A stretch of DNA of 64,000 nt from Roridomyces roridus (Eukaryota > Basidiomycota > Agaricomycetes > Agaricales > Mycenaceae). Below, one piece after another: positions 1 to 64,000 of the stretch; the first letter of the stretch is position 1, and every line of letters begins with the position of its first letter. The notes beneath the pieces are model-generated. The model searched no databases and was not told the DNA's origin. It saw nothing but the letters and a program-made list of their open reading frames with translations. The DNA is taken from NCBI GenBank assembly GCA_029378245.1, contig JARKIF010000121.1, positions 37,425-101,424 of the forward strand. Reading direction: 5' to 3'. The position numbers were made by a program, and so were the translations under genes.

Positions 1-1925
1 TGGTTCCCAACCATAGGAAAAATATGTATTACAAACTTATTAGAGGACCCCAGTGTCCATTAGACCCATCTCATGTGTACTTGAGCAATGATACACTTGT
101 TGTCTGTGGCAATGTCTTGTGAGAGTCGGTGAGACTGGCAGCTGTATTATGTAATATATCAGTCCCGATTTGGAAATTTCAATCAAGAGTGTCCAATATG
201 CTTGAAAACACATTTACTAATATACATATAGAAAATTTTTCCGAGCCCTCTCGGGACCCCCCCCCTCCCCCGGTACGGAATTTTGATCCCGATGCCCCCT
301 TGGAGCTGAGAATCTATTCAAGAAATGGGAGATTCGTGGGAGGTCGGTCGGACGGCGAATTAAAACCTATCGAGAGCTACTGGCCGAAGAAGGTCGCAGT
401 GGAAGGTACTGTGAAGATGAGAGCAGGAAGCAAGAGACGGTCAGTAACCGATTGGGAATGGCGCCAGTGGAGCTGATCCGGGGGACCGGGACATCGATGA
501 TGCCGACCGACGGCAGCGGATGGTGGCGTAAGAGGAATTATGTGTTGCACCAGTGGAAGTGTGGAGCGATAGGTGCTGACACAAAAAACGATGACCAAAA
601 AATGAAGCATGCTGCCAAAACGAAAAATCAGGCGCCCTAAGACCCTTACCTAACGGTAGCGGGAATTCCCACTGTCAAATCGTTTGTGATCCCTATCCAC
701 GGACGCGAGCGCCGAGGCCCGTCTGAATGCGGTTCTTCTCGCGTAGGACGCTGTCTATGAGAGAACATGCGGTCTATGTAGATCTATATAGGTCTATGGC
801 TCTACTGCTCTACCGTGCAAACAATCTATTGGTGTCTATCATAGAGGGGACATGGCTTTCAGCCTACTGCGCTATGGAGCTCTATGTAGGTCTATGTAGG
901 CAAGTGCATTTTGCAGATGCAGAAGACTCGGAGACAAGACGGAAGGGAGAGAGAGGGACAGGCGAAGGGGATTTCGATGAAGGGCGTCGTCTTTATACCA
1001 CGGCATCCATCTGGCGCCCGCTGTCTGATGGAGCTGATGGTTGCATATGAGCATGTCGGCCGCACTTCGGCAAGTAGTTGAGGTCATTCGCCAATCGTTC
1101 GCTGTCGTTCGGGACCAATTCACAGCATGGTTCTGTCGAACATCGTCGTAGGCGGCTCTATGCGCTCTACGCGCCATACGCGTACGTCAAATTTCTAGGT
1201 AGAACGGCCAGTTCTAGGGAACTAAAAGCAAGTTCCAGATGTCTTCTGGTGTTCAAGGTAATTACAAGAGACGTCCAGGACAGAGGTGAGACGGGCTGGA
1301 GTCCAGAAGGGAGGGACCATGGGACTCGGAGGCCCACTGCGCGTCGGTGCCCCCAAATGCTTGCTGAGGTGTCTGGATTGCTGACCAAGTACAGACTTGC
1401 CGGCGTTGTCACGTTGACGACTGGATGCAGATAACACAAACGTGCACGCGTGCCATCCGGAGAGACTGCCAGAGCGGGTGAGGAAAAAGCGGGGCTGCCG
1501 TGGATGGTGAAGCGTGGACCCCTGGCAACCTCGGGCCCCATTCACATTGTTGTCGAGCACGTCTGCCACCGTTCCGAATGTGTTCGCGGAGAGGTCATCG
1601 GAGAGAGAGAGAGAGAGAGTAGTGATGCATCAATCAATCTGATTCAATCATAATGAGGAGAGCGGCAGGGACCGGTACAATGCCGCTTGCCGCCGGCCGA
1701 GTGTCAGATATTGAAGAATCTGCCAACAATTCGTGGATGTGTTGGAAAACAGGCTTGGAATATATATTTAATATCTGAGCCGCACACATAAGTATTGATT
1801 CCCCAGCCCTGCATCCAAAATACGAAGTACCGGGCTATCACACGCATCAGTCGAGAATACAAACACAAAAGCAGACTGACTCCACGAATGAACAGCAAGC
1901 CAAGACAGTGACCACGACCCCGCCA
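1..1925. other. Non-coding stretch, no supported gene
   Basis: Short overlapping ORFs occur on both strands but none has a recognisable domain, a plausible exon structure or a coding look. Positions 760-910 contain several copies of a GTCTATGTAG-like word. The segment ending near 1240 shares its last bases (AAAGCAAGTTCCAGAT) with the right end of the element at 48658-49405, so 740-1240 is probably a diverged copy of that repeat family. A (GA)n run lies near 1603-1618. Confidence 0.5.
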
Positions 1926-3300
1926 CTACCCAATTGTTAGGCGTTCCCACCAGTCGGACATCTTACGATCTTCGACTCGGATATCGCGTCTGCTGTATGC
2001 AGCATGCCCGTCGACCAGCCAGACGTTGTTGCCAATGCCCCGGGAGTACATACACCGCTTCAGCTTATCGGGCCCGCGCGCAGCATGCTCAGCAAACCGG
2101 AGGTGCGCCCCTGCATCACCCCCGGGTGTACATCTACCACGCGACGGGTTTGGCGATATGTCTTGACCGAGATCTTTCTTGAGGATCAGACGGGCTTGAG
2201 GGTGGGGATGTCGACGACGGAGCAGCGGGTGTCGATGGTGTTCTGCGTGGAGGTTAGATGTGTTGCGAATGATAAAGGGTAGACGGCATACTGGTCGGGA
2301 GTGGCAGTGAAGGAAGGCCGATAAATGGGACGACGAGATACTGGTCGGTAGTCGACGAGGGTGGGACCAGCGACGACAAAGAGTGTCTGCAAGTCGATGA
2401 GCCCCGACAGAGAGGACGGAGAGGTTTGGATACCTGAGAGTGAGGCCGAGGACACCGTTGATCACATTTGTGGGTCCGAGTGCGGAGACCGATGGCGATG
2501 GTGTCAGCCGGTGCTGGGAACGATGAGCGAGAGAAGATGGGCTCGGGGAAGGTATGATACCTTACAGATTCCCCAACGACGGTATCGACAACTGGACGTG
2601 TGGGTCCATGGGCTAACGACGATGGTCTGCCAGAGGCGTGAGGACATTGTCCATGAAGTACGAGCGTATCGTGATGAGGGACGACCTCCTCTTGAGGGGG
2701 TAGAAGATGGTGGTAGTGGAGAAAGAGCTCTTGGGTCTCGCCAGGAGCGTAGAAAGATTGGAGGGAGACCGAAGGCCCACAGAATGCGATTTGGAGATGG
2801 GGCATTCAAAGTGCCGCGAGACGGTCGTGCAGAAGGAAAGCCTTGTAGACGATAGACCGCTTTTGACGGAGGAAATCCTTCACATGCGTCCGTGGGAAGT
2901 GGAAGCTTGGAGAAGGCCGCCTGCCCAGACAGAGGTGAAATTTGCGATGAGTGTGGGTGGCTGACATTGACTCGAAACCACCAAATATTGCGATCGGATG
3001 TGACGAGTCCGGATGGTGTGCTGCTTTGAGGTGCAGGAAGTAGAGACCGCAAAGCATCATGGTGGTGAGAAGAGAGCGACGTCGATTTGATCTCGGCCTT
3101 CTCTTGTCAAACCACCATCGATGCACCATCTCCGAACGAGAGCATGACTGGACTCGAATGGAGAGCACTCTCTGATACATTATCTTACACCGGTATCGCA
3201 GCGACAAACCGAAAGACAAGCCAGACGTTTCCCCGCTCATTTCGACTGGACTCCCACTCTTTTTGCATCACCGCTCCCAGAGATTTATTCTCCCTGCGTC
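1926..3300 (-). other. Overlapping minus-strand ORFs, unidentified
   Basis: Three minus-strand frames stay open for 145-183 codons each in an overlapping series (about 3240-2806, 3052-2504, 2805-2254 and 2465-1926). No frame has a family signature I recognise and no exon chain joins them convincingly. This could be a decayed gene with frameshifts or chance openness in GC-rich DNA. I do not call a gene here. Confidence 0.3.
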
Positions 3301-3565
3301 TTTCGAGCTGACTTCTGTCTCTGGCACTCGTATGGATCGGCATGATTCATTCAAACCAACTCGCGTTCTGGAACATACAACAAGTAAAGAACTGCCAGGA
3401 GAAGGACCCCGGCTCATCGCAAGTTCCTCTCCGCTACATGAATCTGGAAGCGCTGGCTGGCAAATCCCTGTACCACCTCTGCTACATCCCCAAAGTACGC
3501 CTCTCTATCTTCACGAACAATCACCAAAAGGGATTCCAGTGAATCCCCTCGCTCCACAAGAAAAT

Positions 3566-3905
3566 TCACCACATGCTGGAATCCAAGGGACCCTGATTAA
3601 AACATTCATGGACGGCAACCTTTCTGAGATCGGGGAGAAGATTGACTTTGTTCGCCAACACTGCAACAGATCGAGGACGGAGATTTGTGAGCGAGGGAGT
3701 TTGAGCTCGAGGTCCGTGAGGTACCAGGGACTGAATGAGGATATCGGAGGAGATCTCCGGCGGCAAATGAGCCACTGGGTCGAGGATGGAATTTTCGCAG
3801 GAAGCTTCGTTGCTTTTCGAGACCTCTAGATCCCATGATCTCTTCCTGGCGAACGATGACGTCTGAGACCGAGTCGATGCACTTTCGGAGGTTGTGAGCA
3901 GTCAT
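3566..3905 (-). pseudogene. F-box N-terminal relic
   Basis: On the minus strand, a start near 3905 gives MTAHNLRKCIDSVSDVIVRQ and onward. This aligns with residues 8-30 of the intact F-box gene just downstream (AELRQRIRSLSDAVARQIEV). The F-box core LPPEISSDILIQSL appears in a different frame at about 3770-3730, so a frameshift separates the coiled-coil leader from the F-box. Nothing after the F-box is recognisable. It is a truncated, frameshifted duplicate of the neighbour at 4192-5388, on the same strand. Confidence 0.65.
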
Positions 3906-4191
3906 CTGAGAGTGAGAGTAACGCAGGAGGCCTGTGACGGCCAGTTGAAGGAGTTCTGGCTTTTTGTAGCCGGAAGGCGCGAGTCTGTTCGATTTATATT
4001 AATACTGGAAATTGACATGTATCTATCGACCGCAAGCATCGACCTGACTTGTTTGTAAATTTCGGCATTGAAATTGCAAAAGGTCCTTACAGTCAATGTC
4101 AAGAAGTTCATATCAAGGCCACCTGAAGCGCCCCAAACATCAGCCGTTCGAGTCAACCAAAATGGTAAGCATGCACTCACGGTCACGGTCC

Positions 4192-5388
4192 TTAGGCACA
4201 GGAAATGTTAACGTTTATGCCCTCAGCTTGAAATTCACGGAGCGCTGCCGCAAACTCCTCCGAGCACTCGCCGTTGCCCCACCCGCTGAGCTCGAAACAT
4301 CGAATCGACGCCCGACGGAGTGAGAGGAACCGCAGAACGCGGTCATATCCATCTGCCGCATGGTTAAAGCGTTCCTCGAGCACAAGTCTCTGGAGGGCCG
4401 GAAGGAGGTTGGGGTTGGAAGTCAATATATCCAGGAAGGAGGGAGCGCGGCGACGGGTTGCCGGGAGCTCAATATCGAGGTCCGTGAGACCAGGGACAAG
4501 CTCGAGCATTGAGGGGAGATGTCCGGCCCCACTCCGCACATGTATATGCAAAGAGCGTAGCAGAGGTGATGGGGATCGCTGGAGAAAAGCGTGCAGCTCG
4601 TCAAGGTCTATGTGGCTGCTGAACGATTCAAGGGAAGGCAGTGTCAGGTGCTTCAAAAGGTAATGGCCAGTATTCGGACCAAATTGTCCGAGGCGAAGAC
4701 GTCGCAAGTTGAGATGGGTGATCTCCGTTTCGTTCCCTGTCCGGAAGTTGAGATAGAGAAGATGACATTCTGCGAGAAGTGGAATCTCGCGCAACATGTC
4801 GAGGATCCATTTACATGAGAATTCGATCATCTTGTCGTCGATACCGAGCGTGAATGACTTCAAGCCAGCAAAGACATAATCCAGCGACTGAGAAGTCTCC
4901 AATGTCGGACCGATGAACCACTCCATTGTCTCGATTCGTTGTGCATCGTGTTTGAGCGCCGCGAAGGTGGTGGGGAAGGTGTCCGTCGATAGATTGCGCA
5001 CTGAGAGCGATATAGGGAAGCCACGCCCGCGAGCGAGCCACAGTCCCAACACCTTTGGGAATTTGGACGGTGGGATGCCTTCGTCCCTAATGGTGGTCCA
5101 CAGGGTGGGGGTCGCGAGGGCGATAGCTCTCCACGCTCGAGAAACGCGGAGAAAAACCGAGAGTGTAGCCAAAGTTGGTGGCTCTGGTAGGGATTGCAGG
5201 AGAATCTCAGAGGAGATCTCGAGCGGCAAACGCATCATCGGGTCAAGGATGGAGTTCAATTGGCCTTGAGCGACGCTTTGCTGTTGTTCAAGGTCTCTGA
5301 GGACCTCTATTTGTCGTGCGACAGCGTCGGAGAGCGATCGAATGCGCTGACGAAGCTCTGCTACCGATGACATGAGGGGAGGAGACAA
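4192..5388 (-). CDS. F-box domain protein with LRR-like C-terminal half
   Basis: A single-exon 398-aa protein. Residues 8-48 form a heptad-like coiled coil rich in Q, E, L and R. Residues 54-67 are the F-box core LPLEISSEILLQSL, followed by a typical agaricomycete segment (VSRAWRAIALATPTLWTTI, about 80-100). The rest has irregular leucine-rich stretches like those of F-box/LRR substrate receptors. F-box proteins of this kind bind Skp1 and present substrates to SCF ubiquitin ligases; the target is unknown. The first in-frame ATG is used; a second, five codons on, is equally possible. No frameshift or internal stop is seen and the length is normal. A truncated relative lies immediately downstream and a broken one at 6.6-7.8 kb, which fits local duplication of the family. 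Confidence 0.8.
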   Translation of the reverse strand: MSPPLMSSVAELRQRIRSLSDAVARQIEVLRDLEQQQSVAQGQLNSILDPMMRLPLEISSEILLQSLPEPPTLATLSVFLRVSRAWRAIALATPTLWTTIRDEGIPPSKFPKVLGLWLARGRGFPISLSVRNLSTDTFPTTFAALKHDAQRIETMEWFIGPTLETSQSLDYVFAGLKSFTLGIDDKMIEFSCKWILDMLREIPLLAECHLLYLNFRTGNETEITHLNLRRLRLGQFGPNTGHYLLKHLTLPSLESFSSHIDLDELHAFLQRSPSPLLRSLHIHVRSGAGHLPSMLELVPGLTDLDIELPATRRRAPSFLDILTSNPNLLPALQRLVLEERFNHAADGYDRVLRFLSLRRASIRCFELSGWGNGECSEEFAAALREFQAEGINVNISCA

Positions 5389-6647
5389 GAAGGGCTGAGA
5401 TCAAAATCAACACAACACATAAACAACGCGCTCATTTACTTACACTCGGTTCCCGATTTCATGAATTTATTTGTTGGATATTCGTCTTCTGTTCATGTAT
5501 CCTCTATCCTTTGCCCTTGGAGCCACAGACAAAGATATTCACGCAAGAACACACCGTATTGGAAACCCTCATCGTTTGGCGATTGCACGGAAACGTCCAG
5601 CGGGGCGTCAAATTCTAGAAATGCCTTGAGAAAACAGAAACAATCAAAAACGACGCATAATCAGATAAAAAACAGCTGCATTGGAGGCTTGGGCGATGGA
5701 CGACGGCGGGGGTTGGACGGCGTACTCACTGCACAGTGTAAACGACCATTCACCATGCAACGAGGATTCGTATGAAACTCATTGCCGGCAGCAACAAGAA
5801 TTACAGACTTCCAACTCATACCGGCGGCGACGGACCACGGTACCGCCGCCCAGCTTCCGTCGCAACTCAAGAGCAGAGAACGGAAACAATTTTGACCATC
5901 GACCTACGCCGATGGGAGTATTTTTGCGTTGCTCCATATAACTTCAAAATCTCCACCAATACGTCACTCTATGTTTTATACTTCAGGTGGGTATGGGCAA
6001 TCACACCAAGTCCCATCATTAACTTACTAAGCACATCAAGGCTCAAATCCTTCGTTTGCCTTCCACATCCCTTCAATAGCCTCGGAAGCCTCCAACAATA
6101 CAAATTCAGTTGAATCCATTGCTACTACACCCCGTTCCAGAAGAAAATTCAAATTTGACGGCAAGAGTTCTTGCAAATACAAAGCTGCCGACTCTTCGAC
6201 CAGCCAGAAACCTCTATTTGACCGCTATCTGAGTATGCATATCATGTACTGGGGCATTGGTGAACCTTTTTGAATGAAATTTATCGTATCCCATGCTATA
6301 CTGTAGGGCAAGGAAGGTGGTGTGACAATATGTGACCTGGCATCACACAGCGAAAGGTGCTGCAGACTGTAGCTCTCTGGGGCCAGTTTTCTGCTCAAAC
6401 CCGAGTGCCATTCAACACTAGGATGAAATACATTTTAAACTAACGAGAGACATCTGCAAATTTTCACCTCTATTTGCCATTTCAGTGCGAGATCCATCAC
6501 TCACAGCTCGAAGTGCCATCAGATCACTGATTTGTGGCAGGCGTTGCCCATACCCACTTCAGGATACGCTCACATTTCAACAGTGGTCCAGTTGTGGTTA
6601 TGACCTTCTCCAAGTCTCCGAGCACCTTCCCATCCAGCACAATCCCA
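5389..6647. other. Intergenic stretch, nothing recognised
   Basis: About 1.2 kb between two F-box loci, more AT-rich than the flanks. It should contain the upstream region of the 4192-5388 gene (minus strand). The small plus-strand ORFs here show no domain or splice structure. Confidence 0.5.
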
Positions 6648-7787
6648 TCAATCCTCCTCCAATGGTTCGACGCTGAGGGCCGCATCGGGGAACGCATCCT
6701 TGTATACGTGAAACGAGAGACGCGTTTCCTTGATCTCCAGTACGCGCGGATATCCCTGAGGACGCAGTCGGTAAAGCGCGGCGATGGGATCCGCTCCCAG
6801 AAGCAATTCGGAAACGACGAGCGAATCTAACACCGGCAGGGTGAGCGAGTTGATCAGAGCCACCAAGCTATCATTACGGTCGCCTTCTCCCCAAATAAGG
6901 CTCAACGAGCGCAGGGGTAGAACCGAGACTGTGGGATGAGCCGGTACGGGATCGTCCTGGGGCAAAGGGTGAGCGTGCACGTTTCGAGAGCTGTTGCTTG
7001 ATGGAGTATATGGAGTGCCTCGGGAATGTACAGGTCGGCAGTGAGAATAGTGAGTTGGGACCATGGAAGAGTTATTGTGAAAGGATTGAATATCGTCGAA
7101 AGGACCACTTTTTTTAGATTCGGTGCCAACATAAACACTGGCACCGCCGTTTGAGAGGGTGTGGTGTCCGGTAGCATGGTGTCTGATGGACCCACAAGCA
7201 CACTGCGTAACATCGGCATGGGCCCTGTGAAGCCATGGAGGTCCTCATAGGGTACCTCGATTTCGAAGTGTTGCAAGTGCGAGGCGTGTCGCATGATCGC
7301 TTCCGCGAACTGGATAGTCGGTATAGGGGCTGTCTCTCGGTCAAAAATCTTCACATCACAGAGTCGGATGGACAGAGGATGGTTTCCGGAGCGTTCCAGC
7401 CAAATCTCAAGCTGCTGAAGCTTCTGCTTGCGCGTCCCTATGTTGTCATGGAGATCCACTCCAATTGAGCTCCACAATGCCCGCGTCTTTAACGCGATAT
7501 CGCGCCATTGGCGGCATACTTGGAGCAGGAGAAGGCGATTCTGAGTCGACTCTGGGTTTCAGAAATCGCCTGTACGAGGGGAGGAATTGGATGAATATTT
7601 CCGAGATGAGTTCGACGGGAAGCGTTAGAATCGGGTGCTTGTATCGGGCGAGCACTCGGCGACAGCGGCGTAGTTCAGCGACGCGAGCGTCAAGCGACCG
7701 TTGCAAGTCCTCGATTTCGATATCCAACTGCGCGATACGGCTGCGCGCCGCTGCGGCTTCTGAGTAAGTCGGCGCAGGGGCCGACAT
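6648..7787 (-). pseudogene. F-box/LRR gene broken by two frameshifts
   Basis: The gene starts at 7787 with MSAPAPTYSEAAAARSRIAQ, a coiled-coil leader, then the F-box core LPVELISEIFIQFLP. The conserved tail after the F-box (LLLLQVCRQWRDIALKTRAL) continues in another frame. The switch lies near 7560-7570, where the upstream frame gives FLKPRVDSE and the new frame would give PESTQNRLLL. A second one-base shift lies near 6955-6965, after TALETCTLTLCP; the new frame (DDPVPAHPTVSVLPLRSLSL) runs to a stop at 6648. The ancestor would have been about 380 aa. No GT-AG intron explains either switch, so these read as single-base indels. Sequencing error is the main alternative. Confidence 0.72.
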
Positions 7788-9600
7788 CGTGATTGGCCAA
7801 GGAATCTGTGTATCAGAGGAGCCTGGATGAGCGAGATACAGAATGTGCCGACTGGGACGCACGAGTGCGAAATGATTTCCAGGCAGCTGGGAGCGTATTG
7901 ACTTTTGCGTTGTGGACGCAGAGGACAAGCAAGATTTGATCCGGTGAAACAAACGCGGCTATCGATGATCTGCATCAATCTCACCTTGGACTCGAACCAC
8001 CACCACCTCGCTTGCTCTTCTGTCCTGATGGCCGTTCATCCCAGTCTGTTTCCCTCACTCCGGCGCTCGCAGTTAGAAACATCGGCTTTTCACTTGGACA
8101 CTCTGGATTGCGTCGCTATCTGCTGGCCATCAAATTGTGGATGCCCGTGCTCATAACCCGTAGAGCTTTGTTTATCAAGACGAAAAGACTCGCTAACTGG
8201 AACGGGAAGACTTGTGGTCCAGGTTCAAACTCGGATATTCGGACAAAGGAGCGCACCATCATGAATCTCTGCAGGATGCCGCCGAACATGGAGCCGCGAC
8301 CGCCGATGCGATTGTTTCCTTGTTCATTCCTTCCTAATTTATCGACTGCCAGCTTCTGCGACGCTCATGCATTTAAGTACTATGTGGTGCGTACATACCA
8401 ACTCTTCTTTTCGCCTCGGAAGCGGTACATGACTCTCATGCTGATGATGATTTTCCGCTGCAGCGCGTCCTCCTCCACGGGTTTCCTGTCGTGCTACTAA
8501 GTACTGGCCATGCTTCTCCACTCGTACGCGTGACGTCTGAGCGCTCATACTCGTCAACTCTGGAAACGAACTTCATTGCTCCTATGTACTCGCTGGTTGA
8601 AAGAAATTGAATATGCTCGCGTTGTTTCCCAAGAAATACTTAACAGATCGCTCGACAATCCCAACCTCTACCCACCCGGATGGGAGTGCCTTCCACTCTG
8701 CCAACGAAACGCCTGCGGCGACAAGGAGAGGTCTAGAGACAAACAATTATTGTGTCCCAGCATCCACCTCATCTGGATACCCCCAACTTCCGTAATACTA
8801 ATCCCACTTTCCTGCATTGAACGTCAAATCCGCGTATTCACGTGGAATCTGCCCAAGGGTGAGGGAGAAGCGGGTATAATGCTGGGCTGCGAAGGATTCA
8901 ACAACGGATACCTTGAGAGACTACACGCGAATCTGATAGACACGGCCATTCGTCGTCCACTGAGAGATTTTGAGGGCTTCGTGGTGGGGCTCCACGCCTT
9001 CCAAGAGGATCATTGCTGAATGAGAATCTAGAAGCGCTATTCGTGTGAGTGGTTTGACTGGAAATTCTGAGCAGAATTGACGCGTATGTGTGCAGAAATA
9101 TAACAAGATGGACCGAGCGCGATCTTGACGGTGCGTACACGTTTCGTCTCCGGGGTTTAGGGGGCAAATCTCAAATTCTTCACAGGCTGAACAGTCAATA
9201 GTTTATACATTCGAACGGGTAGGCTCTTTCAAAATATAGAATGAGTGTACGAGGCTGGAAGAACCTGGGGTGAGTCAGTACGCGGGTGTATAATTAAATG
9301 CTCGTTCCTTGTTCATCAGGTTAAATACATTATTCATACAGAAGACGGCCTTGGCAACATTCCTGAATCAGCCTCACTCCTTATCGGAAAAACGTGATTT
9401 CGCTTATAATATGCCGTGACAATTATTTGATTATCATAGTCTATAATTGTTCCATAGTCGTCACACTTCTTCTATAATAGGCACCAGGGCCAATCATAAT
9501 TGATCATAATCAAAAGCACGCCAAAACGGCTTGGCGGCATGATAGTCAGACTCAAACAAACAGTGATACAAAAAAATAATTTCAACCTCATTAGCCATAC
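7788..9600. other. Intergenic stretch, nothing recognised
   Basis: No supported gene. A short minus-strand ORF around 9020-8920 (ILLEGVEPHHEALKISQWTT) looks weakly coding but has no start context or partner exons. From about 9290 to 9590 the DNA is AT-rich, with palindromic words such as ATAATTGATCATAATC. That word recurs near 20680, which suggests a dispersed repeat. Confidence 0.4.
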
Positions 9601-9727
9601 ACTCGGTCCCTGGCGTCCCTAGCGTGACTGAAGCTCTGCCAATGAGCTCTGCAGTCCCGGCGACCTGCGAAAAACCGCTCTGTACTCGTAAAGACCAGCG
9701 GCCTCCTCTGCTGAGGGACGGTCAGGA

Positions 9728-10145
9728 TCAAATGGCCAAAACGTTGGGTAGCTTTCGAGTTGACGCTCTGAGAGCGAGGCCCTGGAAGACATTTCAGACG
9801 GCAAGGGGAGGGAGACAGTGCGCACGCACTTGCCTGATATCGGAGTGCATCTTGACCACGTAGTGACAATACTCTGCCAACCGTAGGTAGGCGCGAACCA
9901 AGGCGGTGTAGTCTTCGGCAGAGCGCATGTTGGACTGAATGAGATGAGCGAAAGCGGGATTCCCAGAGCAGATGAGCTCCTGAGAGGTCGCATTGGTGAT
10001 AATGGCGAGGCTCTAGAAGTCGCTCAAGATGGTGAGAGGATGAAAACGGCAAACAAACGTCAGCGGGTTTGGGGTATGGAGGCGGGTCGGCGGGGCCGCC
10101 GTTTTCATTGGTGAGCGGGTGTGTGTGTGTGGCCGCGTCAGACAT
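9728..10145 (-). CDS. Small three-exon hypothetical protein
   Basis: Proposed exons on the minus strand are 10145-10059, 10012-9830 and 9781 to about 9728, giving about 107 aa. Exon 1 encodes MSDAATHTHPLTNENGGPAD and a proline-rich stretch. Intron 1 is 46 nt (GTTTGT...TCTAG) and joins in frame to exon 2, whose frame has clear coding character (SLAIITNATSQELICSGNPA, then AEDYTALVRAYLRLAEYCHY). Intron 2 is about 48 nt (GTGCGT...TTCCAG). The last exon is uncertain because another frame also stays open to about 9619. I recognise no family. The start codon lies 46 bp from the target-site duplication of the LTR element at 10196-11584, so the promoter or 5' UTR was split from the gene by that insertion. 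Confidence 0.5.
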
Positions 10146-10190
10146 GGTGGTTTTGGTTTGAGTGATAGTTTGGTTTGGTTTGTTGTTGTC

Positions 10191-10195
10191 ACACC
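10191..10195. repeat. Target-site duplication, left copy (ACACC)
   Basis: ACACC immediately before the TGTTGGG start of the left LTR. The same five bases follow the right LTR at 11585-11589. Confidence 0.9.
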
Positions 10196-10388
10196 TGTTG
10201 GGAATAGGCCTGCTGTGTGAACGGAGAAACCACGGGCCTGGGAGTATTTAGAACACCGTGTATTTGCTTCTACGGCTGCGCCGTAGTCTGCGCAGAGCTG
10301 CGGCGCAGCATTGCATGTAGTATATATACGGGGGCTTGCAAGTGCAAGTCCCCCAGCTCCTGTATTAGATCAGTTGTCAAATTCAACA
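10196..10388 (+). repeat. Left LTR, 193 bp
   Basis: Starts TG and ends CA. It contains a CTACGGCTGCGCCGTAG palindrome near 10270 and a TATATATA motif near 10320 that could serve as the promoter TATA box, followed by GGGGGCTTGCAAGTGCAAGTCCCCC, itself an inverted repeat. It is the same length as the right LTR. Confidence 0.92.
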
Positions 10389-10400
10389 GGTTATGGGCCC
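10389..10400 (+). promoter_or_regulatory. Primer binding site, half initiator Met-tRNA type
   Basis: GGTTATGGGCCC abuts the left LTR. It differs at one base from the complement of the initiator Met-tRNA anticodon-arm segment (GGGCTCATAACC). Copia/Ty1-class elements are known to prime from an internal tRNA-iMet fragment rather than the 3' end, so this fits the copia assignment made from the gag. Confidence 0.75.
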
Positions 10401-10536
10401 CGCACAATAGTCCTACCTTGACAACCTCCTCTCTTCCGCTCCCGCGCTGCACGGTATTGCTGTGGACCGACGAACCGACGAAACCGAACTGACGAATTGA
10501 ACCGAAGAACCGACGAATTGAACCGACGAACCGACG

Positions 10537-11322
10537 ATGGACGACGAACGAGCTGTGAATACGAAGGGTGGATTGAAGTTGGCGGACAATGTGACGTATG
10601 ATGATTGGGAATTCGAGACGAGGGCGGATCTGCGGAGGAAAGGTGGCCCGAACAGCAAGGCTGTCAAGGCGTGGGTTGCCAAACGAGATGTTGCGACGGC
10701 AACGATCATTGGCCGACTTGATCCGTCCCAGTTTGCCCATATCCGTGACTTCGAGGAGGATCCTGCGGGAATGTGGGACCGCTTGAGGGAGACACATCAG
10801 AGCTCCGGGTTGGGAGGGGTTGTGGTGGCCTGGAGGAAATTTTACTCCCTCCGCAAGTCTGGTGACCGCTCCACGATGCGGGCGCATATTGGCGGCATCC
10901 GCGCACATGCCGAGAAGCTCGGCAGGCTTTATCAAGACAAGCCATCGGACGCGCAGATCATCGCGACACTGTTGATGTCCCTCCCCCCTGCTTACGACAC
11001 CTTGATCATTTCCTTGGACGCGCATTCGAAAAAGGATGACCTTGATTTTGTGATTGGTCGATTGCTCAACGAGGAACTCCGCCAGGAGGCCGAGTACCCC
11101 GACGAGATGGTCTCTGCTTCGGCATCTCCCGGACCTGCGACTGTGCTTGCTGCTCGCACGTACCGGGACAAGTCGCGAGTGACTTGTTTCAAGTGCCAGA
11201 AGCTCGGCCACTTCCAGACCGAATGCCCCGAGCCCGGCCCACTTGTGCCGAATCCTTTCATGTCTCGCGGGACTGCACCTACATCGACGGCGATTGTGTA
11301 TGTGGACACTATTGCTTTTTGA
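10537..11322 (+). CDS. Copia-type Gag with CCHC zinc knuckle
   Basis: A 261-aa open frame. Residues about 60-200 match the copia-type gag/UBN2 pattern: MWDRLRETHQSSGLGGVVVAW, RAHIGGIRAHAEKLGRLYQD and IIATLLMSLPPAYDTLIISL are family-typical stretches. A zinc knuckle, CFKCQKLGHFQTEC (CX2CX4HX4C), spans residues 217-230. The C-terminus ends YVDTIAF at a TGA; in full copia polyproteins the protease would follow such a segment. Gag packages element RNA into virus-like particles. The frame has no stop or shift, which suggests recent selection or recent origin. A full-length copia parent with the same LTRs probably exists elsewhere in the genome. Confidence 0.92.
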   Translation: MDDERAVNTKGGLKLADNVTYDDWEFETRADLRRKGGPNSKAVKAWVAKRDVATATIIGRLDPSQFAHIRDFEEDPAGMWDRLRETHQSSGLGGVVVAWRKFYSLRKSGDRSTMRAHIGGIRAHAEKLGRLYQDKPSDAQIIATLLMSLPPAYDTLIISLDAHSKKDDLDFVIGRLLNEELRQEAEYPDEMVSASASPGPATVLAARTYRDKSRVTCFKCQKLGHFQTECPEPGPLVPNPFMSRGTAPTSTAIVYVDTIAF

Positions 11323-11391
11323 TGGACTGTATTTCACTTCAGTGGGAGCTTTCATTTTTATTGTCTTTGGCACACAGCGGTCCAGTGGGAG

Positions 11392-11584
11392 TGTTGGGAA
11401 TAGGCCCGCTGTGTGAACGGAGAAACCACGGGCCTGGGAGTATTTAGAACGCCGTGTATTTGCTTCTACGGCTGCGCCGTAGTCTGCGCAGAGCTGCGGC
11501 GCAGCATTGCATGTAGTATATATACGGGGGCTTGCAAGTGCAAGTCCCCCAGCTCCTGTATTAGATCAGTTGTCAAATTCAACA
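11392..11584 (+). repeat. Right LTR, 193 bp
   Basis: Same length as the left LTR with two visible substitutions. It is preceded by the purine tract CAGTGGGAG and followed by the ACACC target copy at 11585-11589. Confidence 0.92.
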
Positions 11585-11589
11585 ACACC

Positions 11590-12540
11590 CTCTAGCTGAG
11601 AAGAGCGCACAGCCACGACCTCATTCAGACAAGCGCACTTCTCTCTGGCCAGCGCATGTCCAACCCTTTCCTCCCGTCCCTGCCTCTTCTTCTTCGCTTA
11701 AGGATGCATCCATTCCTCAGAATAAGCATCCAACATCCCTCGGTCCAGCCATCGTCTGCGAGAAAGAGACGCGCATGCAGTGCGAGAACGCCGGCGTTGT
11801 GCCCGAAGGCGAGGAGGCGGACTTCGAGGGTGCTCCCCACGTGTCTCCTATCCCCACCGCCCCCGTCGCATCTGCACCGCCAAGCCCGTTAAAGGCGCCA
11901 CCACCAACGCGAGGAGTGACAACCGCAAGCACGAGAAAGCACAGGCCAAAGGCCGAGAGGCAGACAAAATCAAGTTCTCTCTCCGCCTTGCCTCTGTCGT
12001 TGACGGCGGCCTGCGCCTGCAACCCATGCGGGTGCAACGTTCTTCCGTACAGATTCACCCAACGCTCTCTGGCGCTCCCTACTAGGCGCGACGGACTGAC
12101 TGCGCGGCATACCCAACGCGCGGTCGAGCTTGGATGGGCTTCTTTCGTCGGGAACAGCTGCCACCAGCGCTTGCAAGTGTGCAAGTGCATACGACGACAG
12201 TCAAGGCAGTCTCCAGCGGCGGTCTGCGCCTGCAACTCATGCGGGTGCAACGTTCTTCCGGACAGATTCACTCAACGCTCTCTGGCGCTCCCTACTAGGC
12301 GCGACGGACTGACTGCGCGGCATACCCAACATGCGGTCGAGCTTGGATGGGCTTGTTTCGTGGGGAACAGCTGCCACCAGCGCTTGCAAGATGATGTGCG
12401 AGTGCGACAACTGGTGACGACGACGACGAGGCCAATATCCCCGACTTCCTGTCGGAGCCCTCTTCAGTCACAGGAGCTAGAATTATCAGGAACGACGACC
12501 AACACGTCCGTCCAAGGATAGGTCCACGGTCAGTCATTCT
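11590..12540 (+). repeat. Tandem duplication of a 213-bp unit in an open frame
   Basis: A segment starting near 12010 recurs near 12223. The shared core runs from CTGCGCCTGCAACnCATGCGG to CCACCAGCGCTTGCAAG and differs at a few bases. The period is 213 bp (71 codons), so one plus-strand frame (11775-12521) reads both copies in register, each with CACNxCGCNVLPxRFTQRSL. I recognise no family, and no exon structure links it to the clathrin relic downstream. It may be a fragment of a low-complexity or repeat-bearing gene. Confidence 0.5.
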
Positions 12541-13347
12541 AACTTGTATTCTTTACCTCGCGTGCTCACCTCTCTTACAGGGCGATCCCACCGTTTTTGT
12601 TCTTCCTCTTCGCTCTCTCCAAGATCGATTTCATCAACCTTTCCATAAAGTTGCCCTGAATTGTATGCGTTCAACGCCCCCGTAGAAGAAACGATTGCTG
12701 ACTTCGCGCTGTAGGCATCTAAATATCTCTTTGAGCTCGCCAGCAGGCGTGTGGTCGCCGGATTTGCGTTCGCGAAAAGGTCACCAGCTCGTCATTATCG
12801 ATTTGGTCCTGCGGCGCTACATAGCTGCCGCCTGTGCTACACTCGCCGCCCGTGCTGACGTTGCGCGGGACGGGCTCTTCATACATTCAAAAGGCCGAAT
12901 CTCCGACGGTGTTTTCTCGAAATGGCCTCTGTCACCGCCATTGGAATGGCCGCCGAGTCTTCATCGCCGCCTCAGAAACTAATTCGATTGCCAGCGGACT
13001 CTCCGCGATGCCCAGATAAGCCACTACCGCATCACGCCCGACGAGAAATGGCTGGTCCTTAGTCGCATGTCCGGCAACACGACAAATCCTTCTGCTTGCA
13101 AAATCAAGGGGCTATGCAACTGTACAGCCGGGAACGTTGGCGTCAGTCAACATATAGAGGGACACGCCGTATCGGTCGCAGAGACAAGGTCACCTCACCC
13201 CCAAACCGACCAAGTTGTTTACATTCGCAGTCGGGACTGCAACGGCCGCCAAAGTGTGTGTACTTGGCCAATTCCTCGCTCCGACTTGCTGACCCTTTTG
13301 AAAGCTTCACGATGTCCCGCATATCTGGCGAGACCATCTTCGTCACG

Positions 13348-13355
13348 GTGGACAT
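13348..13355. repeat. 8-bp target-site duplication, left copy (GTGGACAT)
   Basis: GTGGACAT lies immediately left of the MITE and recurs at 13784-13791 on its right. Confidence 0.93.
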
Positions 13356-13783
13356 CAGTGTTTCTTCTTAAGCCCTTATTAAGGGTGATTTCTGTAGCTA
13401 AGGGTTAATTAAGGCTTAAGGCCTTAATTAAGGCATCCATTTGAAGGGCTTAAGATCAATCTTAATCCATTTTTTCTCACGTCCTAGGTCGGCCTCGGGG
13501 GCACCAAACCGTTAGATATAGTGCCCCTGAGTTGTGAGCAGCTCTCCCGGATGGTCTGCCAGTGGTCTGGCCAAGGTCTGGCACTGTTGAGGACACGGTC
13601 CGAACCCCGTGATCAACTGCTTTCCGTCACAGTGCCGGTTGCCGAAGACTTGATCCGATCATTGTTGGTATCATTAAGGGTTAATAAGACCTTAACATGA
13701 GTTCCTCCCGAGGCTAAGCCTTAATTAAGGGGCCCTTATTAAGGGTTAATCATGTTAACCCTTAACATTAACAAGAAACACTG
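13356..13783. mobile_element. hAT-type MITE, 428 bp, inside the clathrin pseudogene
   Basis: Terminal inverted repeats read CAGTGTTTCTTCTTAA on the left and CAGTGTTTCTTGTTAA on the right (reverse complement). Both ends are flanked by the 8-bp duplication GTGGACAT. CAGTG termini and an 8-bp target duplication are the hAT superfamily signature. The arms are rich in TTAAGG/CCTTAA words (CCTTATTAAGGG near each end), likely subterminal binding sites. No coding capacity. Removing the element plus one target copy rejoins the host clathrin sequence exactly in frame ([12 protein letters not shown]). Confidence 0.92.
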
Positions 13784-15639
13784 GTGGACATCGGTGTTAA
13801 CAAGAAGGGCCAAGTTCTCAGCGTCAACGTCGACGAGCAGACGATCATTCCTTACATTTTGGCCGTCCTCAACGATACCGAGCTTGCGTTCAAATTGGCC
13901 AGCCGGGCCAACCTTCTCGTGTAGCTGTGTTCCTCACCACGAGGCCAACGCGTAGCGGACTCGTGTTGGTCCCAGCCGGTTTGAACCCCATTTCGCGGAG
14001 CAACGAGCCCACGCTTGGTCTCCCGGGCGGGTCAAACGATTGCCATCGCTCCCAGAAGGCGCATCCTGTCTGCGCCAAATGTCATTCATCCCTCAATCGT
14101 CCTCTCACATCGCACACCCAACGATCCAGGTCCTCTGATGTGCTGTGACACCGGGTCTTACCGAATAGCCTGTGACGTGACACATTACCCTGCATCGCTT
14201 CCTTCTTCCCTCTTGGGCCCGTCAAGCTTATCGAGATGTTTGAGAGCTTCAGGGCTTAGAAGGTGCGCTTGTCGCCTGTTTGCCTCTTCACCGTGTGACT
14301 CTCTATCCCAGGGCTCTACTACTATCTTGGCTCTGGTCAACGTCAGGAGGATCCCGAGGTCCACTTCCAGAAATTCGGGAGGTGGAGCATATCTGCAGGG
14401 GGAGCAACTTCTACCATCCCGAGAAGGTCAAGAACTTCCTCAAAGAGGCCAAACTCTCCGATGGGCTTCTCCTCATCATCATCTTCTCTACGACCGCTTT
14501 GATTTCGCCCATGGGTCTACTTGTACCAGAATGGGGTCACCAACTCCATTTGCACTCGTCCAATTCGCAGGTGGATGTGGGCTGTGACGAGGGCGCGATC
14601 AAGAGCCTGCTCTCCGAGCTCGATGTGCATCAAGTCGCAACGGGCTGAAGTAGTGGAAGGCCGCGTTCAAATATAATATGGACAGCAGCAACAACAACCC
14701 CGAGGCCTTCTTGAAGGACAACGACGTCTGCGTTCCCGTCTCTGTCCTTGTATATTCACTCACACTGCGACGTAGATGTACAGCCCCATGGTGGTCGCAA
14801 GTTCTGCGACAAACGGGATCCGTGCTTTGCATACGTCGTCTACGCGAAAGGATTCTGCGAGGATGAGCCCATTGCCATTACCAACGAAAACTCAATCTTC
14901 AAGCAACAGGCTCGTTATCTCGTCAGCAGGCGCCAGCCTGATCTCCGGGCACAACTCGTTGTCGGGGCAATATCCGCCGTCACCAGCTGCTCGATCACGT
15001 GACCGATCCTTTCGACCCGATCTCATTTCCAAACCAACCCTTAGATTGTGGGGCCGCCTCTCTCCCGGGGTGCATCCGGGCGTCAAGGCCTTCCTTCATT
15101 CAGGCTGATCTCCCTATCGAGCTGATCAACGAGAGTGCCAAAATTGCGACAGAGCACGGCCTATACGAAGAAGCTCTTCCTATCTACAAGACTTGCGAGC
15201 AACACGCCCTTGAAATCAACGTGCTCGCCGAGCATATCGTGTCTATCGACCGTGGTCTCGAGTTTGCCAACAAGGTCAACAAACCCGAGCCGTGGAGTAG
15301 GCTTGCCAAGGCCCAGCTCGATGGTCTGCGCATCAAAGATGGCATCGGTGCGCATTGTTCTTATCATCTTGACTTGGCTTCTCAACTTTCCATTCCCAGA
15401 CCCGTGCATCAAGGCAGAGGATCCTTCCAAGTTCCATCGAAATCTCTACCCGTGCCGGGAAACAATATGATCTCGTTCGCTTCCTGCAAACGGCACGCAA
15501 GACCCTGCGGGAACCCAAGATTGACACGCAACTGGCACATGCGTACGCCAAGACTGGGCGGCTTCACGACATGGAGGATTTCCTGGGCATGACCAATGTC
15601 GCAGATGTCCTCGAGGTGCAGCAATGATTTATTGCGCCG

Positions 15640-16960
15640 CGACTTGATGACGATGCGAGTTATGTATGAGCGGGAAGGGATAAGTCGGCGGAGGAAGGTG
15701 TCAGCGAATGAGGTGCCAATTCCATCGGTCACGACGTCCGGGACATACAAGTAGGCCTGGCTTGGATAGCCATCCTAGCTGGGAACGTTTTCAAGAACTA
15801 CGCATCGATTTTGGTTATGCTCCACCGTCTGGGCCAGATCTGCTCCCACCCGGCGTTGATTCACGAGAACGGCCAGCATTTCCTTTCAATCGACGAATTC
15901 AATGATTCCGAGCAACGCCGGAGCGCATGTCGAGCGAGTTTGTCAAGAAGATGAAGGACAAGTTCAAGGAGGCGGCGTTGAGGCGGATCGAGGCTTGGAA
16001 AGAGGTTCGTTTTGTCGTGTCTTCCAGTACTTTTGCCGACGAATTGTAGTCTGCAGACGCTGTGGTTGATGAGCACCACTCGACCTGCCCGATCTGCTTT
16101 CATGTGTATACGTTGGCCGTCGAAGATTGCAGCATGGGCGTACTGCAGATGCCACTCCCCGACGGAGCCGACCCGACATATAAAGCCAACGAACGACCTT
16201 GTAAGTTTAACTCTTGGAAGCCTACCTACTCTTGCTGATCGCACGACTCCAGACCCATCGTGTCGTTCACCCGTTTGCGAAGAGAAGCTCTGCGAACCCA
16301 CAGACAAAGATCTTGCCGGAGACGCTGACCAGGAACAGAGACCGAAGACGTTCAAGACGTTCAATCCGAGTACGAGCAGGATGGACCTGATCCTGCAGAG
16401 CGAGACAAGGAGGAGAAGGATGTCGTTGGCGACTCAAAGAAGCGTCTTGGAAAGCGCCGTGCCACCACCATCGTCGACTCGGACGACGAGATTGAGGAGG
16501 ATTTGCCGGAGGAAAAGGAGCTTGATTCTCTCTGAGGCGTGCAACAAGAACCTCTCGAAGGAAGCTATCAAAATGCTGCCCAAGTTCCTGCCATCGACCA
16601 AGATGAAGGTGTGTTTTTTTTTGTTTCCAAGTCGAGTATTGGAGGCTAACGTTGTACAGAAAATTCTTATACCGAGGGAAGCGGCAGCGATGGGGTCACC
16701 GTCCCGATACCATGCGAGAGCCATCGGCATAAGTTGCGACGGCAGCGTCAGTGTTCACGGCATCGTTGTCGATGTGATCGATGGCCGTGGATTGAAAGCC
16801 AGCCAGCCCATCGTCTTGAGAGAGACGGAAGCCAGGCCCGAGTTCCGTGAAGGCGATGCACCCTCGGACGAAACGAGTAAGCGCGGATCAATCGTTGTGG
16901 CTTCTTTGTCTTCTGCCTCCAGCTTCCACTCGTCGACACACACGATGTAGCTGCCGCCTT
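15640..16960 (+). pseudogene. SNF2-family helicase with RING finger, relic
   Basis: About 15.79 kb reads NYASILVMLHRLGQICSHPA, the conserved segment before the C-terminal helicase half in RAD5/RAD16-like SNF2 proteins. Then follow FVKKMKDKFKEAALRRIEAW, an intron-like GTTCGT...TTGTAG, SADAVVDEHHSTCPICFHVY (start of a RING), a second intron-like GTAAGT...CTCCAG and PSCRSPVCEEKL (end of the RING). Acidic linker text (VDSDDEIEEDLPEEKELDSL) and KFLPSTKMK come next, in other frames. The reading frame shifts at least three times, and the helicase motifs before and after are missing. Such proteins are DNA translocases with ubiquitin-ligase RINGs. It lies just after the clathrin relic on the same strand, so both may have decayed as one block. 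Confidence 0.7.
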
Positions 16961-17209
16961 CCGTTGCCTCCGCTGTCTTGCGATCGTGCCGTTATTTCAA
17001 TCCTAGCACGAGTGCAAACGGCTTTCTATTTCAAAGAAACACGTTTATCACCGATTCGGATAGACGGACGAAATCTGCGCACTCGAGCTTTTTCCCTGTT
17101 CATTCGAGCTTTAGGGCCTCAGCCAATTGTTGGTGAAGAACATCCCCGCTTCGTTTCCCACCGCGCAAGCCTCGTTCCAAGTCTCGTTCTCCGCAAGCAA
17201 GCGCATCGA

Positions 17210-17640
17210 AAACGGGGCTCCGAACGCTATGAAGGATGGTGGCTGGCAATAAGGCTGCCACAGGCGTGGCTGGCAATAAGACTGCCACAAGGGGGGAGAA
17301 GTGCTGCACAGGTGTATGCGAGTGAATGGGGGACGAAATAGGGTACGTTGTCGTCCTCCCCTTCGGTGTCGTTATCATTGGCGGACGCCTGAGTATCTGC
17401 ACCCATCGTCTCGCACTGGGACTCGTCATACTCCAATGCGTCTTCTGTGTCGACGTTTAGTTCTTAGAGTACGTCAAAGTTTTCACCAATGACACACCGT
17501 ATTCGTCCTCGCTGCCCACGTCACTCCCGCTGTGATAATCGCCTCCCCTCCCCGCGTCACCACTCCTACTCGTATCGCCGACTCCCATATCATCCTCGTC
17601 GTCGTTCCGTTACAAACATGCAAGGGAAGATTCGCGGTGG
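17210..17640 (-). pseudogene. Acidic coding remnant, unidentified
   Basis: On the minus strand, 17600-17480 reads NDDEDDMGVGDTSRSGDAGR. After a stop or short gap, 17455-17227 reads LNVDTEDALEYDESQCETMG and then ADTQASANDNDTEGEDDNVP. Both have coding-like acidic composition and the same direction. The tail contains a direct duplication of about 24 bp (GGCTGGCAATAAG...CTGCCACA). I recognise no family. It is probably the end of a decayed gene. Confidence 0.35.
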
Positions 17641-18028
17641 GCGCAATTGAATTGGGTACGGGATGGAGGTGGAGTAGATGGCCCCGCCTTGTCGGCGTTC
17701 AAAGGCGCGGACGCAGCGGTTGTATGGATCGGATTTGAGAATGGAGAAGAGTTTTCGGCCGCGGTCTACACGCATGTAAATTCGCCTGAAACGACCACGC
17801 AGACGGTGAGAGGGAAGGACGACTGTGCTGCACGGCGCCGGGACATCCGAGTATCTGTTGCTTTCGATTCCGCGAGGATGAAGAACCAGAAATGGAGTAC
17901 CTTGACTTTCGACTAAAACCTGCTCAACCCTTGCCTCTGAACCCATCCGGCGATTTCGTTTGTGTACATTATTCAGCGGCAGGGTGGATGTAGAAAGTAA
18001 AGTGTGATTGGGGTCGCTGCCACTTGAT

Positions 18029-19017
18029 TGGGCAAACACCAGCGTACAGTGTGCTGGCACTTACCACCGCCTCCACCCAGGCAGACGGCGGCTTCACAGG
18101 TGTGGCAAACGACTTCCAGACCTCAACTGGACTTCTTCGCATTCCGGCAGTCGACGACACCCGTTAGCCCTCACAGCACTACCGCCGGCTGACCACCGCA
18201 CTCTTTTACCAACTCTTCCATCCAGCATACGGTCTCAAAGGTCTGGACAACGACTTGAGGGCCTCGGATCCACATCTCGAGGACCCTGGTGCTCAGTTCA
18301 CGCCGCATATCGGTGCCTTTTCTTTGGGAGGTTACCGCCCACTTACCGCCGCTCCCTTTCTCGTTTCGGAAGCTCCCATGCCTCGGACGTATGCTATTCT
18401 CGCCTCTCATGTGGACGACTCCCTGATTCGCTGAAGGTACACACGGGCTTATTGCCAGCGACAGATGGACCGCGCCATCCGCAAGCCCTACGCGCGCGAG
18501 GCGCCGGGGTCACTGTATGTGGTCGCGCGTGTACGCCGCGTTGATTTGGAGGCGTTCTGCAATGATGCGATGACTACACCTGGCTTTCGTGCAAGACTGA
18601 TGCTGAAACTGGGAATGATGAAAGCAGGTCGACTCCAGAAACGAATGCGAGAGTATCACGTTTGCGATGGGAGCGAAAATGTCCATATCTGGATGGGACA
18701 TTGGACGGTGCCGCTCAGGTATCTATATGGTGACTATTGTTTTCATGTGATGCTCGCTCATTGACTGTGATTCGACAGAACGTCTCATGCACCTCTCGAT
18801 GTTCTGGGACGGTGCTGAACGAACACACGGCCAATGTGTATGTGGTGTCCATCACCGGGAGTTCGTGTCATTCAGCTCTTTGGCTGGTCTGACCCGATTG
18901 GACGCGTTGATGACGAGCATCTCAACATTCTTTGAACACCAGGTTCAGATCGACTGGTTTCCGCGACCAAAGACACCGAATGAGGCCCTCATGTACGACC
19001 TGGTCAGGAAATCTTGA
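18029..19017 (+). pseudogene. T5orf172 (GIY-YIG-like) domain protein, probably inactivated
   Basis: One frame from about 18040 to 18720 reads ADGGFTGVANDFQTSTGLLR, HPAYGLKGLDNDLRASDPHL and GSLYVVARVRRVDLEAF, then LKLGMMKAGRLQKRMREYHV. It is interrupted by a TAG near 18164 and a TGA near 18434; the TGA sits where a tryptophan codon would fit. After a GTATCT...CGACAG intron (about 18719-18780) come ERLMHLSMFWDGAERTHGQC and VCGVHHREFVSF, the C-terminal signature of T5orf172/DUF1766 proteins, ending at 19017. The intron does not join the frames cleanly. Such domains are GIY-YIG-nuclease-related; the fungal role is unknown. Two stops and the splice phase argue for a pseudogene. Confidence 0.62.
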
Positions 19018-20660
19018 AATCAGCATCGGTTATCCTTCTCGGCATGTTTTGAAATTTGGTATCTTGCGCATTTGATCTTTCGACACGACTGGACTCGACT
19101 CAATCCAGACGTATGATTGTACAGAGTCGGCGTACTATACACTATACACAGACCAAACACGCGCAGAACCTGTGAACTAGGTCTTCGAACGCCTGTTTCG
19201 TGCAGAGCCAGAGGTTTTGTCAACATGGGAAAGGAGCTTGGCAAGCGAGAAGGACGTGTACGGCAGCGAAAGGTATCAAGCACCATCGGGTGAGTCTGAT
19301 ATTTTGTCCTTTCTTCTTGTCGAGTTGGGTTTCAGCGAGCGAGGAGGGCCTCTTCACGTAGAGGGCAACCATCTAATATTGGAACGCGACGGAGATGAGC
19401 ATGAACGATGAACGATTAGCGCTTCGGATATTCAGAATACAGGGTGCGCGCAGGCACGCCCACGCCGCATTTGTAATCGGAGCGTTTTCACCCGTTCGGT
19501 TTGAAGAATACGCCATTGTCCAGTGTGATAGGTTCGCAAGGGAAGCACAGCTTCTCGCCGGTGGAATCTTGAGTTTGGATATGCCAGGACGTCACCATCG
19601 TCCGTATTTCTGAGCAGGAGCAGGAGCGTTTCATGAGAGTGCGATTACTTCAGTATAGCGGACATTCCTAATGAGGGAAGTCGACCGGAAAGTTCTCGAA
19701 AATGTCGCCAGAATAACCCGCACATCCCTATGAGGAATAGTGGCTCAGGAAGAGAAAGTCAGATGGGGACGCTGATGTCCGTCGACGGGGTAGTTCCTCT
19801 GCGGGCTGGTTTTCTGGTTGGGCGCTTCTACCCTATTTTCTTGCGTCGCAGTTGTTGATCCCTCCCTTCCACAGGTGTCTTCCTTACGCGTATGGACCCC
19901 TCTTGTATTGGTTTCCCTGATGAGCTCGGGACGGACATGTTTTCTCTTCGGGCGCGGGTGACTTTTCGTCAACGCAATAACTCTCCGTCTCGCACTTGAG
20001 GCGCCGGCGCGTGCGCGTCCCCCACTGGACGAATCATCTTTGTTGTCCGATGGTCTCGATCGACGATCTTCATTCAATGCTACTAAATGGTGACGATCGG
20101 CTTCATCCACTTCTACCTATTACAATCTACTACCTGCTGCAATCTGTATCCGTTTTCCACCTTGAATATATTGTACCCCGCGCGGGGGCCTTAACCTCTA
20201 TATTCATCATTGTCGCATTGGTTTGAGGTACAAGAGAAACAGCTACCGCAGGACGGTATCACCTCGGCGGCAGCACGGGCTGGTCAACTCGGAGGCCATT
20301 GTGAAGCGATTCTTGAGTGGTGCAGGGTCCAGGTGGAAGCAGAGTTTGCGGAGGGAGGTTGTCTTGGTCTTTGTAGCCTTCGATGGGGACGCACAACGCA
20401 CCACATTATCCAAGCCCCAGCCTTGTGTATTCCATTTTCGCGTGTCTTGCGTTGACTGTGCTGGTCGGGCGAGGCTTTTTGAAGTCCTTTCAAGGCGTCA
20501 CGAGGGGCAGGAGTTGCGGCGAAGAAGGTATGAGGACATAGCGAGCATGAGGGTCTAGCCTGGGAGTGGGGACATCTCTATTACAAGGACCCCCCTGTCT
20601 ATTATCAATCAATTATACACAATTCCCCTTGATTATACATCAATTATAGTACCCGTTTTG
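19018..20660. other. Stretch with no recognised gene
   Basis: ORFs of 60-120 codons on both strands (for example minus 20110-19745, with a basic and serine-rich sequence, and plus 20223-20558) show no family signature. Positions 20580-20720 are AT-rich, with repeated TATAATTGAT and TCAATTAT words related to those near 9490. Confidence 0.4.
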
Positions 20661-20867
20661 GATTATGCAATATTTACTGTATAATTGATCATAATCGATT
20701 TATAATTACTTATGATACAGATCAACAATTTCCGACACTCCTCCCAGCATTCCTCCGACTCCGTGTCAGTAGTAATGCCCTTATCCGACTCCGACTCCGC
20801 ATCAGTGCCCTCGCTACTGGACTCTGGAGACGAGGGCCCCGACTGGTCAGAGCACGAGCAGCTGGTA

Positions 20868-23626
20868 CAGTACATACTTTGCAAAAGATAGTGCTAGGTG
20901 GCAGACCATGGTTTTGCAAAAGGAAGTCACTAGTGGGTGTACAGCCACCTGGAGCCTATATATGGTTGTGGCTAGCTGTAACTAGTTGACCGGCTGGCAC
21001 GGCACACACGGCACACACGGCACATCCGGCACAGGCTATATATGCTATTAAAAATTGATTTTCAGGCATTTCCACTGCACATATTTAAAATATATGAGAA
21101 ATAGCCCGAAAATCAGGTCTGAAATTTTCAATCAATCACAGGGTCCACTCCGGCCTTCTCGGAGAATCCCCAATAGGAAGAGAACATTGATGACTCCTTC
21201 CAGATGTGATAGCAATCCTGAAAGAGTAACCGGCACATTTGGACCAGCGGCATGCATCAAAAAAAGATGGGGGATCAAAAAAAAAATCAAAGTTGTAGAG
21301 GCCCTCAAGAGCTACAGGAGTTGCTAACATTGTTTTACATCAAACTGATTGGCTGGCCCGCAAAACGCAAAATACTTTTTCAGAGGCGAGTCTTTGGAAA
21401 CCAACCACCAGGTTTTGAAAGCTGAGCGTGTCCCAAGGCTTCATACCAAAGGAACCATTATATTTTCTAACCTCAGAGTGGTGTCATCAACTCTGAATTC
21501 AAAAAGTGTTTGACATTTCGGATGCTACTCCCGATTGGGCCACTACGCTTTCCTCCCAAAAAGGCAATTTTCAGCTTTTGCACTCCCATTGGATCTGCCT
21601 CTGGGATCCTTAACAAACTTTACTGGCAACAATTCTTCTCTCAATCCTTCCACATGTTTTGGCAACAAGTGTGTTACCACTTTGGGTATATACCAGCTGT
21701 AAGAGTGGAAATGGTCTGTGCATTTTTGCACCTTTGATATCATGTCCATGTAGTTTCATGCTTTTGTGATCTGTGAGCCTTAGCATGTTTATGTACCACT
21801 TAGGATGCTAGATCTCAAATATCAGTCCAGATCTGAGCCATGGGAGAGTGTTATAAGTGAATGAGATAAAAGGTAGATTTAGGTGCAGCTATTGATATTG
21901 GCAGTTGATAACCTGATCATTAGCACCCCAAGACTTCAATGAGTATTATCAATGACTTTTGAAGTCCCTTACCATAAGGTGCATAATAGGCCAGGTGAAA
22001 GTGGGAAAAGTCATCAAATCCCATTTTCACTGAATTGCTCATGCTCTTGATTTTCCTCTGTGGTTGAAGTACATGGGACAAGTACCCTAGAGTATAGGAA
22101 GCCAGCACAACCAAGATCAGCTGAATACCTCCACAGAAAGTAAAGTTATATGCATAGAGATTTTGTGATCATTTTGGATCATTCTGCTGATAGAAGACAA
22201 AGGGGGTGGAATCTGGGATATTTGAAGTCACCAATGGGGAAAGGGAGCTCAGGGGATCCAGAAAGTGTCCTTGATCATGAAGGTTGGTGGAGAATCCATG
22301 GAGTTTTGTTCAAGAGCTCCACTGGACATTTGACCAAATTCTTACCCTACAATCCTGCCAGACCCAAACACAACCAGTGGAATCTTGCAAATACTCTTGC
22401 AAATATGGATGGGTGGAGCAATTCTAAGATGCTCCAATCTAGTTTTTAGACTCCCAATACATGTACATGGCCCTGTAGGTGCACAACAAGGGGGATCAGC
22501 TCAAAATGATCACACTCATAACTCAGGTTTCTCCTCATGTTCTAGCCAGTTTCTTTGCTCTAATGGGGTCTACTGGCAAGGGAAATGTTCACTGTGGTGT
22601 TGGAACCAATGCATTAGTCACAGGTATTGAGAACTGGTGCACACTTACATTTGACAGAATTGAGTTGAAATCTCTCTGGAATCAGGGGCCTTGGGTAACC
22701 TTCTTCAGATTAGAGTTAATCTGAGCTAGGATCAGACTTACAGGCTACAGATCACACCTATGGGCACCAGAATCATTCAATACCAGGAAATCAGTGTTTG
22801 CAATCATACAGCAATTGTGCCTCTCAGTCAGTGTAAATGGGGGTTGTGAATACATGGAGTGGATGGGAGGGAGTGCTACAATAGCTCCATGAACATTCAA
22901 AAGAATTCAGCCAATGGTGCTAAAGGTATGAAGGCAACAAAAATGGGATGAGGGTGCCGGGGTTTGAACTTGCGACCTTGGCAAAAAGGACTAATAAGGT
23001 AGTGATTATTCGACAGACAAGTAACAACTAGACTAGACAGCCAATATCTTGAGACACTGGAGACTCATCCCATCTACCAGACACACCTCTTTTGCTAGCC
23101 CACCATACGTACTATGCCGCTGTGCCCTAAAAATCACCATCAAAAACACCCTGAGCAATAGGCCATACATTTTGAACCATGTAATACAGGCATTTCTTTT
23201 TTCTGAAGCCGGGGTTTGGAAAGTATTTTGCATTTTGTGAGCCAGCCAGGCATTTTGAGCCAGTATTGTATAGGGTGATTCTGTAGCTGCAAATCAGCTC
23301 TACAACTTTGATTTTTCGATCCCCCATCATTTCTGATCCATGCCGAGGGTGTGCAGTCAATTGATGCAGTGGTATCAGTCATCTCCGGAGCCATTTGATG
23401 GTAATTTAAGATATTAATATCAATTACCCATTAAATAAAGCTTAACCGAGAGTTAACCTGGTTGTCCAGTATACCCGATACTGCCCCAGGATGCCGCGCT
23501 GATCCCTGTGATGGATACAGTCAGAGATAAGAGATTCAGTGCTTTTTGGGTATAGATAAAATTTACTGGTAACTTTTGCAAAACCACGGTCTGATACTTA
23601 ATGTATCTTTTGCAAAAGATGTACTG
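20868..23626. mobile_element. 2.76-kb non-autonomous DNA element with long degenerate inverted repeats, TA target
   Basis: The termini are CAGTACAT on both ends, each flanked by TA (20866-20867 and 23627-23628), as in Tc1/mariner/pogo insertions. The arms are long and degenerate. TTTTGCAAAAGATA, AGACC(A/G)TGGTTTTGCAAAAG, GGCATGxATC, GATGGGGGATC and AATCAAAGTTGTAGAG recur in the same order inward from each end, to about 21400 on the left and 23200 on the right. The centre is AT-rich, with no recognisable transposase. The pattern is that of a fold-back-like derivative of a TA-targeting transposon, old enough for its arms to have diverged. Confidence 0.7.
22940..23035 (-). other. Degenerate tRNA-like sequence inside the 20868-23626 element
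   Basis: The minus strand contains GGTCGCAAGTTCAAACCCC, a near match to a pol III B box and T-arm with acceptor-like flanks. D-arm and anticodon features are not convincing. Possibly a tRNA-derived SINE fragment. Confidence 0.3.
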
Positions 23627-24114
23627 TATGTAGTGGCACGAGGTCGGGAAAGCCCCGACGGAAGAAATCGTATTCGAAAACGCCGGCGCGACAACCCAAT
23701 CGAAGATGACCGGTTCGAAAGACGGGATGAAGGGGTTTAGAGGCCACGGCATGAACTCGCAGTGTTCGCACCAGTGGTTCATCGAGTCGCGAGAGTGATG
23801 GATGGGAGTGGCAATGGGAGTGGGAGTGGAAGGGGTTCCGGATGGGGGTGCCTCCAAGTCGTCCTTGGGCAAAAGCGTGGTCAGACTGACGCGGCGTTTG
23901 CGGAGGTATAGAATGGGTCGGGGAGGACGGCCAAAGCCGATGGGCCTGGGCTTGAAAGGGATGCTGCCCTCGTTGAGCTCGGCCATGGTGAAGGTGGGCT
24001 GAGAGGCTGGGTTAGAAAGGTGGCCGAGGCTGTGAGTTGGTTTGCTCGCACCGATTTGACCTCATAGTTCAGATTCGTGATGAGAGGCGTGCTGCCTTCG
24101 TTGAGTTCCGCCAT

Positions 24115-25320
24115 GGTGAAGGTACGCTGAAGGGTGGCATTGCGTCAGAAAGGGGGCTCGGTGACGAGGCCAATAAATGGCGCGTACCGTCTTCACAGTC
24201 GGAGAAGTCATTGCAGATAGCATGGTGTTGGTAGTGAAGAAAGTTCGGGGGGAGAACTGTTCTCTTCAGCAGTACGAGCCGGTCCTTTATACTCGCCCTC
24301 AAGTGCTACTTGCCATTTTCGTCCAAGGAGGTTTAACCGCGTCGAACAATGCGCTATCTTTGGACGTTGTGAATCGCCCGTGCCGTTGCCGTGACCACAG
24401 GGCGGCAATTGTCCCATGTCCGAGAAAGGCAAGGAGGTTGAATAGATTACATAAGGCCGTAAGTACTTTTTGCGTGCGAGTCACGGTTTGAGGTGTGGTA
24501 CATGTATGACTCACTTGAGTCAGGGAGGGAGGTGATTCTAGGACCCTGTTGCTCGCTGGCTGCGGCGCGGGCTGTGTATGCTCGGAGCCACGTTGGCCAG
24601 TGGTGCGGGATCGAATCCGGACAAGGTATAGGCCCTCCTATGTCGCAAAAATCTTTTTCGCCATATATGGCCTGACAGCCATATCGTGTCCGATGAGTCT
24701 ATTACACGGGGCGGCTACCTTATTGAGTTTTGGTTAAGTAGCGGTCTGATGGCTCGGGGTTAATAAAATCAGCTGTGTGATTTAGAAAGGGCAGGGTCAA
24801 ACACGGCACGATCTTCCAGGAGGTTAACCCCGGGCTCATCAGTTGCCCCAGGGTTAAAACACAGCAACCTCACCCGTCTTTCACCTACACAGATTCAGCC
24901 TCGACGTGACTTGAAACTCCACTTAATTCTGGCTTTGATTTGACACGATTTTCAAAATAAATTGAATGAAATTTCATATTTGAATCGCCGGCACACAGCA
25001 GAAATCGGTCCTCCCTCGCGCCCCGCCGCTTCCCGCGTCCACCGTCCAGTGCATCCCGCGCACGCGGACCCGTCCTCCTCGGACCCCGCCCTCCTTGCCT
25101 TGGCCGCACGCAACCCTGCAATCGCACACCACAATTCTTGGGGTTCCTCCCTCGCATCCGAATCATCTCGAGCCCTGGACCCAAATCAGCAATAAGGAAC
25201 TGAGGCAAACGCAAAGATCACATACCGCCAAATGCCGTTGGAGCTTGATTGAAGTCGGATAAGCGGATCTGCAAATGTATCTCAGAAAGGGTAAGGCCGC
25301 AGCTTGAGGACCAGGATAGA
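24115..25320. other. Stretch with no recognised gene
   Basis: Mostly non-coding by inspection. Near 24600 the plus strand has GGGATCGAATCCGGACAAGG, a one-mismatch B box that resembles the tRNA-like sequence near 42760 (TTCGAATCCCGACAAGG). Two inverted words, CGGGGTTAATAA near 24757 and GGTTAACCCCG near 24820, may be ends of a small unresolved element. Confidence 0.35.
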
Positions 25321-25500
25321 GCAGAGCAGCATGTATGATGGAACAGAGCAACTTGAGGCTTGAGGGGAGCGGAGCAGCTTGAGGCTTGAGGGGAACAGAG
25401 CAGCTTGAGGGGAGCGGAGCAGTTTGAGGCTTGAGGGACAGCAGCTTGACGGGAGCAGCGCAGCTTGAGACTTGAGGCAAACAGAGCGTAGCGGAATCGT
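25320..25500. repeat. Minisatellite of GAGCAGCTTGAGGCTTGAGG units
   Basis: About five imperfect copies of a 20-40-bp unit built from GAGCAGCTTGAGG and CTTGAGGGGA modules. They differ mainly by loss of one module. The long minus-strand ORFs across it are by-products of the repeat. Confidence 0.8.
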
Positions 25501-26108
25501 GGCCGGCTTGTGGTGAGTGCTTCGTGACTTTGAGACGGGCAACGCAAGTCTTGACTGTCTTGATGCACACTCTTGACGATTTAGAAGGCGTCAGTATGTC
25601 TTGAGGGGTTCCATATTTGACAATTTGAGGATTCTGGTGGCTTTATTCACGTTTTGCGTCTCCAGAGAGAAGGGGGAGTGCAGGGGGATGAGGGCGAGAT
25701 GAAAAGATGGTTGATCTTCGGCACGTGTTGGGGCCAAACATGCCACAATCTCTTTGCCGACTTAGGCGCGTCCCATCCTCGGCGCGTCTTCAATCGAAAA
25801 GGACAAGCTGGAATTAACAAGAATATACACTATTTCGAATCTCTACAGTGTCTACACCAACTCAAGAAGGCTCGTGTGCGACGATACAACAATGGCATTG
25901 GTACCCGCTGCCCCAGAGGATGGGGCGTCCAAAGTCGATGGCGTCGGAGGTCCGTTAGTGCCTGCGGGGGCCAGTTCCTCGAGAACACTGTTTGTTGGGA
26001 AGTGCATTTCGTCGCTCTGGAGGGTTTCATTGACATACCTGCAGAACAATTAGTTTGACAAACAATTCCGAGCCTCGCACGACTTACTCTTTCCTATGCC
26101 GGGCTTTA

Positions 26109-27052
26109 CTGGACAAAACCCCAGTTGGAGTGAGTGGCCACGCATGGACACGCATGCAACCGCGTTTCGATGCGTGGCAGTGCGCTGCAAGTGCATTTCA
26201 ACTCACTCTGAACGCATTTTCTTGACTCACCGCTCTTTGCCTACGGTGCTTTGCTTGCTCGCCCAACTCGTTTGAAATGCACTCCCACTCGTTGTCCACT
26301 CACTTTTCCAAACGCACTCAACTGCACTCTGCACTCATGTTCCACTCGTTTCAACTTCTTCCAAACAACATGATTTTCAAACCGCTTTCGGACCAATTTG
26401 CACTTGGTAAATAAATTACAAAAAGATCCCCTTGGTGGCTGTCTCAGATCTCCTTGGTGGCTCCACAAAACCTTCATGATTCAGAGTAGACACTCTGAAC
26501 GTCCTGCCCACGTGAGAACCGCGCCGCTCACCGCAGACCTCGCCGTTGTTCCGCTTGTAACCCGCCGCGAAGACCCTCATTTTGCCAGCCACCCACCCAG
26601 AGTTATTACAGATCCCATGGAATATGATGCCGAAGGTGCTTCACATACTACATACACTCCCCCATTCTCGCTTCTCAGACTTCACTCCCACCCAGGTCCA
26701 CCCGAGCGGCCGCTTACGCCTCCCAGAACTGGATATCATTTTCTTCCAGATCTCAGGAAAGCAGACGCCGTCTTCTTTGGGCATTTTGATTTTGATTTGG
26801 CTCCAAATTGGGCGATAGAAATGCTGGAAACCATATATGGTGATGGATGATGGGCAACGTATGGAAACGCGTTTGGTTGATGCAATCAGTTTTGGAAAGA
26901 CAAAGCATTTATAATTGCCTGATGCGTGGCCAACGTGATCCGGATGATCTCAAACTGCACTTCAGACGCGTGGGCACTCACTTCCAACGCGCCTCCACGC
27001 GTCCCACGCGTTGCCACGCATTGTCACGCACTTCCAACTGGGTTTTGTCCAA
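26109..27052. mobile_element. 944-bp TIR element with TA target, inside gene X
   Basis: The ends are CTGGACAAAACCCC on the left and TTGGACAAAACCC on the right (reverse complement), with AGTTGGA following on both. TA dinucleotides (26107-26108 and 27053-27054) flank them. Both subterminal zones are packed with ACGCGTGG/CACGCATG-like words and CCACTC runs in opposite orientations. The interior carries no transposase; its longest ORF (26398-26850 plus) has no family. It interrupts gene X between GAGWKVWRSL and the next exon. TA target plus short TIR suggests a Tc1/mariner-like non-autonomous element, but the target could also be the palindrome TTA/TAA. Confidence 0.72.
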
Positions 27053-27839
27053 TAACGACCGCCATACTTTCCACCCAGCACCCTGCAAGTTTTTGCTACC
27101 AAACTCCTCAATCTTCTTCACAAAGAAGGCGTCTGCAAGACCCCAAAAGTCTTGCCCCTTGGGCACCCGACCTCCAGCCTGGCCTTTGGTCATCCTGCGC
27201 TTCTTTGACGCGGGTGTGGGTGAGGATTCGACATCCTCCTCCTCGCCATCTTCCTCCACCACCTCTTCGATCCCGATGACCGACAGGTTTTCCATGGCGA
27301 ATCGACGCTGACAAGTCTTTAGCAAGCGACACACGTTGGGATCGGGGTGCCAACGCACCAACAAGGCTACGTGGACAGTGAAACCGACGGGGAGATTCAG
27401 GCCGGGACCTCCGCGCTTGAATTTGGTGGCAGAAGCATAGGCAAAGTCGGGGAGGTTCACAGCAGCCTCGATGCTGTTGCGGATCTGTCAATGGCGAGTG
27501 GTGAGTTGAAGACCAGGGGCTATCTGAAATCACTCACGTCTTGACGCAGGGAGTTTCGGACACTCGAGCATATCCTCTTCACCAACACAAAGAGAGCCTT
27601 CTCTCTCGAAGGGTTCCCAAACACGCCACTGAGTTTCATGGACTGTTTGTTCTCGGTGAGTTTTTTCTGACGCAATATTCAGCTCATCACTTCCAGAGCA
27701 CACCAGTACTGGACGACTCACCATTACATCCGCGTTCATCCCGATAAACGATGATACGCAGCGTCACGCGCACTAGTGTATAGTAGATTGCTCGAGTAGG
27801 TAATGTCCTAGAAGTAGACCGCGAAGCGATACAACTCCA

Positions 27840-27893
27840 CAACACACTAACCACACAACACACACAACACACACAACACACACACAATTCCTT
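27840..27893. repeat. AC-rich microsatellite
   Basis: Tandem ACACAACAC units on the plus strand, about 50 bp long. Confidence 0.8.
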
Positions 27894-27906
27894 GACTAGC
27901 ACGCTG

Positions 27907-29257
27907 ACACCTAACGGTTGAGTTCGGGGTCGTCTGAAGTATACAGATAAGACTGATACTCCGCGGTTTGGTTCTCGGAAGCTTGTAGGTTGACTCTCGA
28001 GGTTTCACACCAAGTTCAATGTCTTTGAACTAAGAGGAATCTCTTGACTGGTTTGTAGACTGCTCACAACGAACACGAGGTTACGATGTTAAAAGGTTTT
28101 ATATTTTATTGACCGAAACACGCAATATCCAAACACCAATACAACTTCGATACAACACGAAGAGGAACTATAGCACAGAGGGCAACCCACTACCCCTTAA
28201 GTATGTTACTATAGCTGACCCAAGTTGAACCAGAGCTCGGGTGCCTTTGATATTGCGTCTAAGCTAAGAGAAATGATACAACAAATCTCCGCGGAAGTCA
28301 CAAGACTGCACTATAACCACAGATCAAGCTTCGACCCAATGTCTAGGCAAGAAGGCGTACAATGCAATGCTGCAAGGGCGGGATCTACAGGCCTTATATA
28401 CTACTCCCTACTGGTCTGATGATATAACTACTATTACGCGCCTGCCATCCCTATTTCCGTACTTTCCCTATAATCCTAGGTGTCCTGTCACCTATATTAC
28501 ATCCCCTCGACCCGCTTCGCGTGGTACTGCTGCTTATGTCGCTGCTTGGCCCGTCTGATCGGTGGTCATGCCGCCTTGGCATTCGAGCCGATTGGCCTGG
28601 TAATTTGATTCCGTCGTTTCATTACACTCTCTTGCTGAGCCAGCTCCCATTATGACTACAGCCCTCGACCCAGGTCCATAAATAACCTCGGTCCGCCATC
28701 TTCGTCATCCAGAGCTTACTCCTGGCATATTCTGTCAGACGCGATCATCGCTCTGATCGTCTGCCGCGACTCCGCCACTTTTCATGATCATGATCGTACT
28801 CGGATCAGTTCTCGATCATACTAGTGTGCCTGCGCGAGTTCGACTCGCCCACTTGTCATCTCTTTTCTGGGTGTCTCTGCAATACCGGAACGAATGGTAG
28901 TATTTCCTCCAACTCGCCTACGCGAGCCACTCTGTTTGTATACATATATATAGACTTATACCGGTCCGCGAGGTACTCCGCGAACCTTGTCATGATAGTA
29001 CTGCGCGTCCGCGCAACCTTCGTCTTTGCTCTATAGCTAGTCTAGCTCATTTCTGAATACACCTGGGCTTGGTATATCTCCTTGGGTATGGTATCTCCAC
29101 AAGTAGTAGTCCCCGCGAACCGCCTATTGGAGTCACTACAACCGACCACTTGAACGAATAGCCAAGCGTAGTGTACTGACGACTTGTACTTGTCTCATTA
29201 ATACACGAATAGCGACACGGAGCTCGGTCCTATCCCTTATTGTATATCACCTGACAG
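27907..29257 (-). mobile_element. Possible solo LTR or LTR-like insertion in gene X
   Basis: Read on the minus strand, this segment starts TGTCAGGTGATATAC and ends CCGTTAGGTGTCA, that is TG...CA with similar terminal words. It separates two exon groups of gene X by 1.4 kb, and its composition differs from the flanks. I find no matching target duplication (GCCTC against GCGTG), and no second copy lies in the window. It may be a diverged gypsy-type LTR or another insertion with ends slightly elsewhere. Confidence 0.3.
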
Positions 29258-29910
29258 AGGCATTGGTGTGCGCACCAAAACAGCTAATTAGCCAGATTTC
29301 ACGCGTGCGAAATACGCAGTCGTATCAACGAGGTGCGTGAAGCCTCATAGATGGTATCCTGCACCTGCACCCGAATGTTTTTCTGAGGTCCAAATCAGCA
29401 GTGAACCTTGAATGAAGACAACGGCAACGCACCTTTTGCTCGGATGTGAATGTGTATCCCTCATCGAGACGGATACGGAGGTCTTCCAACAGCTGTGAGT
29501 ATTGCCCAAGGCCGCTGTCCTTTTCGGCCTTCTTCCGGTCGTTGGCATGACTGAACTGGAGCGCCGTTTGATAGATACGAGTCGATAGGTCTGGCCTGGT
29601 AAGACCGCCGTCGATGGAACCCAGCTACAGCACAATGAGTGCCGATTCAGCAAAGGCAAGACCGACGTACTTGATTCATAGTGCTCAGATGGTTGCGCTG
29701 GGCAACTTCCAGCCGTAATTCCTTGGCCAGGTTGTCGATGAAGAGTGCATTGATGACCAGCGGGGCAGGCGTGGTACGGGGCGTCAAGTTGGGAGGCGTG
29801 AAATCGCCGGGGGGAGTGGGCGGTGTGCTGCCGTAGGGGATTGTCTGATCCTCGGGCTGGAAGGAGAAGCTGGGGGAACCGTTCATGGTTGGTGCTGAGC
29901 TGGTAAGCGT

Positions 29911-30792
29911 TTGCCGCTCCCCGCTTATATAGATTTTGAAGCGAGTCAGGTGCTCAAGACGCGTCGGACGCGCCGTTTATCAACAAGAAAGTCAGCACAG
30001 CCGTCCGTTCCCCAGTATAAAAGGTGTGCGGCCAAAGATGGGCAAAAACAAATTCCGCCCCTGTTTTTGGAAATGTCTTGGCACATGCTCAAGCGCGAGT
30101 CGCCCTCTCCCACTGCTCGCGACCAACGATTGGTCGCGCCGTTGACTCAAAGCCGCACCCACCAGCAAGTGAATCCACTCCCGGTGCGACTTGTGTGCTC
30201 ATATCTTTTTCAGGTTATACAATGGAGGTGCTCTTGACAGCCAAGTCACCGATTCTCAATATATCGACAAATTGACCAAGCACTCTGCCCCTCTCTCCGA
30301 TGAAAGCTTCAATTCATCTGACTCGTCCGACACTGTTTACGACAAGGAGGAGGTTTATGGTCTGTATGAGTTGCTCTCTTACACCCCAAGGACTCCGGCT
30401 CTCTCTCTTACAATTTGACCCAGGGCAATCTGCTCACTCCCAAGGAGACGACTTTGAGAGACATATACGGTCACAAGGCACGCTCAGCGACGTTTTCTTT
30501 CGCATGTCGGCACTGATTATTTGTCGCAGCAGTTGACGACCCCATGGAATCAGACGACTGCCCTCCATACGACACATTCAAGAAACACTATGCCGAGCTG
30601 AGAGCTCCCAGAAGCAAGCTCTCTGCGAGCGAGGCCCGAATAATTGCGGCGATACGGGCTGACAGGGATGCAGAGGCTCGAAAGTGGGAGCGGATGAGAT
30701 GTATCTCAGTGCAGAGCTGCACGAGCAGTCAGTGCACATGGCCGCGTTGGAAACACTTCTGGAGTACCACCGGCTTCCTATTCCTCCTCGGT
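29911..30792 (+). CDS. Gene Y: small acidic coiled-coil protein, divergent from gene X
   Basis: Transcribed away from gene X, so the two share an upstream region. A likely exon follows the acceptor TTTTTCAG at 30213 and reads ALDSQVTDSQYIDKLTKHSA, then DESFNSSDSSDTVYDKEEVY. An intron GTCTGT...GACCCAG (30360-30423) leads to text reading NLLTPKETTLRDIYGHK in one phase. Near 30545 comes ESDDCPPYDTFKKHYAELRA and SEARIIAAIRADRDAEARKW. The best continuation (DEMYLSAELHEQSVHMAALE, TLLEYHRLPIPPR, stop near 30792) needs a one-base frame change. The first exon is unclear. I know no family; helical charged segments suggest a small coiled-coil protein. It may be partly decayed. Confidence 0.4.
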
Positions 30793-30799
30793 AGCTCTG

Positions 30800-31603
30800 A
30801 AATGGATCTATTTCCCTGTTGAATGCGCTGTGCTTGTGTCGGCCAGGACCGTCGTTCCAAAATCAAGAATTGCATTGAGATTCGTCTAAGCAAATGATAC
30901 AGAGTGTGTAGGGAGTGTGTATGGAACTGTGCCAAGCAGGATGAGGCGGGTTCTCGAGAGTAGCGGATGGAGACGCGTTGCAAGTGCTGACATGGTCCGT
31001 GCGCAGGCGCGCAAAACGCGATTGGCAACGTCCAAGGACCAAAAAAAGGGCTAGGAATTTGGCCAGAGATTCTGCCACAGGAATCTGAGGAGAAATAGGC
31101 CAGCCGTCGGCTACCAAAGGTGCTCGATGAGGCGCAATTGACAGAGGAGCGCGTAAGTGGTCGCAGACTGGTGTCATCCGTGGCTGTGCATTGACACCTT
31201 TCGGCGACCACTTACGCGATCGCACACACTCAGTCCAATTGGCAGCAATTCACGCGTCTGTTTCTCTTTGGATAGTCTCTGAACAACTCTGGGCACCCTT
31301 TATTTTCGAATATCATCTTCCCTGGACCGTAAACACCGTCATTGTCCAAGCTCATGCACGAACCATCTCAGGACGAGCCTCCTGTGCATCTGCCCACCCA
31401 CTCCTACCAGAGTCCACCCAGCATCGACCTGCTGCATCCCCGGAGCCCGACTCAGATCCCACGGACTCAGCCATGTCCGTTCATCGTCGATGCGAATTCG
31501 CTTCGCATGGAGGATATGGCTTGTCTTTTGTGGGTCCGTGTCGTCCTCAATGTCCATGGAGATGTGGTGGTGATAGATTGGATTCAAAACCCAACATTCC
31601 GAG
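30800..31603. other. Intergenic region between genes Y and Z, nothing recognised
   Basis: No gene supported. The words CACTTACGCG and CGCGTAAGTGG near 31150 and 31210 form an inverted pair about 50 bp apart (GCGTAAGTGGTCG...CGACCACTTACGC), a hairpin that could terminate or mark the end of an element. Confidence 0.4.
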
Positions 31604-34600
31604 TTACGACGGCATCCCTTGCCCACGCAGCTCGGCCAGCCGCGGCGTAGCAGGCAACACCATTCCTTCTCCACGCCCCCGTCCCCGTCCGCGCGGCCGC
31701 CCCGGGCCCCTTCCTCTTGCGACTCCGCGTCCTTGGCCTTCTGCTGCCCCTGGCAGTCCTTGGTCATCCCCCACCGGGTCTGGACTGGCGCCCTCACCAC
31801 GGCCACGTCCTCTACCTCCTCTCCCCGGCCGTGTCCCTCTTCCTCGTCCTCGGGCACGCGGTAGACTGGTGCCTCTCGTCGTCTTCCCTGTTTTGTTCTG
31901 CTCCCTTTCGTGTACGAGGCTCAAGTCGATGATGCTGTCCATGGTTTCTTCATCCAGCACAGGGGAATCGATTCGGTACTGCTGCAAATGGACAGCATCC
32001 CGCATTTGGCCAGTATTGAGAAGGAGATCGGTCGGAAGCCCACTATGAGCAATCCAGGGCTGCGTGTGTGTCGTCTTCACCCGCTCCTGGTACACTTGGC
32101 GAGTCCCTGTGTCTGCGCAATTGTGGGCAGCACAATTATGTTGCACATTAACTGTGCACAAGACATCCTTGCATTCAACTCAGCATAGTGCCATATAGAT
32201 GGGACTGGACATACCTTCATCGAGAGTAGCACTAGAGTGTAGCACGAATACATATTCGCGAATATGAATATTCGTCAAACTTTGAAAACTGATATTCGCA
32301 TTCGCACGAATATTGATGGCAAATATTCGTGTATTTGTAAGCAGTATTCGCGAATATTCGCGAGTGGCAACTATTCAGATTCAGCACCTCTGGATACTCA
32401 TTTAAAGTGGGTGGTTGCAAGCTATCTGCAGGCAAAGTGCTATATCAGCTTCAGAGAGCAGTGTGGGTAGTCTCAAATGTCCTTCCCAGCAAGTTCCCAG
32501 TGGTGGTAGCTCGCAATGGGAGTCAAATCTTGACAGATTGACAGAAGGGCATGCCAAAATGGACGGATCACTGGGTATGTGTCATTGTACATGAAATATT
32601 CTATTGACTGATGTGTGTGCAGGGAACAAGCCGATTTGGCCGAGTGATGCCGAGTGATGCCGACGGATCAATCTTCCAAATTGAGCTATGATATCACGTT
32701 GATCAAGTCAGGATTAGCCGACGAATATTCGCGAATATTGACTTTTTCAAAACCTGATATTCGCATTCGCGCGAATAGCACAGCCACAGCCATTCACGAG
32801 TACAAATATTCGGTATTCGCGAATACACAGCCACGAATATTCGTGACATTCGCCATTCGTGCTACACCCTAAGTAGCACCCAACAGTCCTGTAAATCAAG
32901 CGGCGGCATCCCATACAACGCATCTCCGTCATCACCGACATTGGTGAATTGGACAAGCACGGCTGATGCTCGACAACTCAGGTCTTCTGGGCTGCCTTCG
33001 ATTTGAAGGATCTCCTTGACACGGCCAACAAATGTGGACGAATTAGTTTGCTTGGCAATGACAAAAGTGTCGAGGGGACAGTGGTCCCCATTGTCCAGAT
33101 ACATTTCGGAGTTCGTCTTGAGAAGAATGGGGCGGGCTGTGTGGCTGGGGAGCGATTGCGGTAGCTTGACACCCGTCAAGGTCGAGGTAAACGGACGGGC
33201 AGGTTTATGGTCAGAGATGCAGATTCCGTGAGATCCCTTCTTTTTCTCCCCCAAACCGAGATACTGAGTAACGGTGTTAGGGGAGGAAACAAGACTCATG
33301 GGTCCAACTCCCGCCTGGACCCAGTCGTTTTGGTTCTTTGAAAGAACTCGGTTGGCGGTGAGTCGCAGCCTCGGAGACTTCGCAGTGAGCGGTGGAGCGC
33401 GAGCACCAGATGCTGATGCAGCTGCAGCTACGGGACCAACGGATGCTGCCGGATTTCCAGGAGCAGCTGGAGCGGAAGGAGGGTTTGCCAATATCAAGGA
33501 TGGGCGCATGAAGTGGCCACCACTGAGGAGATGACGGATTCGGTTACCCTGCGCGAATGCACGCGCAATATCTCGAGAAGGTGCGTGGCGATTTGAATGA
33601 ACACTCTTGGCTCGAATAATGGCATTAAAGGATTCAAAGGCTTCTGTGGCAAAGAGGCTAGCAGGCCCAAAGCGACGAATGTGGTCGGGTAAGTGGAGGA
33701 GGATGTGAAATTTCGGTTTATTAAACCACCGAGTTGTCCAATGAGCTGCACAAGCCAAGAAATGATTTATTTCGGCAGCCAGAAGCGCCTGGAGGATTGT
33801 GAGCGAGAGGCTAACAAAAGATGGAGCCCTCACGCTGTGCGCATCAATGTCCTTGATCGACGGCTGCCAAATCAGAGGTACAAGCTTGGAAAGTGCAACC
33901 CAGGTCTCGAGACAGTCTTTGGACACAAGGTCGTAGAGGACAAATGGGGCAACTTGGGCGATGGCACGAAAGTCCCGTCCGACAAGGGAACCTGCATATT
34001 GGACCAAGGTGTGCCCCGCAAGCGGTGAAATCCCAAGACCAGTGACATCCACCGAATTTAGGCGCGTTTCCAGCAGCTTTTTGAGTTCGTCCTTCTTGAA
34101 AAGCTGATTTTGGACCAGATCGCGCCACATGTACTTCACAAACCCCAACAGAACGACATGGAGGATCTCAACGGGCGTGTCGCAATGTGGGTCCAGTCCT
34201 GTAAAGAGGATCAGCTCGTGACCAGTATACGGAGTTCCCCCTCCTCACCGTGAAGGCGCCAGACCGGGCTTGTTATCTCAGCCGGCAATTGCTGGATCGC
34301 CTCATCAAGTGCTGCCTGCCGCGCCGGGACACCTCGCTTCTTCTTGTACGAATCAAACAGCTTTTCTAGAAACACCAGTTGGAAGGTGTCTTTTATACCG
34401 GAAGCTGTTCGCATGTTCTTGACTTTCGTCTGCGTAAAGAGGGTGGTGGCTTCTTGAAAGAATGTGCGCAATTTCGTCGTGGTCTCCTCCTTGGTACGCA
34501 ACTTTCCAATCTAACTCATTTGTGAGCTTGAGCTTCGATTGAATGCCGTTAAAGATACCTTGACAAATGCTTTGACACGGAGCATGGCCTGTTCCAATGT

Positions 34601-37030
34601 CTCCTTGGCCTTGCCACGCTTCTTCGGCTGATTTTCAGCATCCACGGAAGGTGGTTGAGTGGACGGAGGAATTGGACCAGGAGTCGTCTTGTCCAAAGTG
34701 CTGGTATCAGTGCCGGGAGGGTTTGGATCAGAAGCTACGTTGTCTGGAGAGGTGCCGGTCTCAGTGCTGGGAGGCTGAGGTCCCCGAGGAGCAGACGCAG
34801 AGTCAGCATCAGCCTCCTCAGCCCGGTGCTCCTCCTCAAGAGTAGCAGCATCTGGTTCGGCTACGTCGGAACCAGCTCGGCTTTCCGCGTCGCTGCCATC
34901 TGGAGTGCCAAGGTCGGAACCACCGGATCTGTCACGGTCGCGGCCTGCCGATGGTTTGCCGTTGTCGTCTTCCATCGAGTCGCTACCTTTGACCCAGCAG
35001 GCTCTACAAAAGAATTTGCCCTGGAGTCCAATATGGCAGGCAAACTCGCTTTGCATTGGATTGTCGCCGAGCAGGGCCAGAACCGACGGAATAAGCAAGA
35101 CCAATTCCTTTTCTTGCACGTCCCAGGCCCAAATCCCCTCTTTCTGCGCAGTTCTGCAAGCAAATTAGGTGCGGTTCCATTGCCTAAATTGAAGTGTTTG
35201 TACGTACTCGAGCTGATCCACGACTCCATCGAGCATCTCAAGTGGGGGAGCAATATTCGAGGTGGAAAGGAAATGGACATTGTATTCCTTCTGCGCCTCA
35301 GCACGGGAAGCCCCGCTGGGGTGAAAAGAAAGCTGTTATGCTCATTCCACTTTTTGGACAGATTTCCCGAGGTGTCGTCGCAGTAGAGCCAAATTGGAAA
35401 AGCGAGGACACGACCACCGTTGGCCTTGGCTCGCCAAGTGTTGCCGAGGGCGGGGTCGGTGAGATCCCAGGGCACCAGTGCTCCGGAGACGGGGTCTTGA
35501 ATGTCTAACATTGTGGTCATTTTAGAAGTGGGGCGAGCGGTGAATACACTCATACCTTTAATTTGTGTAGGGCTGGGAACTCCGTACAGGTGATAATCAA
35601 CCTGAAGCTCCGTCCAATTCTTCAAAAATTGGCCCTGCGCAACCTCACGCTCACGCTTGACCACCCTCCAACTCTCTCCTGTATCGGCGGTGACCACACA
35701 CAAGTCCCAGCACTTTGCGACGAGGACCTTGTCCCGAATGAACCATCGGATGGGTATGCAATATGTCCCGTCTTTGAGCATGGCCGGTTCATGGATATAA
35801 TAATCCTGAAGGTCAATGCGAGCCATAGGGGTCGTCTGGGAAAATGGGATCTCTTCGAGCCAACGCTTTCCTTGCCGCGCCTCCTGCAAGAGTTTGGCGG
35901 TGTCCTCCGGGTAAAACTCGAGGTGCGGACGGACTCGTGGATTCGACATTTCCTATAGTCAATTGTATCAAGGTATGTCTGTTTCGGTCAAAATGCACCC
36001 ACCTGCGAGATGATCTGACTGAGATTATTGACGTGGTATCTGTGGCCCAGGGCACCGTTGTACTCGATCGTTTCAATTCCGCATATTTGTTGGAGCATGA
36101 CATTGAGTTCTTGCATCGATTTGACCGTGGGCACGTCCTCGACATTGTTGACTTTAAGCAGCCATAGGAAAAGTTCTAGCTGCCGATGGGAAAAAACAGA
36201 CCGGGGGAGGTGCATCAAGATATCCAGTGTACATGTCTGTGGATGCCTTGAGAACAGTATGTGAGAGCAGATAAAGGCGCGTACAATCCTGTCCGTCCAC
36301 GGAAACCACTGTCGAGAATATTGAGTGCGGTCCCGATTCCGAGGACGCTTGCCTTGATGACTGACATCTTCTTCATCCCCATTGTCCACTGGAATGAATC
36401 ATTGTGAGTGCGGCACAATAGCAGCAGCATGTAGTTATTTACCAGTCACAGTGGGATCTTGAGCTTCTTCATCTTCCTCGTCAGATCTTTCCTGCAATTC
36501 ATCATCGGAGGGTGCATCCATTTGCTGGAATTCTAGTAGCTGCTTGGCAATCTCGCCCGCAGCTCGAGCTTCCAGCGACGGCTGTAATTCTGTGGGCTCA
36601 CCCAAACCCCAGTCTAGGAGTTGGCGAGGGGGAGTGTGTGCATTAGAGGGTTCAGGCCAATCCGCCGCAGGGATTTCCTCGTAGGCAGCTGGAGCCGCAA
36701 GAGATTCAAGAAGGGCCCGGGTAGCGTCTTCAGTGAAAGCGCCAAAGGGAAGCTCATTCGGAGAGTGGGAGGTGGGTGGCAAGTCAGCGGGTGGAGAAGG
36801 ACTTCGAGCTCGTCGCTGCAGGGCTTCTTGGTGGGTCGCACTTTCCTCGTGGCGAGCAAGGCGGTGTGCGTCTCGAGTATTGCGATCCTGACACACTCGG
36901 CAGCGGTATTGAACTTTTCCGCTGGGTTGCGTCACTGTCTCCCATACTGAAGGATGTATCAGTCAACAACAAATACTTTTGTGCGGCTTTACGGAGCGGT
37001 ACCTGCTGGATCAGGGCGTATCGAGGACAT
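31604..37030 (-). pseudogene. Gene Z: large C2H2-finger protein of an agaricomycete multicopy family, transposase-like, interrupted
   Basis: Minus strand exons: 37030-37003, 36946-36443, 36388-36285, 36236-36003, 35952-35556, 35504 onward, and more to 31604. All checked junctions are in phase. Exon 2 carries a C2H2-like finger (YRCRVCQDRNTRDAHRLARH) and an acidic region. The core reads LAFPIWLYCDDTSGNLSKKW, NEHNSFLFTPAGLP, LALLGDNPMQSEFACHIGLQ and FFCRACWVKG, then GLDPHCDTPVEILHVVLLGF. Next is KFHILLHLPDHIRRFGPASL with FESFNAIIRAKSVHSNRHAP, which resembles the DUF4218-type tail of CACTA transposases. The last exon (32167-31604) has NVQHNCAAHNCADTGTRQVY and an RG-rich tail. Damage: one-base losses near 35305 and 34215, and a hAT element inside a codon at 32872. 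The transposase link is an inference from layout. Confidence 0.65.
32233..32871. mobile_element. hAT-type non-autonomous element, 639 bp, rich in CGAATATTCG palindromes
   Basis: TIRs TAGAGTGTAGCACGAAT (left) and TAGGGTGTAGCACGAAT (right, reverse complement). The exact 8-bp target duplication AGTAGCAC lies at 32225-32232 and 32872-32879. Both subterminal zones contain many ATTCGCGAATATTCG palindromes and a GATATTCGCATTCGC(A/G)CGAATA word, presumably transposase binding sites. There is no coding capacity. Deleting it with one target copy restores gene Z in frame: DLQDCWVLL then SMK, splice, DVLCTVNVQHNC. As it stands, the right TIR supplies the first stop codon (LLRV stop). Confidence 0.93.
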
Positions 37031-37659
37031 GTCGAAATAGGGGCGATTGATCTTGTCGAGTCGGATTGCCTGATATAAGCGCGTTTGAGTTTGGTACAAT
37101 CCAGAGGACGTGTCAGGGCCAACCTTTGGTGGACTTAACCCGTTTGCTTCACCGGAGTTGACCAATTGACAAAATTTGAAATTCACACTAGGCATCAACT
37201 ACTTTTGACCCGAGGTTAAGTTACGATTTGCAATCAGTTTACATTGATGTGATTTAAACTCCAGTCATCTTAAGGTCTGGCCGTGTACATGTGCCTGTGA
37301 GCCGCTTATAGTAGCCTTAGATTGCCAGATAAGGACGGTCAGGGCATATGTGTCGATATCAGTTTAGCATATTTTCCCCACAAGACCTCGATAGCCCCAT
37401 ATTTGAGTCGTGGATCAAGCAGGCACTATTATTCAAAGGCAGACATGCTGCTTGGCATTTAGAGCTCGTAAGAACATGTCCCCGTCAACTACATCAACAT
37501 GATACCGAAGCCGCGGTCCTACGGCTGTCTTTGGTGGTGGCGAGACCGGTGCGAGCAGTGCATCACGAACACACCAATCCAACATGAGGAATGACAAATT
37601 GTCAACCCTCGTATACTTGGCATCCATCCCACACCGTGCGCGGCCGCTAAGAGCTGATC
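37031..37659. other. Upstream region of gene Z and unassigned DNA
   Basis: About 600 bp between the gene Z start and the next ORF. No gene, no clear terminal repeats. It should hold the original gene Z promoter. Confidence 0.4.
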
Positions 37660-38220
37660 TTGGCTGGATTGACGATCGCCAGGTCCACGATGCGACCCGA
37701 ACTCAGTTGGCAGCGCACCAAAGAGCGTAGACGAGCAAATGAGAGTCCAGGGGTGTTGGAGTTGAAGAGTACGAAGAAAGGGCTCCAGACGGGCCTCCCC
37801 TACGAAACGATCTACAGAGAGTTTTTGGCCTTCCTCTGGTCCGGTCTTCGAAAGTGCGGCCAGAAGGGGAAAAAGGACGTGTACGCGATCTTCAAAGTCT
37901 GGGACGACGAACTGTTTCCGGACACAGAGACCAGTCTGGCGTCAGCACTCCCATCCGCTCGTCACTCGAACAATGACTTTGATCGGGTTTTGACTGCGCT
38001 GGACGACGGGGAAGACTTGTCCACGGATGAAGAAGGCAATGACCACGGGGAAGGAAGTGCGGACGAGGACCAAGATATGAGCGGAGGCGGAGGTCCCGGT
38101 GAGGATGACGAAGATGAGGCGCAAGGGAATGTGGGTGGGGGCACAGGAGACGACGAGGACGAGGGAAACGGGAACCAGCAGAATGAGCCGGGTGCGCACA
38201 TGGACGACGACTCGGATTAG
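37660..38220 (+). CDS. Hypothetical protein with acidic low-complexity tail, probably a C-terminal fragment
   Basis: An open frame of 186 codons. Residues 30-90 look like a folded domain (SPGVLELKSTKKGLQTGLPY, ETIYREFLAFLWSGLRKCGQ, KGKKDVYAIFKVWDDELFP). The rest is a run of D, E, G and N (DEEGNDHGEGSADEDQDMSG onward) to the stop. No ATG context or upstream exon is convincing, so this may be the 3' part of a longer decayed gene. I recognise no family. Its coding composition and direction are clear, but its function is unknown. Confidence 0.45.
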   Translation: MAGLTIARSTMRPELSWQRTKERRRANESPGVLELKSTKKGLQTGLPYETIYREFLAFLWSGLRKCGQKGKKDVYAIFKVWDDELFPDTETSLASALPSARHSNNDFDRVLTALDDGEDLSTDEEGNDHGEGSADEDQDMSGGGGPGEDDEDEAQGNVGGGTGDDEDEGNGNQQNEPGAHMDDDSD

Positions 38221-38704
38221 TTGTACAAACTTGAACTGCGCCGCACCGATGCGCGCCAATAATTTGTTTTTTCCCCACCCAAACACTTGAGGCTAGATGG
38301 AACTGTCGAAGATAAATTGGATAGGGATGTATCGACGGGTACACGGCGTATTGCGACGATAGAGTTACAAGCGCGGTCGGAGACTTCATTGGCGCGGCCA
38401 CGCTTTGCCTATATGCAGTGAGCGGGTAATAGAGGGCGAGTGCGAGTGACGCACCTTTGCCGGCGACCGGGGGTATTCTCCTGCTATGGTATCACGCACA
38501 GGAACGTCGTTGGCCGGGAAGACCGGCTGAAATGGGTGCCGAGGGCTGCCCGAAGTCGAGACGGAGGCCACAACAATGCTGTACAGTGACCCACCTCAGG
38601 GCTGTGGATGTGCTCGTCCTTGCTGCGCGGGCTGGGCGAAAAACCTTTCGGTTTTCGACTCTCCTGACCTTGATGGAGGAGGGCACTGGGCCGAGGTCGA
38701 CTCG

Positions 38705-39264
38705 GACACAGGGGGCATCAAGCGTGGCACTTTGCCTTGTGTGCCAAGGTAGCACTTGCGTGGCACTTGGCGCGTAGTTGGCCGGAAGTTGGACATTACG
38801 TGTGAATTTCCTTTGTTCCCCGGCCTTCACAATTGGCCGGGAGCGTCGTGATATAAGGATAGACATTATATCTTGAGGGAGTGAGTGTCCACATAGAGGG
38901 CCTTTAATATATGTAAAAATACTGTTGATACCCTCCATGCTGTGGCCATGCTTGTTGCAGGGAAATGGAGTGACTCCGGTGCAAGAATACCCAATGACAC
39001 CACCCAACATGCTGCGAATCATGTTTTAAATTCGCTCAATGGGTCAGGAATTATTCTCCACAGTTTAGTTGAATTATAAACAAGTTGTTCGGCGGTCAGA
39101 ATCACCAAATGTGTCGGGCAAAGAAAATGGGTACATAAGCACAGATTCGAACTCACGCACATCAAAAGAGCACCTAGGCACGTGGTTTTATGTCCATGGC
39201 CCAACTGCGCGCCAAGTGCCACCTTGGCACACAAAAAAATGTGCCACGGCTGATGCCCCCTGTG
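38705..39264. mobile_element. Inverted-repeat element, about 560 bp
   Basis: The left arm CACAGGGGGCATCA, CGTGGCAC, TTGTGTGCCAAGGTAGCAC and GGCGCG recurs inverted on the right in the same order (right arm around 39190-39264). That gives arms of about 70 bp with a few mismatches and small gaps. No target duplication is evident at the outermost matching base, so the exact ends are uncertain. No coding capacity. Confidence 0.5.
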
Positions 39265-41793
39265 GGAAGGGAGGGAGGGACGGCGTGGACGCCTGCGTCG
39301 CTGGCTCGGAGGCTCGGTCAGCATGCCGAGAGTGGTGGAGTGAGTGGAGCGGGTGTGTGTATATATTTCCTCCGCAGCAGTGATGCCCATCAGACCTCTC
39401 TTGACTCTCTACCACCACCACCCGGCTACCCTCACGCCAGCCGTCGCCACTCACACTCGCCCTACCACCCGTCATGACAACTACGCCTCACCACCCCGTC
39501 ATCCTTCATCCGCTCGGCTCACGATATACGCCTTTCCGTCGTCGAACCGCCGCCATACGGCTACGTGGCCATTCCGTCCAATTCGACAAGCCAGATGGTG
39601 AGCGTAGGGAACATGATGCAGGTAGTATGAGGTACGTGATTCGCTCCCACTGAACCCGCCGCTACGCTGAGACTCAGCGTCGATGTAGTCCCGACGAAAC
39701 TCTGGTCAGTCTTTAGTTATGGTCACACTGTCCGCGCTCATACCTCCGTAGTTCCATTCAGCCATGTCGTTCTCGCTGACCAACGGTGTGTGTTACTCTC
39801 ATTCCAGTTGATACTCTCGACGCTGACTTTGTACTCAAGATCCCGTATGTCCCTCGTCCGTATATGACTTCTCCCCTTCTGTGTACGCGTACTACTTGAA
39901 TATATTGTTTGAATTCAACATGCTTTTGATTATGGAAGTGAAGAGAAGGAGGGATGGACCGGTGTGACATCTAGGGTCCTATGAGGCAATATAAGGTCCT
40001 CAGGACTGATGACCATATCAGTGTCCCCACCTATGCCTGACAGTCTGCATGTGAGTACATGATGCGTACAATACCACAAGACGTGCCTTCGCTTCGCTCC
40101 GGCAGCATTGCATCAACACCGGGATTTGCTCTAAACTCCACACGGCTTTTGAGTGGCCAGCACTTGGATTTCCGCTTTGGATGAGAAGGAATAGACATTT
40201 TGGCCAAGAAGATCAACAACAGCCAAGTCAAAGTCACGTATTACTACATGGGACATCCAGATTCCAGATTCCACCCTTCCCCAGATTGAACATCTACGTC
40301 AAAAGTCTTCCCCTGGTACAAAGTTTTCAGAAAGGGAAAATGCAACTGAGCAAAACACATGAACGTACATCCACGTTTGACCCACCGCGTGGATCCCGCA
40401 CGCAGTGGCGCTCTACGCGTTACCTTGCATATCCTGTCGCACTCGCACTGTGCCAAGGTTCACGGGCACCACGATGGGAGTCGTTTGGCGAACGGTCAGT
40501 CGTCGAGAGTGGGAATGAGAGCAATCCAGGAGTTGTATGTAGTAGGAGGTCCGAGGGGGAACACACCATGCGACTCATGGTAGTACGTTGCTGAAGCCAC
40601 AACGGGCGTCGGGGAGAGGCAACGAAGCTCGCGGCTTCGAGGTGGATGAGGAAAATTACGACGCGTGGCTTGAGGGGAGACGGCGAGCTGGTGAGTACAC
40701 CGGGCTCAAAGAGGCTGAGTGACATTCACCTCGAGTCAGAGCGTGTGGCGTGGCGCACGACGCCCTGGGGTTTGAAAGCGACGCGTCCACTCGAGCCGGG
40801 TCAGTCTAGAGTCAAAGCGGTGAGAGAGCCACGCACCATCGTACCCCGTGTTCCCCGTGTCCCGTCGAGTCTGCCGACACGTTGAGTGTTGCAGAAATGC
40901 GAAACTGAGCGGTTGATATCACGAAGAAACTCAGCCAGGGCGGCGTGAGAGGTAGGTTGAAGCAAAATGAGCACGCCGACAATCATGCGCGGTGAGGCCG
41001 TTGGGGATGCGACGCCGGAAGCAGTATTTGGTGACCGGGGACAGTGTTCCGCTCGAGCCAGGCCGGTGTGATTACCGAGGGACGCAGCTCAGTGACAGCC
41101 AGAAAGTGGGGATGCGATGGCGGGATGAAAAGGAAGGAGGCGGCTTGAGGAGCTTGAGACAATGCTTGAAGAGTATCCCAAGAGTATCCCAGAGTGCGGC
41201 ACAATTGATGAATAATCCGGATTTTGAGCCCCAATGACGAAGAATAAATATTAAATAGCAAAGGGTCAGTAGGAGGAGGGCTCAGGGAAGCGGGGTGAGC
41301 AAGCCGACAGCCAGGGGTTCTCTATATATGCATGCCATGCCGGTGACGCGTCATCTTGCCGCCAATGGTCGCTCCACTGCCGTTCCGTGCGATAAGCTGT
41401 GATCTGCCAAGAAAGCTGTGGAAAGCTGTGGTGACAACGGTCGATGGGAATGAAAAGAAGCAAATCCAAAGCTGTAAGAAAGCTGTAGAAACACCCTTCC
41501 GAGAGCCAGATGAGCATAAAGAGAAAGTACATTTGGGGATAGAAGCAAGTGAACTGACAGTTGTATAAACAAAAAGGAGCCATAATCTTAAAGAACGGAT
41601 AATCGCATTGTAGGTCGCCTGATCATACACTGATATGGCCATATCTCAATTTTCTAGTTGTTATATGGTACGGTCAGGCTGACGACCATATTCAGCCATA
41701 CATGACCATGTCTGGCCGTATATCGAGAAAATAAATCTTGCGACATAATGCTCTCAGACTTTTGTTTCGTTTTGGATTATGCCGGTTCAACAT

Positions 41794-41801
41794 GTAAGTA
41801 C
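41794..41801. repeat. 8-bp target-site duplication, left copy (GTAAGTAC)
   Basis: GTAAGTAC directly left of the element. The second copy is at 42335-42342. Confidence 0.93.
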
Positions 41802-42334
41802 TAGGGCTCCGACCCGACCGTCAAAATGACGGGTCAACGAGCCGTCACGACGGGTGCCGGCCCGGCGGTACAGCCCTCTGAAGCCACAATTTTGACGGCC
41901 GGGTCCGGGTCCGGTTCCTTGGCTGACGGGGCACCCGTTCCCGGCCGTTGACGGGCCATGACGGGTGGTGACGGGTCCTCGGCTAATTACCCATGCCGAG
42001 CTGCCATCATCACTTGATGCTCCAGGGGTAGCGCACTTGGGTCATCGGCAATCTTCCTGATGGCCCACTACTGCGCTTCTGGAGGCTTCCCGAGTACCAA
42101 TCCGTAATTTTGACTTCGGCATCACGTTCACATCAATCTGATGATCAATTTAGCTGGAGGCACGGGCTGTCACCACTCTAACCCGTCATGACGGCCGTGA
42201 CGGGTCTGACGGGTACCACCCGGCCGTTTTGAGGCCTCGCAACATGGTCTGACGGCCGGGTGGGGCCCGTCCGACCTCCCATGACGGCCGTCAGAGCGAC
42301 GGCCGTCGCCGTCAACGGCCGGGTCGGAGCCCTA
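41802..42334. mobile_element. hAT-type non-autonomous element, 533 bp, with GACGGG arrays
   Basis: Perfect TIR core TAGGGCTCCGACCCG at both ends, flanked by the exact 8-bp duplication GTAAGTAC. Both subterminal regions are crowded with GACGGGT/ACCCGTC and GACGGCC/GGCCGTC words in both orientations. The centre (about 41980-42175) is ordinary sequence with no gene. TAGGG ends plus an 8-bp target duplication place it in hAT. Confidence 0.93.
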
Positions 42335-42412
42335 GTAAGTACTTGTTGTTTGATAATGTCGAGCTGTATCCTCATCTTGGGTTCCAAAAAGGCAATGCTG
42401 TTGGGAAACAAT

Positions 42413-42507
42413 CGCCCTCGGTAGGAATCGAACCTACTCCTTCTCAGTTTATTTGCTCATTCGCCCAATCATATTGCTGAGACGATCGACCGCGATCTGC
42501 CAAGGGT
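42413..42507 (-). other. tRNA-like sequence with long anticodon-loop insert, copy 1
   Basis: Minus strand: an acceptor-like CCCTTG pairs with CGAGGG. A T arm (GTAGG, loop TTCGATT, CCTAC) carries a B box (GGTTCGATTCC). A five-base stem TCTCA/TGAGA encloses about 31 nt, as an intron-bearing anticodon arm would. The D arm (GATC...GATC) is not canonical, and no standard anticodon sits behind a U33, so a functional tRNA is doubtful. Confidence 0.4.
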
Positions 42508-42720
42508 TGTCTTGCACTTTCTTCGAGGGTAAGATATAATATGATATCACAGACTTGAGTCCCACGGGAAAATCCTTCGTTGGTCCGCAGACGACGCTTT
42601 GAAACATTCATTTTCGTCTGTTCAACAACTCGAGCTCTAGATGGCGGGTCCGGGTCCGTCAGTGCCTTTAGGATTGGCTGGCACTTACCTGCAAGGCTCG
42701 GTGAAGGGGGATTTCAATAA

Positions 42721-42788
42721 GTACCTTGTTGCCATACATATTCGCCGTAGTATGTTGGGCAAGTTGGGTTCGAATCCCGACAAGGCAT
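42721..42788 (+). other. tRNA-like sequence, plus strand, truncated
   Basis: A perfect B box (GGTTCGAATCC) sits within TTGGG-TTCGAAT-CCCGA, followed by CAAGGCA, which mostly pairs with TACCTTG at the 5' end. A CATAC/GTATG stem lies between. The D arm is missing. Likely a tRNA pseudogene or SINE head. Confidence 0.35.
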
Positions 42789-42960
42789 TGTTCGCGTACG
42801 CTTCATTTTGGATTACATATGGCTGTTCAACTGTGAAAATTTCGATCTGTTTCCTGTTGCCTCGTACCCGGGCTTCCGGGCAAAATGCTAGGTACATACT
42901 TAGATGGGTCATAAGTAGTCATAAGTTGCAAAAGGTTGGAACACATGGACTCACCCGTAT

Positions 42961-43051
42961 GGCCTCGGTAGGAATCGAACCTACTGCTTCTCGTAAGGTT
43001 GGTGCGTTGTTTGGGATGCTGCCGAGAGGATCGACCACGATCTGCGAGGGC
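42961..43051 (-). other. tRNA-like sequence with long anticodon-loop insert, copy 2
   Basis: Minus strand: same layout as the copy at 42413-42507. The 5' acceptor strand is GCCCTCG and the T arm GTAGGTTCGATTCCTAC is identical. The inner stem here is TCTCG/CGAGA instead of TCTCA/TGAGA, so both partners changed together. The loop of about 29 nt is unrelated in sequence. Confidence 0.42.
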
Positions 43052-43903
43052 GTTGTATTCACACTTCAGCCGCTGGAAGCAGGAGAGGGAGGGTTTGCAC
43101 TTGTGAGCCGAAATCAACTGGATGATGACGCATCACTGGATCAAACGCGACGGAGAGTGATGACCGTTGATCTCGGCACCAACCGTCTTGTCCACAAACC
43201 ACCACCATCTCCGAACGCGGACTCGGTTGCTGCATACTGGAAACCGCTCTTTTCTAAGCTGTCCGTTCGATGTTCCGCGCACGGGCGATGAGAACAGTTG
43301 TCATTGAATGTAATGCTCGTTGCTCTCTTGGTCGGGTCAGCCTCCAGCTCGGCACTCTCTTCCTCGGGGAAATATCAGGGTGCTAGCCTCGGGATTCGTC
43401 AATTCGATTCTCACTCCACGGCCTCCGTACGCGCGTTTTCACGAGCCCATGTAGATAAGATTGTGCCTGGATTTCAGGCTGCTACATGATTTTCTTCGCA
43501 ACTTCTTGAGTTCGATCTGCTTCTTTTCTTCACAGAGACGTCCGCCTCGGTCCTCCGTCAGCAACGATGAGCCCGGCCGCCTTACGGTGAATCACAGGCG
43601 ACAAGTTGTTTGGGAGTCGAATCCTCGAGCGATCCGGTACATCGTCTCTGTTCGACATTGAATCTCTCTCAGCGTGGACCTCAGTGCAACCTCAGTGTTC
43701 ACTTTTTTTTTGTTCTGGATTTTCTCTGGGGTCGTTGGATTCGAGTCCTTTGGAGGATAAAATGTATCATTACGGAATAAATTATCAGATCAATGACGGG
43801 CGTGATGGACAGGTATCACATGGTCACTGTCTTGAGAAAACACATGTAATAGAGGTGTATTTCCCACTTAAATCCCCTTCTCCCCAACTCGTTTTCACTG
43901 GCC

Positions 43904-46287
43904 ATGGCGATGGACCTCGAGCTCGAGGACGAGGACGTGCGTATCGCCGTGCGCGCTCTTGGGGATATGCGGAATGGAAAACAGCAGAGCGGTAGCAGTA
44001 CGACTCGTACGTCTTTCTCCCCTCTCGAGACTCGAAGAAGAAACCCATATTTAATCGCAGCAGCAGCATTCGTCTTCCCTCCTTCCAAAGCAGCCGCCGC
44101 AGCCACTAGTCCCAGCGCAAGCTCGAGCCCCAGCCAAGTCCCCACGCCCGCCCTCTCGTTATCACTGGCGTCCACCTCGACACACCCTGCATCATCTCCG
44201 CCACGCACACCCCCTTTGAACGATACAGATGGAAGCAGTGGCGATGGCAAGGCCCAGGAAGGGACCGCCCCAGTCTACCCCTCGCTCGCTCGCATGCAAA
44301 GCCTCCCCCTAGTCAGCGGTGCACTCCGTGTCTACGAAGCGGGTAAAGCCAATTCGCGCGTCGTGCAGGTGCGTTGCCTCCTTGCCCATCCATGTCAATC
44401 TCATCTGCTAATTCGTTCTTGGGTGCTAGTATACATCCTCCCTCGTGAGCAGCTCGCTGCGGCATGCGAGCAATCATCTCCCCGCGGGCTCGGGGGAAAG
44501 GATGGATGAGCTTGCTGGTGGGATGTTGGACCGGGTGAGTATCTCTTTTCGTTCTCGGAGGCCATCCCTCCTTCTCGTTGCGTATCGTGCGCAGGGGCGC
44601 TGCTGATGCGCATGTGATAAATCGCTTGCCGCCCTCGCTTCGCTTCGCTGGCCAGCGTCCTCGCTGTCTCCTTGTTTGGTACGCTCTGCACACAATATGC
44701 CATGCGTAGTGCGCCATGACCCCTTGAAAACGATTCACTTGCCATTAGCGCATGTTTTTCACAATTCGTTGGGGATCGCTGCACGCATGTGATTTCCTTC
44801 TCCCCATCCCAATATCGTCACCTAAAGCTTAACTGACTGAATCCACTCGTATTAGCTGGGGGCGCCAAAGAGCTACACAGAAGATCGAGATCGGGAGCGT
44901 ACAAGGAGAGATAGGGATGCGAAGGATACAGAGCCAGAGGCTGGACGAGTACCGAGTTGGCTGCATGGTACGTTGCCTCTGTCATTAAAACGAGTCGCAT
45001 GCTGACAACTTGCATGACAGCTACTTCACCCTTCGTGCCCCCACCTCCGCCTCCGCCGCAGACCGCAAGTGACAAAGGGAAGGGCAAGCGGCGGGAGGAG
45101 GATGCTGGGTCCCCGACAAACGGCGTTACAGTGGAAGACAGACAGGTAGCGCCACGTAGCGGGTGGCAGGCGATGTTACTCGAGGCGGGTGGGCTGAGCG
45201 CTGCGCTGAGCGACGAGAGTATGCGGAAACTGAGGTACTGTCTCCAATGGCTACAGGTATGTCTTCCTCTCCCCCTCTCTCCCTTCTTATCTCACGAATC
45301 GGTCAGTATGCTACACAACACATCGACGCCCAGATATTGATTCTACGAGACTTTATCGCGTCCTTGCAACCCGCACCACCACCTACATCGTCATCTTCCT
45401 CCGACCCTTCTTCCTCATCGTCAACGCCCGAGTTGACACCAGACCACCTTCGCACACTGTCCCACCTGCGGAGTGATATCGTGCACACCATCCGCCAGGT
45501 CGTGGGCGTTGTATCCAAGTACGCGGGTGGTGCGCTGCCGGAACCAGCCAGGGGGCGGGTAAGGGGTTTCATACTTGGGCTACCGAGGAGGTTTAGTGGT
45601 GCAGAGGCGGGCGTGGGTGGGAGTGCTACGGGCGTTTCGGGACGGGGGACTATTGACGGGACGGGTGTTGTGAAGAGAAGGGGAGCGGCGGGGAGGAGGG
45701 AGCGTGGAGCTGGTGCAGACGAGACCCCTCCTGTGAGTCCTGGACCACGGGGGCATCTGCATTTGCGTTCATCGCATGGACATGGACATAGTCGGCATGG
45801 CTCGTCGTCATCCACGGCTGCTGGGGAGGCCAATGGTGTTGGTATCGTGGGTGAAGCGGACGCTAATCGGGCGATGGCTGCTGCGCAGCGGGTGTTGGCG
45901 CTGGCGATGGAGAGTTTGGATATGATGAGGGGTGTTACGGCTGTTGTTGGGGAGAGTTTGGACCGTGCAGATGCGTGGGTGGATCGCCTACGGACTGTGG
46001 GTATTCAGCGGGGGATGGAGCCACTTGGGCTGGACGACGGGCCTGGGCTGAGGGGTGCCCGAGGGTCAGGTGGGACGCCTTGGTCGCCTGATGGGAGTAA
46101 TGCCCCGAGTCCGAGGTTCTCGGATGCTGCGCCGAGTCCGGCGTATTCTGCGTATTCGGGTGCGGCGAGTCCTGGGATTGCGTTGGGTGGGATGAGTTTG
46201 GGGACGCCGAGGGAGGAGGAGGGGGAGGAGGACGAGGAGGACGGGGAGAGGGAGGGGGAGGAGAAGGGTATGGAGGCTGATGGATGA
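43904..46287 (+). CDS. OPI1: Opi1-family transcriptional regulator
   Basis: Exons 43904-44368, 44430-44534, 44856-44967, 45021-45256 and 45307-46287 give 632 aa; all four introns are GT-AG and phases match. The N-terminus has the family's DEDVRIAVRALGDMRNG. Then come RMQSLPLVSGALRVYEAGKA, SRVVQ, a spliced YTSSLVSSSLRHASNH, PRSGWQAMLLEAGGLSAALS, DESMRKLRYCLQWLQYATQH and IDAQILILRDFIASL, which are Opi1 domain blocks in order. Late helices (AAQRVLALAMESLDMMRGVT) and an acidic tail follow. In yeast, Opi1 represses phospholipid genes by binding Ino2/Sin3 and senses phosphatidic acid at the ER. Basidiomycete relatives are usually annotated only by domain, so the regulon here is inferred. Intron 3 (321 nt) is unusually long. 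Pieces of the 3' end and 3' UTR were copied twice downstream (48.4 and 52.8-53.25 kb). Confidence 0.86.
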
Positions 46288-46399
46288 GGTGAAGTGAGGT
46301 TAATGCGCTCGCTCCTTGGTTTCTTGAATTTTTTTTGACACACATACACATCCCTTCCTTGTTTCTTGTTTTTTCTTGTACGTAGGTAGCGCTGGGATA

Positions 46400-46590
46400 G
46401 CCTCTCTGTAAATTGATACTTGTACAGAGCGCCTTTTAGGTCGAGGCGAGAATGGGGTGCTATAACTTGAAGACGGTCTTGGCGAAAACGGATCAGAAAT
46501 CGCAAGCCCGAGAAGGCAAGTAGACCGACGGCTTCGCATTCGAGACAGATTCACACTCGGAATAAAAACTACACAGTCGAAAACTGTCTT
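46400..46590. repeat. OPI1 3' flank, original copy of a three-copy repeat
   Basis: CTCTGTAAATTGATACTTGTACAGAGCG followed by AAACGGATCAGAAATCGCA and AGGCAAG...CCGACGGC lies directly after the OPI1 stop. Closely similar segments occur at about 48430-48605 and 53095-53260. The CTCTGTA...TACAGAG part is an inverted repeat that could form a 3'-end hairpin. Confidence 0.7.
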
Positions 46591-46844
46591 GTGTCCATCC
46601 ACCCACCCAACCACCCATGTTAGAGCGTCGATGCATCCAAGCGTCAGCAAAGGCAATCAGACACTTGGCATCAAACCTCCTTTCCTCCTACCCTCATCAT
46701 CGCTTTCACGTTCCCACCAGAACTGCGTTTGTGGGCCTAAAGCTCGTGTACATAACAGTGTTGTGTGAGTCGCGTATGTTCTCCGGCAGCCCGACTACGT
46801 TTGGCTGACGATTCTCTCAAGACACTTGTCTCTTGCTTGTCTCC

Positions 46845-48251
46845 ATGGAAAACCTTCCAAACGAATTGTCGGATCGCATCTGCTCCTTTATAGACAGAAA
46901 GGAGCTATGCACGACGATGCACATATCCTCCAGCCTTCGACGAATCGCATCGGCCCGCCTGCTTTTCCGGTTGGGCATATCGTAGTCCCAAATTCGTACT
47001 GGAACCGTGAAACTCGTGCTCTCCGACTCGCTATACCTCATCGTGTTTGTGGGCCACATATGCCCAATCCAATGGCTGGAGTATTTCCAAAACATAAGGA
47101 GGATGCCAATATCCGAGTTTCAGCGGCTGGGTCCCATCCTCGGCGCGACGGCGCCCATTCCAGACATAGTGATCTACGACAAAATGGAATCCAAGTGGAA
47201 GGAAATGTTGACGTCTCGTGAATTGCACCCCGTCACTCTCCATCTTCTCGCACATCTTCCGCAAACCGCCACGGACACCCTGTTGATTGCCCAGGGCGAG
47301 TGGGCTCGTGTATCCCGCCCCCGTACAGGACCAATGGTCGACGGAAGAGCGTATATCCACAGACGTGTATCCCAAACGTCTCTTTTTTGCCGGAGGCATA
47401 CACGTCCAGAAGCTGTCGACAAAGTACACACTGGTCAATCACCGCTGTAACCCGAGGTCCTTCTTCATCGGGCCTCTGCGCGGTGTCCCCGATTCTGTTT
47501 ACTCCGCCTTCCTCGCATGCCCTGACCTCCAGTATGCGGATGTAACGGTGGAGTCCAGGAGCAATGTGATCTTCACCGACCTGGTGGCGTTCATAGCCCG
47601 ACAGGAGGATCTTCGTGCCCTCAACTGCTCACCCAACTCGATTCGACGCTCCTCGCTTGTATCGGGCTCACCTTCTCAGCATCATAGCTCCAGCAAGATC
47701 AAGGAACTCATCGCACCCGCCTCGTACATTCCCCATCTCCTCCCGCTCACTCCGCATGTCGAGTGGCTATCCCTATCCTTCCCCTCACTCCCAAGGAAGC
47801 TGCCAGTGCCAGCGATCTCCATCTGGCCGCGGGTCTTTGACCATGCCGCCTACTCCCTGGCTCTCAATGCCATCGCCCGTCTGCCGCCGGGGTCGCAAGT
47901 TCTCTCCCTGGGTTTCATATTCGACCTCACCACCACGACGAATCTTGCGTGGCAAATGGACGGTGAATCTGACCGCCCTGAGAGGCATCTCCACCGCGTC
48001 GTCGCACCACCGAGTCCGTGCGACCCAGATTCCCTGCGGATGTGCGATACGTATACACCGCTTCCTTGGTCCGCAGTGCGCTTGCGCTTGCGCCTTGGCT
48101 CGGAAATTTCCCGAGCCTGCGGAGCGTGTCGTTCGACAGGGGAACTTTTGAGCTCATTTCAAGTGCGCAGCGTCTCGTGGTGGTGGAGGACATTTTAGCT
48201 GCGTGTCCGCGGATGAGGGGTGCTGGGGATGTCGTTTTTGGGGATGACTAG
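46845..48251 (+). pseudogene. Second-family F-box protein, inactivated copy
   Basis: Starts MENLPNELSDRICSFIDRKE, a divergent F-box, and continues LCTTMHISSSLRRIASARLL. It meets TAG at 46983 where the relatives have CAG (60.5-kb copy) or CGG (63.5-kb copy). The same frame then continues (CPIQWLEYFQNIRRM, LGATAPIPDIVIYDKM, HPVTLHLLAHLPQTATDTLL). It jumps frame near 47330 and reads STKYTLVNHRCNPRSFFIGP, PLRGVPDSVYSAFLACPDLQ and NVIFTDLVAFIARQEDLRAL, with another shift near 48050 before a stop at 48251. The hydrophobic segment found in the 60.5-kb copy is missing at the 47330 jump, so a deletion likely caused that frame change. The intact protein would have an F-box, one membrane-like helix and LRR-like text. 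Confidence 0.72.
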
Positions 48252-48429
48252 GATGCGAGGGTGGGGAGGGGCTGCGGTCTTTGATTTCTGTGGGATGTAT
48301 GTGGATGCTCAGATAATTGACCGAATGGCCGCCCGGTTTTCACTTTTTTTAGGTACCGATCTGTCTCAGACCTTGTAGGAAACCTGCTGGCAATGTCCTT
48401 GCATATTGATAACTGTGTATCACTGGTAC

Positions 48430-48605
48430 TGGGATCACCCCTCTGTAAATTGATACTTGTACAGAACGTCTATCGAGAGCTCCAGCTGCTAATAATAATA
48501 GTTCTGCTATGACGCCAAGACAGAGGCGGAAACGGATCAAAAATCGCAGGCCCGAAAAGGCAAGCAGGCCGACGGCCCGAATTCGAGGCAATGTCACACT
48601 CGGAT
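48430..48605. repeat. OPI1 3' flank repeat, second copy
   Basis: CCTCTGTAAATTGATACTTGTACAGAACG and AAACGGATCAAAAATCGCAGG match the OPI1 3' flank at 46400-46590 with a few changes. It is preceded by decayed sequence and followed by the element at 48658. Confidence 0.7.
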
Positions 48606-48657
48606 GCGCCAAAAATTATACAGTCGAAATTTTGTTGTGTTGATCTAGATAGAGACC

Positions 48658-49405
48658 ATCTGGAAAACCCGGCCAGTCTACATAGGCCTATGTAGACCGG
48701 GTATGCCGCGTACGCGCGTACAAAGGTTACCTCTATATTGTCGAGCCCTTTTTACTGTAGTCTACGGTAGAGTCGCGTACGGCGCGTAGAACGAACCGCT
48801 TAGGCAGCCGAGCTGCATCCGTAACTATTTCCGGGCAGGTTGTACGACACCTCGCCGCTGATTCTCAATCATTGACAGCCGAAGTGCGCAAAAGAACGGA
48901 CGAAAAATATATATTGAGACTGGCAACAGTGTTACAGTGTACAAGGCAGTGGCTACCGGTGGCTACTCATAAGCTACTCATAAAAGGCACTGAGACAGAG
49001 GTTGAGTTTTGAAGAGACTTGGGAAGCTGAAGTAGTAGAGAGCCAGAGTGAAAAACCAAAGAGCCAAGGGGGACACAGAACAGCATGCAGGACTTGTGAA
49101 GTCAAAAGGGACCGCAGATCGTGGGTGGGGCAGACGGGGGCAAGAAGCAAAGACGAAGGATTGAAGTCCGGCGGATTTATACTCGATGCACCCGCTGCCT
49201 GATCCGTCTGATCGTTGCCTGAGTATTGGACAACGGCTGACAGCGGGCGCTGCGATCATGGATCGGCAACAACATTTACTGCTCCCGGTTTGCTCCCACT
49301 TCCTCGCCAACACACCTACGCGAATCATCAGTCTACGCACCATACGCGGTCTACGCGGTCTACATAGAAGAGCCATTTCTACCGTGCTAAAAGCAAGTTC
49401 CAGAT
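48658..49405. mobile_element. 748-bp insertion with GTCTACATAG words
   Basis: The left end ATCTGGAA and right end TTCCAGAT are flanked by GACC on both sides (48654-48657 and 49406-49409). Inside both ends, GTCTACATAG/CTATGTAGAC and TACGCG words repeat (for example GGCCTATGTAGACCGG). The matching unit at 53.26-53.33 kb lacks this block, and the spacing difference between the two duplicated units (about 4.68 against 3.93 kb) equals its length. That supports it being an insertion made after the duplication. The superfamily is unclear. Confidence 0.6.
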
Positions 49406-49479
49406 GACCATGCCAGAAACACCCAACTAACCGCCCATGTTAGAGCCATTACTTAGTGCCCTTCAGCTTGGCTCACTTG

Positions 49480-49570
49480 GATGAGTCTCGCCTTCGTATT
49501 TGGCTCACATGTATACGAAGGTGCCGGGATCGAACCCCGGAGGATGCCATTGTGAGATGGGTTGGGGCGG
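49480..49570 (-). other. tRNA-like B box with adjacent hairpin, unit A
   Basis: The minus strand has CCGGGGTTCGATCCCGG, a perfect T arm with a consensus B box, followed by CACCTTCG. Next to it, CTTCGTAT...ATACGAAG forms an 8-bp stem with a 13-nt loop (12 in unit B). No convincing D arm or anticodon arm. The same arrangement is at 53380-53460. Confidence 0.4.
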
Positions 49571-49947
49571 TCCAAGCTGGTACTCCTCGGCGGCATCGAA
49601 CGACACGAAGAACGCAAGCCGACTGGATCGAAAATCGCAGGCCGATTCGATGCGTGGAGTCCGCAAGCCGACCCGTCACTCCTTTTTTGAATTCATCTTC
49701 AATTGACTTTGGATGTGCCGACGAGTATTCCAGGCCACGTCGTGTTTCTTACCATTTCTGACAGATGCCGCACTGGGCATGAGGCGGCCATGCATCTGCT
49801 GCCAAGGCAAGAAAAAACCCTCGAGGTCATGATCAAGCAGCTCGCAGAATTGCACGAAACGGCCATGAATTTAATTATTTCTGAAGTTCCAAGCATCATC
49901 CAATTTTGCGAGTCACTGGCAAGAACAAGAAAGAAAGAGTATCATGA

Positions 49948-51579
49948 TCAAAGGTAGGGCATACGAGTCCAAGTTGGTGTACAGGTCCATTCTGCCATAC
50001 GCTCCAGGACGTTCGTGCATTCTATATGCCTCACGTCCAATCCATACTCCCTGAAGTTGACTGGGATGACGGAATGGTATGGATTATTTCTCTCGAAGTG
50101 AATCGTCGCGGACCTGAGCAGCGCGGCGCCGCCCAAAGACCGTGACTGTATCACGACGCGAAGGAGTTCGTAATTGAACCTCATTGGTTCTTCGAATGCC
50201 AGGTGAATGTGGGATAACCGGGGCGACAGGAATGAGTCGATGAGAGCAGACACCATTTCGTTGGCGGGATTGTTCGAGTCGAGGAGATCGTGTAGATCAA
50301 GGACGTTGGGATCATCATCATCGGCGGGGTAGACAATGATGGCAAGCTCAGTGAGGAAGGGCAGTCTCTGCAAGACTTCTTTAGTTAAATGAGCGCCAGG
50401 TGCGCCACGTAAACCGAGCCTGCGAATGTTCTTCGACGAGGCTGCGAAGAATTTGTCGAGAATTCCCGGAATAACGTCCGTCTCTTGCGCGCCGAGCTCC
50501 AGTGTGATTTGCTCGAGGCTAGGCGCGGTGAGATGCGCTAGAAGCTCGGCATGCGAGACATAAAGACGTCTGAGCTGGGGCATATCGATGCTTGCAACGA
50601 CAACTGTCCAATCGGACTCCTCCGGGTGGACGTCAACGTGCGCTTCTACCAAGGTAGAGTTGGTGCTCAGGAGTTGTTGGTGGGCCTCCCAAGGCGCGTT
50701 GACATAGTAGCGAGTGAGACGGTTTGCCGGCGGGGAACAAGAGATGCTGTGGTGTTTCCGCAAAACATTCAATTCGACCAGAGACCCCGCCGTCTGAATA
50801 AAATCCAGGGCATCCGTCGACTCTTCGGTCTCATCCTCAAATGCCTCAAACCAGTGCAGCAACACTCTGCGCAATGCCGGGACCCGATTGGAAAGAGCGG
50901 CCAGGCTAGGATGTAGGTGTTGAGTCAGATGGACAGAGAATTCCTCCCATCGTGGCGAATGCTGGATTAGATACTCTAGCATCTGGATCTGGGGATACGC
51001 CGACCACTCGTAATTCCTTCCATAAAAATGGATCTTGAGCGTTTGCGCACGCTGCACCTGTGTCTCGGCCGCTCCCATGGGGTAATGATACTTTTCGTAA
51101 GGCAGTACAAGCAGCGACCACAACGAAGGCGTGGAAATGGCGATGGCCCTCCAACGGCTGCAGACATGGGTCAAGTTCCACGGGCTGTGATGGAACTTGA
51201 AACTGGTTCGGTCGGACGCCTCTGCGACGGTGGGTAGCGTCCACGCGAAAATTTCGCCCAGTATCTCGGAAGGGAGCGATCGGACGGGGGAGAGGACGCG
51301 TTGGTGGTTTTCGTGAGATTGAGCAAGTGTAGTGCGCTCCGCTGTCAGCTCGACCCATCGATTCCACAATCGAGACACCTCGTCGTCGAGCCACTCCAGA
51401 CGCCCGCTCATTTCTGAAGCGATGGATCGGAGAAACGGGATTTCGGAGTCATTCGGGGGCTCATTGGAATGTAGTAGCGTGTAGAGTCGAGTTCCATAGG
51501 ATGCATCTTTTGTCAGAGGAAGATTCAATGTTGGAACCTCGGACGAGGATTCGGAGGCGTTGCTTTGAACCGCGTCCAT
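49948..51579 (-). CDS. F-box domain protein, duplicated copy A
   Basis: Single exon, 543 aa. Residues 24-50 (KDASYGTRLYTLLHSNEPPN) precede a coiled coil (about 50-92, LEWLDDEVSRLWNRWVELTA). The F-box core LPSEILGEIFAWTLP is at about 102-116, with NLTHVCSRWRAIAISTPSLW following. The remainder is LRR-like (for example NIRRLGLRGAPGAHLTKEVL). No stop or frameshift. It would act as a substrate receptor of an SCF ubiquitin ligase with an unknown target. The copy at 53866-55476 is almost identical over the first 130 residues and diverges later, with indels of a few residues. Both lie antisense to OPI1 and to the flanking decayed repeats. Keeping two open frames while the flanks decay suggests selection on both. 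Confidence 0.82.
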   Translation of the reverse strand: MDAVQSNASESSSEVPTLNLPLTKDASYGTRLYTLLHSNEPPNDSEIPFLRSIASEMSGRLEWLDDEVSRLWNRWVELTAERTTLAQSHENHQRVLSPVRSLPSEILGEIFAWTLPTVAEASDRTSFKFHHSPWNLTHVCSRWRAIAISTPSLWSLLVLPYEKYHYPMGAAETQVQRAQTLKIHFYGRNYEWSAYPQIQMLEYLIQHSPRWEEFSVHLTQHLHPSLAALSNRVPALRRVLLHWFEAFEDETEESTDALDFIQTAGSLVELNVLRKHHSISCSPPANRLTRYYVNAPWEAHQQLLSTNSTLVEAHVDVHPEESDWTVVVASIDMPQLRRLYVSHAELLAHLTAPSLEQITLELGAQETDVIPGILDKFFAASSKNIRRLGLRGAPGAHLTKEVLQRLPFLTELAIIVYPADDDDPNVLDLHDLLDSNNPANEMVSALIDSFLSPRLSHIHLAFEEPMRFNYELLRVVIQSRSLGGAALLRSATIHFERNNPYHSVIPVNFREYGLDVRHIECTNVLERMAEWTCTPTWTRMPYL

Positions 51580-52790
51580 GCGGAGTGCGGGATTGGAAGA
51601 AGATGCAAAAGGCGATCAATTGATCACAACTCAGAGTGACTTGAGCTCCTCCAGGACCACTGTGCCTTTACTTGACAGAAGAGTCCTGCGCTGCGGTACA
51701 ATCTGCCTCGATCATACACAAATGACTTCCGGTCCTTCACGTACGACGACAGCAGTTTCCAGCCCACGGTAGCTCCACTTTACCGGTTACCAGGAGTGGC
51801 CACTTCTTCGTCTTGACTCTTGCGCATTTTCGGCCAGCAGCTACCATACTTTTGCTCCAGGAGCGCCTCTTCGCTAACCTCACCAGCCAGCAGAGCCACC
51901 CCCATCCTGCAGCCGTTCCGTCTTTTCAATGGCGCACTACGGGAGCGATGTCCGTGTTTTTCAGCATCGTTACAAATCGTGCTGCTCGGTCGGCAAACCA
52001 CATATTATCGTCCGGGACGCCCCGCTCACGCCCACGCCTGGGTGCGATGCGTATCTGAATCCGACCCCTTCAGCGGGCGAGGAGGCTGGAGGACATTGGA
52101 AACGAGTGGCATGCCGCTTGCGCTGCTCTTGGAAGGGAACCTGTGGACCGAGGAATGGAGGATGCTGGGGAGGTGAGCACCCTTTGTGTGTCTACATCGA
52201 CATTTCGGAGCTTGACCCAAAGATCCTGAGCGCAATGCTTCTACACCCCACTCTCCACCGCAGGCCCATCTTCGCCTGTACCCACTCGTGCTCCCGTTCC
52301 AGTTTCGAGCGAATGGGACTCGTGTGACAATCCAGACGGTACCAGCACCCGAGTGCGCCTCTCACCGCCTGCACTACTGTCTTTGCGACTCAGCACCTAG
52401 CATAAATATGTCTCTATGCATGGGAACAACGAGTCTAGCATATGCACGCTGCTGCTGCCGGCGTTGGTGGTGCTAGTACAGTCACCGTCACCACTCGCGC
52501 TGGACAACAGCCGTCTCGCACTACACACATGTATCGCGTTCCACCTTTCCCAGTCCGCTCGTTCGTTGCCACCCTCGACCACCCCTCGACCACCTCTGCT
52601 GCCCAACTCTGGAGCAAACTCTACGACCCGGCCTCCCTCGCCATTTCTCGATACCTCGGGGAGGCGAGTGGCAGACCATCCTCCGTCCTTCCCCTACTCT
52701 CAATGCCCATCCGACCGTCCCCCGTCGCCCGGGATCGTTCTATGCGGATGCGTCGGTGGATCCACTACGCACGCGACACTAGCCATTCAG
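51580..52790. other. Decayed plus-strand repeat region, unit A
   Basis: Contains text shared with 55.9-56.2 kb and 56.6-56.8 kb (GCGGGCGAGGAG...CCGCTTGCG...TGTGTGTCTAC) and, near 52445, the head of another repeat (GCTGCTGCTGCCGGCGTTGG) that recurs near 56390 and 57365. No intact gene. The upstream region of F-box copy A lies at its left edge. Confidence 0.45.
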
Positions 52791-53260
52791 CGCGGGATGT
52801 AGCCACTCGGGCTGGACGATGGGCCGTGGTGGAGGTCGGTCGCCCGGTGGGAGTAACGCCCCGGGTCCGGCGTATTATGCGTATTTGGGTACGGCGAGTC
52901 CTGGGATTGCAGTGGGTGGCATGAGTTTGGGGAGGGATTTGGATGGGGAGGAGGTCGAGGAGATGGGGAAAGGGAGAAGGTCCAGGAGGAGAGGTGGGTA
53001 AGTTGAGGTGAATACCCTCGCTCCTTGGTTTCTTTCTCTTTGTGACACACCTCTTCCTTGTTTCTTGTTTATTCTTGTACGTAGCCAACTTCAGGATATC
53101 CTCTCTGTAAATCGATATTTGTACAGAGCGCCGTTCAGGTTGAGTCGCCGGCGGGACTGAGGTATGAAAGATTTGGCGGAAACGGATCAGAAATCGCAAG
53201 CCCGAAAAGGCAAGCAGGCCGACGGCTCGAATTTGAGGCAGTGTCACACTCGGATAAATA
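52790..53260 (+). pseudogene. Fragment of OPI1 3' end and 3' flank, third copy
   Basis: GCCACTCGGGCTGGACGA, CCGGCGTATTATGCGTATTTGG and GCGAGTCCTGGGATTGCAGT match the last 250 bp of the OPI1 coding region (SPAYSAYSGAASPGIALGGM), with substitutions and deletions. The 3' flank repeat (CTCTGTAAATCGATATTTGTACAGAGCG, AAACGGATCAGAAATCGCA) follows. The reading frame is not kept. It marks the left part of duplication unit B. Confidence 0.78.
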
Positions 53261-53330
53261 AAATTGAGACGGTGGATTCCCTGTGATCAGTTGGATAGTA
53301 CACCCGCCAGAATACCCACCTAACCACCGA

Positions 53331-56300
53331 TGTTAGAGCCAAAGTTTGGTGCCCTTCCTTGGCTCACTTGGATGAGCCTCGCCTTCGTATTGGCTCACAT
53401 GTATACGAAGGTGCCGGGATCGAACCCCGGGGGATGCCATTGTGAGATGGGCTGGGGAGGTCCAAGCTGGTAGTAGTACTCCTTGGCGGCATCGAACGAC
53501 ACGAAGACCGCAAGCCGACTGGATCGAGAATCGCAGGCCGATTCAACGAGCCCGGCGGCACTCCTTTTTTCCATTAATCGACTTGATTTTCAGAATAACT
53601 ACTCCATGCCACGTCGTGTTTGTTACAATGTCTGACAGATGTCCATGAATACCATCGCTGCCGAGGCAAGAAATCTCCTCAACTCAAGGTCAAGGTCAAG
53701 CTTTGAGGGTTCTACAATTCGAGTGGTTCATCTTTTTGTGGGGCTGAATATATAGAGTAGCCGGACACGCTTGATTCAGTCCACGAACCCAGCATTCGGG
53801 GCACATATTGTAAGACGAATTGACGAGCGACTGACAAGAAAAAAAGAAAGGACTATGAGAGCTACTTAGTAAGGTATAAACCGAGTCCAAGTTGAAGCAC
53901 ACATCCATTCTGCCATGTACTCCAAGACATTCGCGCATTTTCTGTGCCCCATATCCAACCCGTGCTGTGTCATGCTGACTGGCATCGCGGAATGACATGT
54001 ATTATCTTCCTCGAAGACGATGCTCACAGCTTCGAGCGGCGCGCCGCCGTCCAACCGGGATTTGACCATGTCGTGCAAAAGTTCATAATTGAACCGCATC
54101 GGCGCTTCGAATGCGAGGTGAAAGCGGGATAGTCGGGGCGATAAGGCTGGGTTGCTGAGAGCAGGTAGCAACTCTATGGCGGGATTGTTTAATTCGAGAA
54201 GATTGCCGTCCGAATCTGAATCATCGTCGTCGGAGGGGGCGTAGACGAGGATAACGAGCTCAGTGAGCAAGGGGAGTCTTAGCAAGACTTGTTCGGTTAA
54301 ATGAGCGCCAGGTGCGCCACGTAAACCGAGTCTGCGAATGTTATTTGACGAGTCTGCGAAAAATTTGTCGAGAACCGGAATAACGCCTACTTCTCCGGCG
54401 CCGAACTCGAGGGTGAGTTGCTCTAGGTTAGGCACTGTGAGATGCGCTAAAAGCTCGGCATGTGAAACATAAAGGCATCGGAGCTGGGGCATCTCGATGT
54501 TTCCATCGATAGTCGTCCAATCGGGCTCCTCTGGGTGGACGTCAATATGCGCTTCAACTAGGGTGGTGTTCATGCTCAGGAGTTGTTGGTGGACCTCCCA
54601 AGGCGCGTTGACATAGTAGCGAGTAAGACGGTTCGTCGGCGGGGTGAAAGAAATCGTATCGTGCCTCCGTAGAATATCGACCTCGACCAGAGACCCCGCA
54701 GTCTGAATAAAATCGACGTTGTCCATCGCCTCTTCGGCGTCCTCGTCCACCCAGTGCAGCAAGACTTTGCGCAACGCCGGAACCTGGTTGGAAAGGTCGC
54801 GTAGGAGAGGATATAATTCCTCGGTGAGAGTAGTAGCAGCAAATTCCTCCCATCGCGGCGAATGCTGGATGAGATATTCGAGCATCTCTATCTGACAAGG
54901 CAGGCAGCCTAGGGTGGCGTTCGATCCCATAAAGTGGATCTTGAGCAGTTGGGTGCGTTGCAGTTGCATCTCGGCGGCCTCCTTTGGGTAACAATACTTG
55001 GCGTAAGGCAGCACAAGCAGGGACCACAAGGAACGCGTCGCAACAGCAATCGCCCTCCAACGGCTGCAGACATGGGTCAAGTTCCACGGGCTGTCCTGTA
55101 GCTGAAACATGGTTCGCCCGGACGCCTCAGCGACGGTAGGTAGCGTCCACGCGAAGATCTCGCCAAGTATTTCGGAAGGGAGCGAACGAACGGGGGAGAG
55201 GACGCGTTGGTGGTTTTCGTGAGATTGAGCAAGTGTAGTGCGCTCCGCTGTCAGCTCGACCCATCGATCCCACAATCGAGACACCTCGTCGTCGAGCCAG
55301 GCCAGACGCCCGCTCATTTCTGAAGCGATGCAACGGAGAAATGGGATCTCGGAATCATTCGGGGGCTCATTGGAATGTAGTAGCGTGTAGAGTCGGGTTC
55401 CATAAGATGCGTCTTCTGTTAGAGGAAGATTCGATGCTTTAACCTCGGACGAGGACCCGGAGCGTGCCGCGTCCATGCAGAGTGCGGGATTGGAAGAAGA
55501 AGAAGCAAAAACGGCGGATCAGGACACCTAACCTCTTCCTCTACCTGTCATCGTGACGCTGCCTGGATACATATTCCTTCTTTTCCTTCACGAATCTCTT
55601 GACGCAGAGGAAACGGACCCAATTCTCTATAGTTCGGACTCAGCGTCCTTCGATTCCCGAAGACGACGGCTACGACGACCGCGGCTGTAAATCCAGACAC
55701 TTTCTCGAAGGGTAGATCTATCTTTCTCAGAACCTGGCCTGGCACATATGGAATCTTCTTCAAGAGCGCCTTGTCGCCCGGACCCCTTCCCACTTTCAAG
55801 GGCGCCAAACTACATCCAGATTGCGGCGCCCTACATACTCTTCCGGGCTCATCATGCGTATCTCAACCCGCAGGTCGGTACTCCATGTATCATCATCCGG
55901 GACGTCCCCACTCACGCTCCCCTTAGGCCGTTCCGCGCTACCGGCACACCCGTTACCGCTGTTCTCCGAATTGTCAAGATCATCGCCTGGGTGCCACGGA
56001 TACCTGACTACGACTCGTTCAACAGGCGAGGAGACTGGATGGCACGCCGCTTGCGTTGCTTTTGGAGGGCACGTGAGCCCGTGGACCGAAGACTCGAGGA
56101 AGCTGGGGAGGTGAATACGATTTGTGTGTCTACATGGACAATTCTGACCTCCACAAGATTCCGAGTGGCACCGTCCACGCCCGTCTCATTCACCGTCGCC
56201 TGGACCCGCTCGCGCAGTTTCGAGTGATTCACGTACAGAAAGTGGAATTCAGCTCACTGTCCGACAAAGAGTGAGGGTACCTCCAGTGCCTGCTTGCTGT
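53331..56300. repeat. Segmental duplication, unit B
   Basis: Counterpart of 49440-52430 without the 748-bp insertion upstream. Holds the tRNA-like hairpin, F-box copy B and the same decayed plus-strand text. Confidence 0.8.
53866..55476 (-). CDS. F-box domain protein, duplicated copy B
   Basis: Single exon, 536 aa, open throughout. Same layout as copy A: leader with EDASYGTRLYTLLHSNEPPN, coiled coil LAWLDDEVSRLWDRWVELTA, F-box LPSEILGEIFAWTLP and SRWRAIAVATRSLWSLLVLP, then LRR-like text including NIRRLGLRGAPGAHLTEQVL. Against copy A it lacks five residues near the N-terminus (the QSNASE zone), and the central part (about residues 170-280) has many replacements and small in-frame indels. All indels keep the frame, which favours function in both copies. 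It would be an SCF substrate receptor with unknown target. A more divergent substrate-facing half beside a conserved F-box half is the usual pattern in expanding F-box families. Confidence 0.82.
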   Translation of the reverse strand: MDAARSGSSSEVKASNLPLTEDASYGTRLYTLLHSNEPPNDSEIPFLRCIASEMSGRLAWLDDEVSRLWDRWVELTAERTTLAQSHENHQRVLSPVRSLPSEILGEIFAWTLPTVAEASGRTMFQLQDSPWNLTHVCSRWRAIAVATRSLWSLLVLPYAKYCYPKEAAEMQLQRTQLLKIHFMGSNATLGCLPCQIEMLEYLIQHSPRWEEFAATTLTEELYPLLRDLSNQVPALRKVLLHWVDEDAEEAMDNVDFIQTAGSLVEVDILRRHDTISFTPPTNRLTRYYVNAPWEVHQQLLSMNTTLVEAHIDVHPEEPDWTTIDGNIEMPQLRCLYVSHAELLAHLTVPNLEQLTLEFGAGEVGVIPVLDKFFADSSNNIRRLGLRGAPGAHLTEQVLLRLPLLTELVILVYAPSDDDDSDSDGNLLELNNPAIELLPALSNPALSPRLSRFHLAFEAPMRFNYELLHDMVKSRLDGGAPLEAVSIVFEEDNTCHSAMPVSMTQHGLDMGHRKCANVLEYMAEWMCASTWTRFIPY

Positions 56301-58200
56301 CTTCGCAACGTCAGCACCGTGTATACTGTATACCTGCGGCCTTATACGGCGTGGACCCAGTACGCGCGAGAATGACTGGTCCAGCATGTGAATGCTGCTG
56401 CTGGCGGCGTTGGTGGTGCCAGTGCGGTCCCCTTTACCACCCATGCTGTCTCGGACTGCATCTGGCGTTCCACGTTCCCCAGCCCACTCTTTCGCTGCTT
56501 CATCCACCGCTGCTCTTCGAGACCCCGGGAGCAAGCTCCGCGGCTCGCTCTAGCTCCATCCCTCGTCATTTCTTCCTTGTTCCCGAGGATGTGCGCCCGT
56601 GTGCGATGACTATCTGAATACGACTCGTTCAGCGGGCGAGGAGGAGCCACGTCGCTGGATTGAGATCGGAAACTGGACGGCAGGCCGCTTGCGTTGCTCC
56701 TGGATGGAAAACGAGCCTGTGGATCTGAAAAAGGCTGGCGATGATGTGAGTACCCTTTGTGTGTCTACTGGCAGATCTATGACCTCGACCGAAAGATCCT
56801 AAACGGAATTCGTGTATGCCCTAGTCTCTAACGCATGCCCATCGTTGCCCGTTTCGAGCGATCTGCAGACCGACGATGGAACCCGTATCTTCGTGCCGAA
56901 CGCTCAAAGTAGCTGCGATTCTTATACCACCAGACCGAGGGTGGGCTCACCGCCTACCCCCTTGTCTCTGCAATGTCGGTGCGGTGCATACGGGCGGGAC
57001 GAACCTAAAGCACAGAGCACCATCGCTAGTGCTCGATGCTACAAGTGCAGTCGCCTTCACCACCGACGCTGAGCGCTCTGGATAGTCGTCTTGGACTACT
57101 TTTGGCGTTTCACGTTCCCTGGCCCATTCGTTCGCTACTCCATCGCCGACCGCTGCTTTTTGAGACCCCTGGAGCAAGCTCCGCGGCGCAGTCAAACTCC
57201 CTTCCTCGTCATTTCGCGATGCCGGTTCCTCACGAGGCGGGGCGGACCTCTCAGGCTGCTCGCGTGGCTTACTGCTGCACATCCTCTCGACGTGGACGGC
57301 CATCCTCAAAAGTCTTCGGTGGATCTCCACGGAACGTCCTCCGTCCTCGCCCCACGCCATGAACGCTGCTGCTGGCGGCGTTGGTGGTGCCAGTGCGGTC
57401 CCCAGCCGTCTCGGATTATGCATCTGGCTTTCCGCGTTCCAACCCGCTCGTTCGTTACTGCCTTCCACCGCTGCTTTCCATCAGCTCTGGAGCAAGCTCC
57501 ACGGCACAGTCTAACCTCTTTTCTCGTCCTTTCTCGACATCTGTTCCCGGGGAGGCGGAGACTGGTGGCAGCCTTTCAATTTGCTTGGGCGGCTCACTGC
57601 TGCAAGGCGAGTCTTCGGGCGATCTTCAAGGAACGTCCTCCGTCATCACCCTGTTCTCGGTGCCCATTCAGACTCCATCGTCACACCCACCAACCCACGT
57701 CGCCCAGGACTCGAATCGTCTCCCGCTCACTGATATATTTGCGTTGCGCGAGGCGGCGTGCCTGTCAACCAGTCCACGCCGGCGCCACTGGCTATCGGCT
57801 GCTGCTGCTACTACCCTCGTTGCAGAGATACCGGCGGGGCTTGGGCGGATATGGTCTGTCGCGCAAGTGAAGGGCCTGGGCGCGGCTCCATTGCTGAGGC
57901 CGTTGCTGCTCTTCCTTTTGAAGGCACAGTCCGCTCTATGGTCGCGTGCCGGTGCTCCTGACGCCGCCTTCACTGTTGGCGATCTTCTGGTGGCTGTTGC
58001 GCTCTTTGCAGCGATACTGGCGGGGCTCGTGTAGGGCGGTGGCTGTCGGCTGTACAAGTGACGGGCCGGGTGACTGCGCTGCTGCTCCTCCCTTTCACTT
58101 TTGTCTACGTGTGTCTTATTTTGTACGATACCATATGTAGGCCCGTAGACGTTATGTACAATAGAATGTCTGTGGAATGAAGAATGCGATGATATTAGAC
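55480..58200 (+). repeat. Array of decayed repeats, three or more units
   Basis: A block starting GCTGCTGCTGGCGGCGTTGG and running through GGAGCAAGCTCCGCGGC recurs near 56390, 57365 and, diverged, near 57025 and 52445. A second block (GACTCGTTCAGCGGGCGAGG...TGTGTGTCTAC) is at 56000 and 56610. They alternate, so the array grew by duplication of a compound unit of about 0.6-1 kb. Plus-strand frames (for example 57091-57870 and 57381-58034) are open, but copies use different frames, so no protein is supported. The 57810-58060 part repeats CAGnGATACnGGCGGGGCT twice. Confidence 0.5.
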
Positions 58201-58308
58201 TGGACAGAGTACGGCAACGGCCATGTGGAGCTTAAGGTCATTCAAATTTCTGAGTGATGCCATCAAGAAAATCCTCCTCCTCCCCTCACCACCACCACGA
58301 CGACAGCC

Positions 58309-59897
58309 ATGTCCACATCCACTCTTTTGCTTTCCTTCCTCGCCCTCTCCTCCGTCGTCAGCGCCGACTACTTCTCCAAGGACCCTCTCAACCAGAAGGT
58401 CGTGCCCCATGACCAGATCGTACGTCTCCTCTGCCAGCTGGCGTCGAAAAAGGAGAGCTGACATCCAAGACAGCCCTACCATGTCATGACCGACACCGAT
58501 GACCCCCGTGGCTTCCAGAGCGGGTACAACATTTGCAACTCGACCACCGAAAACCAGGAGTCGCTCTGCCAGACGATGTATGTCAACCACATTGACGACT
58601 GGTGTCTATGGGCGCCTGCTCCTCCCAACACCACCATCGCCGATGCCGAGGGTGACGTCGTCGCTTGGTGCTCCAAGGCCGGCCACGGTACCCGGATCAT
58701 CCCCGCTGGCGCCGTCACTGGTCTGCAGTTCGTCCAGACCAAGTCGTACATCCAGGTCGCTGGTACCCTTAACCAGGCTCTCCTGAACGTCGGCGGTACG
58801 GACGGTGGTGAGCTTGATTCTGGGGGACAGGACGGCGAGGGGAACCCCATGGGTGGTCTCGTTTACTCGAACGCTTTCCCCAGCAGCAATGGCGACAACA
58901 ACACGTTTGCGCAGGTCCAGCATTGGAGCTTGTGAGTCCTTTTTCCGTTTCCCGTTTTGCCTCGTTTAGGGTCGTTGCCACGCAACGCCTCGTGTGATTG
59001 CGGACGAATGACCCTAATTCCGATCGTCCCCGTACTGTCGCTGACGACCCTTTCCAGCTTCATCGGCAACGGTGCCTTCTGCGGCAAGGTCTGCGACATG
59101 ACCGGCTCCAACCCCGGTGGTCTCTGCAACAACATCTACGACCGTCTCGGCTGTGACTACAATGCCCCCAACACCGCTCAGGAGGGTACCTTCGAGTTCG
59201 TGAGTACTGTCTCCCTCCCCTCGCTGTCCCTCCGACACTGACACTCTTCCTTACCTACAGTGCCAGGGCGACGACATGACCCCCGTCGGTACCTACGTCG
59301 TCAACGGCGTCACCTCGGTATACACCCAGCCCCCTGAGGCCTCCCCGATCGACTACGACAACCTGCCGTACACGGCTACCCCTGCTCCTACGAGCAGCTG
59401 CGTGCCGTACCAGAGTGCCGATCTGTTTGCTGCGGGTGCGACCATTAGCGGTGCTGGTGAGTTATTTGTCTTGGTCGTTTCTCAAAGGGGAGCGAGGAGG
59501 AGGAGGAGCACGGGCTTCGGGCTTCGGTTCGTTGTCAGTCCCTTGGGCATGGGCGGCTCCTCCCTCTCCCCGTGTCGTCCTATCTTCCTCCTTGCCTATC
59601 TCTCCTCGCCCTCTCCTCGCCCCTCTTCCTACTCCCCTCCTTCATCTCTTGTCTCTTCTCTGCCCTGACTCACACTGACCCTCCTCCCCAGCTCCGGCCT
59701 CCGCCACTCCCTCTGGCAGCGCCTCCGGGTCTGCCCCTGCTGGCGCCTCCGGTGCCAAAACCTCCAGCAAGCCCTCTGGCTCGACCTCGGGCTCGGCGGC
59801 GTCTCCTAGCGCTAGCGGGTCGAGCGGTGCTTCTGCTGCTTGGGGTGTTTCTGGCGCTGCGGTCGTTGCTGGTGTCGTTGCTGTCTTTGCGCTCTAA
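58309..59897 (+). CDS. Secreted GPI-anchored glycoprotein, 'macrofage activating glycoprotein' (MAG) family
   Basis: Exons 58309-58419, 58474-58931, 59058-59199, 59261-59456 and 59692-59897 give 370 aa; all introns are GT-AG with matching phases. Residues 1-19 are a signal peptide (MSTSTLLLSFLALSSVVSA). The body has family-typical blocks: YHVMTDTDDPRGFQSGYNIC, STTENQESLCQTMYVNHIDD, CLWAPAPPNTTIADAEGDVV, AWCSKAGHGTRIIPAGAVTG, LDSGGQDGEGNPMGGLVYSN and FIGNGAFCGKVCDM. A Ser/Gly/Ala-rich linker then ends in a hydrophobic tail (SGAAVVAGVVAVFAL), a GPI-anchor signal. Many paired cysteines fit an extracellular fold. The family is widespread in Agaricomycetes; the name comes from annotation and the biological role is not settled. 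The promoter region (58140-58300) has no obvious TATA box beyond AT-rich patches. Confidence 0.87.
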
Positions 59898-60472
59898 GTG
59901 CAGTGCACGCAGTGCTCCCTACACGGACTCTTTCTTACGAACGACGAGGGCGAGGATTATGGACCTCGATTCGTACACATCTACATACTTACTTACACAC
60001 ACAATACCTACAGACCACAGAGATTAGATAGATACCTGCATACATACCTCTTCTCTTACGAGTCCTCACAGGCTAATGACGATTGAGTCCATTGGCACAA
60101 ACCTGCTCTCCTTCCACTGCTCTCGAGTCTTGTTCCTGCGTGAGCTCACTGGACTTTGCTAGTGCCAACACGGCCCATTAGCAACGTTCCGCTGCTACTC
60201 ATGTCCGCAGCGGCGCTAATTCCCTGACCTTGCAGTACTTACACGGAGGTAACGGTGCAGTCCAGGAGCAATGTGATCTTCGCCGCATTAAAGCTTGCAT
60301 TTCTTCCCACTCTCCGATGCCCTGTGCGCACTGCGAACTCACATACTCTGCTGAACTTTGCTACTAGCCAACGTCGCTGCTAATCACGGAACAGCGCTCG
60401 CTGCGTTTGTGAGCTCAGAACATGTGCGGTCGGCTACATGGACTGACGATTTCGGATTCTCTCAAGGCATCT
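59898..60472. other. Intergenic stretch with a small F-box fragment
   Basis: At 60235-60285 the words TACTTACACGGAGGTAACGGTGCAG and AGGAGCAATGTGATCTTCGCC match the second F-box family (compare 61320-61370: DVTVQSKSNVIFTD). A 50-bp piece of that gene was therefore copied here. The rest is non-coding. Confidence 0.5.
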
Positions 60473-62052
60473 ATGAAAGACTTGCCAGACGAACTATTGG
60501 ATCGCATCTGCGCCTTTATGGACAAAAAGGAGCTATGCACGACGATGCATATATCCTCCAGCCTTCGACGGATCGCAGCGCCCCATCTGCTTTTCCGTTT
60601 GAGCATCTCGCAGTCGGACATGCAAACTGGAACCGTGAAACTCGAGCTCTCCGACTCGCTCCACCTTATCGTTTTCGTGGCACACATATGCCCCATCCAG
60701 CGGCTGGAGTGTTTCGGAAACTCGAGGAAGATACGAGCATCCGAGATGCAGCGGCTGAGTCGGATTCTAGGCGCGACTGCGCCCATTCCAGACCTCTTGA
60801 TCCACGACAAAGTGGAATTCGAGCGGGGGAGAACGGTTTGAGTGGAGAGAACGGGGGGCATTGCCAAAATTTCGCACGCTTGCTCTGCATCTGCTCGCGA
60901 ATCTTCCGCAAACCGCCACGGATACCCTGCTGATCATTCCGAGCAATTCAGTAACTGTATCTCGCCCTCGCGCCGGACCACCCCCATCATGGGCCATCAG
61001 CGTCCCACTCCCCCGCTCATTTTCCGAATTTCTTTGCCTAACGCTCTGGGCAATTCCGCTATGCCTTGTAGCCAACCTGTGCGGCATCCTTTGGTGGGCG
61101 ATTCGTCGAGTGTTTGGGTACGGATGGTCGACGGAGGAGCGTATATCCAAAGACGTTTTTTCCCAAAGGCCCCTGTTTGGCGGAGGGATCCACGTCCAGA
61201 AGCTGTCGACAAGGTACACATTGGTCAATCACCGCCTCAGACTGGGGTCCTTCGTCATCGGGCCTCTGCGCGGCGTTCCCGATTCGGTTTACTCGGCCTT
61301 CCTGGCATCCCTTGGCCCCCAGTACACAGATGTAACGGTGCAATCCAAGAGCAATGTGATCTTCACCGACTTGGTGGCCCTTGTAGCTCGTCAGGTGGAT
61401 CTTCGTACTCTCAAGTGCTCGCCCGACTCGATTCAGCCCTCCTCGCTTGTATCGGCCTCGCCTTCTCAGCATCATATCTCCTGCAAGATAGAAGAACTCA
61501 TCGCACCCGCCTCTTACATTCCCCATCTCCTCCCGCTCACATCCGCATGTCGAGTGGTTATCCCTATCCTTCCCCTCACTCCCGAGTAAGCTGCCAGTGC
61601 CAGCGATCTCCATCCGGCCACAGGCCTTTGACCATACCGCCTACTGCCTGGCTCTCAATGCCATCGCCTGTCTCCCGGGGTCGCACGTTTCTCACCCTGG
61701 GTTTCATCTTCGACCTCAAAGCTACGAATCTTCCGTGGCAAATGGACGCCGAATCTGATCAGGACAGGCCTGAGACGCATCTCCATCGCGTCGAGCATCT
61801 CGTGCTTTGCGCTCCCGAGTCCAAGCGCGCTCTATACTATTACACGGCCACAGCGCGATTAGTATATACCGCTTCCTTGGTCCACAGGGCGCTTGCGCCG
61901 TGGCTCGGAAGTTTCCCGAACCTGCGAGGCGTGTCGTTTGACAAGGGCGCTTTTGAGGCCATGTCGATGAGCAGCGTCTCGCGGTGGCGGAGGCGATTGT
62001 GGCTGCATGTCCGAGGATGAGGGGTGCTGGGGATGTCGTTTTCCGGAATTGA
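60473..62052 (+). pseudogene. Second-family F-box protein with membrane-like helix, frameshifted
   Basis: Begins MKDLPDELLDRICAFMDKKE and LCTTMHISSSLRRIAAPHLL, then FRLSISQSDMQTGTVKLELS, and stops near 60841 (FERGRTV). The next homologous text, ALHLLANLPQTATDTLLI, is in another frame. This runs through SFSEFLCLTLWAIPLCLVAN and LCGILWWAIRRVFGY, a strong hydrophobic helix, to WSTEERISKDVF and NVIFTDLVALVARQVDLRTL, and stops near 61589. The 46.8-kb relative at that point reads LTPHVEWLSLSFPSL, so an extra base near 61555 caused the shift. Later text (APWLGSFPNLRGVSFDKGAF) needs another frame. Three shifts mean this copy is dead unless spliced in an unseen way. The combination of F-box and membrane helix is unusual for the family. 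Confidence 0.65.
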
Positions 62053-62289
62053 CTAGGACGGGCTGTGGCATTTGGTGTTTGAGTATGTGTCTACAATACG
62101 GCTGTTGGAAGCCTTCCTACTGGGTAGCGGTCCTTGTATTACTGTTATGTACTAACTTGAAGTATCTCTCTCGATTCTCTAGGAAATGTAGAATGGATGC
62201 GTATTTTGTCGGAGGAAGACTCAATGTTGGAATGCAAGAAGAATGCGGGAGGGAGCAAGAAAGCGAGGCTTGACGAGCACGATAACCTA

Positions 62290-63210
62290 TTACATTCGAC
62301 TAATTCTACATTTGAAAGGCGGATAGATACACGAGGAATCTGGAGCGCCGGTGTCGTCGTATGGCGGAATGTCTGATTCAATTCTCCGAGGCCGACATCT
62401 CATCTTCCAATCCTCCATACGCTTGTCTGCGTGTTCGTGGATTTCGAGGTACAAGTCGTATGCTTTGGAGAATCGGGTGTACAAGGTCTGAGAGAATTCG
62501 ATCTGCCAAGCGCGTTCGTTGGGCCAGAATCGAGGGACTGGAGGAACATCGCACCCGTGCCGGTTGCAGAGCGTCTTCACGTCTTCTCGTACCTCGGACA
62601 CAGGATTCTGTACGCGAATCTCGCGAAACGCCTCAAGAACGCGCAGTGCAACGGCAAAATGGGGCCTGTAGGGCGCAGAAGGGATGAGTCCTCGACAACC
62701 AGCGCTGGGGCGATGGCGTCCTTCCGGTTCATAATTACATCTACGTCCCTCGTATCTGGAGGTGTTTGACAAGCACAAACCATTGAGGGGTTGCGACGCA
62801 CGAGACATATCCACCACTTTGATAGAATAGACCGTGTATTCTTCTTCGTCCTCGGCTGGGAATTGTTCCCCGGCTCTCCTGTCAGCAGCCAGGGTCTGTT
62901 GGGTGCAACACCGGATATAGGCCTCGGTCAAATCCTCCATCTGGAGTCGGAATGCCGCGTTTCGAGGTGGAGGATCATCTTTCCGGCGTGTTGAGTCTAA
63001 TGCTTGACCTAAGGACGCGTCATACGTGCAGATATAACCAAGGGAAACCCACGCACGAGTCTCCTTCAGACGTTTCTCAGTGGCTCGCCGATACTCTTCG
63101 ATTTTACGCCGGCCTTTGAGACTAAACCATTTTCCGTCACGAAGAGTGCCACATGCGTAGAGTGTGGATGTTGTGCGTATTGTGTGAACGGCCATGGAGG
63201 TCAAGCGCAA
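62290..63210 (-). pseudogene. KDZ transposase, N-terminal fragment
   Basis: An open frame of 306 codons. Residues 90-280 match the N-terminal, cysteine-bearing part of Kyakuja-Dileera-Zisupton transposases: EEEYTVYSIKVVDMSRASQP, SAGCRGLIPSAPYRPHFAVA, LRVLEAFREIRVQNPVSEVR, EDVKTLCNRHG and FSKAYDLYLEIHEHADKRME with DWKMRC. In full proteins a cysteine cluster and the large catalytic domain follow. Here the match stops after DWKM, and 30 unrelated residues lead to the stop. It is therefore a truncated remnant, although the frame is open. KDZ elements are abundant in mushroom genomes. No terminal repeats of the element are visible nearby. Confidence 0.62.
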
Positions 63211-63453
63211 GGCTCAGTGATGCGGAATCGATATCACATCAAGACGCGTTGACGCGTCCACAACATGCGTCAGCAAAGGCAAAGCGAGGGTCACGACACT
63301 TGGCATCAAACCTCCTTTCCTCCTGCTCTCATCATCGCTTTGCCGTTCGCACCAGAGCTGCGTTTGTGGGCCTAAAACTCGTGTAATAGTGTTAGTCGCG
63401 TATGTTCTCCGAGTCCGGGTTTAAGGCTGACGATTTTCTCACTAGCAATCTCC
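63211..63453. other. Upstream flank of the last F-box copy
   Basis: From about 63250 the words GCGTCAGCAAAGGCAA, CACTTGGCATCAAACCTCC and TGCGTTTGTGGGCCTAAA match 46640-46745, upstream of the 46.8-kb F-box copy. The duplicated unit therefore includes at least 200 bp of promoter-side sequence. Confidence 0.7.
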
Positions 63454-64000
63454 ATGGAAAACCTTCCAAACGAATTGTCGGATCGCATCTGCTCCTTCAT
63501 GGGCAGAAAGGAGTTATGCAAGACGATGCACATATGCTCCAGCCTTCGACGGATAGCATCGGTCCACCTGCTTTTCCGGTTGGGCATATCGCGGTCCCAA
63601 ATTCGTACTGGAACCGTGAAACTCGTGCTTTCCGACTCGCTATACCTCATCGTGTTCGTGAGCCACATCTGCCCAATCAAACGGCTGGAGTGTTTCCAAA
63701 ACATAAGGAGGATGCCAATATCCGAGTTTCAGCGGCTGGGTCCCATCCTCGGCGCGACGGCGCCCATTCCAGACATAGTGATCTACGACAAAATGGAAGG
63801 GTGGACGGAGATGTTGACGTCGCGTGAATTGCACCCTGTCACTCTCCATCTTCTCGCACATCTTCCGCAAACCGCCACGGACACCCTGTTGATTGCCCAG
63901 GGCGATTGGGCTCGTGTATCCCGCCCCCGCACTGGACCATCCCCGATATGGATTACCCCTCGAGTCCCCCCATCATTTTATTTTCCGAAATCGTCGTCAT
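63454..64000 (+). CDS. Second-family F-box protein, partial at window end
   Basis: Begins MENLPNELSDRICSFMGRKE and LCKTMHICSSLRRIASVHLL, then FRLGISRSQIRTGTVKLVLS, LIVFVSHICPIKRLECFQN, LGATAPIPDIVIYDKMEGW, HPVTLHLLAHLPQTATDTLL and ARVSRPRTGPSPIWITPRVP, still open at base 64000. It is nearly identical to the 46.8-kb copy but carries CGG where that copy has the TAG stop. In the visible 182 codons there is no stop or frameshift, so of the three copies this is the one most likely to be functional. The hydrophobic segment seen in the 60.5-kb copy would lie just past the window edge. Likely an SCF substrate receptor or a membrane-tethered variant; target unknown. Confidence 0.72.
   Translation, partial: MENLPNELSDRICSFMGRKELCKTMHICSSLRRIASVHLLFRLGISRSQIRTGTVKLVLSDSLYLIVFVSHICPIKRLECFQNIRRMPISEFQRLGPILGATAPIPDIVIYDKMEGWTEMLTSRELHPVTLHLLAHLPQTATDTLLIAQGDWARVSRPRTGPSPIWITPRVPPSFYFPKSSS

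Follow-up and report, generated by a model that had tools for sequence, protein, structure and literature searches.

A gag-only family of copia-type LTR elements in the genome of the mushroom-forming fungus Roridomyces roridus

Known relatives of a fungal gag-only element

Many non-autonomous retroelements drop their genes and retain only signals acting in cis. TRIMs, which share with the element described here short LTRs and a small internal part, are not known to code for any protein, whereas this element codes for Gag; a gag-less relative, C2, is considered below. The closest described plan is that of the plant TR-GAG elements, reportedly presented by Chaparro et al. in 2015: two LTRs, a single Gag open reading frame, no pol and a non-autonomous way of life. 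One of them, AT5TE33540 of Arabidopsis, has been observed to transpose and is highly similar to the autonomous AT3TE48480 (PMC8704663). In barley, BARE2 is described in PMC3735527 as an element without Gag, which it borrows, and BARE1 as producing also a spliced Gag-only RNA; capsid and enzymes come there from different partners, as they would in the fungus, although BARE2 lacks Gag while the R. roridus element keeps Gag and misses the enzymes. Non-autonomous elements in general are treated in a survey of fungal LTR elements (PMC3248453), and LARDs in a survey of Laccaria (PMC3411680); among the open-access papers that literature searches listed, none reported a fungal TR-GAG or other LTR element with gag alone.

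The window, a stretch of 64,000 nucleotides, belongs to Roridomyces roridus (Mycenaceae, Agaricales), whose genome (90.8 Mb in 501 contigs) was searched for copies; its positions 10191-11589 hold a complete 1,389-bp copia-type LTR element flanked by ACACC (Table 1). The original prediction had named 193-bp LTRs with two differences, an exact 5-bp target duplication, a half-tRNA-iMet-type primer site and a purine tract, and all of these are in place. The primer binding site GGTTATGGGCCCCG, which adjoins the 5' LTR directly, is the complement of CGGGGCCCATAACC and complementary to the genome's tRNA-Met as identified by ARAGORN; the tRNA pattern CGGGGCCCATAACCCC occurs six times in the genome, and the single occurrence cut out is a tRNA-Met according to the same program. 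The pair of GTGGGAG motifs is present in all seven copies scanned, including the gag-less C2. That no room is left for pol was also correctly foreseen: the element has none, since between the stop codon of gag and the 3' LTR there are 70 bases, and pol in the copia order (PR-IN-RT-RH) is absent from it, the copia label being due to its Gag, its 5-bp duplication and the type of its primer site. The Gag frame matches Pfam Retrotran_gag_2 (6.5e-22) and zf-CCHC (9.2e-6), that is, a copia-type gag domain with the CCHC knuckle by which the Ty1/copia superfamily is recognised.

Table 1. Anatomy of the gag-only element, in positions of the window
Feature	Position	Strand	Basis or remark
Target-site duplication ACACC, 5' side	10191..10195	.	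exact 5-bp match to 3' side
5' LTR, 193 bp	10196..10388	+	2 differences from 3' LTR
Primer binding site GGTTATGGGCCCCG, half-tRNA type	10389..10402	+	complementary to the genome's own tRNA-Met
Leader before gag, four ACCGACGAA-like units	10466..10530	+	at most 1 mismatch per unit
gag ORF, 261 aa, 786 bp	10537..11322	+	Pfam matches
In-frame 14-residue gap in gag relative to siblings	~10642-10645	+	sibling alignment
CCHC zinc knuckle, Gag residues 217-230	11185..11226	+	zf-CCHC
Upstream copy of the GTGGGAG purine motif	11342..11348	+	motif scan
Polypurine tract GTGGGAG, touching 3' LTR	11385..11391	+	
3' LTR, 193 bp	11392..11584	+	2/193 positions differ from 5' LTR
Target-site duplication ACACC, 3' side	11585..11589	.	

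With two LTRs, a primer site, a polypurine tract and a target duplication, with Gag as its sole coding region and with a multi-copy family built on one plan, the element works like the plant TR-GAGs; it differs from them in kingdom, in the lack of a matching autonomous element here and in a Gag lineage common to free-standing Gags of other fungi. Drosophila copia is an autonomous element, whereas the window element has Gag only. The two Gags are homologous over nearly the whole profile (VLP protein structures 8vvw and 8s41): the family profile matches 8vvw at positions 4-252 of 255 with E 1.4e-23, and the top Foldseek match is again 8vvw (E 1.7e-5), with low TM-scores of 0.32 and 0.47. Domesticated host capsid genes of the Arc or PNMA type were considered as well; a gene of that kind, fixed and devoid of LTRs, is ruled out by the LTR pairs, the separate target duplications and the solo LTRs of the family. 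Just downstream of the element, two units of about 185-189 bases with 93% identity stand in tandem (window 12004-12405; L001 3314-3498 and 3527-3715).

Copies, solo LTRs and the search for an autonomous parent

Copies are named here after their contigs, C26 being the window copy. Two-LTR elements were found also in C471, C212, C112, C454 and C290; identity to the window element in DNA is 96% for C471 and 85% for C212, and identity to its Gag is 78% for C112 and 57% for C454, the latter over 11-201, with the frame broken beyond. An exact 5-bp duplication of its own flanks each of C26, C471, C212, C112 and C454, and the sixth copy, C290, which is split, carries AGATC on both outer sides. The LTRs of a pair differ at 2/193 positions in C26, 0/193 in C471, 1/195 in C212, 0/225 in C112, 1/193 in C454 and 0/185 in C290; by this measure all six copies are young. 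Gag stop, purine tract and 3' LTR fall within about 110 bases in these six and in C390. The proposal of a non-autonomous gag-only family is thus supported by siblings which share its plan and have target duplications of their own, and neither of the outcomes named in advance as telling against it was seen: the element is not alone, and its copies do not differ in their deletions. The expected set of copies, each at a different target duplication, exists; the conserved open gag expected with them is there only in part, as gag is split in C290 and its frame broken in C454. The split copy (C290:133730-147759; L004, L005) has about 12.6 kb inserted in gag between LTRs which are still identical, so that this large insert is probably recent.

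Other copies are less complete. In the related C469 and C390, the gag DNA is 83% alike, and an LTR pair was not seen within the stretches read; the former keeps the 5' LTR with its primer site and the latter the 3' LTR right after gag. C57 and C162, 99.7% alike, represent a single older copy in which foreign DNA has been inserted behind gag; this stretch of about 920 bases, from gag to the 3' end, was considered as a pol remnant and rejected, its ends looking like those of a DNA-transposon insert and no pol-like frame being visible in it by eye. In C466 the gag stop is followed by a few bases, GGGGGAG and then TGTTGG; C1:3227158 and C480:546026 have the junction of polypurine tract and LTR in common with the gag-only elements, but otherwise matches of only 15-17 bases.

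Three further kinds of element were met in the same genome. C2 (L085 102-950) is a gag-less, TRIM-like relative with LTRs 95% alike, GGTCC on both sides, a preserved primer site and 3' end and an internal part carrying repeats of 66-112 bases; the pieces that it retains suggest that the needs in cis are the LTR, the primer site followed by a leader of about 100 bases, and some 60 bases ahead of the 3' LTR that contain the double purine motif. C66 (L075; also C224, C190 and C334), the copy read, represents another, distant family with gag alone; it has LTRs of its own, 269-base repeats with 98% identity, flanked on either side by AGGGC, as well as a pair of zinc knuckles and a different primer site. 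When its Gag is the query, long-ORF copias (from 5.5e-25) follow its own family and precede the C469/C390 and C26 groups, an order which counts against a single gag-only origin; because of the other primer site and of a Gag closer to long-ORF copias in the search, the C66 family may have arisen independently. Finally, C86 (L077 384-2836), 2.45 kb long, has two identical LTRs of about 174 bp and a single 639-aa Gag-protease frame, from which integrase and reverse transcriptase are absent; its Gag matches 14 listed places, 8 of them with frames of 639-640 aa (C86 is the copy read), it nests among the autonomous copias in the tree, and the family seems to derive from the copia lineage of C168.

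The other element that the prediction had called for, a full-length copia whose LTRs match, was not found. The LTR search gave at least 40 places (40 of 59 candidates scored), of which 32 distinct ones were examined, together with C323, an LTR with adjoining 3' end; 8 of the 32 are the LTRs of C26, C471, C212 and C290 and 24 are solo LTRs, and at none of the 32 is the LTR attached to pol. An exact 5-bp duplication surrounds 23 of the 24 solo LTRs (that of C412 differs at one base), which collapse by shared flanks to 17 sites plus C61; at C61 a solo LTR stands where C212 has the full element, between flanks 99.6-99.8% identical, as expected if LTRs had recombined at one site present in two haplotypes or in two duplicated segments. 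The junction of polypurine tract and LTR, CAGTGGGAGTGTTG, occurs ten times, eight of these being C26, C471, C212, C290, C112, C454, C57 and C162, and among the RT matches listed none lies within 4 kb on the same strand of any of the ten; an autonomous copia does adjoin C212, in the opposite orientation.

The primer site tells a different story from the LTR. AACA followed by the primer site occurs 80 times in the genome (reversed control, 0), and RT placement was set against 98 listed RT hits on those contigs: a copia RT lies 2-5.5 kb downstream on the same strand at no fewer than 33 of the 80 identical sites, a lower bound because the RT list scored 150 of 256 candidates, and at none of the 7 gag-only sites. 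The primer is therefore common to many copias. The Gags of long-ORF copias are only about 23-34% identical to the gag-only Gag, and no autonomous copia with the same LTR or a close Gag was found among those examined in the R. roridus genome.

Selection, relatives and C-terminus of the Gag protein

The check for selection on gag copies that had been suggested was carried out. By the NG86 method and Fisher tests on copy pairs, C26-C212 shows 39.0 changes at 186.5 synonymous sites against 20.0 at 596.5 nonsynonymous ones (pN/pS 0.16, p 7e-13) and C471-C212 gives 0.19 (p 1e-11), while C26-C112, C471-C112 and C212-C112 give 0.19, 0.21 and 0.19 (p 1e-42 or less); altogether pN/pS is 0.16-0.21 in five of six pairs, with p from 1e-11 to 1e-53, the sixth, C26-C471, having too few changes (3 and 4, p 0.37) to inform. 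The corresponding NG86 dN/dS is 0.14 for C26-C212 and 0.17 for C471-C212, the C112 pairs being near saturation. Gag is under purifying selection.

The Gag of the window had been described as one intact 261-aa copia protein with a CCHC knuckle; open frame, gag domain and knuckle stand, intactness does not, as 14 residues are missing which are present in C471, C212 and C112 and in the database relatives covering the stretch. The gap falls between helices 21-34 and 55-73 of the AlphaFold2 model of the C112 Gag; that model has a mean pLDDT of 81, with blocks of 90-97 over residues 21-100, against a mean of 71 and blocks of 59-72 over the same N-terminal region for the window Gag. As an element the window copy is complete; as a source of capsid it is probably defective, and it may rely on its siblings for Gag too.

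Relatives were sought among protein records with a length filter which favours free-standing Gags. With the Gag as query, 28 of 922 candidates matched, among them a full-length 280-aa relative from Mycena sanguinolenta, 64% identical; a sibling Gag searched against the 475-1510-aa class (4206 candidates) gave one match, a Mycena polygramma gene model of 735 aa with a zinc knuckle as its only Pfam match and without RT. An alignment search gave 351 proteins at 1e-10, and the 120 listed include proteins of Mycena, Trametes, Ganoderma, Hypsizygus, Hermanssonia, Somion and Pholiota and many from metagenomes. Some free-standing copia-type Gags (P0004, P0027, P0040) are filed under other names, one from Mycena sanguinolenta as "RxLR effector candidate" and two from Ganoderma sinense as "transcription factor", which is a warning to annotators. 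Searched back against R. roridus, P0030 finds free-standing Gag frames in its first 13 rows (3e-46 to 2.8e-17; 12 from the named copies and the C66 family, 1 from C179) before the first long ORF (1.9e-16), and P0095 finds five gag-only copies first (1.6e-34 to 2.5e-26), with long ORFs from 1.4e-23 mixed with the rest.

In a tree of 29 rows, 22 free-standing Gags, C66 among them, part from 7 autonomous or Gag-PR Gags at 99/99; in one of 81 rows, which includes 64 of the 117 knuckle-bearing database Gags, one branch sets off 8 autonomous or Gag-PR rows (97, starred) and another 72 free-standing Gags (93, not starred), while C66, whose branch is long, is placed next to the autonomous rows (93). 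The positions of C466 and C66, both long branches, are unsure, and the autonomous rows of both trees come from R. roridus only. On these alignments the nearest company of the Gag is free-standing Gags from other Agaricomycetes, and the autonomous copias sampled in R. roridus stand apart.

A recurrent feature of these proteins is their last residue. Among the 130 database Gags analysed (P0029 was dropped), a CCHC knuckle, called by pattern, is present in 117 and missing from 13; the terminal residue is aromatic in 107 of the 117 (F 53, W 48, Y 6) and in 98 of the 108 Gags of at least 230 aa, and its state (F, W, Y or other) changes at least 20 times on the tree of these 108. The R. roridus gag-only frames end in IAF (C26, C471, C212, C290), YIF (C112), YQF (C454), AAF (C66) or YAF (C466); non-aromatic ends are IYI in C57/C162 and VVL or IVL in C390 and C469. 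In autonomous and Gag-PR frames a like segment continues towards the protease: DFAF-M (C16), DFLF-L (C212b), HYGF-M (C112b), DAAW-C (C1) and DFAF-P (C86). Retroelement proteases often cut beside aromatic residues, and the gag-only frame would stop at a predicted cut site, where a protease would act; its Gag may thus be made already "processed" at the C-terminal end.

Candidate explanations and the worth of a capsid

The family is mobile and recent, Gag is all that it encodes, and gag is constrained. It is probably a recently active non-autonomous LTR retrotransposon family of the copia type with gag as its only gene, and on the best reading a fungal TR-GAG-like lineage which retains a capsid of its own but takes protease, reverse transcriptase and integrase from other elements, probably from the copias that share the primer. 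The element's own Gag would form at least part of the particles that carry the gag-only RNA; the tRNA-Met that serves many autonomous copias would prime this RNA too, and one of those copias would lend the enzymes for copying and integration. The young insertions and the shared primer fit such mobilisation in trans; no helper element was identified in searches of the R. roridus genome. Mixed assembly appears doubtful, and is the weakest link, because the Gags concerned are so little alike.

Among other explanations, that of a hidden autonomous parent in other strains or species, maybe with separate gag and pol frames, from which gag-only copies would derive repeatedly, is unlikely though worth weighing: selection could have acted in such a parent, outside those seen, the relatives are proteins picked by length, and plant TR-GAGs can have a sister element of this kind (PMC8704663), but pol was met neither at the 32 LTR places nor, as listed RT, near the ten CAGTGGGAGTGTTG junctions, and the long protein class yielded a single match, without RT. 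It is a good deal less probable that Gag is kept as a restrainer of copia particles, with mobility secondary, in the manner of the Ty1 restriction peptide p22 or of Drt2. Gag-derived restriction factors do exist (Drt2, an endogenised Ty1 capsid fragment, is so named in a PDB title) and constraint on Gag alone fits both roles; a whole Gag with its knuckle, not a C-terminal capsid fragment, has been kept here, and the full anatomy of LTRs, primer site and polypurine tract, together with young insertions, shows selection for mobility.

Slightly less credible again is a vestigial frame, left over in elements whose RNA is packaged by a helper's Gag and for which only cis signals matter. C2, with both LTRs and a target duplication, did move without a gag of its own, and C454, which combines young LTRs (1/193) with a broken frame, may therefore still have moved; against this stand the low pN/pS values with their strong p-values and the conservation of stop position and terminal aromatic residue among free-standing Gags. 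Internal deletions are common in LTR elements, and the C86 family seems to have come from a copia lineage; one chance deletion derivative of an autonomous copia is nevertheless so improbable that it has been rejected, being already contradicted by several sibling copies of one plan with their own target duplications, and by the separate Gag lineage in the trees. The element might also have arisen from a spliced Gag mRNA that was reverse-transcribed, for which the BARE1 RNA offers a precedent (PMC3735527); such an origin is possible but unnecessary, as the Gag tail is similar to what precedes the protease in five autonomous or Gag-PR families.

The reading as a TR-GAG-like lineage can be extended, tentatively and with doubts somewhat outweighing confidence, to the proposal that capsid-only retrotransposons are old, independent and widespread in mushroom-forming fungi (Agaricales and Polyporales at least), untied from any autonomous parent, with a Gag pre-cut to its mature end at an aromatic residue and with the use of any copia enzymes sharing the primer. 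Similar free-standing Gags occur in other mushrooms, and therefore capsid-only elements may be old there; C2 and other gag-less relatives may themselves live as parasites of the gag-only ones. A capsid gene kept alone under selection, without a visible autonomous parent, raises the question of what a capsid is worth to a parasite, the obvious candidate benefit being the preferential packaging of its own RNA; young copies with an open, a broken and an absent gag, side by side in one genome, make the role of the capsid testable.
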